Assembly: GCF_002934625.1 (NCBI RefSeq) | Contig: NZ_PTJD01000001.1 | Span: forward strand, 248,001 to 312,000 | Direction: 5' to 3' | Length of the DNA: 64,000 nucleotides | Origin: Kineococcus xinjiangensis | GTDB taxonomy: Bacteria > Actinomycetota > Actinomycetes > Actinomycetales > Kineococcaceae | In this document: positions 1-64,000 of the stretch, one piece after another | Layout: each line of letters begins with the position of its first letter | Numbering within the stretch: the first letter of the stretch is position 1 | Notes under the pieces: model-generated | Seen by the model: only the letters and a program-made list of their open reading frames with translations | What the model was told of the DNA's origin: nothing | Databases searched by the model: none | Made by a program: the position numbers and the translations under genes

Positions 1-2554
1 CGCCCGCGCGCACCTCCGCCGCGACCTGCGCCTGGGCCGCGCGGCGCTGCCGCTGCAGCGCCGCCCGCTCCCGCGCGCGCCGCTCCTCCGCCGCCGCCCG
101 TTCCAGGCTCTCGGCGCGCCCGGCCAGGGCGCGCACGCGCTCCTCGGCGGTGCGCAGGGCCAGGCGGGCGTCGGTCTCGGCGCGGCCGGCGGCGCGGGCC
201 GCCTCGGCGAGGCGGTCGCGCTCCTCCGTGCCCACGTCGGCGGGCTCGTCGCCGGCCTCCCCGGCGGCGCGCAGGCGCTCCTCCAGCTCCACGAGGGCGT
301 GGCGGTCGGTGACGAGGCGCTCCTGCACGCCCGCGAGCGTGCCGCGGGCGCGCTCGGCCTCCGCGGCCGCCGAGCGCACCGAGGCGGCGAGCTGGGCGAG
401 CTGCTCGGCGACCGCCGCCATCCTGGCGTCGGACTGGTGCAGCTGCTCCAGGGCGGCCTCCACCCGCTGGGCGGCGCCTGCCTGCTCCTCCTGCGCCGTC
501 CGCACCGCGGCGCGGGCGCCCTCGTGCCGGCGCGCGGCGGCGGCCAGGGCGTCGGCGGCCTCGTCGACGGCCGCCTGCACCTGCAGCAGGCTGGGTGCGG
601 AGGACGAGCCGCCCTCCGCGACGTTGGCGCCGAGGAGGTCGCCCTCGCGGGTGACGGCGACGAGCTGCGGGGAGTCCGCCACGAGCGCCCGGGCCGCGGC
701 GAGGTCGTCGACGACCACGACGTGCCCGAGCAGGCGGGTGAGGGCCGCGCGCAGCTGCGCGGGCGCCTCCACCAGGTCCAGCGCCGCCCGGGCGCCGGCG
801 GGCGGCACGGCGCGCGGGGCGTCGGCGTCGCCCGCGACGAGCATCCGCGCCCGCCCGGCGTCGCCCGCCCTGAGGTGGTCGATGGCGGCGGTGGCGTCCT
901 CGGGAGAGGCCACCGCCACCGCATCGGCCGTGGCGCCGAGCGCCGCGGACACGGCCCGCTCGTAGCCGGGGCGCACGCTGAGCAGGGCGGCCACCGACCC
1001 CAGGACCCCGGACAGGCGCTCGCCGGCCGCCAGCAGCGCCCCGGCGCCGTCCTTGCGCGCCAGACCGATCTCCAGCGCCTCCTTGCGGGCGGCCCAGGTG
1101 GCGCGCTCGCGCTCGGCGGTGGCCTCCTCCGCCCGCGCTGCCCGCAGGGCCTCCTGCGCCCGCCGCAGCGCCTCCTCCGCGGCCTCATGCTCGGCGTCGA
1201 GGCCTTCCTCGCCCTCCTCGACGCCCGCGACCTGCTCCTGCAGCGCCGCCAGCCCGGCCTCGGCCTCCCGGCGCCGCTCCTCCGCCCCGGCCACGGCCGC
1301 GAGCAGGCGCTCCACCTCCGCCTCACCGGCCTCCACGCGGCTGCGGCGGGCCGCGACCTGCCCGCCGAGGCGCGCCAGGCCCTCCCTGCGGTCGGCGGCG
1401 GCGCGCAGGGCGGTGGCGACGCGCCGGTCCTCCTCCGCGGCGGCGCGGTCCGCCTCGGCGCGGGTGGCCAGCGCGACGTCGAGGGCCTCGCGGGCGGAGC
1501 GGGCGGTGGCGGCGAGCTCCGCCTCCTCCGCCCGCACGCGCTGCGCGGACGCCAGCAGCTCCTCGGGGTCGCGGCGGGCGACGTGCTCCTCCGGGGCCTG
1601 CGAGAGCAGCCGCAGGCGCTCCGCGGCGAGGGCGCGCACGCCCTCCAGGCGCTCGGCGAGGCCGCCGAGGCGGTGGAAGGTGTCCACGGCCCGCGCCAGC
1701 TCGGGCGCCGCGGCGACCGCCTGCTCCTCGGCCGCCGCCAGCCGGGCACCGGCCTCCGCCAGTTCCCCCTCCACCGCGTCGCGGCGGGCCAGCAGCGCGG
1801 CCTCGTCGGCCTCCTCCCGCTGCAGCCCGGACACCGCCTGCACGAGGTCGTCGGCGAGGAGGCGGGCGCGGGCGTCGCGCAGGTCGGCCTGCACGACCTG
1901 CGCGCGGCGGGCGGCCTCGGCCTGCCGGCCCAGGGGCTTGAGCTGGCGGCGGATCTCACCGACGAGGTCGCCGACGCGCTGGAGGTTGGCCTCCATCGCG
2001 TCGAGCTTGCGCAGCGCCTTCTCCTTGCGCCGCCGGTGCTTGAGGACCCCGGCGGCCTCCTCGATGAACGCGCGGCGCTCCTCCGGGGAGGCGTGCAGGA
2101 CGGCGTCGATCTGCCCCTGGCCGACGATGACGTGCATCTCGCGGCCGATGCCGGAGTCCGACAGCAGCTCCTGCACGTCGAGGAGGCGGCAGGTGGAGCC
2201 GTTGATGGCGTACTCGCTGCCACCGGTGCGGAACATCGTCCGGGTGACGGTCACCTCGGAGTAGTCGATGGGCAGCCGGCCGTCGGAGTTGTCGATGGTG
2301 AGGCTGACCTCGGCGCGACCCAGGGCGGCGCGCCCGCCGGGGCCCGTGGTGCCGGCGAAGATGACGTCCTCCATCTTCCCGCCGCGCAGCGACTTCGCGC
2401 TGTGCTCCCCCATCACCCACGCCAGGGCGTCCACCACGTTGGACTTGCCGGAGCCGTTGGGCCCGACCACGCAGGTGATGCCCGGCTCGAGGCGCAGCGT
2501 CGTCGCCGAGGCGAACGACTTGAACCCCTTGAGGGTGAGGGTCTTCAGGTGCAC
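1..2554 (-). CDS. smc: Chromosome segregation ATPase SMC (N-terminal ~851 aa, C-terminus outside window)
   Basis: SMC is the coiled-coil ATPase of bacterial condensin; with ScpA and ScpB it compacts and segregates the chromosome. Reading starts at a GTG (2554-2552) and gives VHLKTLTLKGFKSFAS, followed by the Walker A segment GPNGSGKSN at residues 31-39. A QGQIDAVLHASPEERRAFIEEAAG stretch lies near residue 140. Long Ala/Arg/Glu-rich coiled coil follows, and a hinge (GVLGSVAALLSVRPGYERAV region) lies near residues 500-530. The frame is open to base 1, so the second coiled coil is incomplete and the C-terminal ABC head (usual length about 1,180 aa) is missing. It is the last visible gene of the recG-to-smc minus-strand run. 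Family identification is secure. Confidence 0.96.
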   Translation of the reverse strand, partial: MHLKTLTLKGFKSFASATTLRLEPGITCVVGPNGSGKSNVVDALAWVMGEHSAKSLRGGKMEDVIFAGTTGPGGRAALGRAEVSLTIDNSDGRLPIDYSEVTVTRTMFRTGGSEYAINGSTCRLLDVQELLSDSGIGREMHVIVGQGQIDAVLHASPEERRAFIEEAAGVLKHRRRKEKALRKLDAMEANLQRVGDLVGEIRRQLKPLGRQAEAARRAQVVQADLRDARARLLADDLVQAVSGLQREEADEAALLARRDAVEGELAEAGARLAAAEEQAVAAAPELARAVDTFHRLGGLAERLEGVRALAAERLRLLSQAPEEHVARRDPEELLASAQRVRAEEAELAATARSAREALDVALATRAEADRAAAEEDRRVATALRAAADRREGLARLGGQVAARRSRVEAGEAEVERLLAAVAGAEERRREAEAGLAALQEQVAGVEEGEEGLDAEHEAAEEALRRAQEALRAARAEEATAERERATWAARKEALEIGLARKDGAGALLAAGERLSGVLGSVAALLSVRPGYERAVSAALGATADAVAVASPEDATAAIDHLRAGDAGRARMLVAGDADAPRAVPPAGARAALDLVEAPAQLRAALTRLLGHVVVVDDLAAARALVADSPQLVAVTREGDLLGANVAEGGSSSAPSLLQVQAAVDEAADALAAAARRHEGARAAVRTAQEEQAGAAQRVEAALEQLHQSDARMAAVAEQLAQLAASVRSAAAEAERARGTLAGVQERLVTDRHALVELEERLRAAGEAGDEPADVGTEERDRLAEAARAAGRAETDARLALRTAEERVRALAGRAESLERAAAEERRARERAALQRQRRAAQAQVAAEVRAG

Positions 2555-2652
2555 GGGGATCGAGGGTAGTTCCCGCGGCGGACCCTGCCGGACAGCGCGC
2601 GCAGCACCGGGCGCGTTCCGCTCGCTCGCGCGGGGTGGGTCAGCGGGGTGGG

Positions 2653-3024
2653 TCAGCGCTCCACGAACCCGCGGACGCCGCGGGGGCCGTCCCAACGCTC
2701 CACCACGCCCTCCACCCGCCCGGGCCTGTCGCCGGCGGCGTCGGGGTGCAGGCGCCGCAGGAGCTCCTCGCACGCGGCCCGCGGGCCCTCGGCGACGACC
2801 TCGACGCGGCCGTCGGGGCGGTTGGACGCGGAGCCCGCCAGCCCGAGGGCGAGGGCCTGCGAGCGCGTCCACCAGCGGAACCCGACGCCCTGGACCTGCC
2901 CCCGCACCCACGCGGTCAGGCGCACGGCCTCGATCGCCTCCTGCGGGTCGGCCTCCTGCGGGTCGGCCTCCTGCGGGTCGACCTCCAGCGGGGTCGGCTG
3001 CTGCGGGGGCGGGGACTCGCTCAC
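2653..3024 (-). CDS. acyP: Acylphosphatase with a repetitive N-terminal extension
   Basis: Acylphosphatases hydrolyse the carboxyl-phosphate bond of acyl phosphates in the cytosol. The domain runs from about residue 33 to the end. It contains the signature [11 protein letters not shown], with the phosphate-binding arginine, and later a [14 protein letters not shown] stretch that supplies the catalytic Asn. The protein is 123 aa, about 30 longer than the usual 90-95 aa, because of an acidic N-terminal tail with three DPQEA repeats encoded by 15-bp DNA repeats at about 2937-2985. The ATG at 3024 is the only obvious start; an internal start after the repeats cannot be excluded. It lies between mutM and smc on the same strand, and two copies of a 49-bp palindromic repeat separate it from mutM. 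Confidence 0.88.
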
Positions 3025-3039
3025 CCGGCCAGGCTAGGC

Positions 3040-3088
3040 GGGGACGTTGCGCAGCCGACACGCCGGTGTCGCGCAGCCGGACGTCCCC
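3040..3088. repeat. 49-bp palindromic repeat, copy 1
   Basis: An imperfect palindrome with outer arms GGGGACGT/ACGTCCCC and inner arms CGACAC/GTGTCG around GCCG. Copy 2 is identical except for one base in the right half and lies 24 bp away; three more copies lie at 29.4-29.6 kb. It is intergenic between mutM and acyP. It resembles REP-type extragenic palindromes. It is transcribed if mutM and acyP form one operon and would then fold into a strong hairpin. Confidence 0.8.
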
Positions 3089-3112
3089 GCCCACCGGCAG
3101 GCACCCGGGCAC

Positions 3113-3161
3113 GGGGACGTTGCGCAGCCGACACGCCGGTGTCGCGCGGCCGGACGTCCCC
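3113..3161. repeat. 49-bp palindromic repeat, copy 2
   Basis: Second copy of the element at 3040, same orientation, same 49-bp core length, start-to-start period 73 bp. Outer arms GGGGACGT/ACGTCCCC are perfect. Confidence 0.8.
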
Positions 3162-3213
3162 GCCCACGCCCACTTGTGCTCCCGCCGGGGGCCCCGCCCG
3201 CCCGGACCGCGCC

Positions 3214-4137
3214 TCACCAGTGCGCGTTGCGGGGCACCGGCTGGCAGCGGGGGCAGGTGAAGGAGGAGCGGTTCATGAAGGCGTCGCGGCGCACCGGCTC
3301 CTCGCAGCGCCGGCAGGGGCCACCCGCCCGGCCGTAGACGGCCAGGGAGCGCTCGAAGTAGCCGCTGGCGCCGTTGACGTTGACGTAGAGGGAGTCGAAG
3401 CTCGTCCCGCCCGCCGCCAGGGCCGCCGTCATCACCTCGCGCAGCCCTGCCAGCACGTCGGCGACCTGCGCTCGGGTCAGGGACGCGGTGCGCCGGGCGT
3501 AGTGCAGGCCCGCCCGCCACAGCGCCTCGTCGGCGTAGATGTTGCCGACGCCGGAGACGAGGGTCTGGTCCAGCAGCGCCCGCTTCAGCCCGGTGGCCCT
3601 GCGCCGAAGCCGCAGCGCGAACGCGTCGTCGTCGAAGGCCGGGTCGAGGGGGTCGCGGGCGATGTGCGCCACCGGGGCGGGCAGCGTCCGCGCCCACTCG
3701 GCGTCCGGGTGCTCGCCGGCTCCCCCGGCCCCGCCGTCGGGGGCCGGCACCAGGGGGACCACCGCGATGCCGCCGAAGGTGCGCTGGTCGACGAAGCGCA
3801 GCTCGTGCCCGCCGTCGGTGAAGCGCCAGCGGGCGCGCAGGTGCTTCTCCTCGGGCGCCGCGGGCTCCTCGACCAGCAGCTGACCGCTCATGCCCAGGTG
3901 CACGACGAGGGCCTCGGCGACCCGGTGCTCGCGGTGCAGCGGCAACCACAGGTACTTCCCGCGGCGCGCTGCGTCGGCGACGTCGGCACCGGTCATCCGC
4001 AGCACCGCGTCGGCGGCCCCGGCGGCGTGACGTCGCACCGCCCGCTCGTGCAGGACCTCCGCCTCCGCCACGCCGCGGCCGACGACCCAGCGGGCCAGGC
4101 CGCGGCGGACGACCTCCACCTCGGGCAGCTCGGGCAC
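3214..4137 (-). CDS. mutM: Formamidopyrimidine-DNA glycosylase (Fpg/MutM)
   Basis: This base-excision repair enzyme removes 8-oxoguanine and formamidopyrimidines and nicks the abasic site by beta/delta elimination. The N-terminus [14 protein letters not shown] supplies the catalytic Pro2 (after Met removal) and Glu3. The conserved lysine lies in [10 protein letters not shown], and a helix-two-turn-helix segment [20 protein letters not shown] is present. The C-terminal zinc finger is complete: CRRC, then CPRC 16 residues later. Length 307 aa is slightly above the usual 270-290, with a Gly/Ala-rich insertion near residue 130. It is immediately downstream of rnc (21-bp gap), the conserved rnc-mutM order of actinobacteria. 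Confidence 0.96.
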
Positions 4138-4158
4138 GGACGCCTCCCGGGGGGTCGA

Positions 4159-4917
4159 TCAGCCGTCGACGCGGGAGGTGGTGCGCACCTCGGAGGCGGC
4201 CTGGGCCTCGCGCAGGGCCTCCACGGCGGCCGCGGCGGCCCGCTGCTCGGCCTCCTTCTTGCTGCGGCCGCTGCCGGAGCCGAGGACGGTGCCCGCCACG
4301 ACGGCGTCGGCGTCGAAGTGCTTGGCGTGGTCGGGCCCCTCGTCGCGCACGGCGTAGGCGGGCACGCCCAGGCCGGCGGAGGCGGTGAGCTCCTGCAGGG
4401 TCGTCTTCCAGTCGTTGCCGGCGCCGAGGCGCTCGGCCGCGTCGATCAGCGGCGTGACGAGGCGCAGCACGAGGGCGCGGGCGGCGTCGAGGCCGCTGGC
4501 CAGGTACGCCGCTCCGATGACCGCCTCGAGGGTGTCGGCGAGGATGGAGGACTTGTCCCGGCCGCCGGTGGTCTCCTCGCCCTTGCCCAGGCGGACGTGG
4601 TCGCCGAGGTCCAGCTGGCGGGCGACGTCGGCGAGGGCGCGCATGTTGACCACGGCCGCGCGCAGCTTCGCCAGCTGCCCCTCGGGAACGCTGGGGTGGC
4701 GGTGGTACAGGGTGTCGGTGACGACGAGGCCGAGCACTGAGTCACCGAGGAACTCCAGGCGCTCGTTCGTCGGCAGCCCGCCGTTCTCGTACGCGTAGGA
4801 GCGGTGCGTCAGCGCCTGCACCAGCAGGGCCGCACCGATCCGCAGGCCGAGGCGCTCCTCCAGGCGGGCGAGGTCGTCCCCGCCCGCCTGGGAGTGCCCG
4901 GCGTTCGTGCCGACCAG
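4159..4917 (-). CDS. rnc: Ribonuclease III (start uncertain)
   Basis: RNase III cuts double-stranded RNA, maturing rRNA precursors. The signature [15 protein letters not shown] is present, and a C-terminal dsRNA-binding domain runs from [15 protein letters not shown] to the end. The first ordinary start codon, GTG at 4821, gives VQALTHRSY and would delete the conserved first helix. In-frame sequence upstream of it reads [26 protein letters not shown], exactly the missing helix, and stays open back into rpmF. No ATG, GTG or TTG exists in that stretch. I therefore place the start at a CTG at 4917, two bases after the rpmF stop (252 aa); this is inference. The conservative alternative is 4821 (220 aa). 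Confidence 0.9.
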
Positions 4918-4918
4918 C

Positions 4919-5122
4919 TCAGAGGTCCTTGACCTTGCGGCCCTTGTACTCGAGGTACAGCGGGGTGCCCGCCGAGTCGGTGACCACGCGGGCCTGGTGC
5001 GGGCGGGCGTGCACGACCTGGCCGCGCTCGACCGTGGTGGTCAGGGTGGGCTCCGACGCCTTCCACTGCGCGCGACGGGACCGGGTGTTGCTGCGGGACA
5101 TCTTCCGCTTCGGAACGGCCAC
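4919..5122 (-). CDS. rpmF: 50S ribosomal protein bL32
   Basis: A 67-aa basic protein starting [21 protein letters not shown], the canonical bL32 N-terminus, and ending [10 protein letters not shown]. It starts at GTG 5122, two bases after the stop of the DUF177 gene, so translation is probably coupled. No zinc-binding cysteine pairs are visible, so this is the C-minus form of the protein. The order DUF177-rpmF-rnc is widely conserved in bacteria. Confidence 0.95.
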
Positions 5123-5124
5123 GG

Positions 5125-5712
5125 TCAGCTCTTCTCTCTCGGGTCGGACGGGTTCTGGGCGTCGTCCCCGGACGGGACGAGCCCCTGCAACGCGGCCCAG
5201 CGCGGGTCGGCGTTCTGGTGGGAGTGGTCGGGGTCCTCCGCGAGGTGGGCGCCGCAGTCGACGCACAGTCCCGGGCAGTCGTCCTCGCACACGGGCTGGA
5301 ACGGCAGGGCGAGCACGACCGCGTCGCGCACCACCGGCTCCAGGTCCAGCAGGTCGCCGTCGAGGCAGTGCAGCTCGTCGTCGTCCTCGGTGCTGGCCCG
5401 CTGCTCGTACGTGTAGAGCTCCTGCAGCTCCACCCGGACGTCGCGCTCGAGGTCGTCGAGGCAGCGCACGCACTCGCCCCTGACGCGGCCGGAGGCCGTG
5501 CCCGAGACGAGGACGCCCTCCATGACGGCCTCGAGGCGGAGCTCGAGGACGAGGTCGCTGCCCTCGGGGACGGCGATGACCTCGGTGCCGAGGTCGGCCG
5601 GGGCGGGCACGGTGCGCTCGACCTTGCGCATCGAGCCCGGGCGGCGGCCCAGCTCGTGCGTGGACAGCACGAGCGGCGCCTTCGGGTCGAGGTGACCCGC
5701 CTGCTCCCTCAC
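5125..5712 (-). CDS. DUF177 (YceD-like) protein
   Basis: This is a 195-aa member of the DUF177/YceD family, which almost always precedes rpmF and has been linked to 23S rRNA accumulation or processing in other organisms. The typical features are the CVRCLDDLERDVRVELQELY motif in the middle and a C-terminal Cys cluster CEDDCPGLCVDCGAHL. I chose GTG 5712 because a GAGGGA ribosome site sits just upstream and the protein begins VREQAGHLDPKAPLVLSTHELGRRPG as expected. The frame stays open to 5850, but the extra 46 residues are low-complexity Pro/Arg/Ser. Confidence 0.9.
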   Translation of the reverse strand: MREQAGHLDPKAPLVLSTHELGRRPGSMRKVERTVPAPADLGTEVIAVPEGSDLVLELRLEAVMEGVLVSGTASGRVRGECVRCLDDLERDVRVELQELYTYEQRASTEDDDELHCLDGDLLDLEPVVRDAVVLALPFQPVCEDDCPGLCVDCGAHLAEDPDHSHQNADPRWAALQGLVPSGDDAQNPSDPREKS

Positions 5713-5907
5713 GAACGCTCCCTCATCGGTGATCCCCCGGTGCGCGGATCGCGGAGACCGCGGAACCGCACCGGCGCTGGACGGCCCCGACACCCGTGGT
5801 CGGCTCCACCCGGAGGGGTGGCGCCGCTCACCAGCGTCGAGGCCAACCACCAGCCTAGCCGAGCGGAACGACCTCTCCCAAACCGCAGGCCGGGCGGGTG
5901 GCCGGAC

Positions 5908-6429
5908 TCAGGAGCCGCCGTCGCCGGAGCGCGCCGCGGGCTCCTCGGCGGCGGGTGCCTCCGCCTCGTCCCCGCCTGCCTCGGCGCGGCGGCTGCGCAG
6001 CCGCTCGCGCCCGCGGGCGGCCTGCTGCAGCAGCCGCTGGACCTCCGACTCGAAGTCGGCGAGCTTGCCGTCGCACCAGTCGTCGGCGTCGCTGCGCAGC
6101 CGCGCCGCCTCCTCCCGCGCGCTGGCGACGATGTGCTCGGCGCGCTCGCGGGCGGCCCGCATGACGGCCTGCTGCTCCACCAGTTCGTCGGCGCGGGCGC
6201 GGGCGTCGGCGACGACGTGCTCCGCCTCGGCGCGGGCGGCGGTGAGGACGTCGTCGCGGGCGGCGAGGACGTCACCGGCCTGCTGGACCTCCACCGGCAG
6301 CAGTCGCCGGATGTCGGAGACGAGCCGCAGCACGTCCTCGCGGTCGACGACGCAGGACGTGGACATGGGGATGCCTCGCGCCCCCGTCACGACCGCCGCG
6401 AGCTGGCCGAGCTTCTCGTGGACCTCCAC
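5908..6429 (-). CDS. SepIVA/DivIVA-like cell-division coiled-coil protein
   Basis: A 173-aa protein with an N-terminal VHEKLGQLAAVVTGARGIPMSTSCVVDREDVLRLVSDIRRLLP segment and a long alanine/glutamate/arginine coiled coil from about residue 55 to 140, then a Glu/Ala-rich acidic tail. By gene context (coaD - this gene - DUF177 - rpmF - rnc - mutM - smc) and architecture it corresponds to mycobacterial SepIVA (Rv2927c type), a septum-associated DivIVA-like protein; the name is inference from synteny and coiled-coil pattern. It starts at GTG 6429, two bases after the coaD stop. Confidence 0.8.
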   Translation of the reverse strand: MEVHEKLGQLAAVVTGARGIPMSTSCVVDREDVLRLVSDIRRLLPVEVQQAGDVLAARDDVLTAARAEAEHVVADARARADELVEQQAVMRAARERAEHIVASAREEAARLRSDADDWCDGKLADFESEVQRLLQQAARGRERLRSRRAEAGGDEAEAPAAEEPAARSGDGGS

Positions 6430-6431
6430 GA

Positions 6432-7019
6432 CTACCTGCCTTCCTCTGGCTGGACTGCCTCTGCTGCCGCTTGCCGCTGCCCGTCGGTCCCGCCGTGGCG
6501 CCCCTGCGCCGCGCGCCGCTGCTCCAACCGCTCCAACAGCGCGGGCAGCACGGTGGCCGGGACGAGCCCGGCGACGTCGCCGCCGTGACCGGCGACCTCC
6601 TTCACCAGGCTGGAGGAGATGTGCTCGTAGCGGGGGTCGCCCGCGAGGAACACGGTCTCCACCTCCTGGAGGTGGCGGTTCATCAGGGCCATCGGCAGCT
6701 CGTAGGCGAAGTCGGTGCCGCCGCGCAGGCCCTTGACCACCACGGGGGCGTCGAGCTCGCGGCAGTGGTCGACGAGCAGGCCGGTGGGCAGCGCGTGGAC
6801 CACGACCCGCTGCGCCTCGGGGGTGCCGGCGACGGACTCACGGACCATCGCGACGCGCTCGTCGAGGGTGAAGAGGGGGTCCTTGGCGGGGTTGGCCGCG
6901 ACGGAGACGACGACCTCGTCGAAGAGGCGCGCGGCGCGGAGGATCACGTCGACGTGGCCGACGGTCACGGGGTCGAAGCTGCCCGGGCACACGCAGCGGC
7001 GGGCGGGGACCTCGGGCAC
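6432..7019 (-). CDS. coaD: Phosphopantetheine adenylyltransferase
   Basis: CoaD transfers AMP from ATP to 4'-phosphopantetheine, the penultimate step of coenzyme A synthesis. The nucleotidyltransferase motif CPGSFDPVTVGHVDVI (T/H-x-G-H) is at residues 11-26, GLRGGTDFAYELPMALMN is central, and the second motif ISSSLVKEVAGHGGDV is near residue 132. The protein is 195 aa; the usual length is about 160, and the extra residues are a disordered Gln/Glu/Gly-rich C-terminus. It is tightly spaced with sepIVA downstream. Confidence 0.95.
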   Translation of the reverse strand: MPEVPARRCVCPGSFDPVTVGHVDVILRAARLFDEVVVSVAANPAKDPLFTLDERVAMVRESVAGTPEAQRVVVHALPTGLLVDHCRELDAPVVVKGLRGGTDFAYELPMALMNRHLQEVETVFLAGDPRYEHISSSLVKEVAGHGGDVAGLVPATVLPALLERLEQRRAAQGRHGGTDGQRQAAAEAVQPEEGR

Positions 7020-7112
7020 GGGCAGAACCTAGCAGCGCCGGACCACGCCGCCGCGCTCCGCGGCCCCCGCCCCCACCCGTGCGGGCGCCCCCGCCAGTTC
7101 CGGACGGCCGGT

Positions 7113-7664
7113 TCAGGACGGCCCGGCGGACCACAGCGCCGTCTCCCCGTAGCGGCGGCTGTCCTCGACCTCCCAGCCGGCGGGCCAGGTGGGCTCGGGG
7201 CTGCGGCTGCTGCGCTCGACGACGACGAGGGCCCGGGGGGCCAGCGCCGGGGCCAGGGCGGCGAGGACGGCGGCCAGGTCCTGCTCGCCGAGGGGGTACG
7301 GCGGGTCGGCGAAGACGAGGTCGAAGCCCGCCGGCGAGGCGGCGGCGAGGTAGCGCTCCACCCTGTCCGCCACGACCCGCACCTCCGGCAGCCCGAGGGC
7401 GGCGGCGTTGGCGCGGGCGACGGCCGCCGCGGCGCGGGCGGACTCCACGAGCACCGCGGAGGCGGCCCCCCGGCTGACGGCCTCCAGCCCGAGGGCGCCG
7501 GAGCCCGCGTAGAGGTCGAGCACGCGCGCCCCGTCGACCACGTCGAGGGCCTCCAGGCGGGAGAAGAGCGCCTCCCGGACGCGGTCGCTGGTGGGGCGGG
7601 TGCCTGCCCCGGGTGGCACCCGCAGGGTCCGTCCGCCGGCGGCCCCGGCCACGATGCGGGTCAC
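7113..7664 (-). CDS. rsmD: 16S rRNA (guanine966-N2)-methyltransferase RsmD
   Basis: An AdoMet-dependent methyltransferase of 183 aa that modifies G966 of 16S rRNA. Visible motifs are VTRIVAGAAGGRTLRVPPGAGTRPTSDRVREALFSRL at the N-terminus, the SAM-binding loop LDLYAGSGALGLEA and the catalytic DPPY in FADPPYPL. The GTG start at 7664 overlaps the recG stop by four bases (GTGA), so the two are translationally coupled. The usual recG-rsmD-coaD order of actinobacteria is kept. Confidence 0.95.
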   Translation of the reverse strand: MTRIVAGAAGGRTLRVPPGAGTRPTSDRVREALFSRLEALDVVDGARVLDLYAGSGALGLEAVSRGAASAVLVESARAAAAVARANAAALGLPEVRVVADRVERYLAAASPAGFDLVFADPPYPLGEQDLAAVLAALAPALAPRALVVVERSSRSPEPTWPAGWEVEDSRRYGETALWSAGPS

Positions 7665-9913
7665 GCGCGCTCCAGGAAGCGCCGCTGCTCCGCGCCGACC
7701 CGGTCGGCGATCGCGGCGGCCAGGCCGGGGTGCCCGCGCAGCTCGGGGTCCTGCGCGACGACGGCCGTGGCGTCCGCCCGCGCCCGGGTGATGAGGTCGA
7801 CGTCGTCGAGGACGCTGAGCACCCGCAGGGAGGACCGGCGCCCGGACTGGGCCGCGCCGAGCACGTCGCCCTCCCGGCGCTGCTCGAGGTCCACGCGGGC
7901 CAGCTCGAAGCCGTCGGTGGTGGCCTCCACGGCCCGCAGCCGCTCCACCACCCGCGACGCACCGGCGGCCTCGGTGACGAGCAGGCAGGTGCCGGGCAGG
8001 CCGCCGCGGCCGACGCGGCCGCGCAGCTGGTGCAGCTGGGAGATGCCGAACCGCTCGGCATCCATGATCACCATCAGGGTGGCGGTGGGGACGTCCACGC
8101 CGACCTCGACGACCGTGGTGGCGACGACGACGTCGAGCTCGCGCGCGGCGAAGCGGCGGACGACGTCCTCCTTCTCCTCGGTGGCGAGCCTGCCGTGCAG
8201 GACCTCGGTGCGCAGGGCGGCCGTGGCGGGGTGGGCGCGGACCTGCGCGACGACGTCCTCCACCGCCAGCGGCGGCCGCTTGCCGTCCTCGCCCGGGGCG
8301 GCGGGGGCGTCCTCGCCGCCGATGCGGGGGCAGACCACGTAGACCTGGTGCCCGTCGGCGGCCTCCTCGGCGATCCGGGCGAAGACCCGGTCGATCCACT
8401 CGGGCCGCTGCGCCAGCGGCACGACGTGGGTGCTGATGGGCGCCCGGCCGGGGGGCAGCTCGCGCAGGGTGGACGTCTCCAGGTCGCCGAAGACGGTCAT
8501 CGCGACGGTGCGCGGGATCGGGGTCGCCGTCATCACGAGCACGTGCGGGGAGGTGGCGGCCTTGGAGCGCAGGGCGTCGCGCTGCTCCACGCCGAAGCGG
8601 TGCTGCTCGTCCACGACGACGAGGCCGAGGTCGGCGAACTGCACGTGCTCCTCCAGCAGTGCGTGGGTGCCGATGACGATGCCCGCCTCCCCGCTCGCCG
8701 CGGCCAGCAGGGCACGCCGCCGCGCCGCGGCGGGCATCGAACCGGTCAGGAGGACCACCTGGGTGGCCTGCTCCGCCGCCCCGAGCTGCCCGCCGAGCGC
8801 GAGGTCGCCGAGCATGGCGGTGATGGAGCGCAGGTGCTGGCCCGCGAGGACCTCGGTGGGGGCGAGCAGCGCCGCCTGCCCGCCCGCGTCGACGACGGTG
8901 AGCATGGCGCGCAGCGCCACGAGGGTCTTGCCGGAACCCACCTCCCCCTGCAGCAGCCGCTGCATCGGGCTGGTGGCGGCCAGGTCGGCCGCGATCGCCT
9001 CCCCCACGCCGCGCTGGCCGGCGGTCAGCTCGAACGGGAGGCGGGCGTCCAGGGCGGCGAGGAGCCCGTCGAGGCGCGCCGGGCGGGGCGTGGCGGTCTC
9101 CCGCGCGGCGGCGTGGCGGCGCTGGGCGAGGGAGGCCTGCAGCACGAAGGCCTCCTCGTAGCGGAAGCGCTCCAGGCCGCGCTGCCACTCCTCCTTCGTG
9201 CGCGGCTGGTGCACCCAGCGCAGCGCGTCGGCGGCCGAGGGCAGCCCCTCGCGCTCGGCGATCCCGGGCGGCACCGCGTCGTCGACGTCGCCGAGGGAGG
9301 TCAGGACCACCGACAGGGCGGCGGCGACGTCCCAGCTGCGCACCTTCGCCGTGGCGGGGTAGATGGGCATCGGCTGGGCCGCGAACTGCTCCCCCACCGC
9401 GTCGGGGGCGTCCTCGGGCAGGGGGCGGTGCTCGGGGTGCACGAGCTGCAGGACCCGCTGGGCGCCGCGCCGGTAGGTCTGCACCTTGCCGGCGAAGAGG
9501 GCGCGCGTGCCCACGGGCAGCTGCCGGGCGTGGTGGTTGAGCGGGCCGAGGCCCTTGGCGAAGAACGTCAGCAGCAGTTCCGTGCGCCCGTCGCCGACCC
9601 AGACCTCCAGCATCGCCCCGCGCCGGCTCTTCATCTGGCGCGGCCCGGAGACGCGCTGGACCTGCGCCACCACGGTGACGTCGTCGCCCTCGGCGAGGCT
9701 GGAGACGGGGGTGAGCTGGCCGCGCTCGGCGTAGCGGCGGGGCAGGTGCCACAGCAGGTCGCGCACGGTGCGCAGGTCGAGCTCCGCCTCGAGCTTGGCC
9801 GCGGTCGTGCCGCCCACCCGCGCGGACAGGGGCGCGTCGAGGTCCTCGACCAGCGCGCCGGTTCCCGCTGCCGCCACCGCGTCCTCCACTCCTCCGCGCG
9901 AGCCGCCCACCAC
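7661..9913 (-). CDS. recG: ATP-dependent DNA helicase RecG
   Basis: RecG reverses stalled forks and branch-migrates Holliday junctions. Order: N-terminal wedge/OB domain (DVTVVAQVQRVSGPRQMKSRRGAMLEVWVGDG), helicase core with Walker A GEVGSGKTLVAL, the DEXX variant VVDEQHRFGVEQRDAL, motif III LVMTATPIPRT, and motif VI QLRGRVGRGGLPG. Length 750 aa is normal for actinobacterial RecG. Two adjacent GTG codons (9913, 9910) could start it; the second residue difference is trivial. It heads the minus-strand run towards smc and is divergent from rpmB. Confidence 0.96.
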   Translation of the reverse strand: MVGGSRGGVEDAVAAAGTGALVEDLDAPLSARVGGTTAAKLEAELDLRTVRDLLWHLPRRYAERGQLTPVSSLAEGDDVTVVAQVQRVSGPRQMKSRRGAMLEVWVGDGRTELLLTFFAKGLGPLNHHARQLPVGTRALFAGKVQTYRRGAQRVLQLVHPEHRPLPEDAPDAVGEQFAAQPMPIYPATAKVRSWDVAAALSVVLTSLGDVDDAVPPGIAEREGLPSAADALRWVHQPRTKEEWQRGLERFRYEEAFVLQASLAQRRHAAARETATPRPARLDGLLAALDARLPFELTAGQRGVGEAIAADLAATSPMQRLLQGEVGSGKTLVALRAMLTVVDAGGQAALLAPTEVLAGQHLRSITAMLGDLALGGQLGAAEQATQVVLLTGSMPAAARRRALLAAASGEAGIVIGTHALLEEHVQFADLGLVVVDEQHRFGVEQRDALRSKAATSPHVLVMTATPIPRTVAMTVFGDLETSTLRELPPGRAPISTHVVPLAQRPEWIDRVFARIAEEAADGHQVYVVCPRIGGEDAPAAPGEDGKRPPLAVEDVVAQVRAHPATAALRTEVLHGRLATEEKEDVVRRFAARELDVVVATTVVEVGVDVPTATLMVIMDAERFGISQLHQLRGRVGRGGLPGTCLLVTEAAGASRVVERLRAVEATTDGFELARVDLEQRREGDVLGAAQSGRRSSLRVLSVLDDVDLITRARADATAVVAQDPELRGHPGLAAAIADRVGAEQRRFLERA

Positions 9914-9986
9914 CCGAGCCCGTCCTCGCCGGGCAGGCTACTGCCGCCCTCCGACCGGGCGCCGCGACGCGAGCGGCGGGGTGATT

Positions 9987-10015
9987 TTGAGCGCCGTCGG
10001 ACGCTGGGATACCGT
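9987..10015 (+). promoter_or_regulatory. Probable sigma-70-type promoter of rpmB
   Basis: A TTGAGC -35 element (9987-9992), a 17-bp spacer and a TACCGT -10 element (10010-10015) lie about 95 bp upstream of the rpmB start. The spacing is ideal for a housekeeping promoter. It sits in the recG-rpmB divergent gap. Predicted by eye only. Confidence 0.5.
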
Positions 10016-10107
10016 GGACAACCGTGCCCGGTCCGTCCGGGTCGACGCGTGCCCCGGTCCCCCGGTCGGCACGACCCCGTGCTTCCGACCGACATCAGGA
10101 GATCCCC

Positions 10108-10293
10108 GTGGCTGCCACCTGCGACGTCTGCGCCAAGCGTCCGAGCTTCGGCCACTCCATCTCGCACTCGCACCGCCTCACCAAGCGCCGCTGGAACCCG
10201 AACATCCAGACCGTGCGCACCGTCGTGGGCGGCACGCCGAAGCGGCTGAACGTCTGCACCTCCTGCATCAAGGCGGGCAAGGTCACCCGCTGA
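10108..10293 (+). CDS. rpmB: 50S ribosomal protein bL28
   Basis: A 61-aa protein, [42 protein letters not shown]...[12 protein letters not shown]. The paired CDVC and CTSC cysteines make it the zinc-binding (C-plus) form of bL28. The GTG start at 10108 is preceded by a CAGGAG ribosome site; the upstream in-frame extension is low complexity. A strong hairpin follows the stop. Confidence 0.96.
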
Positions 10294-10307
10294 CCCCAGA
10301 CAGCAGC

Positions 10308-10346
10308 CACGTCGGGGCCGGTCCGCAGCGGACCGGCCCCGACGTG
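10308..10346 (+). terminator. Strong hairpin terminator after rpmB
   Basis: Perfect 18-bp inverted repeat (10308-10325 with 10329-10346) around a 3-base CAG loop, 14 bases after the rpmB stop. No U-tract follows, as is common in high-GC actinobacteria. Confidence 0.8.
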
Positions 10347-10406
10347 CGTCCGGAGGTCTCGCCGCCCTGACGCCCGAGGCCCGGGAGGCGCCCCGCCCCC
10401 CGGGCC

Positions 10407-11483
10407 TCAGCGCGCGAAGTGGTCCCAGCCCTGCCCGAGGTCGTGCACCGGGCTGGAGTCGACGAGCACCCCGGCCTCCGCGCCGGCCCGCACCTCGCCG
10501 ATGACGTCGAAGCCGACGGGCAGCGCGGCCTCCGGCGGGAAGCAGGCCAGCAGCGCGTGGTCCTCGCCCCCGGTGAGGACCCAGCGGCGGGCGTCCTCGG
10601 CGCCGCAGAACCCGCTGAGCGAGCCGCAGCGGGCGAGCAGGTCGTCCTGCCAGAGCGCCAGGGCGCCCGTCGTGCCGTGCAGGTCGAGGACGACACCGCT
10701 GGCGCGGGCGATGCGCCCGGCATCGCGCAGCAGGCCGTCGCTGACGTCCATCAGCGCACTGGCCCCTGCCCGGGCGGCGGCCGGCCCGGCGGCCAGCGCC
10801 GGGCGGGGGCGGCGGTGCGCCTCCACGAGCGCGGCGGCGTGCGGGTCGAGCCCCGCGCCGGTCAGCCCGGCCTCCAGCAGCGCCAGACCCGCGGCGGAGA
10901 AGCCGATGCGCCCGGCCACCGCGACCCGGTCGCCCGGGCGGGCCCCGGAGCGCAGCACGGGCGCCACGCCGCCGAGGTCGCCGAGGGCGGTGACGGACAG
11001 GACCACCTCGCTCGCGGAGGAGAGGTCGCCGCCGACGACCGCGGCCCCGGTGCCCTCGCAGGCGGCCGCCAGCCCGCGGGCGAGGTCGAGGACCCAGCCG
11101 ACCCGCACGTCCCGGGGCAGGCCCAGCGCCACCAGCAGCGCCGTCGGGCAGGCCCCCATGGCGGCGACGTCCGCGAGGTTCTGCGCGGCCGCCTTCCAGC
11201 CGACGTCCATGCCGCTGGACCAGTCGCGCCGGAAGTCACGTCCCTCCACGAGCATGTCCGTGGTGGCCACCACCCGGCGGTCCGGCGCGGCCAGCACGGC
11301 GGCGTCGTCGCCGGGGCCGGTGAGGGTGGTGGGGGCGGTGGGCAGCAGCGGCAGGAAGCGCGCGATGAGCGCGTCCTCGTCGAGGTCCCCGACGAGGAGT
11401 CCGGGATCGTCGCGGCGAGCCGGCCCGCGGCCGCCCCGGGCGCCGTCGGGGTCGTCGCGGCCCGCGTCGTCTCGAGGCTGCAC
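10407..11483 (-). CDS. thiL: Thiamine-monophosphate kinase
   Basis: ThiL phosphorylates thiamine monophosphate to the active cofactor thiamine diphosphate. Motifs include GPGDDAAVLAAPDRRVVATTDMLVEGRDFR (Mg/ATP binding), WKAAAQNLADVAAMGACPTALLVALGLPRD, VVGGDLSSASEVVLSVTALG, LMDVSDGLLRDAGRIARASGV and RWVLTGGEDHALLACFP. At 358 aa it is slightly longer than usual because of a charged 28-residue N-terminal tail; a later start is possible. It faces the rpmB terminator and is divergent from the DUF3515 gene. Confidence 0.94.
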   Translation of the reverse strand: MQPRDDAGRDDPDGARGGRGPARRDDPGLLVGDLDEDALIARFLPLLPTAPTTLTGPGDDAAVLAAPDRRVVATTDMLVEGRDFRRDWSSGMDVGWKAAAQNLADVAAMGACPTALLVALGLPRDVRVGWVLDLARGLAAACEGTGAAVVGGDLSSASEVVLSVTALGDLGGVAPVLRSGARPGDRVAVAGRIGFSAAGLALLEAGLTGAGLDPHAAALVEAHRRPRPALAAGPAAARAGASALMDVSDGLLRDAGRIARASGVVLDLHGTTGALALWQDDLLARCGSLSGFCGAEDARRWVLTGGEDHALLACFPPEAALPVGFDVIGEVRAGAEAGVLVDSSPVHDLGQGWDHFAR

Positions 11484-11602
11484 GCAGCCACCTTAGGACC
11501 TGCGCCGACGGGAACCCCGCCGCACGGGACCGGGCGCCCGCGCGCCACCATGGCGGTGCGCGCCCGCTCCGGAGGCGCGGATCCGGGAGGAGCGGTGCCG
11601 GG

Positions 11603-12130
11603 GTGGACGCCGGAACGGCAGCGCAGGGGGGCACCGCGGCGCCGGACCCCGCCCGCCGGCGGCGCGAGACCGCGGCCGGGGTCGCCGTCGTCGCCGTCGT
11701 CGCCGCGGCCGCGGCGGTGGCGCTGGTGTCCTCGCGCGGCCCCGACGTGGAACCGGCCCCCGAGGGCTCCAGCCGCGACTGCGCGGACCTGCTGCGGCGG
11801 CTGCCGCGGGTCCTCGACGCCGGTGAGCGGCGGGAGCTGACGCTGCCGGGGGTGGCGCAGTGGGAGGGGGTGTCGGAGACGGTCCTGCGCTGCGGCGTGC
11901 CACCCCCGGGGCCCTCCGAGTTGCCGTGCCTGTCGTTCAGCGGCCGCGACGGCGTCACGGTCGACTGGCTCCTGGTCGCGCAGAGCGAGCGGGCGAGCCG
12001 GTTCGTCAGCTTCGGGCGCACCCCGGCCGTGGAGGTGACGGCGGACGCGACGGGCCCCGACGCCACCGCCGTCCTCGTCGACCTCGGCCCCGCCCTGGCA
12101 CCGCTGCCGGTGGACCGCCGCTGCCGGTGA
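11603..12130 (+). CDS. DUF3515 family membrane-anchored protein
   Basis: A 175-aa protein with one hydrophobic segment (about residues 24-43, GVAVVAVVAAAAAVALVSS) followed by an extracytoplasmic domain containing four cysteines (DCADLLRRLPRVL, LRCGVPPPGPSELPCLSF, RRCR at the end). This pattern and its place between thiL and ddl match the actinobacterial DUF3515 family, whose function is unknown. It starts at GTG 11603 after a GGGAGGAGCGG ribosome site. Confidence 0.82.
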   Translation: MDAGTAAQGGTAAPDPARRRRETAAGVAVVAVVAAAAAVALVSSRGPDVEPAPEGSSRDCADLLRRLPRVLDAGERRELTLPGVAQWEGVSETVLRCGVPPPGPSELPCLSFSGRDGVTVDWLLVAQSERASRFVSFGRTPAVEVTADATGPDATAVLVDLGPALAPLPVDRRCR

Positions 12131-12228
12131 GCGCCGGCCGCCGACCCCGCGGGCTGGCGCCGCTCGTGGAGGCGATCGGGGTGCGGGTGCTGCGCCGCGA
12201 CGAGGTCGTCCTCGCCGCGGCGCGGGCC

Positions 12229-13389
12229 TCAGCGCAGGCCGACGGGACGGCGTAGCGCCAGCTGCAGCAGGTGGTCGACGAGGGTGGGGTAGTCCATGCC
12301 GGTGGCCGCCCACATGCGGGGGAACATCGACGTGGGGGTGAACCCGGGCATCGTGTTGATCTCGTTCACGTAGAGGCGGCCGTCCTCGCAGACGAAGAGG
12401 TCCACCCGCGCGAGGCCCTCCGCACCCATCGCCTCGAAGACCCGCACGGCGGTCTCCCGCACCCGCCGGGTGACGTCGGCGGGCAGGTCCGCCGGGCAGC
12501 TCAGCTCCACGGCCTCGTCGGCGACGAGGTACTTCGCGTCGAAGTCGTAGAACTCGCGGCCGTCGACCACGGCGACCTCACCGGGCAGGCTGGTCAGCGG
12601 CTCGCCGCCGTCGAGGTCCTCCAGCACGCCGCACTCGATCTCCCGGCCGGTGATGGCGGCCTCGACGACCACCTTCGGGTCGTGCCGCTGCGCCTCGGCG
12701 ACGGCGGCGTCGAGGTCCTCGGGGCCGCCGACGCGGGTGATGCCGAGGCTGGAGCCGGCCCGGGCGGGCTTGACGAACACCGGCCAGCCCAGCGCCTCCA
12801 CCTCGGCGCGGCACGCGTCGCGCTCGCGTTCCCAGCGCCGGGCGGTGAAGGCGACGTACGGCCCGACCGGCAGGCCCGCCGCGACGAGCAGCGCCTTCAT
12901 GACCTGCTTGTCCATGCTCGCCGCCGACGCCAGCACCCCGGAGCCGACGTAACGGGTGTCGGAGAGCTCCAGCAGCCCCTGCAGGGTGCCGTCCTCCCCG
13001 TAGGGCCCGTGCAGCAGCGGCAGGACGACGTCGACCGCGCCGAGCGCGGCGGGTCCGGCGGGGCGCCCGACGGGCAGCAGCTCGCGCGCGCCGACCTCCT
13101 GGGGCAGCGCCACGACGGTCCCGTCGGCGGGGACCTCCGCCAGGCGGGCGCCGCTGAGCGCGAGGGCGGAGAGGTCGCCCTCGACGAGGACCCAGCGGCC
13201 GGTGCGGGTGATCCCGACGGGGACGACGTCGTAGCGCTCGCGGTCGATGGCCGAGACCACCCCGGCGGCGGTGACGCAGCTGACGGGGTGCTCGCCGGAG
13301 CGGCCCCCGAAGACGACGGCCACCCGCGGGCGCGCCCCGTTCGCGGTGGGGGCCGGGGCGGCGGGGCTGGGGCTGGTGGGCTCGCTCAT
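12229..13389 (-). CDS. ddl: D-alanine--D-alanine ligase
   Basis: This ATP-grasp enzyme makes the D-Ala-D-Ala dipeptide for peptidoglycan. The N-terminal FGGRSGEHPVSCVTAAGV motif, the ATP-grasp lysine/glycine loop FVKPARAGSSLGITRV, GREIECGVLEDLDG, and the C-terminal EINTMPGFTPTSMFPRMWAATGMDYPTLVDHLL are all present. Length 386 aa fits the family with a short Ala/Pro-rich N-terminal tail. It is convergent with DUF3515 and divergent from the downstream PLP enzyme. Confidence 0.96.
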   Translation of the reverse strand: MSEPTSPSPAAPAPTANGARPRVAVVFGGRSGEHPVSCVTAAGVVSAIDRERYDVVPVGITRTGRWVLVEGDLSALALSGARLAEVPADGTVVALPQEVGARELLPVGRPAGPAALGAVDVVLPLLHGPYGEDGTLQGLLELSDTRYVGSGVLASAASMDKQVMKALLVAAGLPVGPYVAFTARRWERERDACRAEVEALGWPVFVKPARAGSSLGITRVGGPEDLDAAVAEAQRHDPKVVVEAAITGREIECGVLEDLDGGEPLTSLPGEVAVVDGREFYDFDAKYLVADEAVELSCPADLPADVTRRVRETAVRVFEAMGAEGLARVDLFVCEDGRLYVNEINTMPGFTPTSMFPRMWAATGMDYPTLVDHLLQLALRRPVGLR

Positions 13390-13424
13390 CGGGCGCAGAC
13401 CCTACCTGTGGTTGGCTCCCCCTC

Positions 13425-14639
13425 ATGCCCGACGCGCAGCCCGAGCCGCAGTCCGTTCCGCAGCCCCCCGCCGGAGCCGGGGCGGCCCTCGCCGCCGCGT
13501 CCTCCGCCGCGCTGTCCCCGGCCACGCTCGCCGTGGTCGCCGGGCGCCCGCCGCGCACGCCGGACGCCGAGGTCAACGTGGGGGTGTCGCTGACGTCGAC
13601 GTACGTGGGCTCCGCGTCCACGGGTGCGGGCGGGCGCGGGTACGGGCGCTTCGGCAACCCGACGTGGGAGGCGTTCGAGGAGGCGCTGGGCGCCCTGGAG
13701 GGCGGTTCGGCGCTGACCTTCGCCTCGGGGATGGGGGCGGTGAGCGCGGTGCTCGGCCTGCTGCCGGCCGGCGCGAGCCTGCTGGTCCCGCACGGCGCCT
13801 ACAACGGCACCCACGCGCTCGCGGGACTGCTGCGGCAGCGCGGCGTGCTGGGCGACGTCGTGGGTGTGGACATCACCGACCCGGGCGACGTGCGCGAGGC
13901 CCTGGCCGCGGCCGGGGCGGGCGCCCTGCTGTGGCTGGAGTCGCCGACGAACCCGCTGCTGGAGGTCGCGGACCTCCGGGCGCTGACGGAGCTGGGCCAC
14001 GCCGCCGGGGCGCTGGTGGCGGTGGACAACACCTTCGCCACTCCCCTGCTGCAGCGGCCGCTGGACCTCGGAGCGGACGTCGTCGTGCACTCGGTGACGA
14101 AGTTCCTGGCCGGGCACTCGGACGTCGTGCTGGGCGCGGTGGTGGTGCGCGATGCGGAGCTGCGGACCCGGCTGCTGCAGCAGCGCACGCTGCACGGTGC
14201 GATCCCGGGGCCGCTGGAGGTGTTCCTCGCGCTGCGGGGCCTGCGGACGCTGCACCTGCGCCTGGAGCGCTCGCAGGCCTCGGCCGCGGAGCTGGCACGG
14301 CGGCTGGCCGGGCACCGGGCGGTGCGGCGGGTGCGGCACCCCTCCCTGCCCTCGGACCCCGGCCACGAGCTGGCGGCGCGGCAGATGGGCGGTTTCGGCG
14401 CGATCGTGTCGGTCGAGGTCGCGGGCGGTGCCGCCGCGGCCGACGCGGTGGTGGACGCGGTGCGGTTGTGGCTGCCGGCGACGAGCCTGGGCGGGGTGGA
14501 ATCGCTGATCGAGCGGCGCCGGCGCCACCCGAGCGAGCCGGCGGTGGTGCCCGAAGACCTGCTGCGGCTCTCGGTGGGCGTGGAGGACGTCGAGGACCTG
14601 TGGCGCGACCTCGACGCCGCCCTGAGTTCGGCGCTGTGA
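13425..14639 (+). CDS. Cys/Met-metabolism PLP-dependent enzyme (cystathionine gamma-lyase/synthase type)
   Basis: A 404-aa fold-type I PLP enzyme of the trans-sulfuration family. The PLP lysine lies in VVHSVTKFLAGHSDVVLGAVV; YGRFGNPTWEAFEEALGALEGG, TFASGMGAVSAVLG and LWLESPTNPLLEVADL are typical. Substrate choice (cystathionine gamma-synthase, gamma-lyase or methionine gamma-lyase) cannot be read from sequence alone. No other sulfur gene is adjacent. The stop region shows a small tandem duplication: a 20-bp unit GTTCGGCGCTGTGACCCCGC occurs twice across the stop codon, then a 14-bp unit repeats. Confidence 0.88.
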   Translation: MPDAQPEPQSVPQPPAGAGAALAAASSAALSPATLAVVAGRPPRTPDAEVNVGVSLTSTYVGSASTGAGGRGYGRFGNPTWEAFEEALGALEGGSALTFASGMGAVSAVLGLLPAGASLLVPHGAYNGTHALAGLLRQRGVLGDVVGVDITDPGDVREALAAAGAGALLWLESPTNPLLEVADLRALTELGHAAGALVAVDNTFATPLLQRPLDLGADVVVHSVTKFLAGHSDVVLGAVVVRDAELRTRLLQQRTLHGAIPGPLEVFLALRGLRTLHLRLERSQASAAELARRLAGHRAVRRVRHPSLPSDPGHELAARQMGGFGAIVSVEVAGGAAAADAVVDAVRLWLPATSLGGVESLIERRRRHPSEPAVVPEDLLRLSVGVEDVEDLWRDLDAALSSAL

Positions 14640-14694
14640 CCCCGCGTTCGGCGCTGTGACCCCGCAGCCCTGACCCCGCAGCCCTGACCCCGCG

Positions 14695-14729
14695 ACGGGG
14701 CCCGGCCGGAGTTCCCGGCCGGGCCCCGT
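14695..14729. terminator. Convergent hairpin terminator
   Basis: Perfect 15-bp inverted repeat ACGGGGCCCGGCCGG (14695-14709) with 14715-14729 around a 5-base loop, between the convergent PLP-enzyme gene and the GH3 gene. It could terminate both strands. Confidence 0.8.
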
Positions 14730-14743
14730 CCTCGGTTGTCGGA

Positions 14744-17416
14744 CTAGGTCAGGTCGGCGCAGGCCACGGCGTCGGCGTCGTCGGCGGCACCGGGCACCCA
14801 ACGGACGTTGGCGAACGCGGCCTCCAGCGCGCCCTCGGTGTAGACGAGGAACGGCGTGTTGACGGCCTCGAAGTCCAGCGCCCCGGTGTCGAAGCAGGAC
14901 AGCGGCACCTTCACCGTCGTCTTGGCCCCCAGCGGAAGGCCGGAGAACAGCGACGTCGCCTCGACCTCGGAGAAGCAGGGCCAGGTGCAGTGCATGCTCA
15001 GCACCGTGCGGGCCGTGGGCTTCTGCGTGACGATCGCGTCGAACACGAGCGCTCCCTCGGCCGCGAGCCAGCCGGAGAGGTCGGCCGGTTCCGACTGGAG
15101 GTAGAACTGGGCCGGCCCGGTCCCCGTCCACCGCGCCTTGCGGGCGTCCTGCTGGACGTTCACGTCGGTGGTGCGGACGTTGATGTTGGTGTGCGCCACG
15201 ACCGCGTTGACGTCGTTGCCGACCTCGGTGCCGCCCCAGTTGTCGGGCGAGCCGATGTAGGCCTTGTAGGGGGCGACGTCCTGGCGGACGAAGAGTTCGA
15301 GGTCCTCGGTGGCGGGGCCGCTGCCACCGCCGCTGTCACCGCAGCGGGCGGGGGCGTCCTCGGGAAGGGAGCCCAGGTCGGAGCCCTGCCCCTTCGTGAG
15401 CCCGTGGCCCAGCGGGAACAGCGGGTCGTAGCCCTCCTGCCCGGCGTTGAGGGGGCTCTGGCAGGCCTCCTTCGGCCAGCTGAAGGACAGCCTGCCCGTG
15501 AAGTCGTGCTCGGTGCCGACGAGGACGTCGGCGACGCCGCCGCCCTCGGTTCCGGGCAGCCAGGCGGCGACGAAGGCGTCGGAGCGGTTGAGCTCCTTGT
15601 TCATCAGGAGCGGTCGGCCGCCGACGTAGACCGTGATGACGGGCGCGCCCTTGCCGCTGACGCGGTCGAGGGTGGCGGTGTCCTGCGGGTGGAGGCGGGA
15701 GAAGTCCAGCGACCGCTTGGCGAGGTCGCCGTTGCCCTCCGCGTACGGGGTTTCGCCGATCACGGCGACGACGGCGTCGTAGGCGGCGGGGTCGACGCCC
15801 TCACCGGTGGCGCTGTGGGTGACGTGGGCCTCGCCGAGCGCCTCCTGCAGCCCGCCGAGGATGGAGGTGCCGGTGGGGAAGTCGGCGTTGGAGTTCCCCG
15901 TGCCCTGCCAGCTCAGCGTCCAGCCGCCCGTCTGGTTCTGGATGCTGTCGGCGCTCTTGCCGACGACGAGGACCTTCGCGGTCCTCTTCAGCGGCAGCGC
16001 GTTCCCCTCGTTCTTCAGCAGGACGAGGGACTTGCGCACGGCCTCGCGGGCGAGGGCCCGGTGCTCCAGTGCGGCGTCCTGCCCGGCGAAGGCGCGCTCG
16101 GACGGCTTCGGCGCCTCCATCAGCCCGGCGCGGTGCTTCACCCGCAGGATGCGCGTGACGGCGTCGTCGATGCGGGCCATGGGGATCTCGCCGGACTCCA
16201 CCTGCGCGATGGTGTTGGCGATGAAGGCCTTCCAGTCGGCCGGGACCATGACGATGTCGATGCCGGCGTTGACGGCCTGCGGGCAGCTGGCGTTGGTGCA
16301 GCCGGTGACCTGGCCGATGCCGTTCCAGTCGGAGACCACGAGGCCGTCGAAACCCATCTTCTCCTTGAGGATGCCGTTGACGGCGTAGCGGCTGCCGTGC
16401 AGCTTGCCCTCGTCGATGCCGAGCGCCTCGTTCGTCCAGCTGTTGAAGGAGACCATCACGCTCTGGGTGCCGGCGGCGATCGCGCCGTAGTAGCCCTGGG
16501 CGTGCACGTTGCGCATCTCGTCCTCGGATGCGGTGGTGACGCCCTGGTCCTTGCCGCCCTCGGTGCCGCCGTCGCCGATCCAGTGCTTGGCGGTGGCGAT
16601 GACGTGCTCGCCGTCGGGTCCGTGGGCGGAGTTCCCCTGCAGGCCGCGGGTGGCCTCGTAGCCGTAGGCACGCTGGATGCGCGCGTCCTCGGAGAACGAC
16701 TCGTACGCCCGGCCCCAGCGGTCGTCGCGGGCGACGGCGACGGTGGGCGCGAAGGCCCAGTCCTGGCCGGTGGCGCGGACCTGCTCGGCGGTGGCCTCGC
16801 CGATGTCGCGGATCAGGCAGGGGTCGTGGGCGGCGCCGAGGCCGATGTTGTGGGGGAAGACGGTGGCGCCGAAGACGTTGTTGTTGCCGTGGACGGCGTC
16901 GATGCCCCACATCACCGGGATCTTCTGGCCGGTGGAGACGGAGGCCTGCCAGTAGGCGTCGGCCAGGGCCAGCCAGTCCGCGGCGGAGGCGTGCTTGTCG
17001 CGGTCGGGCCAGGCGCCGCCGCCGTTGAGCACGGAGCCGATGGCGTACTGCCCGACCTCCTCGGGGGTGATGGAGGTGATCTCGGGCTGGGTCATCTGTC
17101 CGACCTTCTCGGCCAGGCTCATGCGCGCGACGGTGGCGGCGACCTTGCGCTCGATGGCCTTGTTGGTCTTCACGCGGCTCTGCACGCGCGGCCACTGCTC
17201 CAGGTGCGGCAGGACGGCGGGGATCTCCGCGCAGCCGCCGCGGCCCTTCTCGGGAGCGCCGATGACGGGCTGGGTGCTGGTGCGGCGCTCCTGCTGCGGG
17301 GCGGCGACGGCGGGCGGGGCCACGGTGCCGGCGCCGAGGAGTGCCAGCGCGGTGACGGCGACGACTGAGCGGGGAGTGCGGCGCGGCGCAGGGCGTCGCG
17401 TTCGGGGAAGGGGCAT
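14744..17416 (-). CDS. Secreted GH3 beta-glucosidase / exo-beta-glucanase
   Basis: An 890-aa exported glycoside hydrolase. The twin-basic N-terminus (PLPRTRRPAPRRTPR) and hydrophobic core to AVAAP form a signal peptide of about 38 residues. The GH3 N-terminal barrel follows (KVGQMTQPEI, MWGIDAVHGNNNVFGATVFPHNIGLGA, AKHWIGDGGTEGGKDQG). The nucleophile aspartate is in GLVVSDWNGIGQ. The GH3 C-terminal domain (LVLLKNEGNALPL, WLPGTEGGGVADVLVG) and a C-terminal ExoP-like beta-sandwich (after a GGGSG linker near residue 690) complete it. Cellodextrins or beta-1,3-glucan fragments are likely substrates. Expression is probably controlled by the divergent LacI regulator through the operator-like sites upstream. 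Confidence 0.93.
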   Translation of the reverse strand: MPLPRTRRPAPRRTPRSVVAVTALALLGAGTVAPPAVAAPQQERRTSTQPVIGAPEKGRGGCAEIPAVLPHLEQWPRVQSRVKTNKAIERKVAATVARMSLAEKVGQMTQPEITSITPEEVGQYAIGSVLNGGGAWPDRDKHASAADWLALADAYWQASVSTGQKIPVMWGIDAVHGNNNVFGATVFPHNIGLGAAHDPCLIRDIGEATAEQVRATGQDWAFAPTVAVARDDRWGRAYESFSEDARIQRAYGYEATRGLQGNSAHGPDGEHVIATAKHWIGDGGTEGGKDQGVTTASEDEMRNVHAQGYYGAIAAGTQSVMVSFNSWTNEALGIDEGKLHGSRYAVNGILKEKMGFDGLVVSDWNGIGQVTGCTNASCPQAVNAGIDIVMVPADWKAFIANTIAQVESGEIPMARIDDAVTRILRVKHRAGLMEAPKPSERAFAGQDAALEHRALAREAVRKSLVLLKNEGNALPLKRTAKVLVVGKSADSIQNQTGGWTLSWQGTGNSNADFPTGTSILGGLQEALGEAHVTHSATGEGVDPAAYDAVVAVIGETPYAEGNGDLAKRSLDFSRLHPQDTATLDRVSGKGAPVITVYVGGRPLLMNKELNRSDAFVAAWLPGTEGGGVADVLVGTEHDFTGRLSFSWPKEACQSPLNAGQEGYDPLFPLGHGLTKGQGSDLGSLPEDAPARCGDSGGGSGPATEDLELFVRQDVAPYKAYIGSPDNWGGTEVGNDVNAVVAHTNINVRTTDVNVQQDARKARWTGTGPAQFYLQSEPADLSGWLAAEGALVFDAIVTQKPTARTVLSMHCTWPCFSEVEATSLFSGLPLGAKTTVKVPLSCFDTGALDFEAVNTPFLVYTEGALEAAFANVRWVPGAADDADAVACADLT

Positions 17417-17508
17417 GGGCGGTCCGTCCTCGGGCCGAAGGGAGGCGGCGCACCGTCGCGCCGGTGCGCGGCATCCTGATCCTCCTGGCCTCCGGCGTCA
17501 ACCCTCCG

Positions 17509-17523
17509 TGAAAGCGCAATCTC
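17509..17523 (+). promoter_or_regulatory. Operator-like site 1 for the LacI regulator
   Basis: TGAAAGCGCAATCTC, a half-conserved version of the GCGC-centred LacI-family palindrome. An exact inverted copy lies at 17563-17577; centre-to-centre distance is 54 bp (about five helical turns). It is 93 bp upstream of the GH3 start in the divergent gap. Confidence 0.65.
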
Positions 17524-17562
17524 ACGCCGGTTCCGCAGGGCGCCAACCGGAAACGTCGATTC

Positions 17563-17577
17563 GAGATTGCGCTTTCA
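17563..17577 (-). promoter_or_regulatory. Operator-like site 2 for the LacI regulator
   Basis: GAGATTGCGCTTTCA, the exact reverse complement of site 1, about 100 bp upstream of the chosen LacI start. The pair fits a repressor that binds the same DNA face twice, possibly by looping. Confidence 0.65.
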
Positions 17578-17679
17578 GCGTCGGGCGACATGCGCCGCCG
17601 CCTCCGGCGGGCGTCGGCGTGCGGCACAATCGGGGAACCGTCGCGCCGCCGGGGCCGGTGGTGCGGACGGGGGTGGGTC

Positions 17680-18711
17680 GTGGCGGCAGGCACGCGGGGC
17701 ACCGGGGTCCGCCCCGCCCCGACGCTCGCGACCGTCGCCGCGGCGGCCGGGGTCTCCCCCGCCACCGTCTCGCGCGTCGTCAACGGCTCGGCGACCGTCT
17801 CCCCCGAGCACCGCGAAGCCGTCGAGCGGGCGGTGGCGCGCCTCGGCTACGTGCCCAACCGTGCGGCGCGCAGCCTGGTGACGCGCCGCACCGGGGCCAT
17901 CGCCCTCGTGGTGCGCGAGGCGGTCGAGTTCGGCGTCGGCGACCCGTACCTCGCCTCGTTCGTCGTGGCGGCCAGCCAGTCCGTGGTCGGGACCGGGGTC
18001 CACCTCGTCGTGATGGTGGCCTCCGACGACAGCGAGCACGAACCCGTCGGCTCCTACGTGCTGTCCGGGCACGTGGACGGGGCGATCCTGCTCTCCGTCC
18101 ACGCCGGCGACCCCCTGCCCCAGCAGCTGCTGCGGGCGGGGGTCCCCCTCGTGGTCGGCGGGCGGCCCCCGATGGCGCTCGAGGGCGGCTGCTACGTCGA
18201 CAGCGACAACACCGCCGGCGGCGCCCTCGCCGCGCAGCGGTTCCTCGCCACGGGCCGCCGGTGCATCGCCGCGGTCTCGGGCCCCGCCGACATGACGGCG
18301 GCCGCCGACCGGCTCGCCGGCTTCCGCTCCGCCCTGCGCGAGGCCGGCCGCGACACCGGCCTCGTGGAGTACGGGGCGTTCACGCGGTCCTCGGGCGAAC
18401 GCGCGGTGCGCGAGCTGCTGGAGCGCGAACCCCGCATCGACGCCGTCTTCGCCGCGAGCGACGTGATGGCCCTGGGCGTCCTGCGCGGGCTGCGGGCGGC
18501 GGGGCGCCGGGTGCCCGAGGACGTGGCCGTCATCGGCTTCGACGACGTGGACCTCGCCGCCTACGCCGAGCCGCCGCTGACCACGGTGCGCCAACCCACC
18601 GCCGTGCAGGCCCGCACGATGGTCGAGGCCGTCCTGGCGCAGATCCGCGGCGAGGGCACCCCCGATCCCGTGGTGCTGCCCACGGAGCTGGTCGTGCGCG
18701 ACTCCGCCTGA
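17680..18711 (+). CDS. LacI-family transcriptional regulator
   Basis: A repressor with the LacI helix-turn-helix PTLATVAAAAGVSPATVSRVVNGSATVSPEHREAVERAVARLGYVPNRAARSLVT at about residues 12-67 and a periplasmic-binding-protein-like effector domain (GDPYLASFVVAASQSV, GGRPPMALEGGCYVDSDNTAGGALAAQRFLATG, VIGFDDVDLAAYAEPPLTTVRQP). It is divergent from the secreted GH3 beta-glucosidase and likely represses it until an oligosaccharide binds. I chose GTG 17680 because the HTH follows within 12 residues and a GGACGGGGG site precedes it; an ATG at 17590 would add 30 Arg-rich residues and begin 13 bp after operator 2. Confidence 0.92.
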   Translation: MAAGTRGTGVRPAPTLATVAAAAGVSPATVSRVVNGSATVSPEHREAVERAVARLGYVPNRAARSLVTRRTGAIALVVREAVEFGVGDPYLASFVVAASQSVVGTGVHLVVMVASDDSEHEPVGSYVLSGHVDGAILLSVHAGDPLPQQLLRAGVPLVVGGRPPMALEGGCYVDSDNTAGGALAAQRFLATGRRCIAAVSGPADMTAAADRLAGFRSALREAGRDTGLVEYGAFTRSSGERAVRELLEREPRIDAVFAASDVMALGVLRGLRAAGRRVPEDVAVIGFDDVDLAAYAEPPLTTVRQPTAVQARTMVEAVLAQIRGEGTPDPVVLPTELVVRDSA

Positions 18712-18744
18712 CGGCACGGGCCGCGTGGGTGGCGCCGTCGGGGT

Positions 18745-19743
18745 TCAGATCCCGTCGGTGGTCCGCGGCCTCGAGAGCAGGGCACGGGCGGCCTCGGCAG
18801 CCGAGCGGCGGCCCGCGACGACCTCCGCGACCTGCTCCGTCAGCGGCATCTGCACCCCCCGGGAGTGCGCCAGGCCGAGCACGGCGGCGGCGGAACGCAC
18901 GCCCTCCGCGACCTGCCCGGCGCCCAGCACCTCCTGCACCCCGCGGCCCTGCCCCAGCGCCACACCGGCGCGGTGGTTGCGGGAGAGCGGCGACGCGCAG
19001 GTGGCGACGAGGTCCCCGGCCCCGGCGAGCCCGGCGAAGGTCCCGGAACTGGCGCCGAGCGCGACGCCGAGGCGCGCGGACTCGGCCAGCCCGCGCGTGA
19101 CCACGGCGGCCTTGGCGTTGTCGCCGTAGCCGAGACCCTCGGCGATGCCCACGGCCAGCGCGACGACGTTCTTCACCGCCCCCGCCACCTCCACGCCGAC
19201 GACGTCGGTGGACAGGTAGGGCCGGAAGGAGGCCGTCGTGCAGGCGTCGGCGACGGCGTGGCCGGTGGTGTCGTCGGTGCAGGCGACGACGGTGGCGGAG
19301 GGCTCGCGGCGCGCGACCTCCAGCGCCAGGTTGGGGCCGGAGACGGCCACCAGCCGCTCCTGGGCGGCGCCGGTGACCTCGCGCACCACCTCGGTCATCC
19401 GGGCCCCGGTGCCCAGCTCCACGCCCTTGGCCAGGCTGACGAGGGGCGCGGCGGGCGGCAGGAGCGGCGCCCAGCGCACGAGGTGCTCGCGCAGCGCCTG
19501 GGCGGGGACGGCGAGCACCACCAGGTCCGCGCCCGCCAGCGCCGCCGCGGCGTCGGTCGTGGCGCGCACCCCCGTCGGGAGCTCGATGCCCGGCAGGTAG
19601 ACGCTGTTGGTGCGGCTCTCGTGCAGCTCGCGGGCCACCGCGTCCCGGCGCGCCCACACGTGGACGTCGCAGCCGGCGTCGGCGAGCACCAGCGCGAACG
19701 CGGTGCCCCACCCGCCGGCTCCGAGGACGGTGACGCGGGTCAT
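18745..19743 (-). CDS. gpsA: Glycerol-3-phosphate dehydrogenase [NAD(P)+]
   Basis: GpsA reduces dihydroxyacetone phosphate to sn-glycerol 3-phosphate for phospholipid synthesis. The N-terminus MTRVTVLGAGGWGTAFALVLADAGCDVHVWARR is the dinucleotide-binding GxGxxG motif, and the catalytic region EVAGAVKNVVALAVGIAEGLGYGDNAKAAVVTRGLAE contains the conserved lysine. Length 332 aa is typical. The frame is open far upstream, but the ATG at 19743 begins exactly at the Rossmann fold. It is convergent with the LacI gene (33-bp gap) and divergent from fbiD/cofC. Confidence 0.96.
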   Translation of the reverse strand: MTRVTVLGAGGWGTAFALVLADAGCDVHVWARRDAVARELHESRTNSVYLPGIELPTGVRATTDAAAALAGADLVVLAVPAQALREHLVRWAPLLPPAAPLVSLAKGVELGTGARMTEVVREVTGAAQERLVAVSGPNLALEVARREPSATVVACTDDTTGHAVADACTTASFRPYLSTDVVGVEVAGAVKNVVALAVGIAEGLGYGDNAKAAVVTRGLAESARLGVALGASSGTFAGLAGAGDLVATCASPLSRNHRAGVALGQGRGVQEVLGAGQVAEGVRSAAAVLGLAHSRGVQMPLTEQVAEVVAGRRSAAEAARALLSRPRTTDGI

Positions 19744-19827
19744 GCCGCGCCTCGGGGAGCAGGGGTCATCGGGCGAACCTCCGGAGTGTGCGGTGGACGG
19801 GGGACGTGCGGGTGCCAGGATCGGGCC

Positions 19828-20526
19828 GTGAGCGCCGTTCCCGCCCCCGCGAGGCCCTGCGGGGCCCCTCCCGGCCGAGAGGGGTGGACGCTGGTGCTGC
19901 CGGTGAAGGGCGGACCGGCGGCGAAGTCGCGGCTGCGGCCGCCGCCGGGCGTCGACCGCGAGGACCTCGCCCTCGCCATCGCCCTGGACGCGGTGGCGGC
20001 GGTGGCGCGCTGCCCCGCAGTCTCCGCCGTCGTGGTGGTGACGCACGACGACCGGGTGGTGCGTTCGTGCGCGGGCGCCGGCCCGCGGGTCGCGGTGCTG
20101 CGGGAGCCCGCACCGGGCCGGGGGCTGGCGGCGGCCGTCGCCGACGGTGTGGCGGTGGCCGGCGCGGGACGGGTGGCGGTCCTGCTGCCCGACCTGCCCG
20201 CGCTGCGCCCGCACGACCTGACCGCGGCCCTCGACGCCGCCGGGCGCGCCCTGCACGCCCCGCAGCCCCCGCCGATGGTCTTCGTCGCGGACGCCGACGG
20301 CACCGGGACGGTCCTGCTGGCGTCGAGGTCGGCCCGGGAGCTGCGCCCGGCCTTCGGCCCGGCCTCGGCGGCCGCCCACGCCGCCCTCGGGGCCCTCGCG
20401 CTCGACGTCGCCGCCCCGCGCCTGCGGCGCGACGTGGACACCGCGGAGGCCCTGCAGGAGGCCGTGGCGGCGGGGGTGGGCCCCCGCACCGCCGACGTGC
20501 TGGCGGGGGCCGCCAGCCGCGTCTGA
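19828..20526 (+). CDS. fbiD: Phosphoenolpyruvate/2-phospho-L-lactate guanylyltransferase (coenzyme F420 synthesis)
   Basis: A 232-aa nucleotidyltransferase of the CofC/FbiD family, which activates PEP (or 2-phospholactate) with GTP in the F420 pathway of actinobacteria. Motifs: WTLVLPVKGGPAAKSRL at the N-terminus, the metal-binding region VAVLLPDLPALRPHDLTAAL, FVADADGTGTVLLAS, and RRDVDTAEALQEA near the C-terminus. The GTG at 19828 is used as start, giving a VSAVPAPARP lead. The gpsA-cofC-murA neighbourhood is also seen in other actinomycetes. Confidence 0.9.
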   Translation: MSAVPAPARPCGAPPGREGWTLVLPVKGGPAAKSRLRPPPGVDREDLALAIALDAVAAVARCPAVSAVVVVTHDDRVVRSCAGAGPRVAVLREPAPGRGLAAAVADGVAVAGAGRVAVLLPDLPALRPHDLTAALDAAGRALHAPQPPPMVFVADADGTGTVLLASRSARELRPAFGPASAAAHAALGALALDVAAPRLRRDVDTAEALQEAVAAGVGPRTADVLAGAASRV

Positions 20527-20543
20527 GGCCCGCGGGCACCAGG

Positions 20544-20570
20544 TCCCCGGCCGCCCCGGGGCGCCGGGGA
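20544..20570. terminator. Convergent hairpin between fbiD and murA
   Basis: TCCCCGGC...GCCGGGGA with inner GCCCC/GGGGC arms and a one-base bulge, between the fbiD stop (20526) and the murA stop (20576). It probably terminates both genes. Confidence 0.6.
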
Positions 20571-20575
20571 GCGGC

Positions 20576-21904
20576 TCAGGACGCGGCCTGCAGGTCGCGG
20601 TCGTACGTCGCGCCGAGGGAGTCGAGCTTCGCCTGGAAGTGCTCGTACCCGCGGTCGATGAGGTCGATGCCGTAGACGCGGGAGGTGCCCTCCGCGGCCA
20701 GCGCCGCGATGAGGTGGCTGAACCCGCCGCGCAGGTCCGGCACGACGATGTCGGCCCCGCGCAGCTTCGCCGGGCCGGAGATGACCGCGGAGTGGCGGAA
20801 GTTGCGAGCGCCGAAGCGGCAGGGGCGCCCGCCGAGGCACTCCTTGTAGACCTGGATGACCGCGCCCATCTCGCGCAGCGCGTCCGTGAAGCCGAAGCGG
20901 TTCTCGTACACCGTCTCGTGGACGATGGACAGGCCGCTGGCCTGCGTGAGCGCCACCACGAGGGGCTGCTGCCAGTCGGTCATGAAGCCGGGGTGGACGT
21001 CGGTCTCCAGCACGATGGAGTCCAGGTCGCCGCCCGGGTGCCAGAACCGGATCCCGCCCTCGTCGATCTCGAAGGCGCCGCCGACCTTCCGGAAGACGTT
21101 GAGGAACGTCATCATCTCCGGCTGGCTGGCGCCCTCGACGTAGATGTCGCCGTGGGTGGCCAGCGCCGCGCACGCCCAGGAGGCGGCCTCGATGCGGTCG
21201 GACAGCGCCCGGTGCTTGAACCCGGTGAGCCGGTCGACCCCCTCGATGCGGATGACCCGGTCGGTGTCGACGCTGATGATCGCGCCCATCTTCTGCAGCA
21301 CGGCGATCAGGTCCATGATCTCCGGCTCGATGGCCGCGTTGCGCAGCTCCGTCACGCCGACGGCGCGCACCGCCGTGAGCAGGACCTGCTCGGTGGCGCC
21401 CACGCTCGGGTAGGGCAGCTCCACGTGCGTGCCGTGCAGCCCGTTCGGGGCGGTCAGGCGGATGCCCATGGGCTGCTTCTCCACCTGGGCGCCGAACGAG
21501 CGGAGCACGTCCAGGTGGTAGTTGATGGGGCGGTCCCCGATGCGACACCCGCCGAGGTCGGGGATGAACGCCTCGCCCAGGCGGTGCACGAGGGGGCCGC
21601 AGAGGAGGATCGGGATGCGGCTGGCGCCGGCGTGGGCGTCGATGTCGGCCATCCGGGCGCTCTCGACGTTGCTCGGGTCGAGCAGGAGCTCGCCGTTGCC
21701 GTCGTTCTTCACCGAGACGCCGTGCAGCTCCATCAGCCGGGTGACGACGGCGACGTCGCGGATGTCCGGGACGTTGCTCAGGCGGCTCGGCTCCTCACCC
21801 AGCAGCGCGGCGACCATCGCCTTGGAGACGAAGTTCTTCGCCCCTCGCACCCGGAGAGAGCCCCGCAGCGGGATCCCGCCGCGCACCGTCAGCACGTCTG
21901 CCAT
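20576..21904 (-). CDS. murA: UDP-N-acetylglucosamine 1-carboxyvinyltransferase
   Basis: MurA adds enolpyruvate from PEP to UDP-GlcNAc, the first committed step of peptidoglycan synthesis. This 442-aa copy begins MADVLTVRGGIPLRGSLRVRGAKNFVSKAMVAALL. The substrate lysine/asparagine pair (KN) is present, and the fosfomycin-target cysteine is kept in LGGCRIGDRPINYHLDVL. The C-terminal LRGGFSHLIAALAAEGTSRVYGIDLIDRGYEHF replaces the commoner LRAGA motif, as in the actinobacterial MurA adjacent to HU. The ATG at 21904 is chosen; the long upstream open frame is antisense to the HU tail. Confidence 0.94.
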   Translation of the reverse strand: MADVLTVRGGIPLRGSLRVRGAKNFVSKAMVAALLGEEPSRLSNVPDIRDVAVVTRLMELHGVSVKNDGNGELLLDPSNVESARMADIDAHAGASRIPILLCGPLVHRLGEAFIPDLGGCRIGDRPINYHLDVLRSFGAQVEKQPMGIRLTAPNGLHGTHVELPYPSVGATEQVLLTAVRAVGVTELRNAAIEPEIMDLIAVLQKMGAIISVDTDRVIRIEGVDRLTGFKHRALSDRIEAASWACAALATHGDIYVEGASQPEMMTFLNVFRKVGGAFEIDEGGIRFWHPGGDLDSIVLETDVHPGFMTDWQQPLVVALTQASGLSIVHETVYENRFGFTDALREMGAVIQVYKECLGGRPCRFGARNFRHSAVISGPAKLRGADIVVPDLRGGFSHLIAALAAEGTSRVYGIDLIDRGYEHFQAKLDSLGATYDRDLQAAS

Positions 21905-22022
21905 GTCCACATCCTCGTCCTGTTCCCCGGCGCTCACCGGCACCGGCGCGGTCGGCGTGTCGACCGCCGTCCGGATGCCGGTGGGCACCGGGGGTCGTCG
22001 TCGTCCAGCGGACGACGGTACT

Positions 22023-22844
22023 TCAGGACTTCTTGGCTGCGCGACGCGCCGGCGTGGCGGCCGTCTTGGTGGCGGCCGTCTTGGTGGCCGCGGTCTTCGT
22101 GGCGGCCGTCTTGGTGGCCGCGGTCTTCGTCGCGGCGGTCCTGGTCGCGGGCGCGGCCTTGGTGGCGGTCTTCGTCGCCGTCTTGGTGGCGGCGGCCTTG
22201 GCCGGGGCCTCCTTGGCCGCGGCGGCGCGGGTGCCGGTGGCGCGGGTGGTGGCGGTCTTGGCGGGAGCGGTCTTGGCGGCGGTCTTCGTCGCGGCCGTCT
22301 TGGTGGCGGCGGTCTTCGTCGCGGCGGTCTTGGTGGCGGCCGTCCTGGTGGCCGTCCTGGTGGCCGCGGTCTTGGCCGGCGCCTCCTTGGCCGCCGCGGC
22401 GCGGGTGCCCGCGGTCCGCGTGCCCGCCGCGGCGCGGCCGGTGGTCTGCTTGGCGGCGGTGGTGCTGGTCGGCGCGGCCGCGGGGGCCGCGGGGGCGGCG
22501 GCAGCACGCGTCCGGGCCGCCCCGGCCGCGTTGCGCTCCTTCAGCGTGGCGGCCAGTGCGCGCAGGGCCTTGGTGTCGGCCACGACCTCCTTGAAGGCCG
22601 TGCCCGGACGGAACCGGGGGACGGAGGTCTTCTTGATCTTGACGGCCTCACCGGTGCGCGGGTTGCGGCCGGTGCGGGCGTTGCGCGCCTGCTTCTCGAA
22701 CGTCCCGAAACCGCTGATGGCGACCTTGTCGCCCTTCGCGACCGTCAGGGTGATGGTCTCCACGATGGCCTCGACGGCCTCGGTCGCGGCTCGACGTCCC
22801 CCCAGGCGCTCCTCGAGCGCCTCGACCAGCTGGGCCTTGTTCAC
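22023..22844 (-). CDS. hup: HU-type DNA-binding protein with long Lys/Ala/Thr repeat tail
   Basis: A histone-like nucleoid protein. Residues 1-90 (MNKAQLVEALEERLGGRRAATEAVEAIVETITLTVAKGDKVAISGFGTFEKQARNARTGRNPRTGEAVKIKKTSVPRFRPGTAFKEVV) are a complete HU fold. Residues about 115-273 are a basic tail made largely of AATKT pentapeptides, interrupted by two copies of a GTRAAAAKEAPAK block. This resembles mycobacterial HupB and Streptomyces HupS tails but is unusually long and regular. GTG start at 22844 has a GGAGGA site. Adjacent to murA in the same orientation. Confidence 0.94.
   Translation of the reverse strand: MNKAQLVEALEERLGGRRAATEAVEAIVETITLTVAKGDKVAISGFGTFEKQARNARTGRNPRTGEAVKIKKTSVPRFRPGTAFKEVVADTKALRALAATLKERNAAGAARTRAAAAPAAPAAAPTSTTAAKQTTGRAAAGTRTAGTRAAAAKEAPAKTAATRTATRTAATKTAATKTAATKTAATKTAAKTAPAKTATTRATGTRAAAAKEAPAKAAATKTATKTATKAAPATRTAATKTAATKTAATKTAATKTAATKTAATPARRAAKKS
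22040..22400 (-). repeat. 15-bp coding repeats in the HU tail
   Basis: Tandem 15-bp units encoding AATKT occur in at least two runs (about 22050-22145 and 22280-22345), joined by a longer imperfect duplication containing the GTRAAAAKEAPAK block. Units differ mainly at third codon positions. Confidence 0.8.
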
Positions 22845-23080
22845 GGTGTCCTCCTCGTCGCGGACTGCTCTGCATGAGGCCGAGCGCGAGCCCGGACGAA
22901 GAGAACGGTACGGCGCGCGATCAACGCCGTCCACCGCAACACGCACGGGAGTCGTTGTGCCGCAGTCGGTCCGCAGAGCCGGATGCGGCGTCCCGCCGCC
23001 CGCCGCAGGCCCCGACAGGCGGGGGCGCCGCTGCGGCCGGTGCCCGTAGAACCGTTGCGGCACAACGGCTCCGGCACGCC
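22845..23080. other. HU upstream region with a 12-bp inverted repeat
   Basis: No gene is apparent. CGTTGTGCCGCA at 22953-22964 recurs inverted at 23056-23067; the second copy is itself a small hairpin (CCGTTG/CAACGG). The HU promoter must lie here, but I cannot fix its -35/-10 elements with confidence. Confidence 0.5.
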
Positions 23081-23130
23081 GGAGGGGCCCGGCCCCAGAG
23101 GTGTCACCACCTCCGGGGCCGGGCCCCTCC
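23081..23130 (-). terminator. Terminator of the leuCD operon
   Basis: A long GC-rich hairpin (GGAGGGGCCCGGCCCC with its complement, plus an inner AGGTG/CACCT stem around TCAC) 18 bp after the leuD stop. Confidence 0.8.
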
Positions 23131-23148
23131 CCCGCCGCGCCGAACCGC

Positions 23149-23754
23149 TCAGGAACGCTCGAGCACCGGCAGCGTCTTCGGCTTCCAGGACGGGCGCTGC
23201 GCCTCGAAGGCCGTGATGTCCGGCTCGTGGCGCAGCGTGAGGCCGATGTCGTCCAGCCCCTCCATCAGCCGCCAGCGGACGTAGTCGTCGACCTCGAACG
23301 GGACGACGAGGTCGGCCACCGAGGCGGTGCGCTCGACGAGGTCGACCGTCACCTCGGTGCCCGGCCGCTCCTCCAGCGCCTGCCAGATCCGCTCGATGTC
23401 GGCCTGGGCGACCGCGCCGGTGAGCAGCCCCTGCTTGCCGGAGTTGCCGCGGAAGATGTCGGCGAAGCGGGGGGCCAGCACCACGCGGAAGCCGTAGTCC
23501 TTCAGGGCCCACACGGCGTGCTCGCGGGAGGAGCCGGTGCCGAAGTCGTTCCCGGCCACGAGGACGGACCCGTTGCGGTACGCCTCCTGGTTCAGGACGA
23601 AGTCGGGGTCCCCGCGCCAGGCGGCGAAGAGGGCGTCCTCGAAGCCCGTGCGCGAGACGCGCTTGAGGTAGACGGCCGGGATGATCTGGTCGGTGTCGAC
23701 GTCGCTGCGGCGCAGCGGGACGCCGACACCGCGGTGGACGGTGAACTTCTCCAT
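23149..23754 (-). CDS. leuD: 3-isopropylmalate dehydratase small subunit
   Basis: LeuD pairs with LeuC to isomerise 2-isopropylmalate to 3-isopropylmalate in leucine synthesis. The 201-aa protein starts [33 protein letters not shown] and holds the small-subunit signature [20 protein letters not shown]. Start ATG 23754 has a GAAGGAG site. It follows leuC by 46 bp and ends at a strong terminator. Confidence 0.96.
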
Positions 23755-23800
23755 GTCCAACTCCTTCGGGGGATGGCTCGTCGGTGGGGGCGGCGGCGCG

Positions 23801-25258
23801 TCAGCCGACCAGCTGCGGCGCCGGGGTCCCGCCCTGCGCGGCGCCGTCGCCCGCCGGGGGCAGGTCGGCGGGCGAGGACAGCGTCCCGCGCACGGCGGTG
23901 GCGGCGGCCACGAGCGGGGAGACCAGGTGGGTGCGCCCGCCCTTGCCCTGCCGGCCCTCGAAGTTGCGGTTGGAGGTGGACGCCGCGCGCTCACCGGGGG
24001 CGAGCTGGTCCGGGTTCATGCCCAGGCACATGGAGCAGCCCGCGAAGCGCCACTCCGCCCCGAAGTCCTTGAAGACCCGATCCAGGCCCTCGGACTCGGC
24101 CTGCAGGCGCACCCGCGCCGAGCCGGGGACCACGAGCACGCGGACGTTCTCCGCCTTCGAGCGGCCGCGGACGACGTCGGCGGCCGCGCGCAGGTCCTCG
24201 ATGCGGCCGTTGGTGCAGGAGCCGAGGAAGACGGTGTCCACGGGGATCTGGCGCATCGGGGTGCCCGCCTCGAGGCCCATGTACGTCAGGGCGCGCTCGG
24301 CGGCGTGCCGCGCGCCCGGGTCCTCGATGTCGGCCGGCACGGGCACGCTGCCCGACAGCGGCACGCCCTGGCCCGGGTTGGTGCCCCAGGTGACGAAGGG
24401 CTCGATCTCCTCGCCCTGCAGCACGACCTCGGTGTCGAACTCCGCGTCCGGGTCGCTCGCCAGCGTCCGCCAGTCCGCCACGGCCGCGTCCCAGTCGGCG
24501 CCCTGCGGGGCGTGCGGGCGGCCCTTCAGGTACTCGAACGTGGTGTCGTCGGGCGCGATCATGCCGGCGCGGGCACCCGCCTCGATGGACATGTTGCAGA
24601 TGGTCATCCGGCCCTCCATGGAGAGTGCGCGGATCGCCTCGCCCCGGTACTCCAGGACGTAGCCCTGCCCGCCGCCGGTCCCGATGCGGGCGATGACGGC
24701 CAGGATGACGTCCTTGGCGGTCGTGCCCGGCTTGAGGCGGCCGTTGACGGTGATGGCCATCGTCTTGAACGGCTTCAGCGGCAGCGTCTGGGTGGCCATG
24801 ACGTGCTCGACCTCGCTGGTGCCGATGCCGAACGCCAGCGCGCCGAAGGCGCCGTGGGTGGAGGTGTGGGAGTCCCCGCAGACCACCGTCATGCCGGGCT
24901 GGGTCAGCCCGAGCTGCGGGCCGACGACGTGGACGATGCCCTGCTCCGCGTCGCCGAGGGAGTGGATGCGCACCCCGAACTCGGCGCAGTTCTTCCGCAG
25001 CGTCTCGATCTGGATGCGGGAGGTGCGGTCGGCGATGGGCTTGTCGATGTCCAGCGTCGGGGTGTTGTGGTCCTCCGTCGCGATGGTCAGGTCCACCCGG
25101 CGCAGGCCGCGCCCGGCCAGGCGCAGGCCCTCGAACGCCTGGGGACTGGTGACCTCGTGCAGCAGGTGGAGGTCGATGTAGAGCAGGTCGGGCTCGGCGC
25201 CCTGCCCGCGACGGACGACGTGTGCGTCCCACACCTTCTCGGCCAGCGTGCGGCCCAT
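23801..25258 (-). CDS. leuC: 3-isopropylmalate dehydratase large subunit
   Basis: The aconitase-type large subunit carries the [4Fe-4S] cluster. Cluster cysteines lie in [13 protein letters not shown] and the pair [13 protein letters not shown]. The N-terminus [18 protein letters not shown] and the [32 protein letters not shown] block are typical. Length 485 aa is normal. It is divergent from ndgR, and an operator-like dyad lies between them. Confidence 0.97.
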
Positions 25259-25341
25259 CGGTTCCTCCTGCTCGTCGGTGTGCCCGTGTCCGGCTCCCGG
25301 TCCGCGGACGGGCGGTGTGCTGCCCGTCCATCGGCCTTGCA

Positions 25342-25356
25342 TCTCGCAAAATGAGA
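25342..25356. promoter_or_regulatory. Operator-like dyad between leuC and ndgR
   Basis: TCTCGCAAAATGAGA: TCTC/GAGA arms around an AT-rich core that stands out in this GC-rich DNA. It is 16 bp upstream of the ndgR GTG and 84 bp upstream of leuC. IclR-type regulators of leuCD bind this divergent gap in other actinobacteria (established for NdgR/LtbR); that this dyad is the site is inference. Confidence 0.6.
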
Positions 25357-25371
25357 CGCCAGTATCGCTAC

Positions 25372-26100
25372 GTGGACAAGAGTAGCGGAGTCGGCGTGCT
25401 CGACAAGGCCGTGGTGGTGCTGTCCGCTCTGGAGGCCGGGCCGGCGACCCTGGCCCAGCTCGTCGCCGCCACCGGGCTCGCCCGGCCGACGGCGCACCGC
25501 CTGGCCGTGGCGCTGGAGCACCACCGGATGGTCTCCCGCGACCTCCAGGGGCGCTTCGTGCTCGGGGCCCGCCACGCGGAGCTCGCGGCCGCCGCGGGCG
25601 AGGACCGCCTGGTGGCCGCCGCCGGCCCGATCCTCACCGCGCTGCGCGACTCGACCGGCGAGAGCGCACAGCTCTACCGCCGCAACGGCGAGCACCGGAT
25701 CTGCATCGCGGCCGCCGAGCGCCTGCACGGCCTGCGCGACACCGTGCCCGTGGGGGCGTCCATGACGATGCTCGCCGGGTCGGCGGCGCAGGTGCTGCTG
25801 GCCTGGGACGACCCCGAGCGGCTGTCGCTGGAGCTGCAGCAGGCGCGCTTCGACGCCTCGACGCTCAGCGCGGTGCGCCGCCGCGGCTGGGCGCAGAGCG
25901 TCGGCGAGCGCGAGCGCGGCGTCGCCTCGGTCTCGGCGCCGGTGCGCGGGCCCTCCGGGCGAGTCGTCGCGGCCGTCTCGGTCTCGGGTCCCATGGAGCG
26001 GCTGAGCCGCACCCCGGGCCGCCTGCACGCCCCGGCCGTGCTGGGCGCCGCGGCCGTCCTCACGGAGGCGCTGCGCCCCACGGCCCCGGCCGGGGGCTGA
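25372..26100 (+). CDS. ndgR: IclR-family regulator NdgR (leucine/branched-chain amino acid control)
   Basis: The sequence [65 protein letters not shown] is the IclR winged helix in the form typical of NdgR. The effector domain ([71 protein letters not shown]) follows. Length from GTG 25372 is 242 aa; an ATG at 25351 would start inside the operator-like dyad, so the GTG is preferred. NdgR regulates leuCD and other amino-acid genes in Streptomyces; divergence from leuC supports the same role here. Confidence 0.92.
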
Positions 26101-26236
26101 CCCGCCGGGAGCAAGCCGCCGCAGCCCGGGCCGCACCCAGCGCACCGCCGAAGCACCGCCCGTTCGCCGGGCGGCCGTTCGGCTGAGTCGGGCCCGAACC
26201 GCCGCGGCCGCGGCGCCCGGCGCCCCACGGTGGTCA

Positions 26237-27179
26237 TGCGACGGGATCGACGACGCCTACGAGCACGCCCACCGCGACGACCAGGGACTGGACCCGCTGC
26301 ACGCCGACGTCCGGGTGAGCAAGTGGACGTACGCGGCCGACTTCGCCAAGGGCCTCCTCGCGGGCGACCTGTGGCGGGAGGACTCTCTGGCGTGGCTGGC
26401 GGGCAACCTCGCCTCGGGCGGGGCCAGCGTCATCCCGGTGGTGGGGTGGATCGCCGGCGCGGTCGCCGACGTGCGCGACGCCATCGGCTCCGCGATCCAC
26501 GCCGACTGGGTCGGCTCGGGCCTCAGCGCGCTGGGCGTCGTCCCCTACGCCGGAGACGCCGTCGCGATCCCCGGCAAGACCGCGCGATTCGTCCAGCGCA
26601 ACCTCGACAAGTCCGACGAGGTGCTCCGCTTCGTCGCGGAGCTGGACGACGTCCCGACCGCCGTCAAGGTCGAGACCAGCAAGCTGATCCTGAAGGACAG
26701 GTGGGACGTCCTGCGGGACGAGGGCTTCAGCGACGCGACGATCCTCGCGCTGAAGAGCGGGCGCGGCAGCATCGACCAGGTGCTGGAGACCGTGGGACGG
26801 GCGACGCGCACCGTTCGGGGTTCTGGCTTCAAGGCCACCGGAAGCGCAGGCGTGCAGGCGCTCGAGGCGGCCTTCGGAGCGTCGACGAAGGGCGTGGACA
26901 AGCAGGTCTGGTTCTCGTCGAAGACCTTCCTGGGCAGGGGGCGACGCGGACGTCTTCGTCAACGGCATCGCCCACGAGTCCAAGGTCGGTTTCGTGCAGT
27001 TCTCGACGTCGATCCAGAACCAGATCAAGAAGGACGCCCACCTCGTGGCGAGCGGTCAGATCCAAGGCGCCCACTGGCACTTCTTCGCCAGCTCGGGATC
27101 GGACTCGCTCGGAGCCGATCCCCGGGTGATCGATGTGCTGGTGCAGAACGGCATCCCGTTCACGGTGCACATCCCGTGA
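26237..27179 (+). pseudogene. Frame-broken polymorphic-toxin remnant with PD-(D/E)XK nuclease-like C-terminus
   Basis: An open frame without a start (DGIDDAYEHAHRDDQGLDPLHADVRVSKWTY...) continues through a glycine-rich hydrophobic segment (ASGGASVIPVVGWIAGAVADVRDAIGSAI, about 26405-26490), the pre-toxin region common in exported toxins. At a run of five G (26937-26941) the frame ends in nonsense. One frame over, it continues as DADVFVNGIAHESKVGFVQFSTSIQNQIKKDAHLVASGQ...WHFFASSG...VLVQNGIPFTVHIP up to the stop at 27177-27179. The D...ExK pattern fits a restriction-endonuclease-like toxin domain. One extra base explains the break. The N-terminal export part is also missing, so this is a remnant, or the assembly carries an indel. 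Confidence 0.7.
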
Positions 27180-27203
27180 TCATCCGGGGTTAGGGTTGCG
27201 GCC

Positions 27204-27777
27204 GTGGTCAGCTACGTGTCGATGACGCGCCCGGAGGCCAGGACGCTGCTGCAGTCCTTCCTGGCCCACATGCCCGAGCGGCTGGCGGCGCTGCGCGAGC
27301 AGTACCCCGGCAGCGCGGGGCCGGCGGACGTGCTCGACCTGACCCCGGCCTCCCTGGTCCCCTTGTGGGACTGGGCCGCCCCCCGGCTGTCCTGGCGCGC
27401 GGGCCTCCACCGCGCGCCAGGACAGCCGCGCACGCCACTGGCTCCACTGGAGCCGGCGGATGACCTGCCCGAGTGGTTCGACCCTCGCGCGGCGAACTGG
27501 GCGAGCTTCTCCGCGGAGGCGCTGTGGCTGATCGACGGCCTGGGCCGCTACCTGGGGGAGTGCCTCGTCAACACGGTGGCGGGAGCGAGGTGGGAGGTGG
27601 GCAACGCCCGCACGAAGGGCTACGCGCACCAGAACCATCCGGTGGTCGGCGGACTGCCGATCGGCGATCCCGTCCAGCCGATGTGGTCGGTGGGGATCGT
27701 CGCCGCGCGCGCTCTCCCCCTCGCCCGGACCCTCCTCGCTGGCGGACCTCTACGAGGCGTGGACCTCCCGACCCTGA
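27204..27777 (+). pseudogene. Probable cognate immunity protein gene, frameshifted near its 3' end
   Basis: From GTG 27204, 24 bp after the toxin stop, the frame reads MVSYVSMTRPEARTLLQSFLAHMPERLAALREQYPGSAGPADVLDLTPASLVPLWDWAAPRLSWRAG...WASFSAEALWLIDGLGRYLGECLVNTVAGARWEVGNARTKGYAHQNHPVVGG. This is a soluble alpha/beta-looking protein of the kind encoded after polymorphic toxins. Near 27731 the natural ending SSLADLYEAWTSRP-stop (TGA 27775-27777) is in another frame; the original frame instead runs on, antisense to the next gene. I infer a one-base indel. A perfect 16-bp inverted repeat lies inside the gene (27385-27427). No Pfam name is assigned. Confidence 0.6.
27385..27427. repeat. Perfect 16-bp inverted repeat inside the immunity-like gene
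   Basis: GGCTGTCCTGGCGCGC (27385-27400) and its exact reverse complement (27412-27427) flank an 11-base loop. Such a perfect hairpin inside coding sequence is unexpected; it encodes RLSWRAGLHRAPGQPR. Confidence 0.8.
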
Positions 27778-27779
27778 CC

Positions 27780-28181
27780 TCAGGCGCGCAGCAGCCCGAC
27801 GCCCAGGGACACCAGGCCGGCGGTGAGGCAGAGCACGCCGGGCCAGAGGAGCAGGATCCAGCGGCTGGGACGCTCGCGTCCCCGCCCGGCCGCGGACAGG
27901 AAGAAGGCGGCGGGGACGAGGATCGCCGCGAGCGGCACCCCCTGGCGGGCCAGGACCTCCGCGCCCGGCCCGAGCACCGCGCGGTCGACGAGGAGCTGGC
28001 AGAGCACGCCGAGGATCACGAAGACGCCGGCGTGCGCGTGCCCCGCCCGGAAGGATCGGTGCTGGAAGTCGGTGGCCGGCACGCTCCCGCGAGTGACCCG
28101 CAGCACGAACGCGCCGCCGTAGGCGACCGCCACGAGCGTCAGGAGCAGGATCCCCGCCGTGTGGGCGGAGGCCGCGCTCAC
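27780..28181 (-). CDS. Four-helix membrane protein of unknown function
   Basis: A 133-aa protein with about four transmembrane helices (AGILLLTLVAVAYGGAFVLRV; HAHAGVFVILGVLCQLLVD; PLAAILVPAAFFLSAAG; WILLLWPGVLCLTAGLVSLGVGLL). A conserved-looking HRSFRAGHAHAG motif lies between helices 1 and 2. Its GTG start overlaps the stop of the DUF4188 gene by four bases (GTGA), so the two are co-translated. I do not recognise a function; it is probably controlled by the divergent MerR regulator. Confidence 0.8.
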   Translation of the reverse strand: MSAASAHTAGILLLTLVAVAYGGAFVLRVTRGSVPATDFQHRSFRAGHAHAGVFVILGVLCQLLVDRAVLGPGAEVLARQGVPLAAILVPAAFFLSAAGRGRERPSRWILLLWPGVLCLTAGLVSLGVGLLRA

Positions 28182-28657
28182 GAGGCCACCCGCAGGCGCT
28201 GGGCGGCCCGCTCGCGCCCGCGGCCGACCGGGACGGCGCCGAAGGCCGCAGCCAGCCCGAGGCCCGGCGCCGCGACGTAGACGGACTCGTGGTGACCGGC
28301 GGGGACGACGAGCGTCTCGTGCCAGATGCCGACGGCGTCGCCGGCCCGGCGCGCCCGGGCGTTGAACTCCCGCCACGCCGCCCGGTGCAGGCCGCCCTCG
28401 GCGTGGGCGTAGGCCTGCAAGGAGGCCAGGTCGCGCCAGTACTGCACGACGAGCGGGCCGCCGGGACCGAGCGCGCTCGTGGCGTGCAGCATGCCGAGCT
28501 CCGGACGGCGGGCGAGCTCCTGCAGCATCGGCGGCATGGCGCGCAGCACCGGGAGCCAGGCGCCGATCCGCAGGGGGCGGTTGATGCGCATGCCGATCAG
28601 GAAGACGACGAGGTCGCCGTCGTGGTCGTGGGTGGTGGGAACGGGCCGGGCGCTCAT
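28178..28657 (-). CDS. DUF4188-type protein
   Basis: A 159-aa protein reading MSARPVPTTHDHDGDLVVFLIGMRINRPLRIGAWLPVLRAMPPMLQELARRPELGMLHA...VVQYWRDLASLQAYAHAEGGLHRAAWREFNARAR...VGIWHETLVVPAGHHESVYV. This matches the DUF4188 pattern (dimeric alpha/beta-barrel, monooxygenase-like fold). The reaction is unknown. ATG 28657 is chosen because a GAGGAG site lies six bases upstream; ATG 28675 would put that site inside the gene. It is divergent from a MerR regulator across two tandem dyads. Confidence 0.82.
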   Translation of the reverse strand: MSARPVPTTHDHDGDLVVFLIGMRINRPLRIGAWLPVLRAMPPMLQELARRPELGMLHATSALGPGGPLVVQYWRDLASLQAYAHAEGGLHRAAWREFNARARRAGDAVGIWHETLVVPAGHHESVYVAAPGLGLAAAFGAVPVGRGRERAAQRLRVAS

Positions 28658-28679
28658 CGCCGTCTCCTCGCGCATGGTT

Positions 28680-28696
28680 GGATAGTGCAGGTATCC
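28680..28696. promoter_or_regulatory. Regulatory dyad 1 (MerR target)
   Basis: GGATAGTGCAGGTATCC, arms GGATA/TATCC, in the divergent gap between the DUF4188 gene and the MerR gene. A second copy follows 23 bp later. Confidence 0.65.
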
Positions 28697-28702
28697 ACTA
28701 TT

Positions 28703-28719
28703 GGATAGTGCCGCTATCC
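28703..28719. promoter_or_regulatory. Regulatory dyad 2 (MerR target)
   Basis: GGATAGTGCCGCTATCC, same arms as dyad 1 with three changed inner bases, start-to-start distance 23 bp, ending 15 bp before the MerR GTG. Both dyads are preceded by TTG, so each could overlap a -35 element. Confidence 0.65.
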
Positions 28720-28734
28720 AGTCAAGGGGGCGAC

Positions 28735-29337
28735 GTGCGCATCTCGGAGCTGAGCCGCACCAGCGGGGTGCCGATCGCGACGATCAAGTACTACCTGCGC
28801 GAGGGGCTGCTGCAGGCCGGGCAGGCCACCGGCGCCACCCGCTCCGAGTACGGCGAGCCGCACCTGCGCCGCCTGCGGCTCATCCGCGCCCTCGTCGACG
28901 TCGGGGGCCTGCCCCTGGCCAAGGTGCGCGAGGTCCTCGCCTGCGTCGACGACCCACCCGCCTCCCTGCACTGCGCCCTCGGCACGGCCCACGACGCCCT
29001 CGGTGCCGCACCGCCCGACGCCCGGGGCGCAGACCTCGCCGAGGCCGTCGTCGCCGGGGCCGGCTGGCGGGTGGACCGCGCCTCCCCCGCCTTCGCCCAG
29101 CTCGGCGCCGCACTGGCGGCGCTCGTCGACGCGGGCTTCCCGGCCGGGCCGGCCGCGCTGGAGCGCTACGTCCGGGCTGCGGTCGACCTGGCCACGGCCG
29201 AGGTGGCTGACGTGCCCCGCACGGACACGGCTGCCGCGGTGCAGTTCGTGGTCCTGGGGACGATCCTCTACGAGCCCGTGCTGCTCGCCCTGCGCCGGCT
29301 CGCGCAACAGCACGCCTCGGCCACCACCCTCGGCTGA
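28735..29337 (+). CDS. MerR-family transcriptional regulator
   Basis: A 200-aa regulator with an N-terminal MerR winged helix, VRISELSRTSGVPIATIKYYLREGLLQAGQATGATRSEYGEPHLRRLRLIRALVDVGGLPLAKVREVL. The larger C-terminal domain (residues about 75-200, Ala-rich helices) resembles the effector part of TetR-like or MerR regulators of hydrophobic-ligand sensors. GTG 28735 follows an AAGGGGG site. It probably controls itself and the divergent DUF4188/membrane-protein pair through the two dyads. Confidence 0.88.
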   Translation: MRISELSRTSGVPIATIKYYLREGLLQAGQATGATRSEYGEPHLRRLRLIRALVDVGGLPLAKVREVLACVDDPPASLHCALGTAHDALGAAPPDARGADLAEAVVAGAGWRVDRASPAFAQLGAALAALVDAGFPAGPAALERYVRAAVDLATAEVADVPRTDTAAAVQFVVLGTILYEPVLLALRRLAQQHASATTLG

Positions 29338-29380
29338 CGGCACGCGCACGGGGCTGCGGCGGGGCCAGGGCCGGCCCGGC

Positions 29381-29429
29381 GGGGACGTCGCGCAGGCGAC
29401 ACGCCGGTGTCGCCCGACCGAACGTCCCC
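29381..29429. repeat. 49-bp palindromic repeat, copy 3
   Basis: Same family as 3040 and 3113: GGGGACGT...ACGTCCCC outer arms, CGACAC/GTGTCG inner arms. It lies downstream of the MerR gene. Confidence 0.8.
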
Positions 29430-29457
29430 GCGCCACCTGGGCCCAGCCCGGCCCGGC

Positions 29458-29506
29458 GGGGACGCTGCGCAGGCGACGCGCCGGTGTCGCCCGACCGAAC
29501 GTCCCC
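29458..29506. repeat. 49-bp palindromic repeat, copy 4
   Basis: Same orientation and length as copy 3, start-to-start 77 bp. One outer-arm change (GGGGACGC) and inner CGACGC. Confidence 0.8.
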
Positions 29507-29532
29507 GCCACCTGGGCCCAGCCCGGACCGGC

Positions 29533-29581
29533 GGGGACGCTGCGCAGGCGACGTGCCGGTGTCGCCCGGCCGAACGTCCCC
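29533..29581. repeat. 49-bp palindromic repeat, copy 5
   Basis: Same orientation and length, start-to-start 75 bp from copy 4. Inner arm CGACGT. Spacers between copies 3-5 share the CACCTGGGCCCAGCCCGG motif, so the whole 75-77 bp unit was duplicated. Confidence 0.8.
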
Positions 29582-29615
29582 GCGCCACCCCGCACGACCG
29601 GGCCCGGACACGACG

Positions 29616-29646
29616 AAGGCCCCCGCTCATCCTGAGCGGGGGCCTT
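29616..29646. terminator. Terminator downstream of the tRNA cluster
   Basis: AAGGCCCCCGCTCA (29616-29629) with its exact complement 29633-29646 around TCC; an A/T pair on each side gives short T-tracts in both directions. It lies 7 bp from the distal tRNA-Glu 3' end and also faces the MerR gene. Confidence 0.85.
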
Positions 29647-29652
29647 TCGACG

Positions 29653-29725
29653 TAGCCCCGACGGGATTCGAACCCGCGCTACCGCCTTGAGAGGGCGACG
29701 TGCTAGGCCGCTACACAACGGGGCC
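29653..29725 (-). tRNA. tRNA-Glu (CTC), copy 1
   Basis: 73 nt. Acceptor GGCCCCG pairs with CGGGGCT (one G-U), anticodon loop CTCTCAA (anticodon CTC), T-arm GCGGG-TTCGAAT-CCCGT. It differs from copy 2 at one base (29698), which gives a U-G pair at the top of the anticodon stem. No CCA is encoded. Confidence 0.95.
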
Positions 29726-29772
29726 CCTAGCGTCACAGAATCCCCCGCCCGAAGGTGGGAGATCACCTGACG

Positions 29773-29845
29773 TAGCCCCGACGGGATTCGAACCCGCGCT
29801 ACCGCCTTGAGAGGGCGGCGTGCTAGGCCGCTACACAACGGGGCC
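29773..29845 (-). tRNA. tRNA-Glu (CTC), copy 2
   Basis: Same 73-nt sequence as copy 1 except for a C that restores a Watson-Crick pair in the anticodon stem. It lies between tRNA-Gln and copy 1, so the three form one transcription unit. Confidence 0.95.
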
Positions 29846-29908
29846 CTAGCTTCGACCGATGTCGAGTCGGCATGACCCGAGGAATCCGAAAGGATCCTCG
29901 ACCGTGCG

Positions 29909-29980
29909 CTGGGGTACCAGGACTCGAACCTAGACTAACTGAACCAGAATCAGTCGTGCTGCCAATTACACCATACCCCA
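29909..29980 (-). tRNA. tRNA-Gln (CTG)
   Basis: 72 nt. Acceptor TGGGGTA/TACCCCA, discriminator G, anticodon stem ACTGA/TCAGT with loop TTCTGGT (anticodon CTG), T-loop TTCGAGT. First gene of the tRNA-Gln-Glu-Glu cluster, downstream of gltX. Confidence 0.95.
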
Positions 29981-30047
29981 TGGTGATCACCCGTAGGTGA
30001 TGGCCCGTCCGGATTCCTCCGCCCGAGCCGTCGAGAACTCTACCGCA

Positions 30048-30102
30048 CTCTCGCCCCCCCACCTGCACCGGCACGGGGCCGGTGCAGGTCGGGGGGCGAG
30101 AG
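30048..30102 (-). terminator. Long hairpin terminator after gltX
   Basis: 25-nt arms (30048-30072 and 30078-30102) with one mismatch around a 5-base loop, 18 bp after the gltX stop. It separates gltX from the tRNA cluster. Confidence 0.85.
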
Positions 30103-30120
30103 CCCCCTGCCGGGCGGGCC

Positions 30121-31635
30121 TCAGCCCAGCCGCGCCCGCAGGGCCCGCAGCCGCCGCAGGGACGACTCCCGGCCGAGGATCTCCATCGACTCGAACAGCG
30201 GCGGCGAGACGCGCCGTCCCGTGACGGCCGTGCGCAGCGGCGCGAAGGCGAACTTCGGCTTCACGCCGAGGCCGTCGACCACCGCGGCGCGCAGCGCGGC
30301 CTCCAGTGCCGGGGTCGACCACTCCGCCAGCTCCTCCAGCGCCCCCACGGAGGCGTCGAGCACGTCGGCCGCCTCCGGGCGCAGCGCCGCGACGGACTCC
30401 TCCTCCAGCACCAGCTCCTCGTCGGCGGCGAAGAGGAACCCGAGCATGCCCGGCGCCTGCCCCAGCAGCGTCATGCGCTCCTGCACGAGCGGGGCCGCGG
30501 CGGCCAGGCGCTCCAGCTGCTCCTGCGCCGGCTCCGCGGGCAGCACCCCGGCCGCCTGCAGGTAGGGCACCAGCCGGGCGCGGAAGTCCTCCGGGGCCAG
30601 CATCCGCAGGTGCGCCGCGTTGATGGCCTCGGCCTTGGCCTGGTCGAAGCGCGCCGGGTTGGCGTTGACGTCGGCCACGTCGAACGCGGTGACCATCTCC
30701 GACAGCATGAAGACGTCGCGGTCCTCCGCGATGCCCCAGCCCAGCAGGGCCAGGTAGTTCAGCAGCCCCTCCGGCACGAAGCCGCGGTCGCGGTGGTGGA
30801 AGAGGTTGGACTCCGGGTCGCGCTTGGACAGCTTCTTGTTGCCCTCGCCCATCACGTAGGGCAGGTGCCCGAAGACCGGGACGTGCGCGGCGACGCCGAT
30901 GTCCAGCAGCGCGTCGTAGAGGGCGAGCTGACGGGCGGTGGACGAGAGGAGGTCCTCCCCGCGCAGGACGTGCGTGATGCCCATCAGGGCGTCGTCGACG
31001 GGGTTGACGAGCGTGTACAGCGGCTCCCCGTTGGCCCGGACCAGCACCGGGTCCGGGAAGGAACCGGCCTTGAACTCCACCCGCCCGCGGACGAGGTCGT
31101 CGAAGGCGTAGTCGCGGTCCGGCACGCGCAGCCGCAGCGTGGGCTCGCGGCCCTCCGCGCGGAACACCTCGACCTGCTCCGGGCTCAGGTCGCGGTCGAA
31201 GTTGTCGTAGCCCAGCACCTTCGGCCGCCCCGCCGCCTCGTGGCGGGCCTCGATCTCCTCCGCGGTGGAGAAGCTCTCGTAGAGGTGCCCGGCCGCGCGC
31301 AGGCGGGCGATGACGTCGGCGTAGAGCTCCCGGCGCCGGCTCTGCCGGTACGGCTCGTGCGGGCCGCCGACGTCGACGCCCTCGTCCCAGTCCAGGCCCA
31401 GCCAGCGCAGCGCCTCGACGATCTGGGCGTAGCTCTCCTCGGAGTCCCGGGCGGCGTCGGTGTCCTCGATGCGGAAGACGAGCCGGCCGCCGGTGTGCCG
31501 GGCGTAGGCCCAGTTGAACAGCGCCGTGCGGATGAGACCGACGTGCGGGGTCCCCGTGGGCGAGGGGCAGAAGCGGACGCGCACCTGCTGGGAGGCGGGG
31601 GCGGTCTCGGGCGCGGGAGCGGATGCGTTCGTCAT
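30121..31635 (-). CDS. gltX: Glutamyl-tRNA synthetase
   Basis: Class I synthetase that charges tRNA-Glu (and, in many actinobacteria, tRNA-Gln for amidation). The HIGH-type motif lies in [27 protein letters not shown] and the KMSKS-type motif in [11 protein letters not shown]. The 504-aa length is normal. It lies directly upstream of tRNA-Gln and two tRNA-Glu genes, a fitting association. The FAH-family gene precedes it by 47 bp on the same strand. Confidence 0.97.
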
Positions 31636-31682
31636 GGCCGCCCCAGCCTAGAGCCCGCTCCCGGCCCCCTCACCGTGGCGGC

Positions 31683-32459
31683 TCAGCGCGCGACGAACGG
31701 GTTCTCCAGCACGCCGATGCCCTCGACCTCGACGCTCACGCGCTGTCCCGCCCGCACGGGGCCGACGCCCTCGGGCGTGCCGGTCATGATGATGTCGCCG
31801 GGCAGCAGCGTCATGGCGGTGGAGACGTGCGCCACGAGGCTCGCCACGTCCCGGACCATCAGCGAGGTCCGCCCGTCCTGCACGAGCTCCCCGTCCAGCC
31901 GGGTGGTGATGCGCAGGTCCGCGGGGTCGAGCTCCGTCTCGATCCACGGGCCGATCGGGCAGAAGCCGTCGGCGCCCTTGGCCCGCCACCACTGGCCGTC
32001 GCTCTTCTGCCGGTCGCGGGCGGTCACGTCGTTGGCGACGGTGTAGCCGAAGACCACCTCGGGCACGCGCTCCACCGGGACGTCGCGGCAGAAGCGGCCG
32101 ATGACCACGGCGAGCTCGCCCTCGTAGTGCACCTCGCCCGCCCAGTCCGGGATGGCCACGGGGTCGCCGGGGCCGGCCACGGAGGTGTTCGGGGCGAGGA
32201 AGACGAGGGGCTCGGCGGGGACCTCGTTGCCGAGCTCGGCGGCGTGGGCGGCGTAGTTGCGGCCGATCCCGATCACCTTGCTGCGGGGGATGACGGGGGC
32301 GAGCAGCCGGGCCTCGGCCAGCGGCACCCGCTTGCCGGTGGGGCTCAGCGGCGTGTGCAGCGGGTCGCCCGCGACGACGAGGAGCTCCTCCTCCCCCGGC
32401 CCGCCCTCGACGACGGCGAATCGGGGGTCTTCTCCGGTGGTGAACCTGGCGATGCGCAC
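31683..32459 (-). CDS. Fumarylacetoacetate hydrolase (FAH) family protein
   Basis: A 258-aa FAH-fold enzyme. Motifs: [38 protein letters not shown], the metal-ligand block [13 protein letters not shown] and [14 protein letters not shown], and [15 protein letters not shown] near the C-terminus. Members hydrolyse or decarboxylate beta-diketo acids or oxaloacetate; the exact substrate is not readable here. GTG 32459 gives the usual [19 protein letters not shown] start. It lies just upstream of gltX, as in many actinomycetes. Confidence 0.9.
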
Positions 32460-32543
32460 GGCGCCCACCGTAGCGAGGTCCGCGCACGCCGCCCCCGCCG
32501 GTGCGACGCGTCGGGCCGGGGATCCGGCGTCGGGGCCGAGCCG

Positions 32544-32585
32544 CCGGTGGCGGGCGCTCACCCGAGGGCGCTCACCCGCCACCGG
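32544..32585 (-). terminator. Terminator after cimA
   Basis: CCGGTGGCGGG (32544-32554) pairs with 32575-32585, 16 bp beyond the cimA stop; the loop holds a short tandem GGGCGCTCACCCG repeat. Confidence 0.7.
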
Positions 32586-32600
32586 GGCGCGGGAGCGGCC

Positions 32601-34238
32601 TCAGCGGCGGGCCACCCCGGCCTTGAGCAGGCCGTAGGTCAGGCCGTCGACCATGGCCTCCCAGCTGGCCTCGACGAGGTTGGGCCCCACCCCGACCGTC
32701 GTCCAGGAGCGGCGGCCGTCGCTGGTCTCGATGAGGACGCGGGTCACCGCGTCGGTGCCGTGCGCGGCGTCGAGGATGCGGACCTTGAAGTCGACCAGCT
32801 CGAGGGTCGCCAGCTCCGGGTAGGCCGGCAGCAGCGCCTCCCGCAGGGCCGCGTCGAGGGCGTTGACGGGGCCGTTGCCCTCCCCCGTGGCGATGATCCG
32901 GCGGCCGCCGGCGTGCACCTTCACGGTCGCCTCGGAGACCCGGACGCCCTGCGCGGGCGACTCCATGATGATCCGCCAGCTCTCCACGTCGAAGAACGCC
33001 GGCCGCGCCCCGTCGGCGTACTCCCGCAGCAGCAGCTCGAACGAGGCGTCCGCGGCCTCGTAGGTGTAGCCGCCCGCCTCGTCCGCCTTGACGCGGTCGG
33101 TGACCCGGGTCAGCAGGTCCCGGTCGCCGCCGAGGTCGACGCCGAGCTCGCGGCCCTTCAGCTCGATGCTGGCCCGCCCGGCCATGTCCGAGACGAGCAT
33201 CCGCATGTCGTTGCCGACGAGCTGCGGGTCGATGTGCTGGTAGAGGTCGGGGTCCACGCGGATCGCGGAGGCGTGCAGCCCGGCCTTGTGCGCGAACGCG
33301 CTCGCCCCGTAGTACGGCGCCCGGTTCATCGGCGGCACGTTGGTGATCTCGGAGACCGTGTGGGCGATGCGGGTGGCCTCGCGCAGCGCCCCCGGCGGCA
33401 GCGCGGGGATGCCGAGCTTGAGCTCCAGGTCCGCCACGATCGTGAGCAGGTCGGCGTTGCCGGTGCGCTCGCCGTAGCCGTTGAGCGTGCCCTGCACGTG
33501 CATCGCCCCGGCCGCCAGCGCCGCGAGGGAGTTCGCCACGGCACAGCCGGTGTCGTTGTGGCAGTGGATGCCCAGCGGTGCCGCGGTCGCCTCCCGCACC
33601 GCCGCGACGATCTCGCCCACCTGCGGCGGCAGCATCCCGCCGTTGGTGTCGCACAGCACGACGACCTCGGCTCCCGCCTCCACCGCCGTGCGCACCACCC
33701 GCAGCGCGTAGCCGGGGTCGGCGAGGTAGCCGTCGAAGAAGTGCTCCGCGTCCAGCATCACGCGGCGGCCCTCGCCGGTGAGGAAGGTCACCGTGTCGGT
33801 GACCATCGCGAGGTTCTCCTCCAGCGTCGTGCGCAGCGCCGCGGTGACGTGGCGCGCGTCGCTCTTGGCCACGAGCGTCACGACCGGGGCCTCGGAGTCC
33901 AGCAGCGCCCGCACCTGCGGGTCGGACGCGGCCGTCCCGCCGGGCTTGCGGGTGGAGCCGAACGCCGCCAGGACGGCGCGCTGCAGCGTCAGCTCCTTCG
34001 CCGCCCGGGCGAAGAACTCCGTGTCCCGGGGGATCGCCCCGGGCCAGCCGCCCTCGATGAACCCCACGCCGAGCTCGTCGAGCTGCTGGGCGATCTGCAG
34101 CTTGTCGTGCACCGAGAGGGCCAGGCCCTCCTGCTGCGCGCCGTCACGGAGGGTCGTGTCGTACACGTCGAGCCGGCGGCGGCTCGGCGTCGGGCCGTTC
34201 TCGGCCGGGGGGTTGTCGAGCGGGGAGTTCTCAGACAA
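32601..34238 (-). CDS. cimA: Citramalate synthase / 2-isopropylmalate-synthase-like enzyme
   Basis: A 545-aa HMGL-family enzyme that condenses acetyl-CoA with a 2-oxoacid. Motifs are [28 protein letters not shown], the metal site in [38 protein letters not shown] and [10 protein letters not shown], then a C-terminal LeuA-type allosteric domain ([27 protein letters not shown]). This architecture is the CimA type, which uses pyruvate to open a threonine-independent route to isoleucine; the substrate is inferred. Its ATG overlaps the ilvE 3' end by eight bases, so the pair is an operon. Confidence 0.92.
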
Positions 34239-35331
34239 GGCGCCGCATCCATCCGTGGGTGTCCTCCGCGCGCCCGTACTGCAGGTCCAGCAGGGCCGTG
34301 CGGATGCTCTGGGTGACCTCGCCGATCTCGCCGCCGCCGTGGACGAGCTCGCCCTCGCGGCTGACCAGGCGGCCGACGGGCGTGACGACCGCGGCGGTGC
34401 CGCAGGCGAAGACCTCGGTGATGCGCCCGGACTGCACGCCCTCGCGCCACTCGTCGATGCCGATGCGGCGCTCCTCGACCTTGCGGCCGGCGTCGGCGGC
34501 GAGCTGCAGGATGCTCGAGCGGGTGATGCCCTCGAGGATGGAACCGGACAGCGCGGGCGTGACGATGCTGCCGTCGTCGTGGACGAAGTACAGGTTCATC
34601 CCGCCCAGCTCCTCCACCCAGCGGTGCTCCGCCGCGTCGAGGAAGCACACCTGGTCGCAGCCCTGGGCGACGGCCTCCTGCTGCGGCAGCAGGCTGGCGG
34701 CGTAGTTGCCGCCGCACTTGGCCGCCCCGGTGCCGCCGGGGGCGGCGCGCGTGTAGTCCTCGGACAGCCAGATCGAGACCGGCTTCAGCCCGCCGGAGAA
34801 GTAGCTGCCTGCCGGGGAGGCGATGACGAGGTAGCGCACCTCGCGGGCGGGCCGCACCCCGAGGAACGCTTCCGTGGCGATCATGAAGGGGCGCAGGTAG
34901 AGGCTGGACTCCCCGCCGGTGGGGACCCACGCCTCGTCGGCGCGCACGAGCTGCTCGACGGAGGCGAGGAAGGCGGCCTCGGGCAGCTCCGGCAGAGCCA
35001 GGCGCCGGGCGGAGCGGGCCAGGCGCGCGGCGTTGGCCTCCGGGCGGAAGGCCCACACGCTGCCGTCGCCGTGGCGGTACGCCTTGAGCCCCTCGAAGAT
35101 CTCCTGCGCGTAGTGCAGCACCGCGGCAGCCGGGTCGAGCGTCAGCGGCGCGTAGGGGACGACGGCGTCGTCGTGCCACCCGGCGTCGGCGGTCCAGGTC
35201 GCCGTCGCCATGTGGTCGGTGAAGTGGTTGCCGAACCCGGGGCTGGCGAGGATCTCCTCGCGGCGGACCTGCGCTACGGGCGTGGTCGAGGGCCGGAGGG
35301 CGAATTCGAGGGCTGTGCTCGTGGCGCTCAT
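34231..35331 (-). CDS. ilvE: Branched-chain amino-acid aminotransferase
   Basis: IlvE performs the last step of Leu/Ile/Val synthesis. It is a 366-aa fold-type IV PLP enzyme: [52 protein letters not shown], the PLP-lysine block [18 protein letters not shown], and [17 protein letters not shown]. Start ATG 35331 has an AAGGAG site six bases upstream; another ATG at 35337 lies inside that spacing. It forms an operon with cimA and is separated from upstream leuB by a hairpin. Confidence 0.96.
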
Positions 35332-35472
35332 GCGCATCTCCTTCTCGACGTCTGGCGGGCGCCGTCGCCCGCCGCCTTCGGCACGTGGGTCCGTCCGGAT
35401 CCGGTCCGGGGGCACGTGGTCCTGCCGACGGTATCGCCTGCCGCCGGGGCCCCGGCGGGGCCCGCGGCGGGC

Positions 35473-35506
35473 GGTGCCGCCGGACGGGTGCGGGTCCGGC
35501 GGCACC
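35473..35506 (-). terminator. Hairpin between leuB and ilvE
   Basis: GGTGCCGCCGGA (35473-35484) pairs perfectly with 35495-35506 around a 10-base loop, 40 bp after the leuB stop and 142 bp before the ilvE start. It likely ends the leuB transcript; an attenuator role for ilvE is possible but no leader peptide is evident. Confidence 0.65.
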
Positions 35507-35545
35507 CTGCGCGACGCGCTCGGCCGCCGGACCCGGTCAACCGCG

Positions 35546-36598
35546 TCAGGAGGCCAGGGCCGCCAGGGCGTCGCCCACCTCGGCGGTGCGGCGCGGGCCG
35601 CTGATCTCGCCGGAGGCGCGGCGGCCGAGGTCGGTGGCGACGGCGCCCTGCACGCGGGCGGCGGCGTCGTCGAGCCCGAGGTGCTCCAGGAGCATCGCGA
35701 CGCTGAGGACGGCGGCGGTCGGGTCGGCCTTCTGCTGCCCGGCGATGTCGGGGGCGGAGCCGTGCACGGGCTCGAACATGCTCGGCGTGGTGCGGTCGGG
35801 GTTGACGTTGCCCGACGCGGCGAGGCCGATGCCGCCCGTGATCGCCGCTGCCAGGTCGGTGAGGATGTCGCCGAAGAGGTTGTCGGTGACGATCACGTCG
35901 AAGCGCGCGGGGTCGGTGACCAGGAAGATCGTCGCGGCGTCGACGTGCAGGTAGTCCACCGTCACGCTCGGGAACTCCGCCCCGACGGCCTCGACGGTGC
36001 GCCGCCACAGGTGGCCGGCGTGGACGAGGACGTTGTGCTTGTGCACCAGCGTCAGCTTCCGGCGGGGCCGGGCCGCGGCGCGCCGGAAGGCGTCGCGCAC
36101 GACGCGCTCCACGCCGTAGGCGGTGTTCACGCTGACCTCGGTGGCGATCTCGGCGGGCGTGCCGACCCGCAGGGCGCCGCCGTTGCCGACGTAGGGGCCC
36201 TCGGTGCCCTCGCGGACGACGACGAAGTCGACGGTGCCGGGGTCCGCGAGGGGGGTGGCCACGCCCGGGTAGAGCACGGACGGGCGCAGGTTGACGTACT
36301 GGTCGAGCTCGAAGCGCAGGCGCAGCAGCAGGCCGCGCTCCAGCACCCCGCTGGGCACGCCGGGGTCGCCGACCGCGCCGAGCAGGATGGCGTCGTGGCG
36401 GCGGATCTCGGCCAGCACCGAGTCCGGCAGGGTCTCCCCCGTCGCGTGCCAGCGGCGCGCCCCGAGGTCGTACTCGGTGGTCTCCACCTTGGCGGGGCCG
36501 CCGTCGAGGACCGCGCCGAGGACCTTCAGGGCCTCGGCGGTGACCTCGGTGCCGATGCCGTCGCCGGGGATGACCGCGAGGGAGAGGGTGTCAGCCAT
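35546..36598 (-). CDS. leuB: 3-isopropylmalate dehydrogenase
   Basis: LeuB oxidatively decarboxylates 3-isopropylmalate. The 350-aa actinobacterial-type protein begins [27 protein letters not shown]. Substrate arginines and the catalytic Lys lie in [16 protein letters not shown] and [13 protein letters not shown]; the metal/NAD block is [33 protein letters not shown] with [14 protein letters not shown]. It is upstream of ilvE-cimA on the same strand and divergent from the two-component system. Confidence 0.96.
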
Positions 36599-36761
36599 GG
36601 GAGCGCAGCCTAGCGCCCGCCGGCGGCCGCGGTCCCACCATCCGGTCGGGTCGTCCCACGATGCGGACGCGCTCGGGGCACCGCCTCCACCCCCGGTCGC
36701 ACGCCCGGCTCCCACCCGGGGCCGACGCGGACCCGGCCCGGCCGTCCCTACGCTCGGGCGG

Positions 36762-38471
36762 GTGCAGCACCCCTCCCCCGCCCGGGCCGTGCTCGACGGT
36801 CTGCGCGGGCACGCCCTCGCCGTCGACGCCGCCCTGATGGCGCCGCTGATCCTCACCGCGGCGGTCGTGGACGGCCACAGCGGCGAGCACCTCGTCGTCA
36901 CCCTCGGTCTGACCGCGCCGCTGATCTGGCGGCGGGCGGCTCCGGTGACCAGCGCGGCGGTCGTGGCCGCGTTCGCGCTGCTGGAGGTGCTCGCCCTGGA
37001 CGCCTTCCTCGTCGGCAACGTCGCCGTCCTCTTCTCCGTCTACGCCCTCGCCGCCCACGCCCCGCGCTGGGCTGCGGCCGGCGGCCTCGTCGTCGCCCTC
37101 CTCGGGGCCGGCCTCGCGGGGGTGGTCTTCTTCGGCGACAGCAGCGGGAGCGTGTTCGTCACGACGGGGATCATGTCGCTGCTGGCGGTCGTGGCCGCCG
37201 TCCTCGGCCTCGCGCGCCGCACCCGGCTCGCCCACGCCGACACCCCGGCACCGGCCCCGCCCGGCACCTCCGCGGGGCGGACCGCGCCCCCGCCGCCCGA
37301 GTGGGACTTCGAGGTGCGGCTGGCGGAGGCGGTGTCCTGGCTGCGGGGGCACCCGCTCGTCGTGGACGCGGTCATCGCCGGCGCACTCGCGCTGCTGCTC
37401 GTGCCCACCGGCGTCGCGATGGGCAGCGACGGCGGGCTCTTCCTCTCCGCCGCGCTGGTCGTCCCGCTCGCCTGGCGGCGGATGGCACCGGCCGCCAGCG
37501 CCGCCTGCGTCGCGGCGGCGGCGCTGCTGGAGGTGGTCCTCAGCTCCCAGTTCCTCCCCGCCAACGTGGCCGTGCTGGTCGCCGTCTACTCCCTGGCCGC
37601 CTACGCGCCGCGCTGGGCGCGCTACGCCGGGCTGGTCACCGCGCTCTTCGGGGCGCTGCTGGCCGCCGTGCGCTACGGCCCCGACACGGCCACCGACCTC
37701 ATCCTCCTGGTCCTCCTCGCCGTCAGCGCGGTGGCCGCCTACGCCCTCGGCATCGTCCGGCGGGCCCGCCTGCAGCACCTGGAGCAGCTCGCCGAGCGCG
37801 CCCGGCTGCTGGAGGTCGAGCGCGAGAACGAGTCGCGGCTGGCGGCCACCACCGAGCGCCAGCGCATCGCCCGCGAGATGCACGACGTCGTCGCCCACTC
37901 CCTCTCCGTGATCATCGCCCAGGCGGACGGCGGTCGCTACGCCGGGCGCAGCGACCCGCAGGCGGCGGTGGCCGCCCTGGAGACGATCGCCGGCACCGGT
38001 CGGCAGGCCCTCACCGACATGCGCTCGCTGCTCGGGGTGCTGCGGCAGGACCCCGGCAGCGAACTGCTCCCCCAGCCCGACGCCACCCAGATCCCCGCCC
38101 TGGTGGAGTCCGTCCGCCGCAGCGGCCTCGACGTCGACGTCAGCGTCGAGGGTGAACCGCGCCCCCTGCCGCCCGGCCCGGGCCTCGCCGCGTACCGGAT
38201 CGTGCAGGAGTCGCTGACCAACGTCCTGAAGCACTCCGGGCCCGCGAGCAGGGCCGCCGTGCTGGTGCGCTGGGAGGCCGACCGGCTGCGGCTGGTGGTC
38301 ATCGACGACGGCCGCGGGGCCGCGGCGGCCGGCCACGGCCGCGGCTCCGGCCAGGGCATCCGCGGCATGGCGGAGCGCGCCCACCTGCACGGCGGGCGCC
38401 TCAGTGCGGGGCCGCGCCCCGGTGGCGGCTTCGAGGTCCAGGCCGAGCTGCCCTACCCTCGCGGCTCGTGA
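36762..38471 (+). CDS. Two-component sensor histidine kinase with duplicated membrane sensor
   Basis: A 569-aa NarL-system (HisKA_3) kinase. Residues about 10-125 and 195-325 are two homologous four-helix membrane units, each with the pattern H-P/A-L-V-V-D-A...PL-W-R-R-A/M-AP...LLEV...NVAVL...YSLAA-APRWA, separated by a Pro-rich linker. The kinase core follows: [28 protein letters not shown] with phospho-His near residue 374, then the ATPase part with [18 protein letters not shown] and [28 protein letters not shown]. One copy of the membrane unit is usual. GTG 36762 is the start; its stop overlaps the regulator start (GTGA). Confidence 0.92.
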
Positions 38472-39199
38472 CGGCCACCCCCTGCGACCCCGCCACCGGC
38501 GCCCCCGTGCGGGTCGTCCTCGTGGACGACCAGCAGCTCGTGCGGGCGGGCTTCCGGATGGTGCTGGACTCCCAGCCGGACCTCACCGTGGTCGCCGAGG
38601 CCTCCGACGGCGCCGAGGCGGTGGAGCTGCTCCGGCGCACCGCCGCGGACGTGGTGCTGATGGACGTGCGCATGCCGCGCATGGACGGCATCGAGGCCAC
38701 CCGCCGCATCGTGGCGGCGCCCGGGCCCGCCGGGCACGCCCCGCGCGTCGTGGTCCTGACCACCTTCGACCTCGACGAGTACGTCGTCTCCGCGATCGCC
38801 GCCGGGGCCAGCGGCTTCCTCCTCAAGGACGCCCCGCCGGAGGAGATGCTCACCGCGGTGCGCACCGTCCACGCCGGTGACGCGGTCATCGCCGCGAGCT
38901 CCACCCGCAGGCTGCTGCAGCACGTCGGGCCGTTGCTGCGCGCCGAGGGCGGGGGTGGCAGCGCCCGGGTCCCTCCCGACCTCACCCCCCGGGAGCTCGA
39001 GGTGCTCGTGCTGATGGCCCACGGCCTGAGCAACACCGAGATCGCGGAGCGGTTCGTGGTCTCCGAGGCGACGGTGAAGACGCACGTCGGGCGCGTCCTC
39101 GCCAAGACGGGTTCCCGCGACCGCGTGCAGGCAGTGGTCCTGGCCTACGCCTCCGGCCTGGTGCAGCCGGGCGAGGTCCTGCGCGACGCCGCGTCCTGA
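38468..39199 (+). CDS. NarL/LuxR-family response regulator
   Basis: A 243-aa regulator: receiver domain VRVVLVDDQQLVRAGFRMVL...ADVVLMDVRMPRMDGIEATRR with phospho-acceptor Asp66, switch threonine in VVLTTFDLDEYV and Lys in GFLLKDAPPEEM. The C-terminal LuxR-type helix-turn-helix is LTPRELEVLVLMAHGLSNTEIAERFVVSEATVKTHVGRVLAKTGSRDRVQAV. It overlaps the kinase gene by four bases and is its cognate partner; target genes are not evident. Confidence 0.95.
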   Translation: MTATPCDPATGAPVRVVLVDDQQLVRAGFRMVLDSQPDLTVVAEASDGAEAVELLRRTAADVVLMDVRMPRMDGIEATRRIVAAPGPAGHAPRVVVLTTFDLDEYVVSAIAAGASGFLLKDAPPEEMLTAVRTVHAGDAVIAASSTRRLLQHVGPLLRAEGGGGSARVPPDLTPRELEVLVLMAHGLSNTEIAERFVVSEATVKTHVGRVLAKTGSRDRVQAVVLAYASGLVQPGEVLRDAAS

Positions 39200-39328
39200 C
39201 CCGGCCCGGCGCCCCCTGCTCGCAGCCCCCTCGGCCCGGCCCGGGCGACGGCACGGCCGGGACTCCCAACGGGTGAGCTGCGCCGCCACGGCTCAAGGGC
39301 CTCGCGCGCCCCTGCCGATCCCCGGAGA

Positions 39329-41605
39329 GTGTCCGAGTCGGCGACGGCGGCGGGGCGCGTCTCCCGGCCGGGCCGGGCGGGGCGCGCCCCGGCGCTGCTG
39401 TGCGCCGTCGCCGCGCTGACCGCGGCGCTCGCACTGCTGCCGCTGCCGGTGTCCGCACCGCTCCTCGCGGCCCAGTTGCTGGCCTTCGCCGCCCTGGCGG
39501 TGAAGCTGCGCGAGCGCCGCCGGCAGGGGCGCCGCGCCGACCGGGGTGTCTGGCCGGCGCTGGTGGCGGCCGCCGCCCTGGCGATCACCGCCGAGGTCGG
39601 GGGCAGCGCGCACCGGGGCGCGCTGCCGGTGTCGCTGACGATGACGGCGGCCTTCCTGCTCGTGAGCCACAGCCAGCTGCAGCTGCTGCGCCAGCGGGTG
39701 CGCAGCCTGGCGGGCGCGGCCCGTCTCGACATCGCCGCCTCCACCACCTCCGCCTCCGCCATCGCGGTGGCGCTGCTGATGCCGCGCCTGCAGGAGAGCA
39801 CGGACCTGCCCGCCGGGGCGGTGCTCGCCCTCCTCGTCGCCGCGGTGGCGGGGGTGGCGGTGCTGCTCCAGGCCACCGCGTGCGCGGTCCTGACCGCCCG
39901 GGCGCCCGACCGCCGGATCCTGCTGGTCGGCGGCGGCGCCCTCCTGCTGCTCGTGCCCGACGCCGTCGACGTGCACCTCCTCGCAACGGGACCCGGCGCG
40001 GTGCTCCCGACGGCGGTGCACGGCGCCGCGACGGCCCTGGCGCTGGCGGCGTGGGCAGTGGCGTCGCGGATGCCCCGGCCCGCGCCCGCCCCGCGACTGG
40101 ACGAGAGCGCCGGTGCGGTGGCGATCGGACCGGCCCTCATCGTGCCGCTCTGCCTGGCGCTGCTGTGGTGGGACCACGTCCGCGCGCTGCCCACCCAGGC
40201 CGTGGCGCTGGCACTGGCCACGCTGGTCCTGCTCTCCCTGAAGGCCACGACGGTCGTGCACCGGCTGGCGCAGCTGAACTCCACCCGCCGGCAGGCGCTG
40301 ACCGACCCCCTGACGCACCTGGGCAACCGGCGCGCCCTGACGGCCCGGCTCCACGAGCTCGAGGGCGGGGACGAGCCGTTCTCGCTGTCGCTGGTCGACC
40401 TCGACGGCTTCCGGGAGGTCAACGACACCCTCGGGCACGAGGCGGGCGACGAGCTGCTGCGGCAGGTCGCGGCGCGCCTGCGCGAGGGCTGCGGCGCCGA
40501 CGACCTCGTGGTCCGGCAGGGCGGCGACGAGTTCGCGCTCCTCTCCCCTGGCAGCACCCTGGAGGCGGCGACCGAGCGCGCGCAACGCCTCCACGACCTG
40601 CTGCGGGTGCCGTACCTGCTGGAGGGCAAGCGGGTCCACGTGGGCGGCAGCCTGGGCGTGACCGCGAGCCCGGGCCGCGGGCCGGTCGCCGACGTGCTGC
40701 TGCGCCAGGCCGACGCCGCCCTGCACGCCGCGCAGGCGGGCGGCGGCGGGGCCGTGGCCTACTCGGCGGAGCTGGACGAGGCCCGGCAGCGGGCGGCGGA
40801 GACGGTGGCGCAGCTCCTCGACGCGGTGGGCTCCCCGCGCCGCCGCGGCGGCCCCGGCCCGGGCGGGCGGATCGTGGCGCACTACCAGCCGCAGATGGAC
40901 CCGCTCACGGGCGCCGTCGTGGGGGCGGAGGCCCTCGTCCGCTGGGAGCACCCCACCCGCGGGGTGCTCGCGCCGTTCCACTTCCTCGCCGCCGCCGAGG
41001 AGCACGGCCTGATGCCCGCCCTGACGGAGCTGATGCTGGAGGACGCGCTGACCAGGGTGAAGCAGTGGCGCGAGCTGGGCTGCGACCGGATCTCCGTCAA
41101 CGTGTCGGCCACCTGCCTGCGCGACGACCGGCTGGTGGCGACGGTGCGTGCGGGCCTCCTGCGGCACGGCGTCCCGGCCTCGTCCCTGGTGCTGGAGATC
41201 ACCGAGACGGAGATCATCGAGGACCTCGCCACGAGCAAGCGGGTGCTCGCGGAGCTGGTGGAGCTCGGGGTGGGGGTCAGCATCGACGACTACGGCACGG
41301 GGTACTCGTCGCTGGCCCACTTGCGCGACCTGCCGGTGGAGGAGCTGAAGCTGGACCGCTCCTTCACCGCAGAGCTGGTCACGGACGCCCGGACCCGGGC
41401 CATCGTGCGCACGACCGTCGACATGGCTCACAGCCTCGGGCTGCGGCTCGTCGCCGAGGGCGTGGAGGACGCCCGCACGCTGGAGGTGCTGCGCCTGCTC
41501 GGGGTGGACCAGACGCAGGGCTACTTCCACAGCAGGCCGGTGCCGCCGGCGGAGCTGTCCGCCTGGTTGCGCGAGAACGCGGCGGCCCGGCCGCGGGTGC
41601 ACTGA
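39329..41605 (+). CDS. Membrane-bound GGDEF-EAL protein (cyclic di-GMP turnover)
   Basis: A 758-aa protein with roughly eight or nine transmembrane helices in residues 20-310, a GGDEF domain (SLVDLDGFREVNDTLGHEAGDELL, intact RQGGDEFALL near residue 398) and an EAL domain. The EAL catalytic set is complete: GAEALVRWEH, ISVNVSATCL, LEITETEII, SIDDYGTGYSS, KLDRSF, LVAEGVEDA and QGYFHSRP. Both diguanylate cyclase and phosphodiesterase activity are therefore possible. The N-terminal membrane part is Ala/Leu-rich and its ligand is unknown. It starts at GTG 39329. Confidence 0.93.
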   Translation: MSESATAAGRVSRPGRAGRAPALLCAVAALTAALALLPLPVSAPLLAAQLLAFAALAVKLRERRRQGRRADRGVWPALVAAAALAITAEVGGSAHRGALPVSLTMTAAFLLVSHSQLQLLRQRVRSLAGAARLDIAASTTSASAIAVALLMPRLQESTDLPAGAVLALLVAAVAGVAVLLQATACAVLTARAPDRRILLVGGGALLLLVPDAVDVHLLATGPGAVLPTAVHGAATALALAAWAVASRMPRPAPAPRLDESAGAVAIGPALIVPLCLALLWWDHVRALPTQAVALALATLVLLSLKATTVVHRLAQLNSTRRQALTDPLTHLGNRRALTARLHELEGGDEPFSLSLVDLDGFREVNDTLGHEAGDELLRQVAARLREGCGADDLVVRQGGDEFALLSPGSTLEAATERAQRLHDLLRVPYLLEGKRVHVGGSLGVTASPGRGPVADVLLRQADAALHAAQAGGGGAVAYSAELDEARQRAAETVAQLLDAVGSPRRRGGPGPGGRIVAHYQPQMDPLTGAVVGAEALVRWEHPTRGVLAPFHFLAAAEEHGLMPALTELMLEDALTRVKQWRELGCDRISVNVSATCLRDDRLVATVRAGLLRHGVPASSLVLEITETEIIEDLATSKRVLAELVELGVGVSIDDYGTGYSSLAHLRDLPVEELKLDRSFTAELVTDARTRAIVRTTVDMAHSLGLRLVAEGVEDARTLEVLRLLGVDQTQGYFHSRPVPPAELSAWLRENAAARPRVH

Positions 41606-41727
41606 GGGCACGACAGCTCGGCCAGGAAGACTAGACGTGACGCACGGTAGTGGGCATTGTGTCCGACGCCCCCTCCTGCGGTCGGGCAGCCTGCAGTGCC
41701 GCAGGGTCCTCGCGTGAAGGAACCCCC

Positions 41728-43563
41728 ATGCCCCGACGCCCCGCCTGGGGGATCGCGACGGCCGCCGCCGCAGCGATCGCCCTGCCCCTGCTCTCCTCCC
41801 TCCCCTCCGAGGCCGCCGGCCCTCCCGCGGAGCGGCGCGACCTGCGCACCTACGTGGTGGACGGCGCGCGCACCAGCGCTGATCGCTCCGCGGTCGCCGC
41901 GACGGGCGCGGCGATCCTGGAGGCCGACCACGCCCGGGTCGTCGTCACCGCCACGACGAACGAGGCGCGCGCCCTGCAGCGCCTCGGCTTCGAGGTGGAG
42001 GAGCGGTTCTCCACCCAGGACTTCCCCGCCGCCGACGCCGCCTACAGCACCTACTCCGAGATGAGTGCCCGCGTCTCGGCGGCCGTCTCCCGGTACCCGT
42101 CGCTGGTGTCGCGGACCTCCATCGGCAGGTCCTACGAGGGCCGTGAGCTGTGGACCGCGAAGATCTCCGACAACGTCGGCACCGACGAGAACGAGCCCGA
42201 GGTCCTGTTCACGTGCAACCAGCACGCGCGGGAGCACCTGACGGTGGAGATGTGCCTCTACCTGCTGGACGAGTTGACGTCGAAGTACTCCACCGACAGC
42301 CGCATCAAGAACCTCGTCGACGGCCGCGAGGTCTGGATCACCTTCATGGTCAACCCCGACGGGGTGGAGTACGACGTCGCCACCGGGCAGTACCGGATGT
42401 GGCGCAAGAACCGGCAGCCGAACTCCGGCTCGAGCTACGTCGGCACGGACCTGAACCGGAACTGGGCCTACAAGTGGGGCTGCTGCAACGGCTCCTCGAC
42501 GAGCCCCTCCTCCGACACCTACCGCGGCCCCAGCGCCTTCTCTGCGCCGGAGACGCGCGCCCTGTCGAACTTCGTCACCTCGCGGCGCGTCGGCGGGGTG
42601 CAGCAGATCAAGTCCCACCTGGACTTCCACGCCTACGGCGAGCTCATCCTGTGGCCCTACGGCTACACCGCCGCCGACACCGCGCCCGGCCTGACCACCG
42701 ACGACCAGAGCACCTACGCCACCCTGGGCCGGCAGATGGCCGCCACCAACGGCTACACCGCCGAGCAGGCCAGCGACCTGTACGTCACCGACGGCGGGAT
42801 CGACGACTGGCTGTGGGGTCAGGAGCGCATCTTCACCTACACCTTCGAGATGTACCCGAAGGACTCCGCCGGTGGGGGCTTCTACCCGCCGGCGAGCGTC
42901 ATCGGCCGTGAGACCGCCCGCAACCGGGAGGCGGTGCTGAGGTTCCTGGAGGCCTCCGACTGCGTGTACCGGGTCATCGGGAAGCAGTCGCAGTACTGCG
43001 GCGGGACCGGCGGCACCGAGACGGTCCTGTTCGGCGACGACTTCGAGTCCGCACGGGGGTGGACGGTCAACGCCGCCGGCACGGACACGGCGACAGCGGG
43101 GCAGTGGACGCGCGCCAACCCCGAGCAGGTGGACTCCAGCGGCGCCAAGCAGCTGGGCACCACCACCAGCGGCTCGTTCGACCTGGTCACCGGCCCCCTG
43201 GCGGGGACGTCGGCCGGCGCCCACGACGTGGACGGCGGGACGACCAGCGCGCAGTCACCGGCCATCGCCCTGACCGGCGGCCGCTCCTACCGGCTGACCC
43301 TGAACTCCTACCTCGCGCACGGGTCGAACTCCTCCAGCGCCGACGGCCTGCGGGTGCGCGTCGTCGGCTCCGGCGGCAGCAGCGTGGTTCTGGACCGCCG
43401 CGGCTCGGCCACCGACGTGGACGCCGCCTGGGCGGCGACGACGGCCGACCTCAGCGCCTTCGCGGGGCAGAGCGTCCGGATCGTCGTGGAGGCCACCGAC
43501 GCCTCGACCGCGTCCCTGGTCGAGGCCGCCGTGGACGACGTGCGGGTGATCTCGGTCTCCTGA
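41728..43563 (+). CDS. Secreted zinc carboxypeptidase (M14 family)
   Basis: A 611-aa exported metallopeptidase. The signal peptide is [31 protein letters not shown]. After a propeptide-like region the M14 domain starts near residue 105 ([36 protein letters not shown]). Zinc ligands are His166 and Glu169 ([13 protein letters not shown]) and His301 (HLDFHAYGE); the catalytic Glu374 is in TYTFEMYPK. From about residue 430 a beta-sandwich ([26 protein letters not shown]...[10 protein letters not shown]) forms a carbohydrate-binding or jelly-roll module. ATG 41728 has a GAAGGA site. Probably takes part in extracellular peptide degradation. Confidence 0.94.
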
Positions 43564-43697
43564 GAGCGGCCGACCGGCGCCTCGGGCGGTGCCCGACCGG
43601 GCACTGCACGAGGCGCCGGCGCGTCGGGCCCCCGGTCTACCGTGGCGGCGGGGCGTCGCCCCGCCGAGCTCCGCCCAGCGAGCCCCCTGGAGGCCGG

Positions 43698-44786
43698 GTG
43701 CCCCTCTCCGCACCGCCGTCCGAGGTGGCGCTGCTGCGGCTGGTCGCGCACCGGCTCGCCGGTCCTCCTGCGCCCACCGCCGCCGAGGCGGTGCGGGAGC
43801 TGGGCGCGGTCCAGGCGCAGGACCTCCCCGGTGCCCTGACCTCCGTGGCCCTGCGCACGGCGGTCCGCGACCGCGGCCCGGTCGAGGCGTCCCTCGACGC
43901 GGGGGAGGTGGTCCGCGCCTGGCCGATGCGCGGCACCCTGCACCTGGTCGCGGCGGCGGACCTGCCGATGGTCCTGGAGCTGACGGCGGAGCGGACCCTC
44001 GCCGGCACGGCGCGGCGGCGCGCGGAGCTCGGCCTGGGCGACGCCGAGCTCGCCCGCGCCCGGGAGGTCGCCGAGGAGGCGCTCCCCGGCGGCGGGCTGC
44101 GACGCGACGACCTGCTGGGCGCCTGGGCGGCGGCGGGCCTGGCGGTCGGCGCCGGCCGCGGCTACCACCTGCTGCTGCACCTCGCGCTGCGCGGGCTGCT
44201 GTGCTTCGGCCCGCTCGCCGCCCGGCGCGCGGCGAGCGGGAATCCGGAGCAGCTCGTGGTCCTGGCCGAGCGGTGGATCCCGAACCCCTCGCGGGTCTCG
44301 CGCGAGGAGGCCCTGGCGCGGTGGGCCGAGCGCTACTTCCGCTCCCACGGCCCGGCGACCGCCCGCGACCTCGCGCGCTGGGCGGGGCTGACCGCCGCCG
44401 ACGTGCGCGCGGGGATCGCCGCGGCCGGCGACCGGTTGTTGCGCCTGGACGTCGAGGGCGTCGAGCACCTCCTCGACCCGGCGACGCCCGACCGCCTGGC
44501 GTCCTGCCGGGCGCAGGCCCGCGGCCTCCTGCTGCTGCCCGGCTTCGACGAGCTCGTCCTGGGCTACGCCGACCGCAGCGCCACCGTCGCCCCGGAGTTC
44601 GCCGAGCGCATCGTGCCCGGCGGCAACGGGGTGTTCCGCGCCACGGTCGTGGACGACGGCCGGGTCGTCGGCACCTGGCGGCACCGCGGCAGTGGCGGGC
44701 GCCGGAGGATCGAGGCGACGCCGTTCACGTCGTGGCGCGCGGGTGTCGCCGAGGCCCTGGAGGCTCTGCACGCGGAGCTGCCGTAG
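43698..44786 (+). CDS. Winged-helix DNA-binding protein of the YcaQ/AlkZ-like family
   Basis: A 362-aa protein with a GAVQAQDLPGALTSVALRTAVRD start region, VVRAWPMRGTLHLVAAADLPMVLELTAERT, RWAERYFRSHGPATARDLARWAGLTAADVRAGI and LLLLPGFDELVLGYADRSATVAPEFAERIVPGGNGVFRATVVDDGRVVGTWRH. This is the winged-helix DNA-binding family (HTH_42) that includes crosslink-repair glycosylases AlkZ and YcaQ. The QxQ-like motif appears as VQAQD. A glycosylase role is family-based inference. GTG 43698 has a GGAGG site. Confidence 0.85.
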   Translation: MPLSAPPSEVALLRLVAHRLAGPPAPTAAEAVRELGAVQAQDLPGALTSVALRTAVRDRGPVEASLDAGEVVRAWPMRGTLHLVAAADLPMVLELTAERTLAGTARRRAELGLGDAELARAREVAEEALPGGGLRRDDLLGAWAAAGLAVGAGRGYHLLLHLALRGLLCFGPLAARRAASGNPEQLVVLAERWIPNPSRVSREEALARWAERYFRSHGPATARDLARWAGLTAADVRAGIAAAGDRLLRLDVEGVEHLLDPATPDRLASCRAQARGLLLLPGFDELVLGYADRSATVAPEFAERIVPGGNGVFRATVVDDGRVVGTWRHRGSGGRRRIEATPFTSWRAGVAEALEALHAELP

Positions 44787-44864
44787 GGGCCGCCGGAGGG
44801 TGCGTTCCTCACGCTCCGCAGCGGTGCCGATGCGCCTCGTGACGCGCTTGGCAGAAGTGGTCCG

Positions 44865-44883
44865 GGGGTGAAAGGTTCACCCC
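44865..44883 (+). promoter_or_regulatory. Perfect hairpin enclosing the Shine-Dalgarno of the next gene
   Basis: GGGGTGAA (44865-44872), loop AGG, TTCACCCC (44876-44883), ending at the base before the ATG at 44884. The AAAGG ribosome site lies in the loop and inner stem. It could be an operator or an RNA structure that hides the ribosome site. Confidence 0.6.
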
Positions 44884-45561
44884 ATGTTCACGCACGTTTC
44901 GCCCGGGTCTCACGTACGGCAGCTCTCCTCCGAGCCCCTCCTCCGCGTCGCCGTGGCGGGCTCGGCCGTCGTCGCCGTGCTGGGTGCGGCGGCCGCCGTC
45001 GTGCTGCACCACGAGACGCCGGCGTCCCGGTTGCTCCACCTCGACCTGGAGCGCGGCGTCCCGGCCGCCTGGTCGGCGCTGCTCATCATCGCCGCCGCGA
45101 CGGCGGCGCTCGCCCAGCGGCACGTCAGCGTCTGGTGCGCCGCCTTCGGCGGGCTCCTGCTCTTCCTGGCGGCCGACGAGGTGCTCGTCATCCACGAGAC
45201 GATCGAGCACAACACCGGCGTGGACTGGCAGATCCTCTACTCCCCGCTCGCCGTCCTGGGCCTCGTCGTGGGGGTCATGCTGGCCCGCGCGCTGCGGGCC
45301 CGGAACCGGCTCTCGTTCCAGCTGCTGCTGCTCGGCGGAGCGTGCTGGGTCACGTCCCAGTTCCTGGAGGCCATCCAGTGGAACGGTGACGTGAAGGCCA
45401 CCGGGTACGTCTACCTGATGTTCACCGAGGAGGTCCTGGAGATGACCGGGACGATCCTCTTCCTCGCCGCCATGCTCGTGCTGCGGAACCGCGCCACCGC
45501 CCGCAGTGCGGTCGGCGCCGGCCGGGCCCGGCCGGTCGCCACTGGCGCCCCGCTCGTCTGA
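44884..45561 (+). CDS. Multi-pass membrane protein of unknown function
   Basis: A 225-aa protein with about six transmembrane helices (LLRVAVAGSAVVAVLGAAAAVVL; AAWSALLIIAAATAAL; WCAAFGGLLLFLAADEVLVIHE; ILYSPLAVLGLVVGVMLARAL; LSFQLLLLGGACWVTSQFLEA; MTGTILFLAAMLVL). Acidic/histidine motifs ADEVLVIHETIEH and FTEEVLEMTG lie at membrane borders and could bind metal; no family is recognised. The ribosome site is in a hairpin, and a strong terminator follows, so this is a single-gene unit. Confidence 0.85.
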   Translation: MFTHVSPGSHVRQLSSEPLLRVAVAGSAVVAVLGAAAAVVLHHETPASRLLHLDLERGVPAAWSALLIIAAATAALAQRHVSVWCAAFGGLLLFLAADEVLVIHETIEHNTGVDWQILYSPLAVLGLVVGVMLARALRARNRLSFQLLLLGGACWVTSQFLEAIQWNGDVKATGYVYLMFTEEVLEMTGTILFLAAMLVLRNRATARSAVGAGRARPVATGAPLV

Positions 45562-45575
45562 CGGACCCAGAGCGC

Positions 45576-45629
45576 GAGGCCCGCCCCCGCTGCATCCACC
45601 CACGGGTGGACGCAGCGGGGGCGGGCCTC
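45576..45629 (+). terminator. Strong terminator after the membrane-protein gene
   Basis: 18-bp perfect outer stem (45576-45593 with 45612-45629) and an inner TCCACCC/GGGTGGA stem. Confidence 0.85.
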
Positions 45630-45766
45630 CGTCTGCGGCACCAGGGAGCGCGCCGGCGGAGATCCACTCGCGGGCCGACGCGGCGCCCACGGCCCCGCAC
45701 CTAGCGTCTGCAGCACGCCACCGCGTCGTGCGGTGAGCGGGAAGTGTTGCGACGCAGGAGGTCCGC

Positions 45767-46576
45767 ATGCCCCCCACCGTGTCATCGCCGGGGTCGGCGC
45801 CCACGGCCGCTCTCACCGAGGACTCCGCGGCCGTGCGCGCCGTGGGACTGCGCAAGGTCTACGGCCGGGGCGAGGCGGCCGTGACCGCCCTCGCCGGGGT
45901 GGACGTCGCGTTCGGCCGGGGTGCCTTCACGGCCATCATGGGCCCGTCCGGCTCGGGCAAGTCCACGCTCATGCACTGCCTCGCAGGGCTCGACACCGCC
46001 ACCTCCGGCCAGGTGTGGCTGGGCGGCACGGAGCTCACCGCGCTGCGAGACCGCCAGCTCACCGAGCTGCGCCGCGACCGCATCGGCTTCGTGTTCCAGG
46101 CGTTCAACCTCCTGCCGGTGCTGACCGCGGAGGAGAACCTGCTGCTGCCCCTGGAGCTGGCGGGGCGCCGCCCGGACCGGACGTGGATGCGCGACGTCGT
46201 CGAGCGCCTCGGCCTCACCGAGCGCCTCTCCCACCGGCCCGCGGAGCTGTCGGGCGGGCAGCAGCAGCGGGTCGCCGTCGCCCGTGCGCTGCTGTCGCGG
46301 CCGGACGTGGTGTTCGCCGACGAGCCGACCGGCAACCTCGACTCCCGCGCGGGGGCGGAGGTGCTGGACCTGCTGCGCAGCAGCGTCCGCGAGACCGGCC
46401 AGACGGTCGTCATGGTGACCCACGACCCGGTGGCGGCCTCCTACGCGGACCGCGTCGTCCTGCTCGCCGACGGGGAACTGGCCGGGGAGCTGCTGGACCC
46501 CACGCCGGACGACGTCCTGGAGGCCCTCGCCGGGCTGGCCGCGGTCGGTCGCCTCGCCGCAGCCGGGAGGGGCTGA
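45767..46576 (+). CDS. ABC transporter ATP-binding protein (MacB/LolD type)
   Basis: A 269-aa ATPase with Walker [21 protein letters not shown]-loop [21 protein letters not shown], signature [17 protein letters not shown], Walker [17 protein letters not shown] and switch His in [17 protein letters not shown]. The FNLLP/TGNLDS wording is typical of the MacB/LolD/FtsE-like group that drives FtsX-type permeases. The permease gene follows after three bases. Confidence 0.95.
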
Positions 46577-46579
46577 GCC

Positions 46580-49150
46580 GTGCTGCAGCTCACCTGGGCG
46601 CAGCTGCGCGCCCACACCGGCAGGCTCGTCGCCTCCGGGCTCGCCGTCGTCATCGCCGTCGCCTTCGTGGTGGCGACGCTGACCCTCAACGCCAGCACCC
46701 GCGCGAGCATGCTGCAGGCGGTGGGTGCCCAGTACGTGGGCAGCGACGTGGTGGTGCGCTTCGACCCCACTGCGGCGGCGCCGGTGGAGGAGCTCTCGAC
46801 CGGTGACGGCACGGACGGGGCGACCGCACCGGGCGAGGACCCGCAGGCGCAGGCGCTGCGGTCGGCCGCCGCCCGGCTCCAGGCGCTGCCCGGGACCGCG
46901 GCCCTCAGCCTCGACACGAGCGCCCACTCCACCGCGCGCATCGAGGGACGGCAGGGCAGCCACTTCGTGGCCGTCGAGTCCGTCGCCGCACCCGGCCCGC
47001 TGCGCTGGCAGCGGACCTCCTCCGGCCGGCTCCCCGAGCGCGCCGGCGAGGTCGCCGTCTCCGAGCGCACCGGCGCAGCGGTCGGCACCACGATCGTCCT
47101 CGACGTGCCGGGCCCGGTCGAGGAGGCCCCCGACGGCGGCACCACCCAGGGGACGCGCCCCCACGAGCTGCGCGTCGTCGGCGTCGTCGACCTGCGCGGG
47201 GACCCGTCGGCGGGTTTGGGCGGGCGCCTCTTCGCCCTGGAACCGGACGTGCGGACCGCCGGCGGCACCCCCGACGCCGTGCGCCTCACCGCGGCCGCGG
47301 GGACGGATCCGGACCGGGTGCGCGTGGAGGCCGCCCGCGCCCTGGCCGGCGCGCCCGTCACCGTCCTCTCGGGGGAGGAGACCGCCGAGGAGATCGCCGC
47401 CGCGTACACCGGGGAGGCGGCGGGGCTGGCCGCCGTCCTGCTGTCCTTCGCGGCCGTCGCGGTCGTCGTCGCGGGCCTGGTCATCGCCAACACCTTCGCG
47501 GTGCTGCTGGCGCAGCGGACCCGGGAGCTGGCGCTGCTGCGCTGCGTGGGCGCGCACTCGCGGCAGGTGCGGCGCGGGGTGCTGGCCGAGGCTGCGGCGA
47601 TGGGCCTGGTGGCCTCGGTGCTGGGGATCGCCGGCGGCATCGGGCTGGCCGCCGTGGTGTCCGCGGTCGTGGCGGGCACCGACTCCCCCATCCCCCTGGG
47701 CACCGTCGTCGTGCCGCCGTCTGCGGTGGGGATCGGCCTGCTGCTCGGGGTCGGCGTCACGGTCGTCTCCGCGCTGCTGCCCGCGCGGGCGGCGACCCGG
47801 GTGTCGCCGCTGGCGGCGCTGCGGCCGCTGGACCCGGCGCCGCTGCGCTCCGGGGGCGGGCTGCTCCGGCTGGTCGCGGGACTGCTGCTGTTCCTGCCCT
47901 CGACCGCGGCGCTGCTGCTGTTCGCGGCGGTGGGGCAGCTCGTGCCGGCGGTGGGCGCGGGCCTCGGCAGCTTCCTGGGGGTGCTGCTGCTGGCCCAGCG
48001 GGCCGTGCCGCCGGTGGTGGCGCTGGCCGGGCGCCTCGTGGGGCCGGTGGGTGGAGTTCCCGGCCGCCTCGCCGCGGGCAACGCGCTGCGCAACCCGCGG
48101 CGCACCGCCGCGACCGCGACGGCGCTGCTCATCGGCGTGACCCTCACGACGACGATGGTCGTGGGCGCCTCCTCCACGCGGGCCACCGCGGACGGCCAGC
48201 TCGACGCGATGTACCCCGCGGACGTGGTGGTGGAGTCCCCGGAGGGGCTGCCGGGCGGGCTGCTGGAGCGGGTCCGGGCGGTGGACGGGGTGGACGCGGC
48301 CGCCGCCGTGCTGCGCGGGGACGTGACGGGCGGCCCGTTCGAGGGCTGGACCGCCTACGGCGTGGAGGCGGCGGAGGTGGCGCCGGTGCTGCGCTCCCCC
48401 GCCGGCGCGCCGCAGCCCGAGCCGGGCGTGGCAGTGCTGTCGCGTCAGGCCGCGAAGCTCGTCGACGTGCGCGACGGCGGCACGGTGAGCGCGGGCTCAC
48501 CGGCCCGGGAGTTCCGGGTCCGGATCGATCCCGAGACGGAGACGTTCCTCGTGCTCACCGCCGCCGACCTGCGCGGCCTCGACCCGGACGCGACGCCGGC
48601 GGCGCTGTGGGTGCGCCTCGACGACGGCCTGGACGCGCAGGCGCAGACGGAGCTGGTCATCGAGCTGGAGTCGCTCGTCGGGACGGCCGATCCGGGCGCG
48701 ATCGTCCACGGCGTGGTCACCGAACGGGCCGCGCTCGACGGCGTCCTCACCACGATGCTGCTCGTGGTGACGGGCCTGCTCGCGGTCGCGGTGGTCATCG
48801 CCCTCATCGGGGTCGGCAACACCCTGGCGCTGTCGGTGGTGGAGCGGCGGCAGGAGTCGGGGCTGCTGCGGGCGCTGGGCCTGACCCGCCGGCAGCTGCG
48901 CGCGACCCTCGCCTGGGAGGCGGTGCTGGTGTCCGGGGTGGCGGCGGTGCTGGGGGTGGCGCTCGGCACGGCCTACGGCCTGCTCGGCACGACGTCGGTG
49001 TTCGGCCTGTCGGGTGAGGTCGTGCTGGACGTGCCGTGGCTGCAGGTGGGCGGGGTGGTCGTGGCCGCCACGGCCGCGGGGGTGCTCTCCTCGGTGCTGC
49101 CGGCGCGGCGGGCGGCGCGGGTCTCCCCCGTCGTGGCGCTGGCGGCCTGA
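46580..49150 (+). CDS. FtsX-like ABC transporter permease
   Basis: An 856-aa permease with two FtsX domains: TM1 near residue 15-32, a large extracytoplasmic domain (residues 40-270), three helices (AGLAAVLLSFAAVAVVVAGLVIANTFAVLLAQRTRELALLRCVGAHSRQVRRGVL onwards), and a second set starting around residue 430 ending with the matching VIALIGVGNTLALSVVERRQESGLLRALGLTRRQLRATLAWEAVLVSG block. It works with the preceding ATPase, probably in export or mechanotransmission rather than uptake. The substrate is unknown. Confidence 0.94.
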   Translation: MLQLTWAQLRAHTGRLVASGLAVVIAVAFVVATLTLNASTRASMLQAVGAQYVGSDVVVRFDPTAAAPVEELSTGDGTDGATAPGEDPQAQALRSAAARLQALPGTAALSLDTSAHSTARIEGRQGSHFVAVESVAAPGPLRWQRTSSGRLPERAGEVAVSERTGAAVGTTIVLDVPGPVEEAPDGGTTQGTRPHELRVVGVVDLRGDPSAGLGGRLFALEPDVRTAGGTPDAVRLTAAAGTDPDRVRVEAARALAGAPVTVLSGEETAEEIAAAYTGEAAGLAAVLLSFAAVAVVVAGLVIANTFAVLLAQRTRELALLRCVGAHSRQVRRGVLAEAAAMGLVASVLGIAGGIGLAAVVSAVVAGTDSPIPLGTVVVPPSAVGIGLLLGVGVTVVSALLPARAATRVSPLAALRPLDPAPLRSGGGLLRLVAGLLLFLPSTAALLLFAAVGQLVPAVGAGLGSFLGVLLLAQRAVPPVVALAGRLVGPVGGVPGRLAAGNALRNPRRTAATATALLIGVTLTTTMVVGASSTRATADGQLDAMYPADVVVESPEGLPGGLLERVRAVDGVDAAAAVLRGDVTGGPFEGWTAYGVEAAEVAPVLRSPAGAPQPEPGVAVLSRQAAKLVDVRDGGTVSAGSPAREFRVRIDPETETFLVLTAADLRGLDPDATPAALWVRLDDGLDAQAQTELVIELESLVGTADPGAIVHGVVTERAALDGVLTTMLLVVTGLLAVAVVIALIGVGNTLALSVVERRQESGLLRALGLTRRQLRATLAWEAVLVSGVAAVLGVALGTAYGLLGTTSVFGLSGEVVLDVPWLQVGGVVVAATAAGVLSSVLPARRAARVSPVVALAA

Positions 49151-49677
49151 TCCGCCGGCGGGGCCGCCTCGGCTGAGAGGGGTGGTCCCGCCCGCGGATC
49201 GAGGGAGCGCTCCGGACCGACCGTGGTCGGGCCGGCTGGGCGGCGATGACCGTTCTTCGTGCGGCGCCGGACCGGGTGCTCGGTGAGGTGCAGCGCCGCC
49301 ACCGTGACGTCGTCGACCTGGACGCGGACCTGTACCACGTGCTGCCCCTGAGAGCGTCTACGACCGGACACGGTGTCGGACGGGGAAGCATGCACGCTCG
49401 GGAGCGTGGTGGACGACCTCGACGTCGTGCGGGAGCTGGCCGCCGGACGACCCGATGAGGAGGGCGAGAAGGCGGAGGTGGTCGTCTGGCACGACCTGGC
49501 GCACGTCATCGGCGTGCTGCAGCGACTCGCGGCGCTCCACCTTCCCCAGCCTTGACACCGTGACCGCGTCAACGGCGTGTGGTGGGTCCGCGTCGGCTCG
49601 TACAGCGTCGCGAGACCCACCGCGTCATGCCCGACAGCGGATGAAGACCCGAGACCAGAGCCCTGGCGATCGACAGG
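49151..49677. other. Gap without a confident gene
   Basis: Short plus-strand frames 49246-49458 (VTVLRAAPDRVLGEVQRRHRDVVDLDADLYHVLPL...) and 49373-49555 (VVDDLDVVRELAAGRPDEEGEKAEVVVWHDLAHVIGVLQRLAALHLPQP, 60 aa) look like coding pieces in two frames. Together they could be a decayed small gene. No RNA gene or insertion sequence is visible. This gap is the left boundary of the repeat-laced accessory region. Confidence 0.4.
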
Positions 49678-50103
49678 TCACTGCGCGGCGTCGCCGCCTG
49701 CTGCGAGGTCGCGCTGGCGCTGCTCGTGCAGGCGGGTCGCCTCCTCCGGTGTCAGTGGAGGCTCGGTGATCCCCTGGCGGGCGAGCCGGTCGCGGTGGGC
49801 CTGCGCAGCCTCCTCTGCGGGCACAGGGCCGATGCACAGCCAGGTGGCGCCCTCGGGGAGGGTGTCGGCCTCTGGAGGTGGGCAGGGCGGCACCGGGCCG
49901 TTCTGCGGAGGGACGCCGGTGGCCGGGGCACTCGCGGTGCCCGGCGTCGCGGTCTGCGAGTCCACCTCCGCCGCGGGGTCCTGTGCGCTGGCTGCCGGCG
50001 CGGGTGAGCTCGACTGAGCGCCAGGCACGTTGCTCGGACTGTTGCACCCGCTCAGCGCGATCAGCGCGAGTGCCGGCAGCAGGGCGCGACGCATCTTCTG
50101 CAT
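49678..50103 (-). CDS. Small putative lipoprotein
   Basis: A 141-aa protein beginning MQKMRRALLPALALIALSGC, a type II signal peptide with lipobox LSGC. After a Ser/Ala/Pro-rich linker there is a small domain, PCPPPEADTLPEGATWLCIGPVPAEEAAQAHRDRLARQGITEPPLTPEEATRLHEQRQRDLAAG, with two cysteines. No family is recognised. An upstream start (50142) would add a non-signal-like tail. Confidence 0.7.
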   Translation of the reverse strand: MQKMRRALLPALALIALSGCNSPSNVPGAQSSSPAPAASAQDPAAEVDSQTATPGTASAPATGVPPQNGPVPPCPPPEADTLPEGATWLCIGPVPAEEAAQAHRDRLARQGITEPPLTPEEATRLHEQRQRDLAAGGDAAQ

Positions 50104-50239
50104 GCGCCTGAGGTGGTGCGGCACGGACGCGGAGACGAGCATCCACCCATCCTCTCGGCTCCGACCCCGTGTCCGCTGAACACGCGCTGCGGGACTGGAT
50201 CAGGTCATCCCTCCGAGCGGAGAAGACCTCCGACGGGTC

Positions 50240-50310
50240 GAGGATCGCGCCGTCATCGCGCCGACTGCGGACGTTCGGAGGGGCGGGTCGCGTGGCTCAG
50301 TGATCGTCTG
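50240..50310 (+). repeat. Degenerate cassette repeat (weak copy)
   Basis: ACTGCGGACGTTCGG followed by CTCAGTGATCGT resembles the left half of the strong copies (TTGAGGACGTTCGCC...TGATCG). It abuts the truncated 3' end of the NUDIX gene. Confidence 0.35.
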
Positions 50311-50653
50311 GATGGCTGAGGACGCCCTGCAGCATCTGCTGGTGCTGAGGATGTGCGCAGGTGCAGCTCGGCGCCGGACCCGCACCGGCCAGGGGCAGCC
50401 GGGAAGCGGGCTCCCTGTCATGGTCGCGGACGTCGATGCGCAGCTCCTCGCGCAGCTCTCGGCGTAGGGTCTCCACCTCGGACTCTCCCGGTTCCAGGTG
50501 TCCTCCGGGCAGAGCCCAGGCCTTGGGGTAGGCGCGGCGTCGGGCGCTGCGCAGGGCGAGCAGCACGCGGTCTGCCTCGATCAGGTCTCCAGCGACCACT
50601 CGGTGCACCAGCGAAGACAACCAGAGGATCGCGGCACGTCCACGCCGGTTCAT
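50297..50653 (-). CDS. NUDIX hydrolase, C-terminally truncated
   Basis: NUDIX enzymes hydrolyse nucleoside diphosphates linked to another group. The 118-aa product has a complete NUDIX box, GHLEPGESEVETLRRELREELRI, in the context AYPKAWALPGG. After it comes only DVRDHDREPASRLPLAGAGPAPSCTCAHPQHQQMLQGVLSHPDDH, which lacks the expected C-terminal strands and helix. Neither other frame restores them convincingly. The stop falls in a copy of the dispersed repeat, suggesting truncation at a recombination boundary. Confidence 0.72.
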   Translation of the reverse strand: MNRRGRAAILWLSSLVHRVVAGDLIEADRVLLALRSARRRAYPKAWALPGGHLEPGESEVETLRRELREELRIDVRDHDREPASRLPLAGAGPAPSCTCAHPQHQQMLQGVLSHPDDH

Positions 50654-50726
50654 GCCGGGGCCCGCGCTGCGGCGGTGGCGGACGTCGGTCGGCTGATCGA
50701 TCGAGGCTCGGTGGCAGCATGGTGCG

Positions 50727-51611
50727 ATGCCGTGGTGGGCGCCCTGGAGGCGGCAGGAGGATGCACCGGCCGTCGCCGCGTCCGCACCTTCGGCGGGGCC
50801 GCCTGCCGACCCGCTGGACCTGCTGGGTACGGGCGGGCATGGGGAGCGGGTGCTTCCGGTGCCGTTGCAGGCCGGGGACCTCGTGCGCCCCGATGGAGGA
50901 GAACTGCACGAACCGGTGCTGTGGCTGAGCCGGGGCCCGGCCGAGCCCGGGGCGTGGGCGGCGCTGCGGGCGGAGCACGCCCGGACGGGGCTGTGGCCGT
51001 TGTTGTTGCACGGCCTGGGTGAGGGCGAGGACGAGCGACGGCCGTGGGTCGCGGGGGAACTGAGCCCGCCCGCGGAGCGGTCGACCCCGGGAGATCACTC
51101 CGCGGAGGCGGTGCTGAGCACGTGGTGGGAGTGGCACGGCTGGGAGGACTGGGGCGATCCCGATGTCCTGCAGTCCATGGCCCCCTACGACCGGCGGTGG
51201 CCGGGTCTGGCGCCGGCGCTGCCGCTGCGCGATGACCCCGACCGGGTGGCTGACGCCCGTGCCGAGGAACTGCGCCGAACGCTGCGTCCTGCGCCACGGC
51301 TGGGGCTGGTGGCCGCCGAGCGCGGAGCCGAAGCCCTGACCGCCGTCGGCTGGGGCGGGCCGATGCAGTTCGTGGACGACATCGCCGAACTCTCGGCGGT
51401 GGTGCGCTCCTGGGAGGAGCGCTTCGGCGCTCGGGTCGTCGGCGTGGGTTTCGCCCACCTCCACCTCAGCGTCGCAGCGCCTCCCCGGACCTTCGAGGAA
51501 GCGCTGCCGATCGCAGCCGAGCACGTCGTCTCTCACGACGAGAACACCGACCTGCACCTCTGCGCCCGCTCCCTCGTCGACGCGCGCTCCTGGTCCTTCT
51601 GGTGGGACTGA
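50727..51611 (+). CDS. DUF4253 domain protein
   Basis: A 294-aa protein with a variable Pro/Ala-rich N-terminus and a C-terminal DUF4253 domain: GLWPLLLHGL, LGLVAAERGAEALTAVGWGGPMQFVDDIAELSAVVRSWEERFGARVVGVGFAHLHLSVAAPPRTFEEALPIAAEHVVSHDENTDLHLCARSLVDARSWSFWWD. The function of DUF4253 is unknown. It stands alone between repeat-containing gaps. ATG 50727 is used; an out-of-frame ATG lies at 50719. Confidence 0.82.
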   Translation: MPWWAPWRRQEDAPAVAASAPSAGPPADPLDLLGTGGHGERVLPVPLQAGDLVRPDGGELHEPVLWLSRGPAEPGAWAALRAEHARTGLWPLLLHGLGEGEDERRPWVAGELSPPAERSTPGDHSAEAVLSTWWEWHGWEDWGDPDVLQSMAPYDRRWPGLAPALPLRDDPDRVADARAEELRRTLRPAPRLGLVAAERGAEALTAVGWGGPMQFVDDIAELSAVVRSWEERFGARVVGVGFAHLHLSVAAPPRTFEEALPIAAEHVVSHDENTDLHLCARSLVDARSWSFWWD

Positions 51612-51894
51612 CCCGCCCCGGCTGCACCATCCTCGTCAGCGTGCTGCGGTTGCTCGACGCGGCGTGGGGACGCTTCCTCGAGGAGCGGGGACGCTGGAGC
51701 AGTTCATCCGAGCAGGCGACCTGCCGGAACTGCTGGCCTCAGCCCGCAGTGAGGTGGACGAGTCGATGGATCGCCGCCCCTGCGTGCGCGACGGCTGACG
51801 AGCCGCGCTCGCTCATCGGGGAGGGCTCAGGCGGCGTGGTCGCGCGCAGCCGGCGTCACGACCGGCAGATCGGTTCGCCTGGCAGACTTCGGCG
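51612..51894. other. Gap with a gene fragment and a weak repeat copy
   Basis: A short open stretch reading TLEQFIRAGDLPELLASARSEVDESMDRRPCVRDG-stop (about 51691-51798) looks like the C-terminus of a lost gene. CGCTCGCTCATCG at 51805 matches the left edge of the strong repeat at 56250. Confidence 0.35.
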
Positions 51895-52530
51895 ATGGCT
51901 GTCCACCACCCTGCGACGATCGTCCCCACCAAGCTGGAACTGCTGCAGGCATGGGTACCCCACCAGCCGTGGCTCGGCGGCGCCGACGTCTCCACCGTCA
52001 CCAGGCTCGGCTCCTACCGCTTCGACGACCCCGACGGCGAGGTCGGGATGGAGACGCACCTGCTCTCCACCGACGACGGCCGGGTCCTGCAGGTGCCGCT
52101 GACGTACCGAGGTGCTCCGAGGGTGGGGGCCGAAGGCTCGCTGATCACCACCATGACGCACACCACGCTCGGGAACCGCTGGATCTACGACGGCTGCCAC
52201 GACCCCGTCTACGTGACCGCCCTGGTCAGGGCGATCCTCACCGGCGGCCGCCACGCCGACCTGTACGCCGCCACCGACGGAGGACTGGTGCTGGAACCGG
52301 CGACGACACACGTGCGGGGCAGCGGATCCTGGTCCTCGGCCGACGTCCCGGCTCTGACGGCGCCGGTAGTCAGCCACCACGGGACGACGACGACCATCCA
52401 CGCCGGCGTCAGGCTCACCCTGCCCCGGGTCCTCGTCGCCACGACTCCGGCGGCCGACGCGTCGCTGAGCGGGACGTGGCCCGGCCAGGAGACCCCCGTC
52501 GTGCTCGCGACCGTGGACGGCTCATCCTGA
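51895..52530 (+). CDS. Maltokinase N-terminal-cap-like protein
   Basis: A 211-aa protein, MAVHHPATIVPTKLELLQAWVPHQPWLGGADVSTVTRLGSYRFDDPDGEVGMETHLLSTDDGRVLQVPLTYRGAPRVGAEGSLITTMTHTTLGNRWIYDGCHDPVYVTALVRAILTGGRHADL. This matches the stand-alone actinobacterial proteins related to the N-terminal cap of maltokinase (CG0192-like). No kinase domain follows, so it is not itself a maltokinase; its role is unknown. ATG 51895 is the start. Confidence 0.75.
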   Translation: MAVHHPATIVPTKLELLQAWVPHQPWLGGADVSTVTRLGSYRFDDPDGEVGMETHLLSTDDGRVLQVPLTYRGAPRVGAEGSLITTMTHTTLGNRWIYDGCHDPVYVTALVRAILTGGRHADLYAATDGGLVLEPATTHVRGSGSWSSADVPALTAPVVSHHGTTTTIHAGVRLTLPRVLVATTPAADASLSGTWPGQETPVVLATVDGSS

Positions 52531-52564
52531 CCGGACGTGCGAGTGGTGTTGCGGTCATCGCTGT

Positions 52565-52645
52565 GGTGCAGCGTGATCGGACACCCCGGATCGCGCACTG
52601 AGTACATCGATTGCGGATGTTCGGCCGTCGGTGATCGTGCAGTCT
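52565..52645 (+). repeat. Degenerate cassette repeat (weak copy)
   Basis: Contains GGATCGCGCACTGAG and then GATTGCGGATGTTCGGCCG followed by GTGATCGTGC; both parts match the strong copies (TGATCGCGCACTCAG; ATTGAGGACGTTCGCCG...TGATCGCGC). It lies between the maltokinase-cap-like and hydrolase genes. Confidence 0.45.
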
Positions 52646-52651
52646 GTCCCG

Positions 52652-53347
52652 ATGGTGACGATCTTCGTGCACGGTGCCGGTCGTGGGGGTGCCGCCGCGT
52701 GGTCCGCCCAACGCGATGCACCGGGCTTCGCCGGGGCGGTGTGGCTGGACTGGCGGGAGCAGGTGACCACGCCCGGCCCACTCGCGGCGGACTTCGTGGA
52801 CAGCCAGCTCGAGGCGATCCTCGCCCGTGCATGGACGTCCCTCGACGTGGTGGCTCACTCCGGTGGAGCGCTGGCGGCGCTGCTGGCCGCCCAGCGATCG
52901 CCGGGCCGGGTTCGCAGCTTGGTGCTGCTGGAGCCGGCCTGCTTCGCCCTGGCCCGTGGCCGCGCGGCGGTGGAGGAGCACGTCAGCGCCATGGCCCCGG
53001 CCCTCGCCCGCGCCGGCGACCCCGGCGTCGACGACGTGGAGTACGCCAGGCGCTTCTTCGCCGCCCTGGGAGCACCCGCGCCACCGGCCGAGACGCCGGA
53101 GCATCTGCTGGCGCTGCGACGGCTGCGCACGGTACCGGCCCCCTGGGCGGTCGACCTGGACCCGACGGTGGTCGAGCAGACGCCGACGCTCGTCATCACC
53201 GGGGGCTGGCTACCGCTGTACGAGGAGACAGCCCAGGCCCTGGCGGAGCTCAGCGCCAGGCACGAGGTGCTCACCGGCCACGGTCACCGCCCCCAGGACC
53301 ACCCCGACGCCAACGCCCTCATCCGCGCCTTCCAGGCGGCTCCGTGA
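52652..53347 (+). CDS. Alpha/beta-fold hydrolase
   Basis: A 231-aa serine-hydrolase-fold protein. VTIFVHGAGRGGAAAW is the oxyanion-loop strand, DVVAHSGGALAALLAA carries the nucleophile serine (H-S-G-G), TLVITGGWLPLYEETAQAL is the acid strand and LTGHGHRPQDHPD supplies the catalytic His. Substrate unknown. Start at ATG 52652, in phase with the first beta strand. Confidence 0.85.
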   Translation: MVTIFVHGAGRGGAAAWSAQRDAPGFAGAVWLDWREQVTTPGPLAADFVDSQLEAILARAWTSLDVVAHSGGALAALLAAQRSPGRVRSLVLLEPACFALARGRAAVEEHVSAMAPALARAGDPGVDDVEYARRFFAALGAPAPPAETPEHLLALRRLRTVPAPWAVDLDPTVVEQTPTLVITGGWLPLYEETAQALAELSARHEVLTGHGHRPQDHPDANALIRAFQAAP

Positions 53348-53370
53348 ACGCACGCAGGTCGGAAGACGCG

Positions 53371-53450
53371 TGCGTCTGCGGCCGCTCGTGATCCCGACCG
53401 CCAGCGCCATGAGCTGGCAGCAATCGTGTCGCAGTCCGCCTCTGGCGTTG
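53371..53450 (+). repeat. Degenerate cassette repeat (weak copy)
   Basis: GGTCGGAAGACG, then GCGGCCGCTCGTGATCCCGACC and a CATGAGCTGG motif. It resembles the GCTCATGATCGCGCC core of the strong copies, with several mismatches. Confidence 0.3.
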
Positions 53451-53464
53451 GGGAGGATGGCGAG

Positions 53465-54160
53465 GTGGATCCCGTGCTCGCCGCTCGCGCCGTGGTCGAT
53501 CACCGCTACCCCGAGGCGGTGGCAGCGGTCTTGGCCGGTAGCAGCGCCCGCGGAGAGGCCACGCCCACCTCAGACCTTGACATCGTGGTCGTCCTCAACG
53601 GCAGCGGCGGATCTTTCCGCGAGACGCTGCTGCACCAGGGGCAGGTGGTGGAGGTCTTCGCCTACACCGGCGATGAGGTGCGCCGATGGTGGGACATCGA
53701 CGCCACCGCCGGCCGCTGCACCCTGGCCCACATGTGCGCCCACGGCCTGCTGCTGCACGGCGAGCAGACCGGGCAGCGCATGCAGCACGACGCCCGCGTC
53801 TTCCTCGCCGCCGGACCACCGCCTGTCAGCGGCGAGGAGTTGCTGCTGCGTCGCTACCGCCTGACCGGGGCCGTCGACGACCTCCGCGACGCCACCGACC
53901 CAGGTGAGCGGCAGGTGATCGCCGCCGCGGTGCTTCTGGAGGCGGCGGAGCTGCACCTGATCACTCAGCGGCAGTGGCGCGGGCAGGGCAAGTGGCTCCT
54001 CCGGCGCCTGCGCGCCGCAGCCCCAGCCCTGGCCGAGCGGCTGCTGCAGGCGCACCACCACGTCACGAGCACCGGCGACGCACAGCCGATGGTGGACGCC
54101 GTGGAAGGCGTCCTACTCGACAGCGGGGGACGCCTGGCCGAGGGCTACCGACGCGGCTGA
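53465..54160 (+). CDS. Nucleotidyltransferase-domain protein
   Basis: A 231-aa protein with the polymerase-beta-like nucleotidyltransferase motif VLAGSSARGEATPTSDLDIVVVLNG (GS...DxD) at residues about 19-43 and FRETLLHQGQVVEVFAYTGDEVRRWWDID. A helical C-terminal domain follows (QVIAAAVLLEAAELHLITQRQWRGQGKWLLRRLRA). It resembles kanamycin-nucleotidyltransferase-like or AadA-like proteins in layout but substrate is unknown; a resistance role is not demonstrated. GTG 53465 follows a GGGGAGG site. Confidence 0.82.
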   Translation: MDPVLAARAVVDHRYPEAVAAVLAGSSARGEATPTSDLDIVVVLNGSGGSFRETLLHQGQVVEVFAYTGDEVRRWWDIDATAGRCTLAHMCAHGLLLHGEQTGQRMQHDARVFLAAGPPPVSGEELLLRRYRLTGAVDDLRDATDPGERQVIAAAVLLEAAELHLITQRQWRGQGKWLLRRLRAAAPALAERLLQAHHHVTSTGDAQPMVDAVEGVLLDSGGRLAEGYRRG

Positions 54161-54200
54161 GCGCCGCCCTCACCGACCCTGCCGCCTCCGCGAGGACAGT

Positions 54201-54259
54201 CCGCTCTTCGACAGTTGAGGACGTTCGCCGGCTGTCATGATCGCGCACTCAGCGCGGCG
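54201..54259 (+). repeat. Cassette repeat A (strong copy)
   Basis: Contains TTGAGGACGTTCGCCGGC followed by TGTCATGATCGCGC and ACTCAGCGCGGCG. It is nearly identical to copy B at 56250 over about 50 bp. Lies between the nucleotidyltransferase gene and the convergent minus-strand gene. Confidence 0.8.
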
Positions 54260-54274
54260 TGGGCGTGCGTTGCG

Positions 54275-54760
54275 TCAGACCAGACGCAGGACGCGGTCCT
54301 CCAGGTCGTCGAGGTCCTGCAAGGTCAGGACGGTCTCGGTGAGGGGGAGGCCGGCGTGCGGCCATTCCAGCGCGATGCCCACCCGCCCGTCGCGGGGCAG
54401 CTCGTCGATCCAGTAGGAGGCATCGACGCTGAAGGCGTCGTCGCCGCTGTTGTGCATCGCCCCGCGGGTGTGCGCCGGGCCGGCGTGGTCGTTGACGGTG
54501 ACGTGGAGGTGGGGGAAGGAGTAGGGGTTGTCCTTGGTGGGGCCGGGGTAGCGGCGCACTCGGCCGTAGGACCAGCTTCGGGCGTCGTTGGCACGCTCAC
54601 CCACTGCGCGGTACGCGAGCATCAGGTGCAGCCCACTGGGGTAGGCGACGACAGCTCGTAGGCCAGCGGCGATGTCAGGGGCACGGCTGAGGATGAGGGG
54701 GCCGTGCACGATTACCCCGAGGTCGTGGGGTGGTCTCCCGTGCCAGCTGTGCTCCTCCAT
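54275..54760 (-). CDS. Hypothetical protein
   Basis: A 161-aa protein, MEEHSWHGRPPHDLGVIVHGPLILSRAPDIAAGLRAVVAYPSGLHLMLAYRAVGERANDARSWSYGRVRRYPGPTKDNPYSFPHLHVTVNDHAGPAHTRGAMHNSGDDAFSVDASYWIDELPRDGRVGIALEWPHAGLPLTETVLTLQDLDDLEDRVLRLV. No signal peptide or membrane helix. Strand-rich, possibly beta-sandwich; I do not recognise a family. ATG 54760 is chosen; the frame extends through repeat E upstream, which is not likely to be coding. Confidence 0.78.
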   Translation of the reverse strand: MEEHSWHGRPPHDLGVIVHGPLILSRAPDIAAGLRAVVAYPSGLHLMLAYRAVGERANDARSWSYGRVRRYPGPTKDNPYSFPHLHVTVNDHAGPAHTRGAMHNSGDDAFSVDASYWIDELPRDGRVGIALEWPHAGLPLTETVLTLQDLDDLEDRVLRLV

Positions 54761-54850
54761 GACACGAGCATGGCAGTCATGCGGAAGGCACCTGGTTCCT
54801 TGATCTCCGGGTGCGGCGACTGCCCGTCCGACCTGGCGAGGTGTCACTGG

Positions 54851-54895
54851 TCGCTCATGATCGCGCCCCATCAGCGGCAAAGGCGGACGTTTCGC
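54851..54895 (+). repeat. Cassette repeat E (strong copy)
   Basis: CGCTCATGATCGCGCC followed by CATCAGCGGCAAAGGCGGA and CGTTTCG. About 80% identical to copy F at 56931. Lies between the hypothetical gene and the anti-sigma gene. Confidence 0.75.
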
Positions 54896-54906
54896 GCTGG
54901 AGCCGG

Positions 54907-55629
54907 TCATGGGGCGTTCGGCTCGTGGGGAGCCATCCACTCCGGGGTGCCGGAGGTGAAGGACACGGTGCTCCAGTACTCCTGCTGCTGAAGCGTCAGG
55001 CCGGTGTCGGTGGGCTTGCCCGGTGGGCTGAGGAACACGTGGAAGGTGCGGGAGTCGACCTCCGCGCTGGTCATGATCTCCCAGTCGGTGCCCACGCTGT
55101 GGCGGCAGGTGGCGAGGTCGCCGACGCAGATGGTGACCCCTGGGCCTTCGGAGTCGATGGTGATGAGCGGGTGGCCGTTGGAGACGTTGGCCTGCATCGT
55201 CCCGATGTGCGGCGGTAGCTGCTCGGGCACGACGAACGCGTCCGGGTAGCGCCGCATCGACTCCCGGATCTGGCCGCGCCAGTCATGGCTGTCGATGCCG
55301 GGACGATCGGGGGCATCGTCTGGCAGTGGCACGGGCAGCGGCAGCGTGAACTCACCGGCGGTGAAGTCCTCCGGGCTCGTGGTGGCGGTCGTGGTGGAGG
55401 GGACGGCCGGCATCAGCTGGCGGGTGCTGTCGTCGGTGCCTGGTAGCGCCAGGATTAGTGCGGTCGTGGCTACAGCGGTGGAGGTCGCTGCCGCGCTCCA
55501 GGCCAGGCGGTGACGACGCCTGGCTCGCACCGCGCCGGTCAGTGCTGCCTCTGGCAGCCACGCTGCTGCCTGCACCTCGCGGGTGTCGTCGTGCATGCGC
55601 TGCCGCAGCTGCTGCTCGAAGTCGATCAT
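54907..55629 (-). CDS. Putative anti-sigma factor (single-pass membrane protein)
   Basis: A 240-aa protein: cytoplasmic N-terminus MIDFEQQLRQRMHDDTREVQAAAWLPEAALTGAVRARRRHR, one transmembrane helix (LAWSAAATSTAVATTALILALPG, residues about 42-64), and an extracytoplasmic domain with two cysteines (ICVGDLATCRHS). No zinc-binding HxxxCxxC motif is seen. The role is inferred from its ATGA overlap with the upstream ECF sigma gene, which is the usual sigma/anti-sigma arrangement. Confidence 0.78.
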   Translation of the reverse strand: MIDFEQQLRQRMHDDTREVQAAAWLPEAALTGAVRARRRHRLAWSAAATSTAVATTALILALPGTDDSTRQLMPAVPSTTTATTSPEDFTAGEFTLPLPVPLPDDAPDRPGIDSHDWRGQIRESMRRYPDAFVVPEQLPPHIGTMQANVSNGHPLITIDSEGPGVTICVGDLATCRHSVGTDWEIMTSAEVDSRTFHVFLSPPGKPTDTGLTLQQQEYWSTVSFTSGTPEWMAPHEPNAP

Positions 55630-56123
55630 CGTGCCGCCTCCCGTGCCTTGTCCTCCACGCTCATCAGCTGCCGTAGCCGGCTCAGCCCGCGAGAGCAGTT
55701 GCTCTTCACCGTCCCCGCCGAGCAGCCCAGCTCCTCAGCGATACGGGCCTCGGACCAGTCCTCGAAGTAGCGCAGCACCACCACCGCACGCTGACGCGGC
55801 GGCAGCTGACGCAGCAGCGCCTCGACCCCGGCGCGCTGGGCCCGTGCCTGCGTGCCATCGCTGACCGGCTCGTCGTGCCACTGCTGCAGCTGGACCTCAC
55901 GCACGCGACGGCTACCGATGCGCCAGCGGTCGGTGATGCGACGCGCCATCACGACTCGGGCGTAGGCGTGGGGGTCCTCCACCCGCCGCCAGTGCCGGTA
56001 CGTGCGCTCCAGCACGTCCTGCACCAGGTCCTCGGCAGCGCCTCGCTCCCCGGTCAGCAACAGCGCCGTGCGCAGCAGCTGCGTCGTGCTGCCCCGGACG
56101 AACTGCTCGAACGAGTCCTCCAC
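55626..56123 (-). CDS. SigE-family ECF RNA polymerase sigma factor
   Basis: A 165-aa two-domain sigma factor: region 2 FEQFVRGSTTQLLRTALLLTGERGAAEDLVQDVLERTYRHWRRVEDPHAYARVVMARRITDRWR and region 4 LRQLPPRQRAVVVLRYFEDWSEARIAEELGCSAGTVKSNCSRGLSRLRQLM. This is the SigE/sigma-24 type common in actinobacteria. GTG 56123 has an AAGGAG site. It is followed by the overlapping membrane protein gene, its likely anti-sigma. Its targets are not visible. Confidence 0.92.
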   Translation of the reverse strand: MEDSFEQFVRGSTTQLLRTALLLTGERGAAEDLVQDVLERTYRHWRRVEDPHAYARVVMARRITDRWRIGSRRVREVQLQQWHDEPVSDGTQARAQRAGVEALLRQLPPRQRAVVVLRYFEDWSEARIAEELGCSAGTVKSNCSRGLSRLRQLMSVEDKAREAAR

Positions 56124-56249
56124 CAGGCTCCTTCCATAGCGCCTCGCCAGTACAAGACGACGCCGGAAGCACTCCGGTTGTCACCTGGACGAGACAAGCC
56201 CACAACGCCAGTGCCACTGCATGGTCAAGCGTCCCTTGCACCTCGCCGA

Positions 56250-56320
56250 CCGCTCGCTCATCGACAATTGAGGACGTTCGCCGGCCGTCATGATCGCGCA
56301 CTCAGCGCGGCGAAGTCGGA
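56250..56320 (+). repeat. Cassette repeat B (strong copy)
   Basis: ACCGCTCGCTCATCG, then CAATTGAGGACGTTCGCCGG, CCGTCATGATCGCGC and ACTCAGCGCGGCGAAGTCGG. The fullest copy of the family. TTCGCCG and CGGCGAA form inverted arms around the TCATGATCGCGC core. Confidence 0.8.
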
Positions 56321-56461
56321 TGCTGAGCTCAACACGCATCGGGGTCGGTGGTGCAGGGTGAACGGTGACTACATGTGGCAGCCAGCTCCTCCGGGACAGT
56401 CCCTGGTGTCTTCGATGCGGAGAGCGCCTCACCTGAGCATGATCAGGAATGGAGGTCGCTG

Positions 56462-56890
56462 ATGGGCACCCCGCTGATCGGCGCGTTGAACGTCCGAGCC
56501 ATCTACGCGTATGAGGTGGAAGACGCTTCAGCCCTCCCGGGACTGCGCATCCTGGGGGCGGTGATGGGCCTGCACGGCATCGCCATGAACGGTGGACTGG
56601 TCGTCGGAGGCATCGAGAACCTCTTCTTCAACGAGAGGATGCACGCGGTCGACGATGCGATCGAGGGCTTCCGATGGCTCGGGCTGGCAGACGTCGCCGC
56701 GCTCGTCGCCCGTGCCCGGGACGAGTACCTGCGCTTCCGCCCAAGCGGCTGGGAGGACATCTCCGACGAGGACGCGCTCATCTGGGACCAGCTCGACACC
56801 GCGTTCTTCGAGATCGCCGCCGATGAACGACTCGAGACGGCGGTGCCAGCCCGCCTGCAGGACATCGCGCCGGAGCTGCAGCCGTCCTGA
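56462..56890 (+). CDS. DUF4375/DMP19-like small protein
   Basis: A 142-aa acidic protein, MGTPLIGALNVRAIYAYEVEDASALPGLRILGAVMGLHGIAMNGGLVVGGIENLFFNERMHAVDDAIEGFRWLGLADVAALVARARDEYLRF...FEIAADERLETAVPARLQ. The MNGGL...N motif, the following leucine-rich helix pair and the acidic C-terminus resemble DUF4375 (DMP19 C-terminal) proteins; this is a tentative match. Start ATG 56462 has a GGAGG site. Confidence 0.7.
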   Translation: MGTPLIGALNVRAIYAYEVEDASALPGLRILGAVMGLHGIAMNGGLVVGGIENLFFNERMHAVDDAIEGFRWLGLADVAALVARARDEYLRFRPSGWEDISDEDALIWDQLDTAFFEIAADERLETAVPARLQDIAPELQPS

Positions 56891-56930
56891 CAGCTGCAAG
56901 ATCACCTCACCACGGCGGGGCGTGGCACGA

Positions 56931-56975
56931 GCGCTCATGATCACGCTTCATCAGTGGCGAAGTCGGAAGTTCGTG
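56931..56975 (+). repeat. Cassette repeat F (strong copy)
   Basis: GCGCTCATGATCACGC followed by TTCATCAGTGGCGAAGTCGG and AAGTTCG. Matches copy E (about 80%) and the right half of copy B. Confidence 0.75.
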
Positions 56976-57019
56976 GGCTGCCCCTCGCCCCTTCCTGACT
57001 CGTAGCCGATCATGCTGGT

Positions 57020-57439
57020 GTGCGATTGCTGAGGGTGTCGACGGCCCTGCTGGTTCTAGTCGCTGGAACATCGTGCAGCTCGCTGTCCTGCACGGATGTC
57101 GGGGCTGACAGTGGGGTGACGTTCGACTTGTCGGCGTTGCCCACCGTCGGGGCACCTTGGGAGGTCACTGCCTGCATCCAGGAGGTGTGCGATACCCGCA
57201 TCGTGCAGCCGGCAGACGGGACTTCCCCCTTCTTCCGCGCTGACGCCTTGACGGAGGACGCGGTTCAGGCGCGGCTGCAGGTCTTGGATGCCTCCGGGGG
57301 GACGGTGATGGACGACACGGTCGGTGTGACTCCTGTCCGCTACCAACCCAATGGGAAGGGCTGCGAGCCGATCGTGTGGCAGGCAGAGATGCTCGTCGGG
57401 GCAGACGGCGTCCTGCGGCAGGTCAAGGCAGCCTCATAG
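57020..57439 (+). CDS. Small exported hypothetical protein
   Basis: A 139-aa protein beginning MRLLRVSTALLVLVAGTSCSSLSC, a signal peptide with a possible lipidation cysteine. The mature part (DVGADSGVTFDLSALPTVGAPWEVTACIQEVCDTRIVQPADG...CEPIVWQAEMLVGADGVLRQV) contains three further cysteines and is beta-rich. No family recognised. GC is visibly lower than in the core genome. Confidence 0.7.
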   Translation: MRLLRVSTALLVLVAGTSCSSLSCTDVGADSGVTFDLSALPTVGAPWEVTACIQEVCDTRIVQPADGTSPFFRADALTEDAVQARLQVLDASGGTVMDDTVGVTPVRYQPNGKGCEPIVWQAEMLVGADGVLRQVKAAS

Positions 57440-57490
57440 ACCAGCGGGGCTTCCAGCCCGGCACCTACACCTGACGCATGTGACCGGACA

Positions 57491-57545
57491 TCCGCAGATC
57501 GGCAATTGAGAGCGTTTGCCGGCTGGTCATGATCGCGCCAGTAGC
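57491..57545 (+). repeat. Cassette repeat C (strong copy)
   Basis: CAATTGAGAGCGTTTGCCGG then CTGGTCATGATCGCGCCAG. Same orientation as the others, between two hypothetical genes. Confidence 0.75.
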
Positions 57546-57701
57546 TCGTCATGGGAGTGCGTCGCGGTGGTGGCTTACGGGTGGATGAAGGTGGATCTGG
57601 CCTAGAGAGCCGAGGGCCTGTGTCACGGTGCTGCGAAGAGGTTGACTCTCGAGGACCCCGGCCCAGCGATGGCCGGGTCTGGCCGTGGATGGAGGAGCGA
57701 A

Positions 57702-58073
57702 ATGGCGGAAAGTCCTGCTCGCCGTCCGGTGTCATGGATTCTGGGGACTGCGGTCGTGAGTGCGGCCGCTGCGGCGGCGTGGCTCACCTTCCCGGCGGAT
57801 GACTCGACCTGGCCGATGCCTGGCGTGCTGCTGACCACGGTGGCGCTCACTGTGGTCGCCAACCTGCGGATCGGTGGCTGGCTCTGCGTTCCGGTCGTCG
57901 TCGCTTCGGTCTTGGTCGGCCTCACGGTGGCCTTGAAGTACCACGGCTACTGGCAGGGGGACATGGGTTCTGTCATGTTCCTCATCGGCACCTACCTGAC
58001 CGCGGTTGCAGTGGTCGCGAGTGTGCTGACGACGATCGTGAAGTACTTGTTCAAGAGCCAGCCTGCATCGTGA
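57702..58073 (+). CDS. Small membrane protein of unknown function
   Basis: A 123-aa protein with about four transmembrane helices (VSWILGTAVVSAAAAAAWLTF; MPGVLLTTVALTVVANL; GGWLCVPVVVASVLVGLTVAL; MGSVMFLIGTYLTAVAVVASVLTTIV). No motif recognised. ATG 57702 follows a GGAGGAG site; the 20 residues upstream in the same frame are not needed. Confidence 0.75.
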   Translation: MAESPARRPVSWILGTAVVSAAAAAAWLTFPADDSTWPMPGVLLTTVALTVVANLRIGGWLCVPVVVASVLVGLTVALKYHGYWQGDMGSVMFLIGTYLTAVAVVASVLTTIVKYLFKSQPAS

Positions 58074-58087
58074 AGCGAGGATCACCG

Positions 58088-58160
58088 CTCGCGGATGCAC
58101 TCCTCGGCGAGCGAGGACGCTCAGCAGCCTTCATGATCGCGCCCGCAGCGCAGCAATTGT
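58088..58160 (+). repeat. Cassette repeat D (strong copy)
   Basis: CGCTCGC...GCGAGCG inverted arms, then GAGGACGCTCAGCAGCC, TTCATGATCGCGCC and CGCAGCGCAGCAATTG. Same orientation. Confidence 0.7.
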
Positions 58161-58215
58161 CGATGTGGCTGAGCGATTCCTGGCTGTGGTCGCATGCGGG
58201 CGGCAGGGTGGGGTG

Positions 58216-58872
58216 GTGACCTCGACATCCCCACCCGAGGCGGTGGGCCCGTCTTCCGGTTCACCACTGCCTCCGCAGGTGCAGGCCACCCTGGCCGCAC
58301 TGGTACCCGACGACGCCCTGACGGAGTCCTACCAGGGTTGGTCGAGGTCGCCAGGTCACCTGGACTACGACTGGGCCGTGGTGCCCAGGTCCGCGGTCTG
58401 GCACCGCCTCGGCTTCGACCCACCCACCCTGCCCAGCCTGGCCGGCGACGCCGTGCGGGAGCACTTCGCGGTGCACGGCCGCTACGGCAAGCCCTCGGAG
58501 TCGAGGCGGTCCGGCGACGCGTGCGCGCTGCCGGTCGCCGTGTTCTACCTGCCGGTGGACCTGCCCTGGGAGAAGGCGCAGTCCGGCGACGCTCTCTCCC
58601 GGGGCGCCACCTTCCTGTGGCTGCACGAGCCCTACGCCGGCCACCCATGGACGGCCGCGGTTCGCTGCCGCAACGAGCGCGATGACCGACGCAGCTTCAC
58701 CGTCGTTGAAGTCGCCGGTGTCCACCTCGGGGTGCAGGTGGACACCTACGGCCTGGCGCAGCTGTCGTGGACCCTGCGCCGAGGAGGCCGCGACGTACGC
58801 GCCATAGTCACCACCAAGCGCGATCCCAGCGCAGCCGTCCAGATGCTCCTCCACGACGGCGTCCTGACATGA
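58216..58872 (+). CDS. Hypothetical protein
   Basis: A 218-aa soluble protein: VTSTSPPEAVGPSSGSPLPPQVQATLAALVPDDALTESYQGWSRSPGHLDYDWAVVPRSAVWHRLGFDPPTLPSLAGDAVREHFAVHGRYGKPSESRRSGDACALPVAVFYLPVDLPWEKAQSGD...FLWLHEPYAGHPWTAAVRCRNERDD. No family, signal or membrane segment recognised. The GTG at 58216 is chosen; GTG 58165 would begin just after repeat D with an unrelated-looking lead. Confidence 0.7.
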   Translation: MTSTSPPEAVGPSSGSPLPPQVQATLAALVPDDALTESYQGWSRSPGHLDYDWAVVPRSAVWHRLGFDPPTLPSLAGDAVREHFAVHGRYGKPSESRRSGDACALPVAVFYLPVDLPWEKAQSGDALSRGATFLWLHEPYAGHPWTAAVRCRNERDDRRSFTVVEVAGVHLGVQVDTYGLAQLSWTLRRGGRDVRAIVTTKRDPSAAVQMLLHDGVLT

Positions 58873-58960
58873 CTCAACCAGCTTCCAACGACGTCGCCCA
58901 TACATCCGCAAACCGACATGAGAGCAAGATCATCCAGCCGCCGAGGCCCTCCACCCGCGC

Positions 58961-59890
58961 CTACGGAACTGGGCGCTCCCCTGGCGAGGCGGTTCGCCCG
59001 TCGCCGGCCGCGAGATCCCGGCCCTCGCTCCGGTCGCCGATCTGCAACGTGGTGCCGCCCGGCCCGAACCACAGCGTCCGCTGCGGGAAGGGGATGGTCA
59101 TGCCGGCTGCGTCGAGGGCCCGCTTGACGGACATGGCCACCGCACTGCGGACGCGCCAGCGGCTCGCCATGTCCGCCGGGTGCCAGTAGCGCACCACGAA
59201 CTCGATCGAGGAGTCGGCGAAGGCGTTGACCCACACGCTCGCGCCGGGCTTCTCGGCGACGCCCTCCGCGGCCCGGCAGGCCTCCAGCAGGACCTGCTGC
59301 GCCTGCTCCAGGTCGGTGTCGTAGGCCAGGCCGACGGTCAGGTCGGTGCGGCTGAACGGCGTGCGCGTGTAGTTGATGATCGGGTTCTTCAGGACCTCCG
59401 CGTTGGGCAGGTACACCCGGAGCCCGTCGTAGGTGGTGAGGACGACGGTGCGCAGGTTCACGTCCTCCACGACGCCCTCGTAGTCGCCGCTGCCGACCTG
59501 CTCGCCGATCCGGAAGGGCCTGCGCAGCTGCAGCAGGATGCCGGCGATGAGGTTCTGCAGGATGTCCTGGGCGGCGAAGGCGATGGCGATGCCGCCGACG
59601 CCGAGCGCCCCGAGCAGGGGGCCGATGCGCACACCCAGGATGCCGAGGGCGTAGACGGCCCCGAAGCAGACGACGAGGATGCTGAGGAAGCGCCCGAGCA
59701 GCCTGCCGATGTGGCGGTCGGCGTCGCCGCGGTCGACGGCGCGGACGAGGATCCAGCGCAGCAGCGCCGCGGCGGCGATGGCCGCGACGAACACGGCTGC
59801 CGAGCGCACCCCCTCGTGCCAGGTGATGTCGCCGGTGACCAGCTCCTCCTCCGCGGCCTGCAGGGCGAGGAGGGACAGCGCGCCCGTCAC
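58961..59890 (-). CDS. Small-conductance mechanosensitive channel (MscS family)
   Basis: A 309-aa MscS channel that releases solutes on hypo-osmotic shock. It has about three transmembrane helices, with the pore-lining GPLLGALGVGGIAIAFAAQDILQNLIAGILLQLRRPFRIGEQV and the beta domain EGVVEDVNLRTVVLTTYDGLRVYLPNAEVLKNPIINYTRTPFSRTDLTVGLAYDTD. A short disordered C-terminus follows. The typical core genome composition returns here, marking the right end of the accessory region. Confidence 0.93.
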   Translation of the reverse strand: MTGALSLLALQAAEEELVTGDITWHEGVRSAAVFVAAIAAAALLRWILVRAVDRGDADRHIGRLLGRFLSILVVCFGAVYALGILGVRIGPLLGALGVGGIAIAFAAQDILQNLIAGILLQLRRPFRIGEQVGSGDYEGVVEDVNLRTVVLTTYDGLRVYLPNAEVLKNPIINYTRTPFSRTDLTVGLAYDTDLEQAQQVLLEACRAAEGVAEKPGASVWVNAFADSSIEFVVRYWHPADMASRWRVRSAVAMSVKRALDAAGMTIPFPQRTLWFGPGGTTLQIGDRSEGRDLAAGDGRTASPGERPVP

Positions 59891-60064
59891 GTCGCCGGAC
59901 CACCCGATGCCGGGTGGACCCGCGGACGAGGGATGGGCGGATGGTGGTGGCGCGGCATGGGCCCAGGATGCCCGGGCGGCACCCCGGTGGCATCCCGCCG
60001 GGCGCGGGCGCTGCCGCGGGCACCCGTGGGCGGTCCAGCCGATCCGCTGCCGGGCGGTCGCGAC

Positions 60065-60607
60065 TCAGGCGGCGCGCTCGACGCCGTCCGGGTGGGTGCG
60101 GCCGGCGGCCTCGGCGACCACCGGGTCGCAGGCGGCGGCGAGGAGGAACCGGACGAGGAGGTGCGCCAGTGTGTCGTGCCCGCCCGTGGCCAGGGCGGCC
60201 GACATCGTCGCGGCGGGGCCGCTGAGCACGGCGCCGACCTCCGCGACGCGCGCGCGCCCGTCCTCGGTCAGCTCGAGGTGCAGGACGCGGGGGGCCCGGT
60301 CGCGGCGGCACTGCACCAGCTCCGCCCGCTCCAGGCGGGCGGCGACCGCCGACGTCGTCGCAGCCGCGAGCCCGGCCGAGCGGGCGATCGCAGCCAGCGG
60401 CTGCCCGTCGCCGCCCTCGGCCAGTTCCCGCAGGACCGCCCAGTCGGTCAGGGCGAGGCCGAACTCGGCGAGCAGCTCCTCCTCCTGCCGCGCCACGGCC
60501 AGCCCGGCGATGCCGAGGAGGCGGGACACCGGCATCGCCGCCAGGGCAGCGCGACGAACGTCGAGCTGCTGCACCGAGGTGATCGGCGTGAGGGCGAAGG
60601 CGATCAC
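60065..60607 (-). CDS. MarR-family transcriptional regulator
   Basis: A 180-aa winged-helix regulator: VIAFALTPITSVQQLDVRRAALAAMPVSRLLGIAGLAVARQEEELLAEFGLALTDWAVLRELAEGGDGQPLAAIARSAGLAAATTSAVAARLERAELVQCRRDRAPRVLHLELTEDGRARV. The GLAAATTSAVAARLERAELVQ recognition helix and the wing DRAPRVLHLELT are typical. Start GTG 60607 is a choice; the frame extends to 60682 into the ilvC terminator, so the later start is preferred. Confidence 0.85.
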   Translation of the reverse strand: MIAFALTPITSVQQLDVRRAALAAMPVSRLLGIAGLAVARQEEELLAEFGLALTDWAVLRELAEGGDGQPLAAIARSAGLAAATTSAVAARLERAELVQCRRDRAPRVLHLELTEDGRARVAEVGAVLSGPAATMSAALATGGHDTLAHLLVRFLLAAACDPVVAEAAGRTHPDGVERAA

Positions 60608-60679
60608 CGTGGCAACATCGGCAGGTCCGCCCCGCTGCTTGAGCCTGTACGGCCGGCCGGTGCGTCCCGGCTGCGGACG

Positions 60680-60726
60680 CACCGGCGCCCCGGCGCGGAC
60701 ACGGGGTCCGCACCGGGGCGCCGGTG
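60680..60726 (-). terminator. Terminator after ilvC
   Basis: 21-bp stem (60680-60700 with 60706-60726, one G-U pair) around a 5-base loop, 17 bp beyond the ilvC stop. Confidence 0.85.
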
Positions 60727-60743
60727 GAGGGTGCAGCGCCGGG

Positions 60744-61784
<1,041 letters not shown>

Positions 61785-61880
61785 TCAGGTGTGGGCCATC
61801 CCGGGTGGTGTCCAGCTCCGTGCTGGCCCGGGTCCGGTTCGGGTGGTCGTGGTCCGTGCGGGTGCGCGGACGGTCGCGCG

Positions 61881-61936
61881 TCGGGCGGTGCGGTTCGGGC
61901 GGTGCGGTGTCAGGCCGTGCGGTGTCAGGCCGTGCG
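61881..61936. repeat. Tandem micro-repeats at the ilvN stop
   Basis: A 14-bp unit TCGGGCGGTGCGGT repeated exactly twice (61881-61908), then a 15-bp unit GTCAGGCCGTGCGGT nearly repeated (61909-61938). The second array overlaps the ilvN stop codon. Confidence 0.75.
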
Positions 61937-62437
61937 CAGCGCACGGTCGGAGATCGAGCGGCCGCCGCGGGCGAGCGCCACGGTGCCGGACTGCACGAGC
62001 TCCCGGATGCCGAAGGGCTCCAGGATCCGCAGCAGCGCGGCCAGCTTCTCGGAACTGCCCGTCGCCTCCACCGTGACCGCGTCGACGGAGACGTCGACGA
62101 CGTGGGCGCGGAAGAGCTGCACCGCGTCGAGGACCTCGCCGCGGGTGGTGGCGTCGGCCCGCACCTTCACGAGCATCAGCTCGCGCTCGACCGAGGCGAC
62201 GGAGTCCAGCTCGACGATCTTGAGCACGTTCACCAGCTTGTTGAGCTGCTTCGTGACCTGCTCCAGCGGCTGCTTCTCCACGTCCACGACCACGGTCATG
62301 CGGGAGATGTCCGGCCGCTCGGTCGGGCCGACGGTGAGCGACTGGATGTTGAAGCCGCGCCGGGCGAACAGGGAGGAGACGCGCATCAGCACGCCCGGCT
62401 TGTCCTCCACCAGGACCGACAGGGTGTGCTGGCTCAT
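61925..62437 (-). CDS. ilvN: Acetolactate synthase small (regulatory) subunit
   Basis: A 170-aa regulatory subunit: ACT domain [52 protein letters not shown] and an ALS_ss C-terminal domain ending LARGGRSISDRALRTA. It binds valine and adjusts IlvB. The ATG overlaps the ilvB stop (TGATG), so the two are translationally coupled. Confidence 0.96.
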   Translation of the reverse strand: MSQHTLSVLVEDKPGVLMRVSSLFARRGFNIQSLTVGPTERPDISRMTVVVDVEKQPLEQVTKQLNKLVNVLKIVELDSVASVERELMLVKVRADATTRGEVLDAVQLFRAHVVDVSVDAVTVEATGSSEKLAALLRILEPFGIRELVQSGTVALARGGRSISDRALRTA

Positions 62438-64000
62438 CAGGAGATCACCTTCTCGGTCCCGGAGTCGTTGGAGTACAGGTCGCCGTCGACGTCGCGGTCC
62501 CAGTCCGGGCTCATGCCCCGGGCGTACTGGATGGCGTCGTTGCTGACCCCGGCGGCCACCATCGGCCACACCATCGCGTCCCGGTGCACCCGGAAGTCGA
62601 CGACGACGGGGACGTCGTTGATGGCCATGGCCTTCTCGATGGTCGCGTCGACGTCCTCGGGCCGCTCGCAGCGCAGGCCCACGCAGCCGTAGGCCTCCGC
62701 CAGCTTCACGAAGTCCGGGATCGCCATGCCGCGCCCGGAGTGGTCACCGGAGTGCAGGTCCGTGTTGGAGTAGCGCTCGGAGTAGAAGAGCGTCTGCCAC
62801 TGCCGCACCATGCCGAGGCTGGAGTTGTTGATGATCGCCACCTTGACGGGGATGTCGTTCAGGGTGCAGGTGGCGAGCTCCTGGTTGGTCATCTGGAAGC
62901 AGCCGTCGCCGTCGATTGCCCACACCACGGCGTCGGGCCGCCCGACCTTGGCGCCCATCGCCGCCGGCACGGCGTAGCCCATGGTCCCGAGGCCGCCCGA
63001 GTTCAGCCAGGTGCGGGGCTTCTCGTACTGCACGAACTGCGCCGCCCACATCTGGTGCTGACCGACGCCGGCGACGTAGAGGGCGTCGGGGCCGGCGATG
63101 GCGCCGATGCGGGAGATCACGTGCTGGGGGGCGACGGTGCCGTCCTCGGCGTCGGCGTAGCCGAGGGGGTAGGTGCGCTTCCAGCCGTTCGTCTGCGCCT
63201 GCCAGTCGGCGATGTCGAGCGCGGCGCCGTCGGCCAGCTCGGCCTCCAGGGCGCGCACGAGCTCACCGGTGATGAGCTTCGCGTCGCCGACGATCGGCAC
63301 GTCCACGACCCGGTTCTTGCCGATCTCGGCGGGGTCGATGTCGGCGTGGATGACCTTCGCGTCCGGGGCGAACGAGGACAGCAGCCCGGTCACGCGGTCG
63401 TCGAAGCGGGCGCCGAGGGTGATGAGCAGGTCGGCCTTCTGCAGGGCGGTGACGGCCGCGACCGTCCCGTGCATCCCCGGCATGCCGAGGTTGACCGGGT
63501 GCGAGTCGGGCAGCGCACCGCGCGCCATCAGCGTGGTGACCGCGGGGATGCCGGTGAGGTCGGCCAGGGCGAGCAGCTCCGGGGAGGCGTCCGCCTTGAT
63601 CATGCCGCCGCCGACGTAGAGGACCGGCCGGCGGGAGGCCAGGATCAGCTTGGCGGCCTCCTTCACCTGCTTGCCGTGCGGGCGCACCGTGGGCCGGTAG
63701 CCCGGCAGGTCCACCTTCTCCGGCCACTCGAAGGACGTCGTGGCCTGCAGGGCGCTCTTCGCGACGTCGACGAGGACGGGGCCGGGACGCCCGGTGGCGG
63801 CGATGTGGAAGGCCTCGGCGATGACCCGGGGGATCTCCGCCGCGTCGGTCACGAGGTAGTTGTGCTTCGTGATCGGCACCGTGATGCCGGAGATGTCAGC
63901 TTCCTGGAACGCGTCGGTGCCGATGGCGGAGGCGCCGACCTGACCGGTGATCGCGACCATCGGGACGGAGTCCATGTTCGCGTCGGCGATCGGCGTGACG
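62437..64000 (-). CDS. ilvB: Acetolactate synthase large subunit (C-terminal ~520 aa; N-terminus outside window)
   Basis: The ThDP-dependent catalytic subunit that makes acetolactate or acetohydroxybutyrate. The frame is open to the window edge and reads [50 protein letters not shown]. Later features are the middle domain ([46 protein letters not shown]), and the ThDP site [43 protein letters not shown]. The first 60-110 residues, including the catalytic Glu, lie beyond base 64000. Confidence 0.96.

Follow-up and report, generated by a model that had tools for sequence, protein, structure and literature searches.

Single-direction gene-cassette arrays in Kineococcus xinjiangensis and its family, with a phage-type tyrosine recombinase as candidate enzyme

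Results

A cassette array in the window

The window, a 64,000-nucleotide stretch of the Kineococcus xinjiangensis genome, carries a run of small genes (49.2–58.9 kb) whose gaps hold copies of a site in a single orientation (Table 1). The complete site consists of a dif-like dyad (LH), a spacer of ~48 bp and a second half-site (RH), ~75 bp in all, and LH has the dif-like geometry of arm, short centre and arm. Each cassette unit comprises a single gene or a few genes. At its start is a short arm (for Kineococcus ATGACCGTGAAGTC, with the end TGAGCGGATGTT here) and it finishes with the inverted arm CGCTCATCGGC, usually followed by the ~48-bp spacer, whose ends are the same as those of a ~1-kb integrase unit described below. 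Site copies are only ~67–73% identical to each other.

The initial annotation had described the region as a cassette-like array of small genes separated by same-orientation repeats, and a site profile search bears this out: the E values of the six clear copies run from 6e-5 to 4e-19. Five contain TCATGATCGCGC exactly (54235, 54855, 56288, 57527 and 58131) and the sixth, at 56935, has one mismatch; all are intergenic and on the plus strand, as first described. At up to two mismatches there are 19 window matches, compared with 8.4 expected (sd 2.8; maximum of 100 shuffles, 15). The clear copies differ in make-up, four being complete and two comprising the right part only. Four degenerate copies had also been proposed: the one at 52589 is supported, that at 50243 is weak, that near 53371 is marginal and that near 51805 is a 14-bp LH-like stretch that is not significant. 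At the left edge of the array, 49244–49551 is 88% identical to DNA of the C22 array of the same genome, and this match begins exactly at the RH arm GATGACCG; at the right edge, a 95% match to a C16 cassette ends at 58924, within a lone LH. Searching plasmid DNA with this part of the window returned coding homology only (for example, DUF4253 in Streptomyces), an Rfam search gave no match, and an empty-site comparison through the flanking MscS gene turned up no close orthologue in 11 relatives.

Table 1. Cassette genes and sites of the window array
Feature	Coordinates	Strand	Evidence or remark
Entire cassette array	49244..58924	+	site orientation
Small exported/lipoprotein-like protein	49678..50142	-	no Pfam family
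Degenerate RH half-site	50243..50275	+	RH profile E 0.03, weak support
NUDIX hydrolase	50297..50653	-	PF00293 E 1e-12
DUF4253 protein	50727..51611	+	PF14062 E 9e-27; 74% homologous stretch in C2 array
Possible LH remnant (14-bp LH-like stretch)	51806..51819	+	LH profile E 2.5, not significant
Maltokinase N-terminal-cap domain protein	51895..52530	+	PF18085 E 2e-26
Degenerate RH half-site	52589..52622	+	RH profile E 0.0017, supported
Alpha/beta hydrolase	52631..53347	+	PF00561 E 0.001, weak
Marginal degenerate site	53345..53414	+	E 0.08
Nucleotidyltransferase	53426..54160	+	PF01909 E 4e-8
Complete site (LH + spacer + RH)	54197..54272	+	
Cassette gene	54275..54760	-	no Pfam family
Right part of site (core + RH), without LH	54855..54891	+	RH profile E 4e-11
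Membrane protein downstream of sigma factor	54907..55629	-	anti-sigma-like by position; no Pfam family
ECF-type sigma factor	55626..56123	-	PF08281 E 2e-18; two-gene unit with 54907..55629
Complete site	56250..56325	+	
DMP19-like protein	56462..56890	+	PF14300 E 7e-12; 81% homologue in array of G009 (Kineococcus)
Right part of site, without clear LH	56935..56972	+	RH profile E 0.0004
Small exported protein	57020..57439	+	79% homologous C22-array unit, site-bounded ends in both
Complete site	57488..57564	+	
Small membrane protein	57642..58073	+	
Complete site, LH weak	58093..58168	+	
Last cassette gene, unknown	58165..58872	+	95% identical C16-array unit
Lone LH dyad closing array	58903..58924	+	LH profile E 0.43; placed by 95% C16 match ending here

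Arrays throughout the genome and the family

The window array is one of ~20 gene-cassette clusters in the K. xinjiangensis genome. The genome-wide search for the repeat yielded at least 140 sites, 134 of them in clusters, and 29 exact copies of TCATGATCGCGC (none of the reversed control pattern). Neighbouring sites within 3.5 kb share a strand in 113 of 114 pairs, at a median spacing of 751 bp; the 114 close pairs compare with ~14 expected at random, so the sites are clustered and not spread evenly through the genome, an even spread being what the initial annotation had named as counter-evidence.

Arrays occur in 12 of 12 Kineococcus-family genomes examined, with 12 to ~150 sites each, and the background in 13 non-family genomes of the order is 0–2 sites. 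Within a 149-genome sample of the order, R1 matches are confined to family members, and a single three-site array, spotted by eye, lies outside the family. K. radiotolerans (G005) and its linear plasmid are among the array carriers; at least 136 sites were counted in G005, which contains duplicated cassettes that are 98–99.7% identical. IS elements are common within arrays.

Cassettes end at two points of the site

Conserved gene order in distant relatives had also been named at the outset as counter-evidence; homologous cassettes turn up beside different neighbours, and their breakpoints fall at the site. Among 296 ends of homologous stretches, 107 are no more than 20 bp away from the two crossover points, where 16 are expected (sd 3.8; maximum 29 of 2000). 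Because homologous cassettes elsewhere end at these two points, the cassettes are real exchange units. Base-level alignments place the 5' boundaries at RH and the 3' boundaries at LH or RH, and some cassettes begin or end away from any recognised site. Intergenus cassettes include the DMP19-like unit common to the window genome and G009, and a 700-bp C21 unit that is 81% identical to K. radiotolerans DNA and stands between sites in both. A 93.5% stretch shared by the window genome and G009 (L095/L080) was dropped as exchange evidence because it is outside the site cluster. From these sequence comparisons we infer that cassettes recombine. Excision, circles and strain-level gain or loss were not observed.

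The breakpoints bear on whether the repeats are a MITE- or REP-like family that happens to land behind genes, the genes then being shuffled by homologous recombination from repeat to repeat. The ~48-bp spacer does retain the two termini of the ~1-kb integrase unit with the gene absent, as a miniature element and its parent would, and the arrays are rich in IS elements. This explanation nevertheless appears improbable, as the breakpoints fall at two fixed positions within a short site, the sites are clustered and nearly all close neighbours point in one direction. Homologous recombination between sites is further disfavoured because their identity to each other is too low. Unlike MITEs, the spacer ends gene units in one-direction arrays, and gene units are exchanged at its ends.

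Comparison with integrons and dif modules

The classic example of a system that stores single genes in ordered arrays is the integron; Actinobacteria are not known for integrons. The arrays resemble integrons and CALINs in several ways: the genes are small, unrelated and present at roughly one per site; the sites share one direction and are each made of two simple half-sites; the cassette boundaries fall within the site; and a genome can hold hundreds of sites, as it does with chromosomal integrons. If the arrays were a degenerate classical integron (CALIN) whose attC sites are unusual and whose integrase has been lost, they would share this layout, including the imperfectly complementary ends of the two halves, and GTT is read at 63 of 123 RH ends. 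Yet this possibility is largely refuted and retains very little probability. No IntI was found, RYYYAAC occurs at 0 of 67 left ends, and GTTRRRY occurs at 7 of 123 right ends, where 2.6 would be expected, in agreement with the initial view that the array is not a classical integron. Neither lineage yielded a consensus fold or covariation. No pairing preference was seen within the site or the cassette; in a Hall-type test, a cassette's own two ends formed 4.58 versus 4.45 pairs of 7 (p 0.18). The power of this fold testing is limited by the conserved arms. XerC, XerD and the recombinases P0001 and P0002 introduced below score 41–126 bits with TIGR02249, far under the integron-integrase cut-off of 265; the scoring covered these four, the genome's other tyrosine recombinases being seen by PF00589 only. 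The arrays also differ from integrons in that exchange takes place at both LH and RH, and in a candidate integrase that lies at the site inside the array and not beside attI.

A further alternative is that the same arrays are moved by host XerC/XerD or by P0002, a family-specific Xer paralogue, in the manner of the Acinetobacter dif modules with their pdif sites and XerC/XerD (PMC13141974, PMC6449649). The likeness lies in genes bounded by dif-like sites, tyrosine recombinases and carriage on plasmids as well. P0002 is confined to the Kineococcus family (63–72% identity; next best ~36%), and the window's own genome carries it. Upstream of it, a dif-like element, CCGATAATNNNCATTATG, occurs once per genome, in exactly the P0002 genomes with the flank available, and LH shares the centre ATCGACAT with a dif-like element in the window's genome. 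P0002 and its upstream element first looked like the platform, but that reading is contradicted by K. radiotolerans, which has arrays without P0002, a XerC match or the dif-like element, and by Acidimicrobiia, whose relatives of P0002 come without arrays. Site orientation in dif modules is alternating and inverted, whereas the Kineococcus sites are all direct, composite, ~75 bp long and set in long arrays; compared with the 28-bp dif-like sites of the modules, similar geometry is found in LH. Movement by Xer enzymes thus seems unlikely to us, if less so than the repeat-element and CALIN explanations.

A candidate integrase within the arrays

The window contains no recombinase, as the initial annotation had noted, and no integrase gene was found beside an array in the window's own genome. 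The candidate, P0001, was found only in relatives. It is a phage-type tyrosine recombinase whose alignment with XerD spans the catalytic residues, and ten copies with the C-terminus kept come from six Kineococcus genomes (one each in G001, G002, G008 and G011, three each in G009 and G010). In 10 of 10 of these copies, an LH dyad directly abuts the P0001 stop codon, and the gene runs against the sites. In G008 and G001 the opposite flank of the gene carries RH-type ends, and wherever both sides are readable P0001 stands between LH and RH. It is placed as if it were itself a cassette, with the spacer as its gene-less form. In G146, a member of another family, a P0001 homologue (71%) adjoins three similar sites. 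A protein search whose sample left out G006 did not find P0001 at E 1e-30 in the window genome assembly (G000), G003, G004 or G005; G000 and G005 have the largest arrays, yet lack it.

The best outside relatives of P0001 are short tyrosine integrases of Arthrobacter and Gordonia phages (46% identity), and viral contigs gave distant matches only. In contrast to these phage integrases, P0001 is located not in a prophage but in cassette arrays. Two other enzymes were rejected. Serine recombinases (PF00239) are present in only 6 of 12 genomes and absent from G009; a tyrosine-recombinase homologue of many family genomes (C7:249028 in the window's genome) is probably inactive because the catalytic-tyrosine position is not Tyr in 7 of 8 aligned members. 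P0001-type integrase is the likeliest cassette enzyme on this genomic evidence.

Discussion

We consider it reasonably probable that a P0001-type tyrosine recombinase moves the cassettes at LH/RH sites, in a system unlike the classical integron. The recombinase would act on double-stranded DNA, with strand exchange in the middle of the LH dyad as well as at the junction with RH, so that units would enter and leave arrays while every site keeps one direction. The gene of the enzyme would be like a cassette with the two ends of the spacer, and P0001 would have acted in the window's own genome, or act there from an unassembled copy. Site-specific exchange of the tyrosine type, the role of P0001 as its enzyme and the activity of P0001 in this genome are all inferences. 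We also propose that the spacer behaves as if derived from the integrase unit.

Literature searches found no description of such arrays in Kineococcus. More tentatively, and with slightly less than an even chance of being correct, they may constitute a third independently evolved class of cassette system: a phage-derived tyrosine integrase would itself move through the array as a cassette, and the ~48-bp repeat found after many genes would be this cassette minus its gene, the smallest cassette of all and the source of the second exchange point. If true, the family would have its own counterpart of the integron, with more than 100 sites in several genomes, also borne on a plasmid, and with cassettes crossing genera. 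It would represent a large unrecognised pool of mobile genes, and integron finders based on IntI and attC should miss such arrays. The origin of cassette systems would then become testable in arrays built on double-stranded dif-like dyads and an integrase seemingly related to phage enzymes.

Array organization and site anatomy

The interval between the FtsX-type exporter gene and the MscS gene holds about 13 small genes that share no theme, including NUDIX, DUF4253, maltokinase-cap, hydrolase, nucleotidyltransferase and DMP19-like genes, an ECF-type sigma factor with its partner, and several genes for exported or unknown proteins. Five of these genes are on the minus strand, yet TCATGATCGCGC, present in five exact copies and one copy with one change, is always intergenic and always on the plus strand. 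The mixed gene content and the uniform repeat orientation claimed in the initial annotation both hold. Genome-wide, TCATGATCGCGC has 29 exact copies, and the reversed pattern has none.

Alignment of the copies yields a site of about 75 bp. Its first part, LH, is a dif-like dyad in which the arms CGCTCAT and ATGACCG enclose the centre CGGC; the second half-site, RH, lies about 48 bp away and carries the second LH arm (ATGACCG) again, immediately behind GCGGG or GCGGC. The spacer that separates LH from RH contains, in the window's genome, the core CATGATCGCGC. We found neither covariation nor a consensus fold for a single-stranded site in either lineage, no preference for arm complementarity within a site or within a cassette, and no integron boxes in the sites. 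Because fold support and boxes are lacking, we read the site as one that would recombine as double-stranded DNA at two exchange points, a chemistry that we infer; on the features tested, the proposal that this is not a classical integron is borne out.

Coordinates of array features and associated elements
Feature	Sequence or contig	Position
FtsX-type exporter gene, left flank of array	window	ends 49150
First unit, starting exactly at RH arm	window	begins 49244
DMP19-like unit	window	56451-56901
Unit shared with contig C16	window	58198-58924
MscS gene, right flank of array	window	58961-59890
Array sites on linear plasmid (L197)	pKRAD01 (NC_009806)	166830-168729
P0002 gene	locus L056	2004-2975
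Recombinase homologue L174	C7	249028
TACTTGTTCACTGG element	C13	L033:1-92
TACTTGTTCACTGG element	C22	L040:1-90
TACTTGTTCACTGG element	C33	L206:28-90
TACTTGTTCACTGG element	C27	L202:6479-8007

Distribution of sites

The repeat recurs in clusters outside the window. R1, a sequence-only model built from 45 sites, detected at least 140 sites in the window's own 4.62-Mb genome (150 candidates scored), 134 of them in clusters of two or more, with a median spacing of 751 bp. Close pairs numbered 114, against 14 expected at random, and 113 of these 114 neighbours (closer than 3.5 kb) share a strand. Many clusters extend to the end of their contig, and several of these ends consist of insertion sequences.

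In four of four cases, an element whose left end reads TACTTGTTCACTGG occupies the same position of the array site, immediately behind the GCGGC of RH. The C27 copy carries an IS110-family transposase (PF01548, PF02371) about 240 bp inside, and the element appears to be of IS110 type and to target cassette sites, much like the IS1111-attC group known from integrons.

Across 149 sampled genomes of the order, R1 matches (E 1e-6) were confined to family members. R2, a model from Kineococcus sites, found sites in each of 12 family genomes (from 12 to at least 148 per genome) over a background of 0-2 per genome in 13 genomes from elsewhere in the order. The third contig of the Kineococcus radiotolerans genome has a site where plasmid pKRAD01 has one. 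The pKRAD01 array sites adjoin two genes, one with the annotation aminoglycoside phosphotransferase and one that is haloacid-dehalogenase-like; these are plasmid-borne cassettes.

Cassettes as units of exchange

Comparison of all array DNA gave 74 stretches of homology between different places (200 bp or longer, identity 80% or higher), and 107 of 296 stretch ends fall within 20 bp of one of the two site points, against 16 (s.d. 3.8) for random positions. We aligned 15 pairs base by base, one of which turned out to be outside arrays. Placeable 5′ boundaries are at RH (GCGGG^ATGACCG in Kineococcus, GGCA^TGAGCGGATG in the window's genome), and 3′ boundaries are at RH or, in six pairs, at LH, just after CGCTCATCGGC. 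The last window unit matches a C16 cassette at 95% identity, and the match ends inside a lone LH at the start of the MscS flank. Between genera, the DMP19-like unit has a counterpart of 81% identity in family genome G009. A unit of 700 bp on C21 likewise matches one in K. radiotolerans at 81% identity, and in both genomes it is flanked by sites on either side. Judged from these alignments, the cassettes appear to have moved as units.

Candidate recombinases

Half of the family genomes, G009 among them, have no serine recombinase. The window's own genome encodes XerC and XerD, several phage-type integrases and P0002, a Xer paralogue specific to the family; none of these was seen adjoining an array. 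The candidate cassette enzyme, P0001, is a 314-residue phage-type tyrosine recombinase embedded in arrays of relatives. Its alignment with XerD covers the catalytic residues, and it shows 46% identity to integrases from Arthrobacter and Gordonia phages. We compared ten copies (one each in G001, G002, G008 and G011, three each in G009 and G010; one or more decayed). The gene runs opposite to the site direction, and its stop codon directly follows the LH dyad in 10 of 10 copies keeping the C-terminus. On its far side the gene meets an RH-type end in G008 and in G001; other copies have an additional gene in the interval. Spacer and integrase unit thus have both ends in common, which suggests that the spacer may be a gene-less version of the integrase unit. 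A P0001 homologue (71%) adjoins three similar sites in G146, a genome of another family.

P0001 is absent from G000 (the window's genome), G003, G004 and G005 (K. radiotolerans); it may have been lost, may lie in unassembled sequence, or may be replaced there by another enzyme. P0002, which occurs only in the family and is preceded by a dif-like element, is a real rival as the cassette enzyme of the window's own genome, but K. radiotolerans retains large arrays and near-identical cassette duplicates while lacking P0002 and any XerC match.

P0002 itself is a Kineococcaceae paralogue with distant relatives in Acidimicrobiia and a palindrome, GCATATTCGNCGTTATGC, at its start. Each genome with P0002 and its flank available has one dif-like element, 0.4-1.2 kb upstream of the orthologue (L137-L144), with short repeated GTCCCA/TGTCCCA motifs, possible accessory binding sites, just beyond it in some (L142, L143). 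In G001, G005 and G011, unlike the other family genomes, XerD is present but an XerC match, P0002 and the dif-like element CCGATAATNNNCATTATG are all missing; this may reflect altered resolution of chromosome dimers or a changed form of the chromosome. Another tyrosine-recombinase homologue (L174 and relatives L166-L173), found in many family genomes, mostly has Cys or Ala at the catalytic-tyrosine position and may be a DNA-binding protein that arose from a recombinase.

Relation to integrons

We found no description of this system in the open-access literature searched, and publication elsewhere is possible. It shares an integron-like logic but, by the features tested, is not an integron. We rate it as a variant of cassette arrays moved by site-specific recombination, itself a known kind, and see a fair chance that it merits a separate class. 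Kineococcus and the rest of its family carry a genuine gene-cassette system.

What the first reader, a model, noticed from the sequence alone, without database searches (positions are those of the whole stretch)
54201..56320. Near-identical direct repeats bracket a sigma/anti-sigma unit
Copies A (54201) and B (56250) are almost identical over about 50 bp while all other copies are diverged. They flank a 2-kb block of three minus-strand genes: a hypothetical protein, a membrane anti-sigma factor and an ECF sigma factor. Direct repeats of this identity could recombine and excise the block, or record recent insertion of it. The block also contains internal copy E.
Basis: partly seen in the sequence, partly recalled or inferred. 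Interest (0 to 1): 0.5.

Follow-up and report, generated by a model that had tools for sequence, protein, structure and literature searches.

The report
Integron-like gene cassette arrays in Kineococcaceae
The two repeats belong to a family of about 150 recombination-site-like sequences in this actinobacterium, each capping a small, apparently mobile gene cassette, which looks like an integron-type gene-collecting system in a group where integrons are reported to be very rare.

Summary
The repeats are real (63 of 72 bases identical) but are not an isolated pair. They are two of about 150 copies of an ~80-bp site in this genome. 123 of 124 neighbouring copies point the same way, and 75 of 108 site-to-site intervals hold exactly one gene, in either orientation. 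Cassettes up to 95% identical here (98-99% in Kineococcus radiotolerans) sit at different loci with unrelated flanks; in the clearest pairs identity breaks inside one motif (GCGGCA..CGGATGTT here, GCGGGATGACCGTG in Kineococcus). Sites occur in 12 of 12 family genomes and in 0 of 186 sampled genomes of the same order outside it. Five of 5 Kineococcus genomes with both flanks lack these genes at the orthologous locus. It works like an integron array, but sites fail the attC consensus (0 of 122), show no pairing covariation, and no IntI passes its cut-off. The recombinase is unidentified; an Xer-like gene found in six copies in or beside Kineococcus arrays is the best lead.

The parts
50241..58924 (+). 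cassette array; extent from the first weak site to the remnant left arm
   Evidence: sites in one orientation, genes between them
50241..50276 (+). weak site (right half)
   Evidence: R1, 17.9 bits, E=7e-4
52556..52622 (+). weak site
   Evidence: R1, 14.8 bits, E=0.0065
53346..53414 (+). site
   Evidence: R1, 25.5 bits
53426..54160 (+). nucleotidyltransferase-domain gene; the cassette whose tail is A
   Evidence: PF01909, E=4e-8
54196..54272 (+). site A; crossover motif starts at GCGGC, 54254
   Evidence: R1, 70.9 bits
54275..54760 (-). hypothetical gene, first cassette of the block (start codon uncertain)
   Evidence: no family match; homologues among array genes of K. radiotolerans, G007, G008
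54840..54892 (+). site E; crossover motif starts at GCGGC, 54874
   Evidence: R1, 39.7 bits
54907..55629 (-). putative anti-sigma gene, second cassette; label by position and one hydrophobic stretch
   Evidence: no family match; similar to L077 and to a G008 array gene
55626..56123 (-). SigE-family sigma factor, second cassette
   Evidence: TIGR02983 over cut-off
56247..56324 (+). site B; crossover motif starts at GCGGC, 56307
   Evidence: R1, 72.9 bits
56375..56890 (+). DMP19-like gene, cassette
   Evidence: PF14300, E=1e-11
56907..56972 (+). site
   Evidence: R1, 19.4 bits
57020..57439 (+). hypothetical gene; cassette copy on C22 (79% DNA identity)
57485..57563 (+). site
   Evidence: R1, 54.6 bits
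57642..58073 (+). hypothetical gene, cassette
   Evidence: ORF and codon bias
58095..58159 (+). site
   Evidence: R1, 37.2 bits
58165..58872 (+). hypothetical gene; cassette copy on C16 (95% DNA identity)
58899..58924 (+). remnant left arm without core, end of array
   Evidence: alignment with the C16 copy

Best explanation
A and B are two sites in a chromosomal gene-cassette array. Each cassette is a gene (sometimes two, as with the sigma pair) followed by a tail of about 60 bp: a left arm (AACRTCCGC..ATCGRCA..CGGACGTC), GCCGGCCG, the core CATGATCGCGC and a segment ending GCGGC. The next cassette begins with the other half of a crossover motif (..CGGATGTT). Cassettes are exchanged by site-specific recombination inside or beside that motif, so the sites keep one orientation while genes point either way, and the same cassette turns up at other loci with both contexts changed. 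SHOWN: array anatomy, boundary motif, cassette copies at different loci, restriction to the family among sampled genomes, absence of these genes from the orthologous Kineococcus locus. INFERRED: a circular cassette intermediate, and a tyrosine recombinase acting in trans, most likely Xer-like. The window array would be a satellite without its own recombinase gene, like an integron array that lacks intI.
For: 149 sites in the genome at E<=0.1 (150 candidates scored, so a floor); 145 of 149 within 5 kb of another and 123 of 124 neighbours co-oriented. In 108 intervals: one gene in 75, none in 17, two in 15, three in 1; genes with the sites 55, against 53; 3 of 125 sites overlap a called gene. 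Seven cassette pairs or groups in this genome at different loci with unrelated flanks; 6 of 7 upstream edges lie in the right-half motif. In K. radiotolerans, 98-99% identical cassettes diverge before and after GCGGGATGACCGTG, one of them in three copies with three contexts on each side. In 160 kb of that genome the motif occurs 81 times on one strand and 0 on the other. Over four genomes, 153 of 170 homologous segments keep their direction relative to the sites, and 217 of 680 ends lie within 40 bp of a detected site against 14% for random positions. R2 hits 12 of 12 family genomes and 0 of 3 outgroups. Window cassette genes have homologues among Kineococcus array genes.
Against: No recombinase is identified: K. 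radiotolerans has three PF00589 hits, none at its 4.58-4.73 Mb arrays, and no serine recombinase there. 463 of 680 segment ends are not within 40 bp of a detected site (partial homologies, IS copies, overlapping contigs and undetected weak sites are among them), and 17 of 170 segments change direction. Some pairs and the window/C16 pair (upstream edge about 40 bp late) do not break in the motif. Downstream edges vary (left arm, core or GCGGC). No strain-level polymorphism or circular form was seen.
Confidence: 0.8

Rival explanations
1. A classical integron remnant: diverged attC sites without an integrase (CALIN).
For: Same anatomy as cassette arrays; CALIN are common elsewhere and a few are reported in Actinobacteria (PMC9024848, passages). 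Sites fold slightly better than dinucleotide shuffles (mean z -0.57 and -0.47 for the two strands against 0.02 for control stretches; 60 sites). A short stem beside the motif in Kineococcus is weakly favoured (4.3 pairs against 3.6 shuffled).
Against: RYYYAAC..GTTRRRY (the attC core sites, PMC3053210, passages) in 0 of 122 copies; no covarying pairs in 6 predicted; left and right arms no more complementary within a site (p=0.93) or cassette (p=0.35) than swapped; conservation is in sequence, which attC lacks. Best IntI match in the genome 73.6 bits against a cut-off of 265.
Confidence: 0.12
2. Dispersed intergenic repeats (REP- or MITE-like, or terminators) exchanged only by homologous recombination.
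For: Short repeats between genes; A and B share a 26-nt identical run.
Against: 123 of 124 neighbours co-oriented regardless of gene direction (55 with, 53 against); clustering; no terminator-like match at 50-59 kb; cassette copies with divergent sites on both sides.
Confidence: 0.08
3. IS110-type RNA-guided recombinases move the cassettes.
For: 5 of 147 array proteins match IS110 families. One such element splits a site in the crossover motif (its transposase scores 133 bits, just under the NCBIfam cut-off of 140). IS110 enzymes recombine target and donor DNA under a bridge RNA (PMC11208160, start of abstract in a listing).
Against: It looks like insertion into the site, as IS1111 elements do at attC (PMC11187229, passages). 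No guide RNA was sought.
Confidence: 0.08

Closest known systems
Sedentary chromosomal integrons and CALIN
   Same: Long arrays of single-gene cassettes, each followed by a recombination-site-like repeat in one orientation, with near-identical tails behind unrelated genes
   Different: No IntI over cut-off, no RYYYAAC/GTTRRRY, no covarying hairpin; genes point equally both ways; many array loci per genome
pdif modules (Xer-site gene modules of Acinetobacter)
   Same: Single genes flanked by short recombination sites thought to be used by Xer proteins (PMC7399989, start of abstract in a listing)
   Different: Long one-direction arrays and an ~80-bp composite site; the size and orientation rules of dif sites are recalled, not tested
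IS1111-attC group
   Same: Elements of the IS110 type that insert at one end of a cassette site (PMC11187229, passages); the same relation is seen in L045
   Different: A parasite of the array rather than the array itself; the target sequence differs

Membership tests
Integron | IntI integrase | tested here: not met
   TIGR02249: 13 partial matches in the own genome, best 73.6 bits, cut-off 265. The draft has 42 contigs, so a gene in a gap is possible.
Integron | attC core sites RYYYAAC and GTTRRRY | tested here: not met
   0 of 122 copies, shuffled mean 0.1
Integron | attC folding as a paired single strand | tested here: not met
   no covariation, no same-site excess complementarity; a slight folding excess exists
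Integron | array of single-gene cassettes with sites in one orientation | tested here: met
Integron | attI site and cassette promoter beside the integrase | not tested
   no integrase found beside the arrays of this genome
pdif module | dif-like XerC/XerD site flanking each module | not tested
   the chromosomal dif of these genomes was not located
pdif module | recombination by host XerC/XerD | not testable with these tools
   Xer relatives are present; activity needs an assay

The most novel reading that the evidence does not exclude
Kineococcaceae, including the radiation-resistant K. radiotolerans, carry an independently evolved gene-cassette capture system with its own site type, recognised as double-stranded DNA through a conserved crossover motif, and an Xer-type recombinase that is itself carried antiparallel in the arrays. 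It has built integron-sized arrays (121 and 124 site matches in G003 and G007) in a phylum reported to lack complete integrons.
Probability: 0.35. Interest if true: 0.9.

Novelty: new variant of a known kind. Interest (0 to 1): 0.78.

Why it matters
[quoted passage not shown] Large cassette arrays with an unrelated site would show that the cassette strategy is not tied to IntI and attC. They would also offer a place to ask how a new gene acquires its recombination-site tail: A, B and C16:79848 carry nearly the same tail behind different genes. K. radiotolerans has been sequenced since 2008, so the arrays can be tested in a cultured, finished strain.

Tried and rejected
attC-like hairpin: not supported by covariation, by complementarity (same site, same cassette, left arm alone) or strongly by folding. 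A short stem beside the Kineococcus motif is weakly favoured and not relied on.

Terminators or promoters: no terminator-like match and one promoter-like match at 50-59 kb; gene and site direction are independent.

A dedicated recombinase beside the arrays: IntI, tyrosine and serine recombinase families searched; no gene was found beside the arrays of all four genomes compared. An Xer-like family conserved in the own genome, G003 and G008 (L060, L134, L149) was considered; by eye two of the three have Cys where the catalytic Tyr should be.

Defence islands: PADLOC matched 8 families, one member each, of 147 proteins. Rfam over the window: three tRNAs only.

Sites outside the family: the pattern scan of genome-contig hit five records. 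K. vitellinus holds an array; the other four (Sphingomonadales, Agromyces, Nocardioidaceae, Myxococcales) show the matched core and at most one further weak match, no array.

Literature: searches listed no report of cassette arrays in Kineococcus; the library is open-access only. In the K. radiotolerans genome paper (PMC2587704, word search of the main text) 'repeat', 'cassette', 'integron', 'transposase' and 'mobile' do not occur and 'integrase' occurs once.

Full report
OBSERVATION. Copies A (54188-54259) and B (56241-56312) agree at 63 of 72 positions, with identical runs of 18 and 26 nt; blastn gives E=6e-18. The sigma factor passes the SigE-family cut-off.

A GENOME-WIDE FAMILY. A sequence model (R1, from 45 copies) finds 149 sites in the own genome at E<=0.1; only 150 candidates were scored, so this is a floor. 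145 of 149 lie within 5 kb of another, and 123 of 124 neighbouring pairs point the same way. Several contigs end inside arrays, at repeated elements, so the arrays are probably longer. In the window the array runs from about 50.2 to 58.9 kb.

ONE GENE PER SITE. In 108 site-to-site intervals (250-4000 bp, from 125 of 148 model hits), 75 hold one called gene, 17 none, 15 two and one three. Genes run with the sites 55 times and against them 53 times; 3 of 125 sites overlap a called gene. Genes were called with a simple codon-bias script, which misses some small genes, for example 57020-57439. Array genes tend to score lower on codon bias than flanking genes. 147 array proteins match 83 Pfam families, led by sigma factors (7), GNAT acetyltransferases (6) and IS110 transposases (5).

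CASSETTES MOVE AS UNITS. Seven cassette pairs or groups within the genome sit at different loci with unrelated flanks; two involve the window (58198-58924 with C16, 95%; 56976-57539 with C22, 79%). In 6 of 7 the upstream edge lies in the right-half motif, after GCG(G/T)C; in the window/C16 pair clear identity starts about 40 bp later. Downstream edges lie at GCGGC, near the core, or in the left arm about ATCCGC..TCGRCA. In two other genomes the picture is sharper. G003 was identified as K. radiotolerans SRS30216 by a 100% match of 2000 bases of its contig C1 to plasmid NC_009660.1. There, cassettes 98-99% identical at different loci differ before and after GCGGGATGACCGTG, one of them in three copies with three contexts on each side; not every pair shown breaks so cleanly. 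Over four genomes, 217 of 680 ends of homologous segments lie within 40 bp of a detected site (14% for random positions), and 153 of 170 segments keep their direction relative to the sites; the set includes IS copies, partial homologies and overlapping contig ends.

DISTRIBUTION. R1 hits 10 of 12 genomes of the family and 0 of 186 others sampled from the order, with strict filters. A second model from Kineococcus sites (R2) hits 12 of 12 family genomes (10-124 matches each at E<=0.001; 86 in the own genome) and 0 of 3 outgroups. The 12-mer GCGGGATGACCG occurs 10-202 times in each of the 11 genomes of the sister genus, 4 times in the own genome (whose motif differs) and 3-6 times in three outgroups; the reversed pattern occurs 0-2 times. 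In 160 kb of K. radiotolerans the motif is on one strand 81 times and on the other 0. The genus name rests on G003 and on a K. vitellinus contig that matches G005.

THE LOCUS. Genes left (46580-49150) and right (60744 onwards) of the array are syntenic in five Kineococcus genomes, with 6.5-13 kb between them. None of 11 window array genes has a homologue there. No convincing site lies there: the best matches inside the intervals are single ones of 9.4 bits in G003 and 12.9 bits in G007, against 37-73 bits for most window sites. R1 gives none in the intervals. So the array is an addition or a replacement at a variable locus.

WHAT A AND B ARE. They are tails of two cassettes with unrelated genes (nucleotidyltransferase; sigma pair). 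The same tail type is on C16 (closer to A than B is) and, less closely, on C30. Site E separates the hypothetical gene from the sigma pair. Two-gene units with a related sigma gene, bracketed by sites, recur in L038, L043 (twice) and L044; their partner genes are not shown to be homologous to the window's.

SITE ANATOMY. Consensus: AACRTCCGC-nn-ATCGRCA-nnnn-CGGACGTC-GCCGGCCG-CATGATCGCGC-nnnnn-GCGGCA-nnn-CGGAYGTT. The outer arms look like inverted copies of one motif, but no within-site pairing was detected. In Kineococcus the crossover motif also occurs as direct tandem units of 26-29 bp.

RECOMBINASE. No dedicated one is shared by the array-bearing genomes searched. An Xer-like family is present in six copies in the array stretches of G008 (3) and G007 (3, two of them broken), in or about 1 kb beside arrays, and all six run against the sites; other parts of these genomes were not searched for it. 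It resembles XerD (PDB 1a0p, E=1e-21) and falls far short of the IntI cut-off. No close relative is among the own genome's PF00589 hits (best about 33%, the XerC-like one). Either the arrays here lost or never had a local recombinase, or a housekeeping Xer does the work. This step is inference.

IS ELEMENTS. In L045 an IS110-type element splits a site inside the crossover motif, and the end of a second, unidentified repeated element abuts the same half-site in L041 and L045. IS1111-group elements insert at one end of attC (PMC11187229, passages).

VERDICT. The system works like an integron cassette array. It is not an integron by sequence, since the integrase and attC tests fail. Novelty is limited by what could be searched: an open-access library and no isolates.

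Noticed in passing
L045:5621-7099; ends of L041 and L045: An IS110-type element inserted inside a site's crossover motif, and a second repeated element abutting the same half-site.
   Followed up: partly
L158:15087-15992, L114:15130-16010, L169:6568-7469, L115:8621-9556, L116:10936-11841, L162:10953-11939: Six copies of an Xer-like recombinase gene in or beside cassette arrays of two Kineococcus genomes, all antiparallel to the sites; two copies broken.
   Followed up: partly
L114:16152-16285, L158:13192-13341; G010 C30:5193-5349: The crossover motif repeated head to tail as 26-29 bp units, up to six in a row, without genes between.
   Followed up: no
G007 C1 near 78, 166, 171 and 470 kb, 2.80 and 5.35 Mb (L131, L135, L138, L141, L144, L146): Near-identical tyrosine recombinase genes in adjacent pairs, several at array loci; they recall recombinase-in-trio elements (recalled, not tested).
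   Followed up: no
L060:1426-2481 and L134:1036-2052: Conserved Xer-like proteins that by eye have Cys in place of the catalytic Tyr.
   Followed up: no
array proteins of the own genome (A3) and of G003 (A5): Sigma factors are the commonest array gene family in both (7 of 147; Sigma70 region 4 in 7 of 112); one own array protein is a rifampin ADP-ribosyltransferase and reverse-transcriptase models also match.
   Followed up: no
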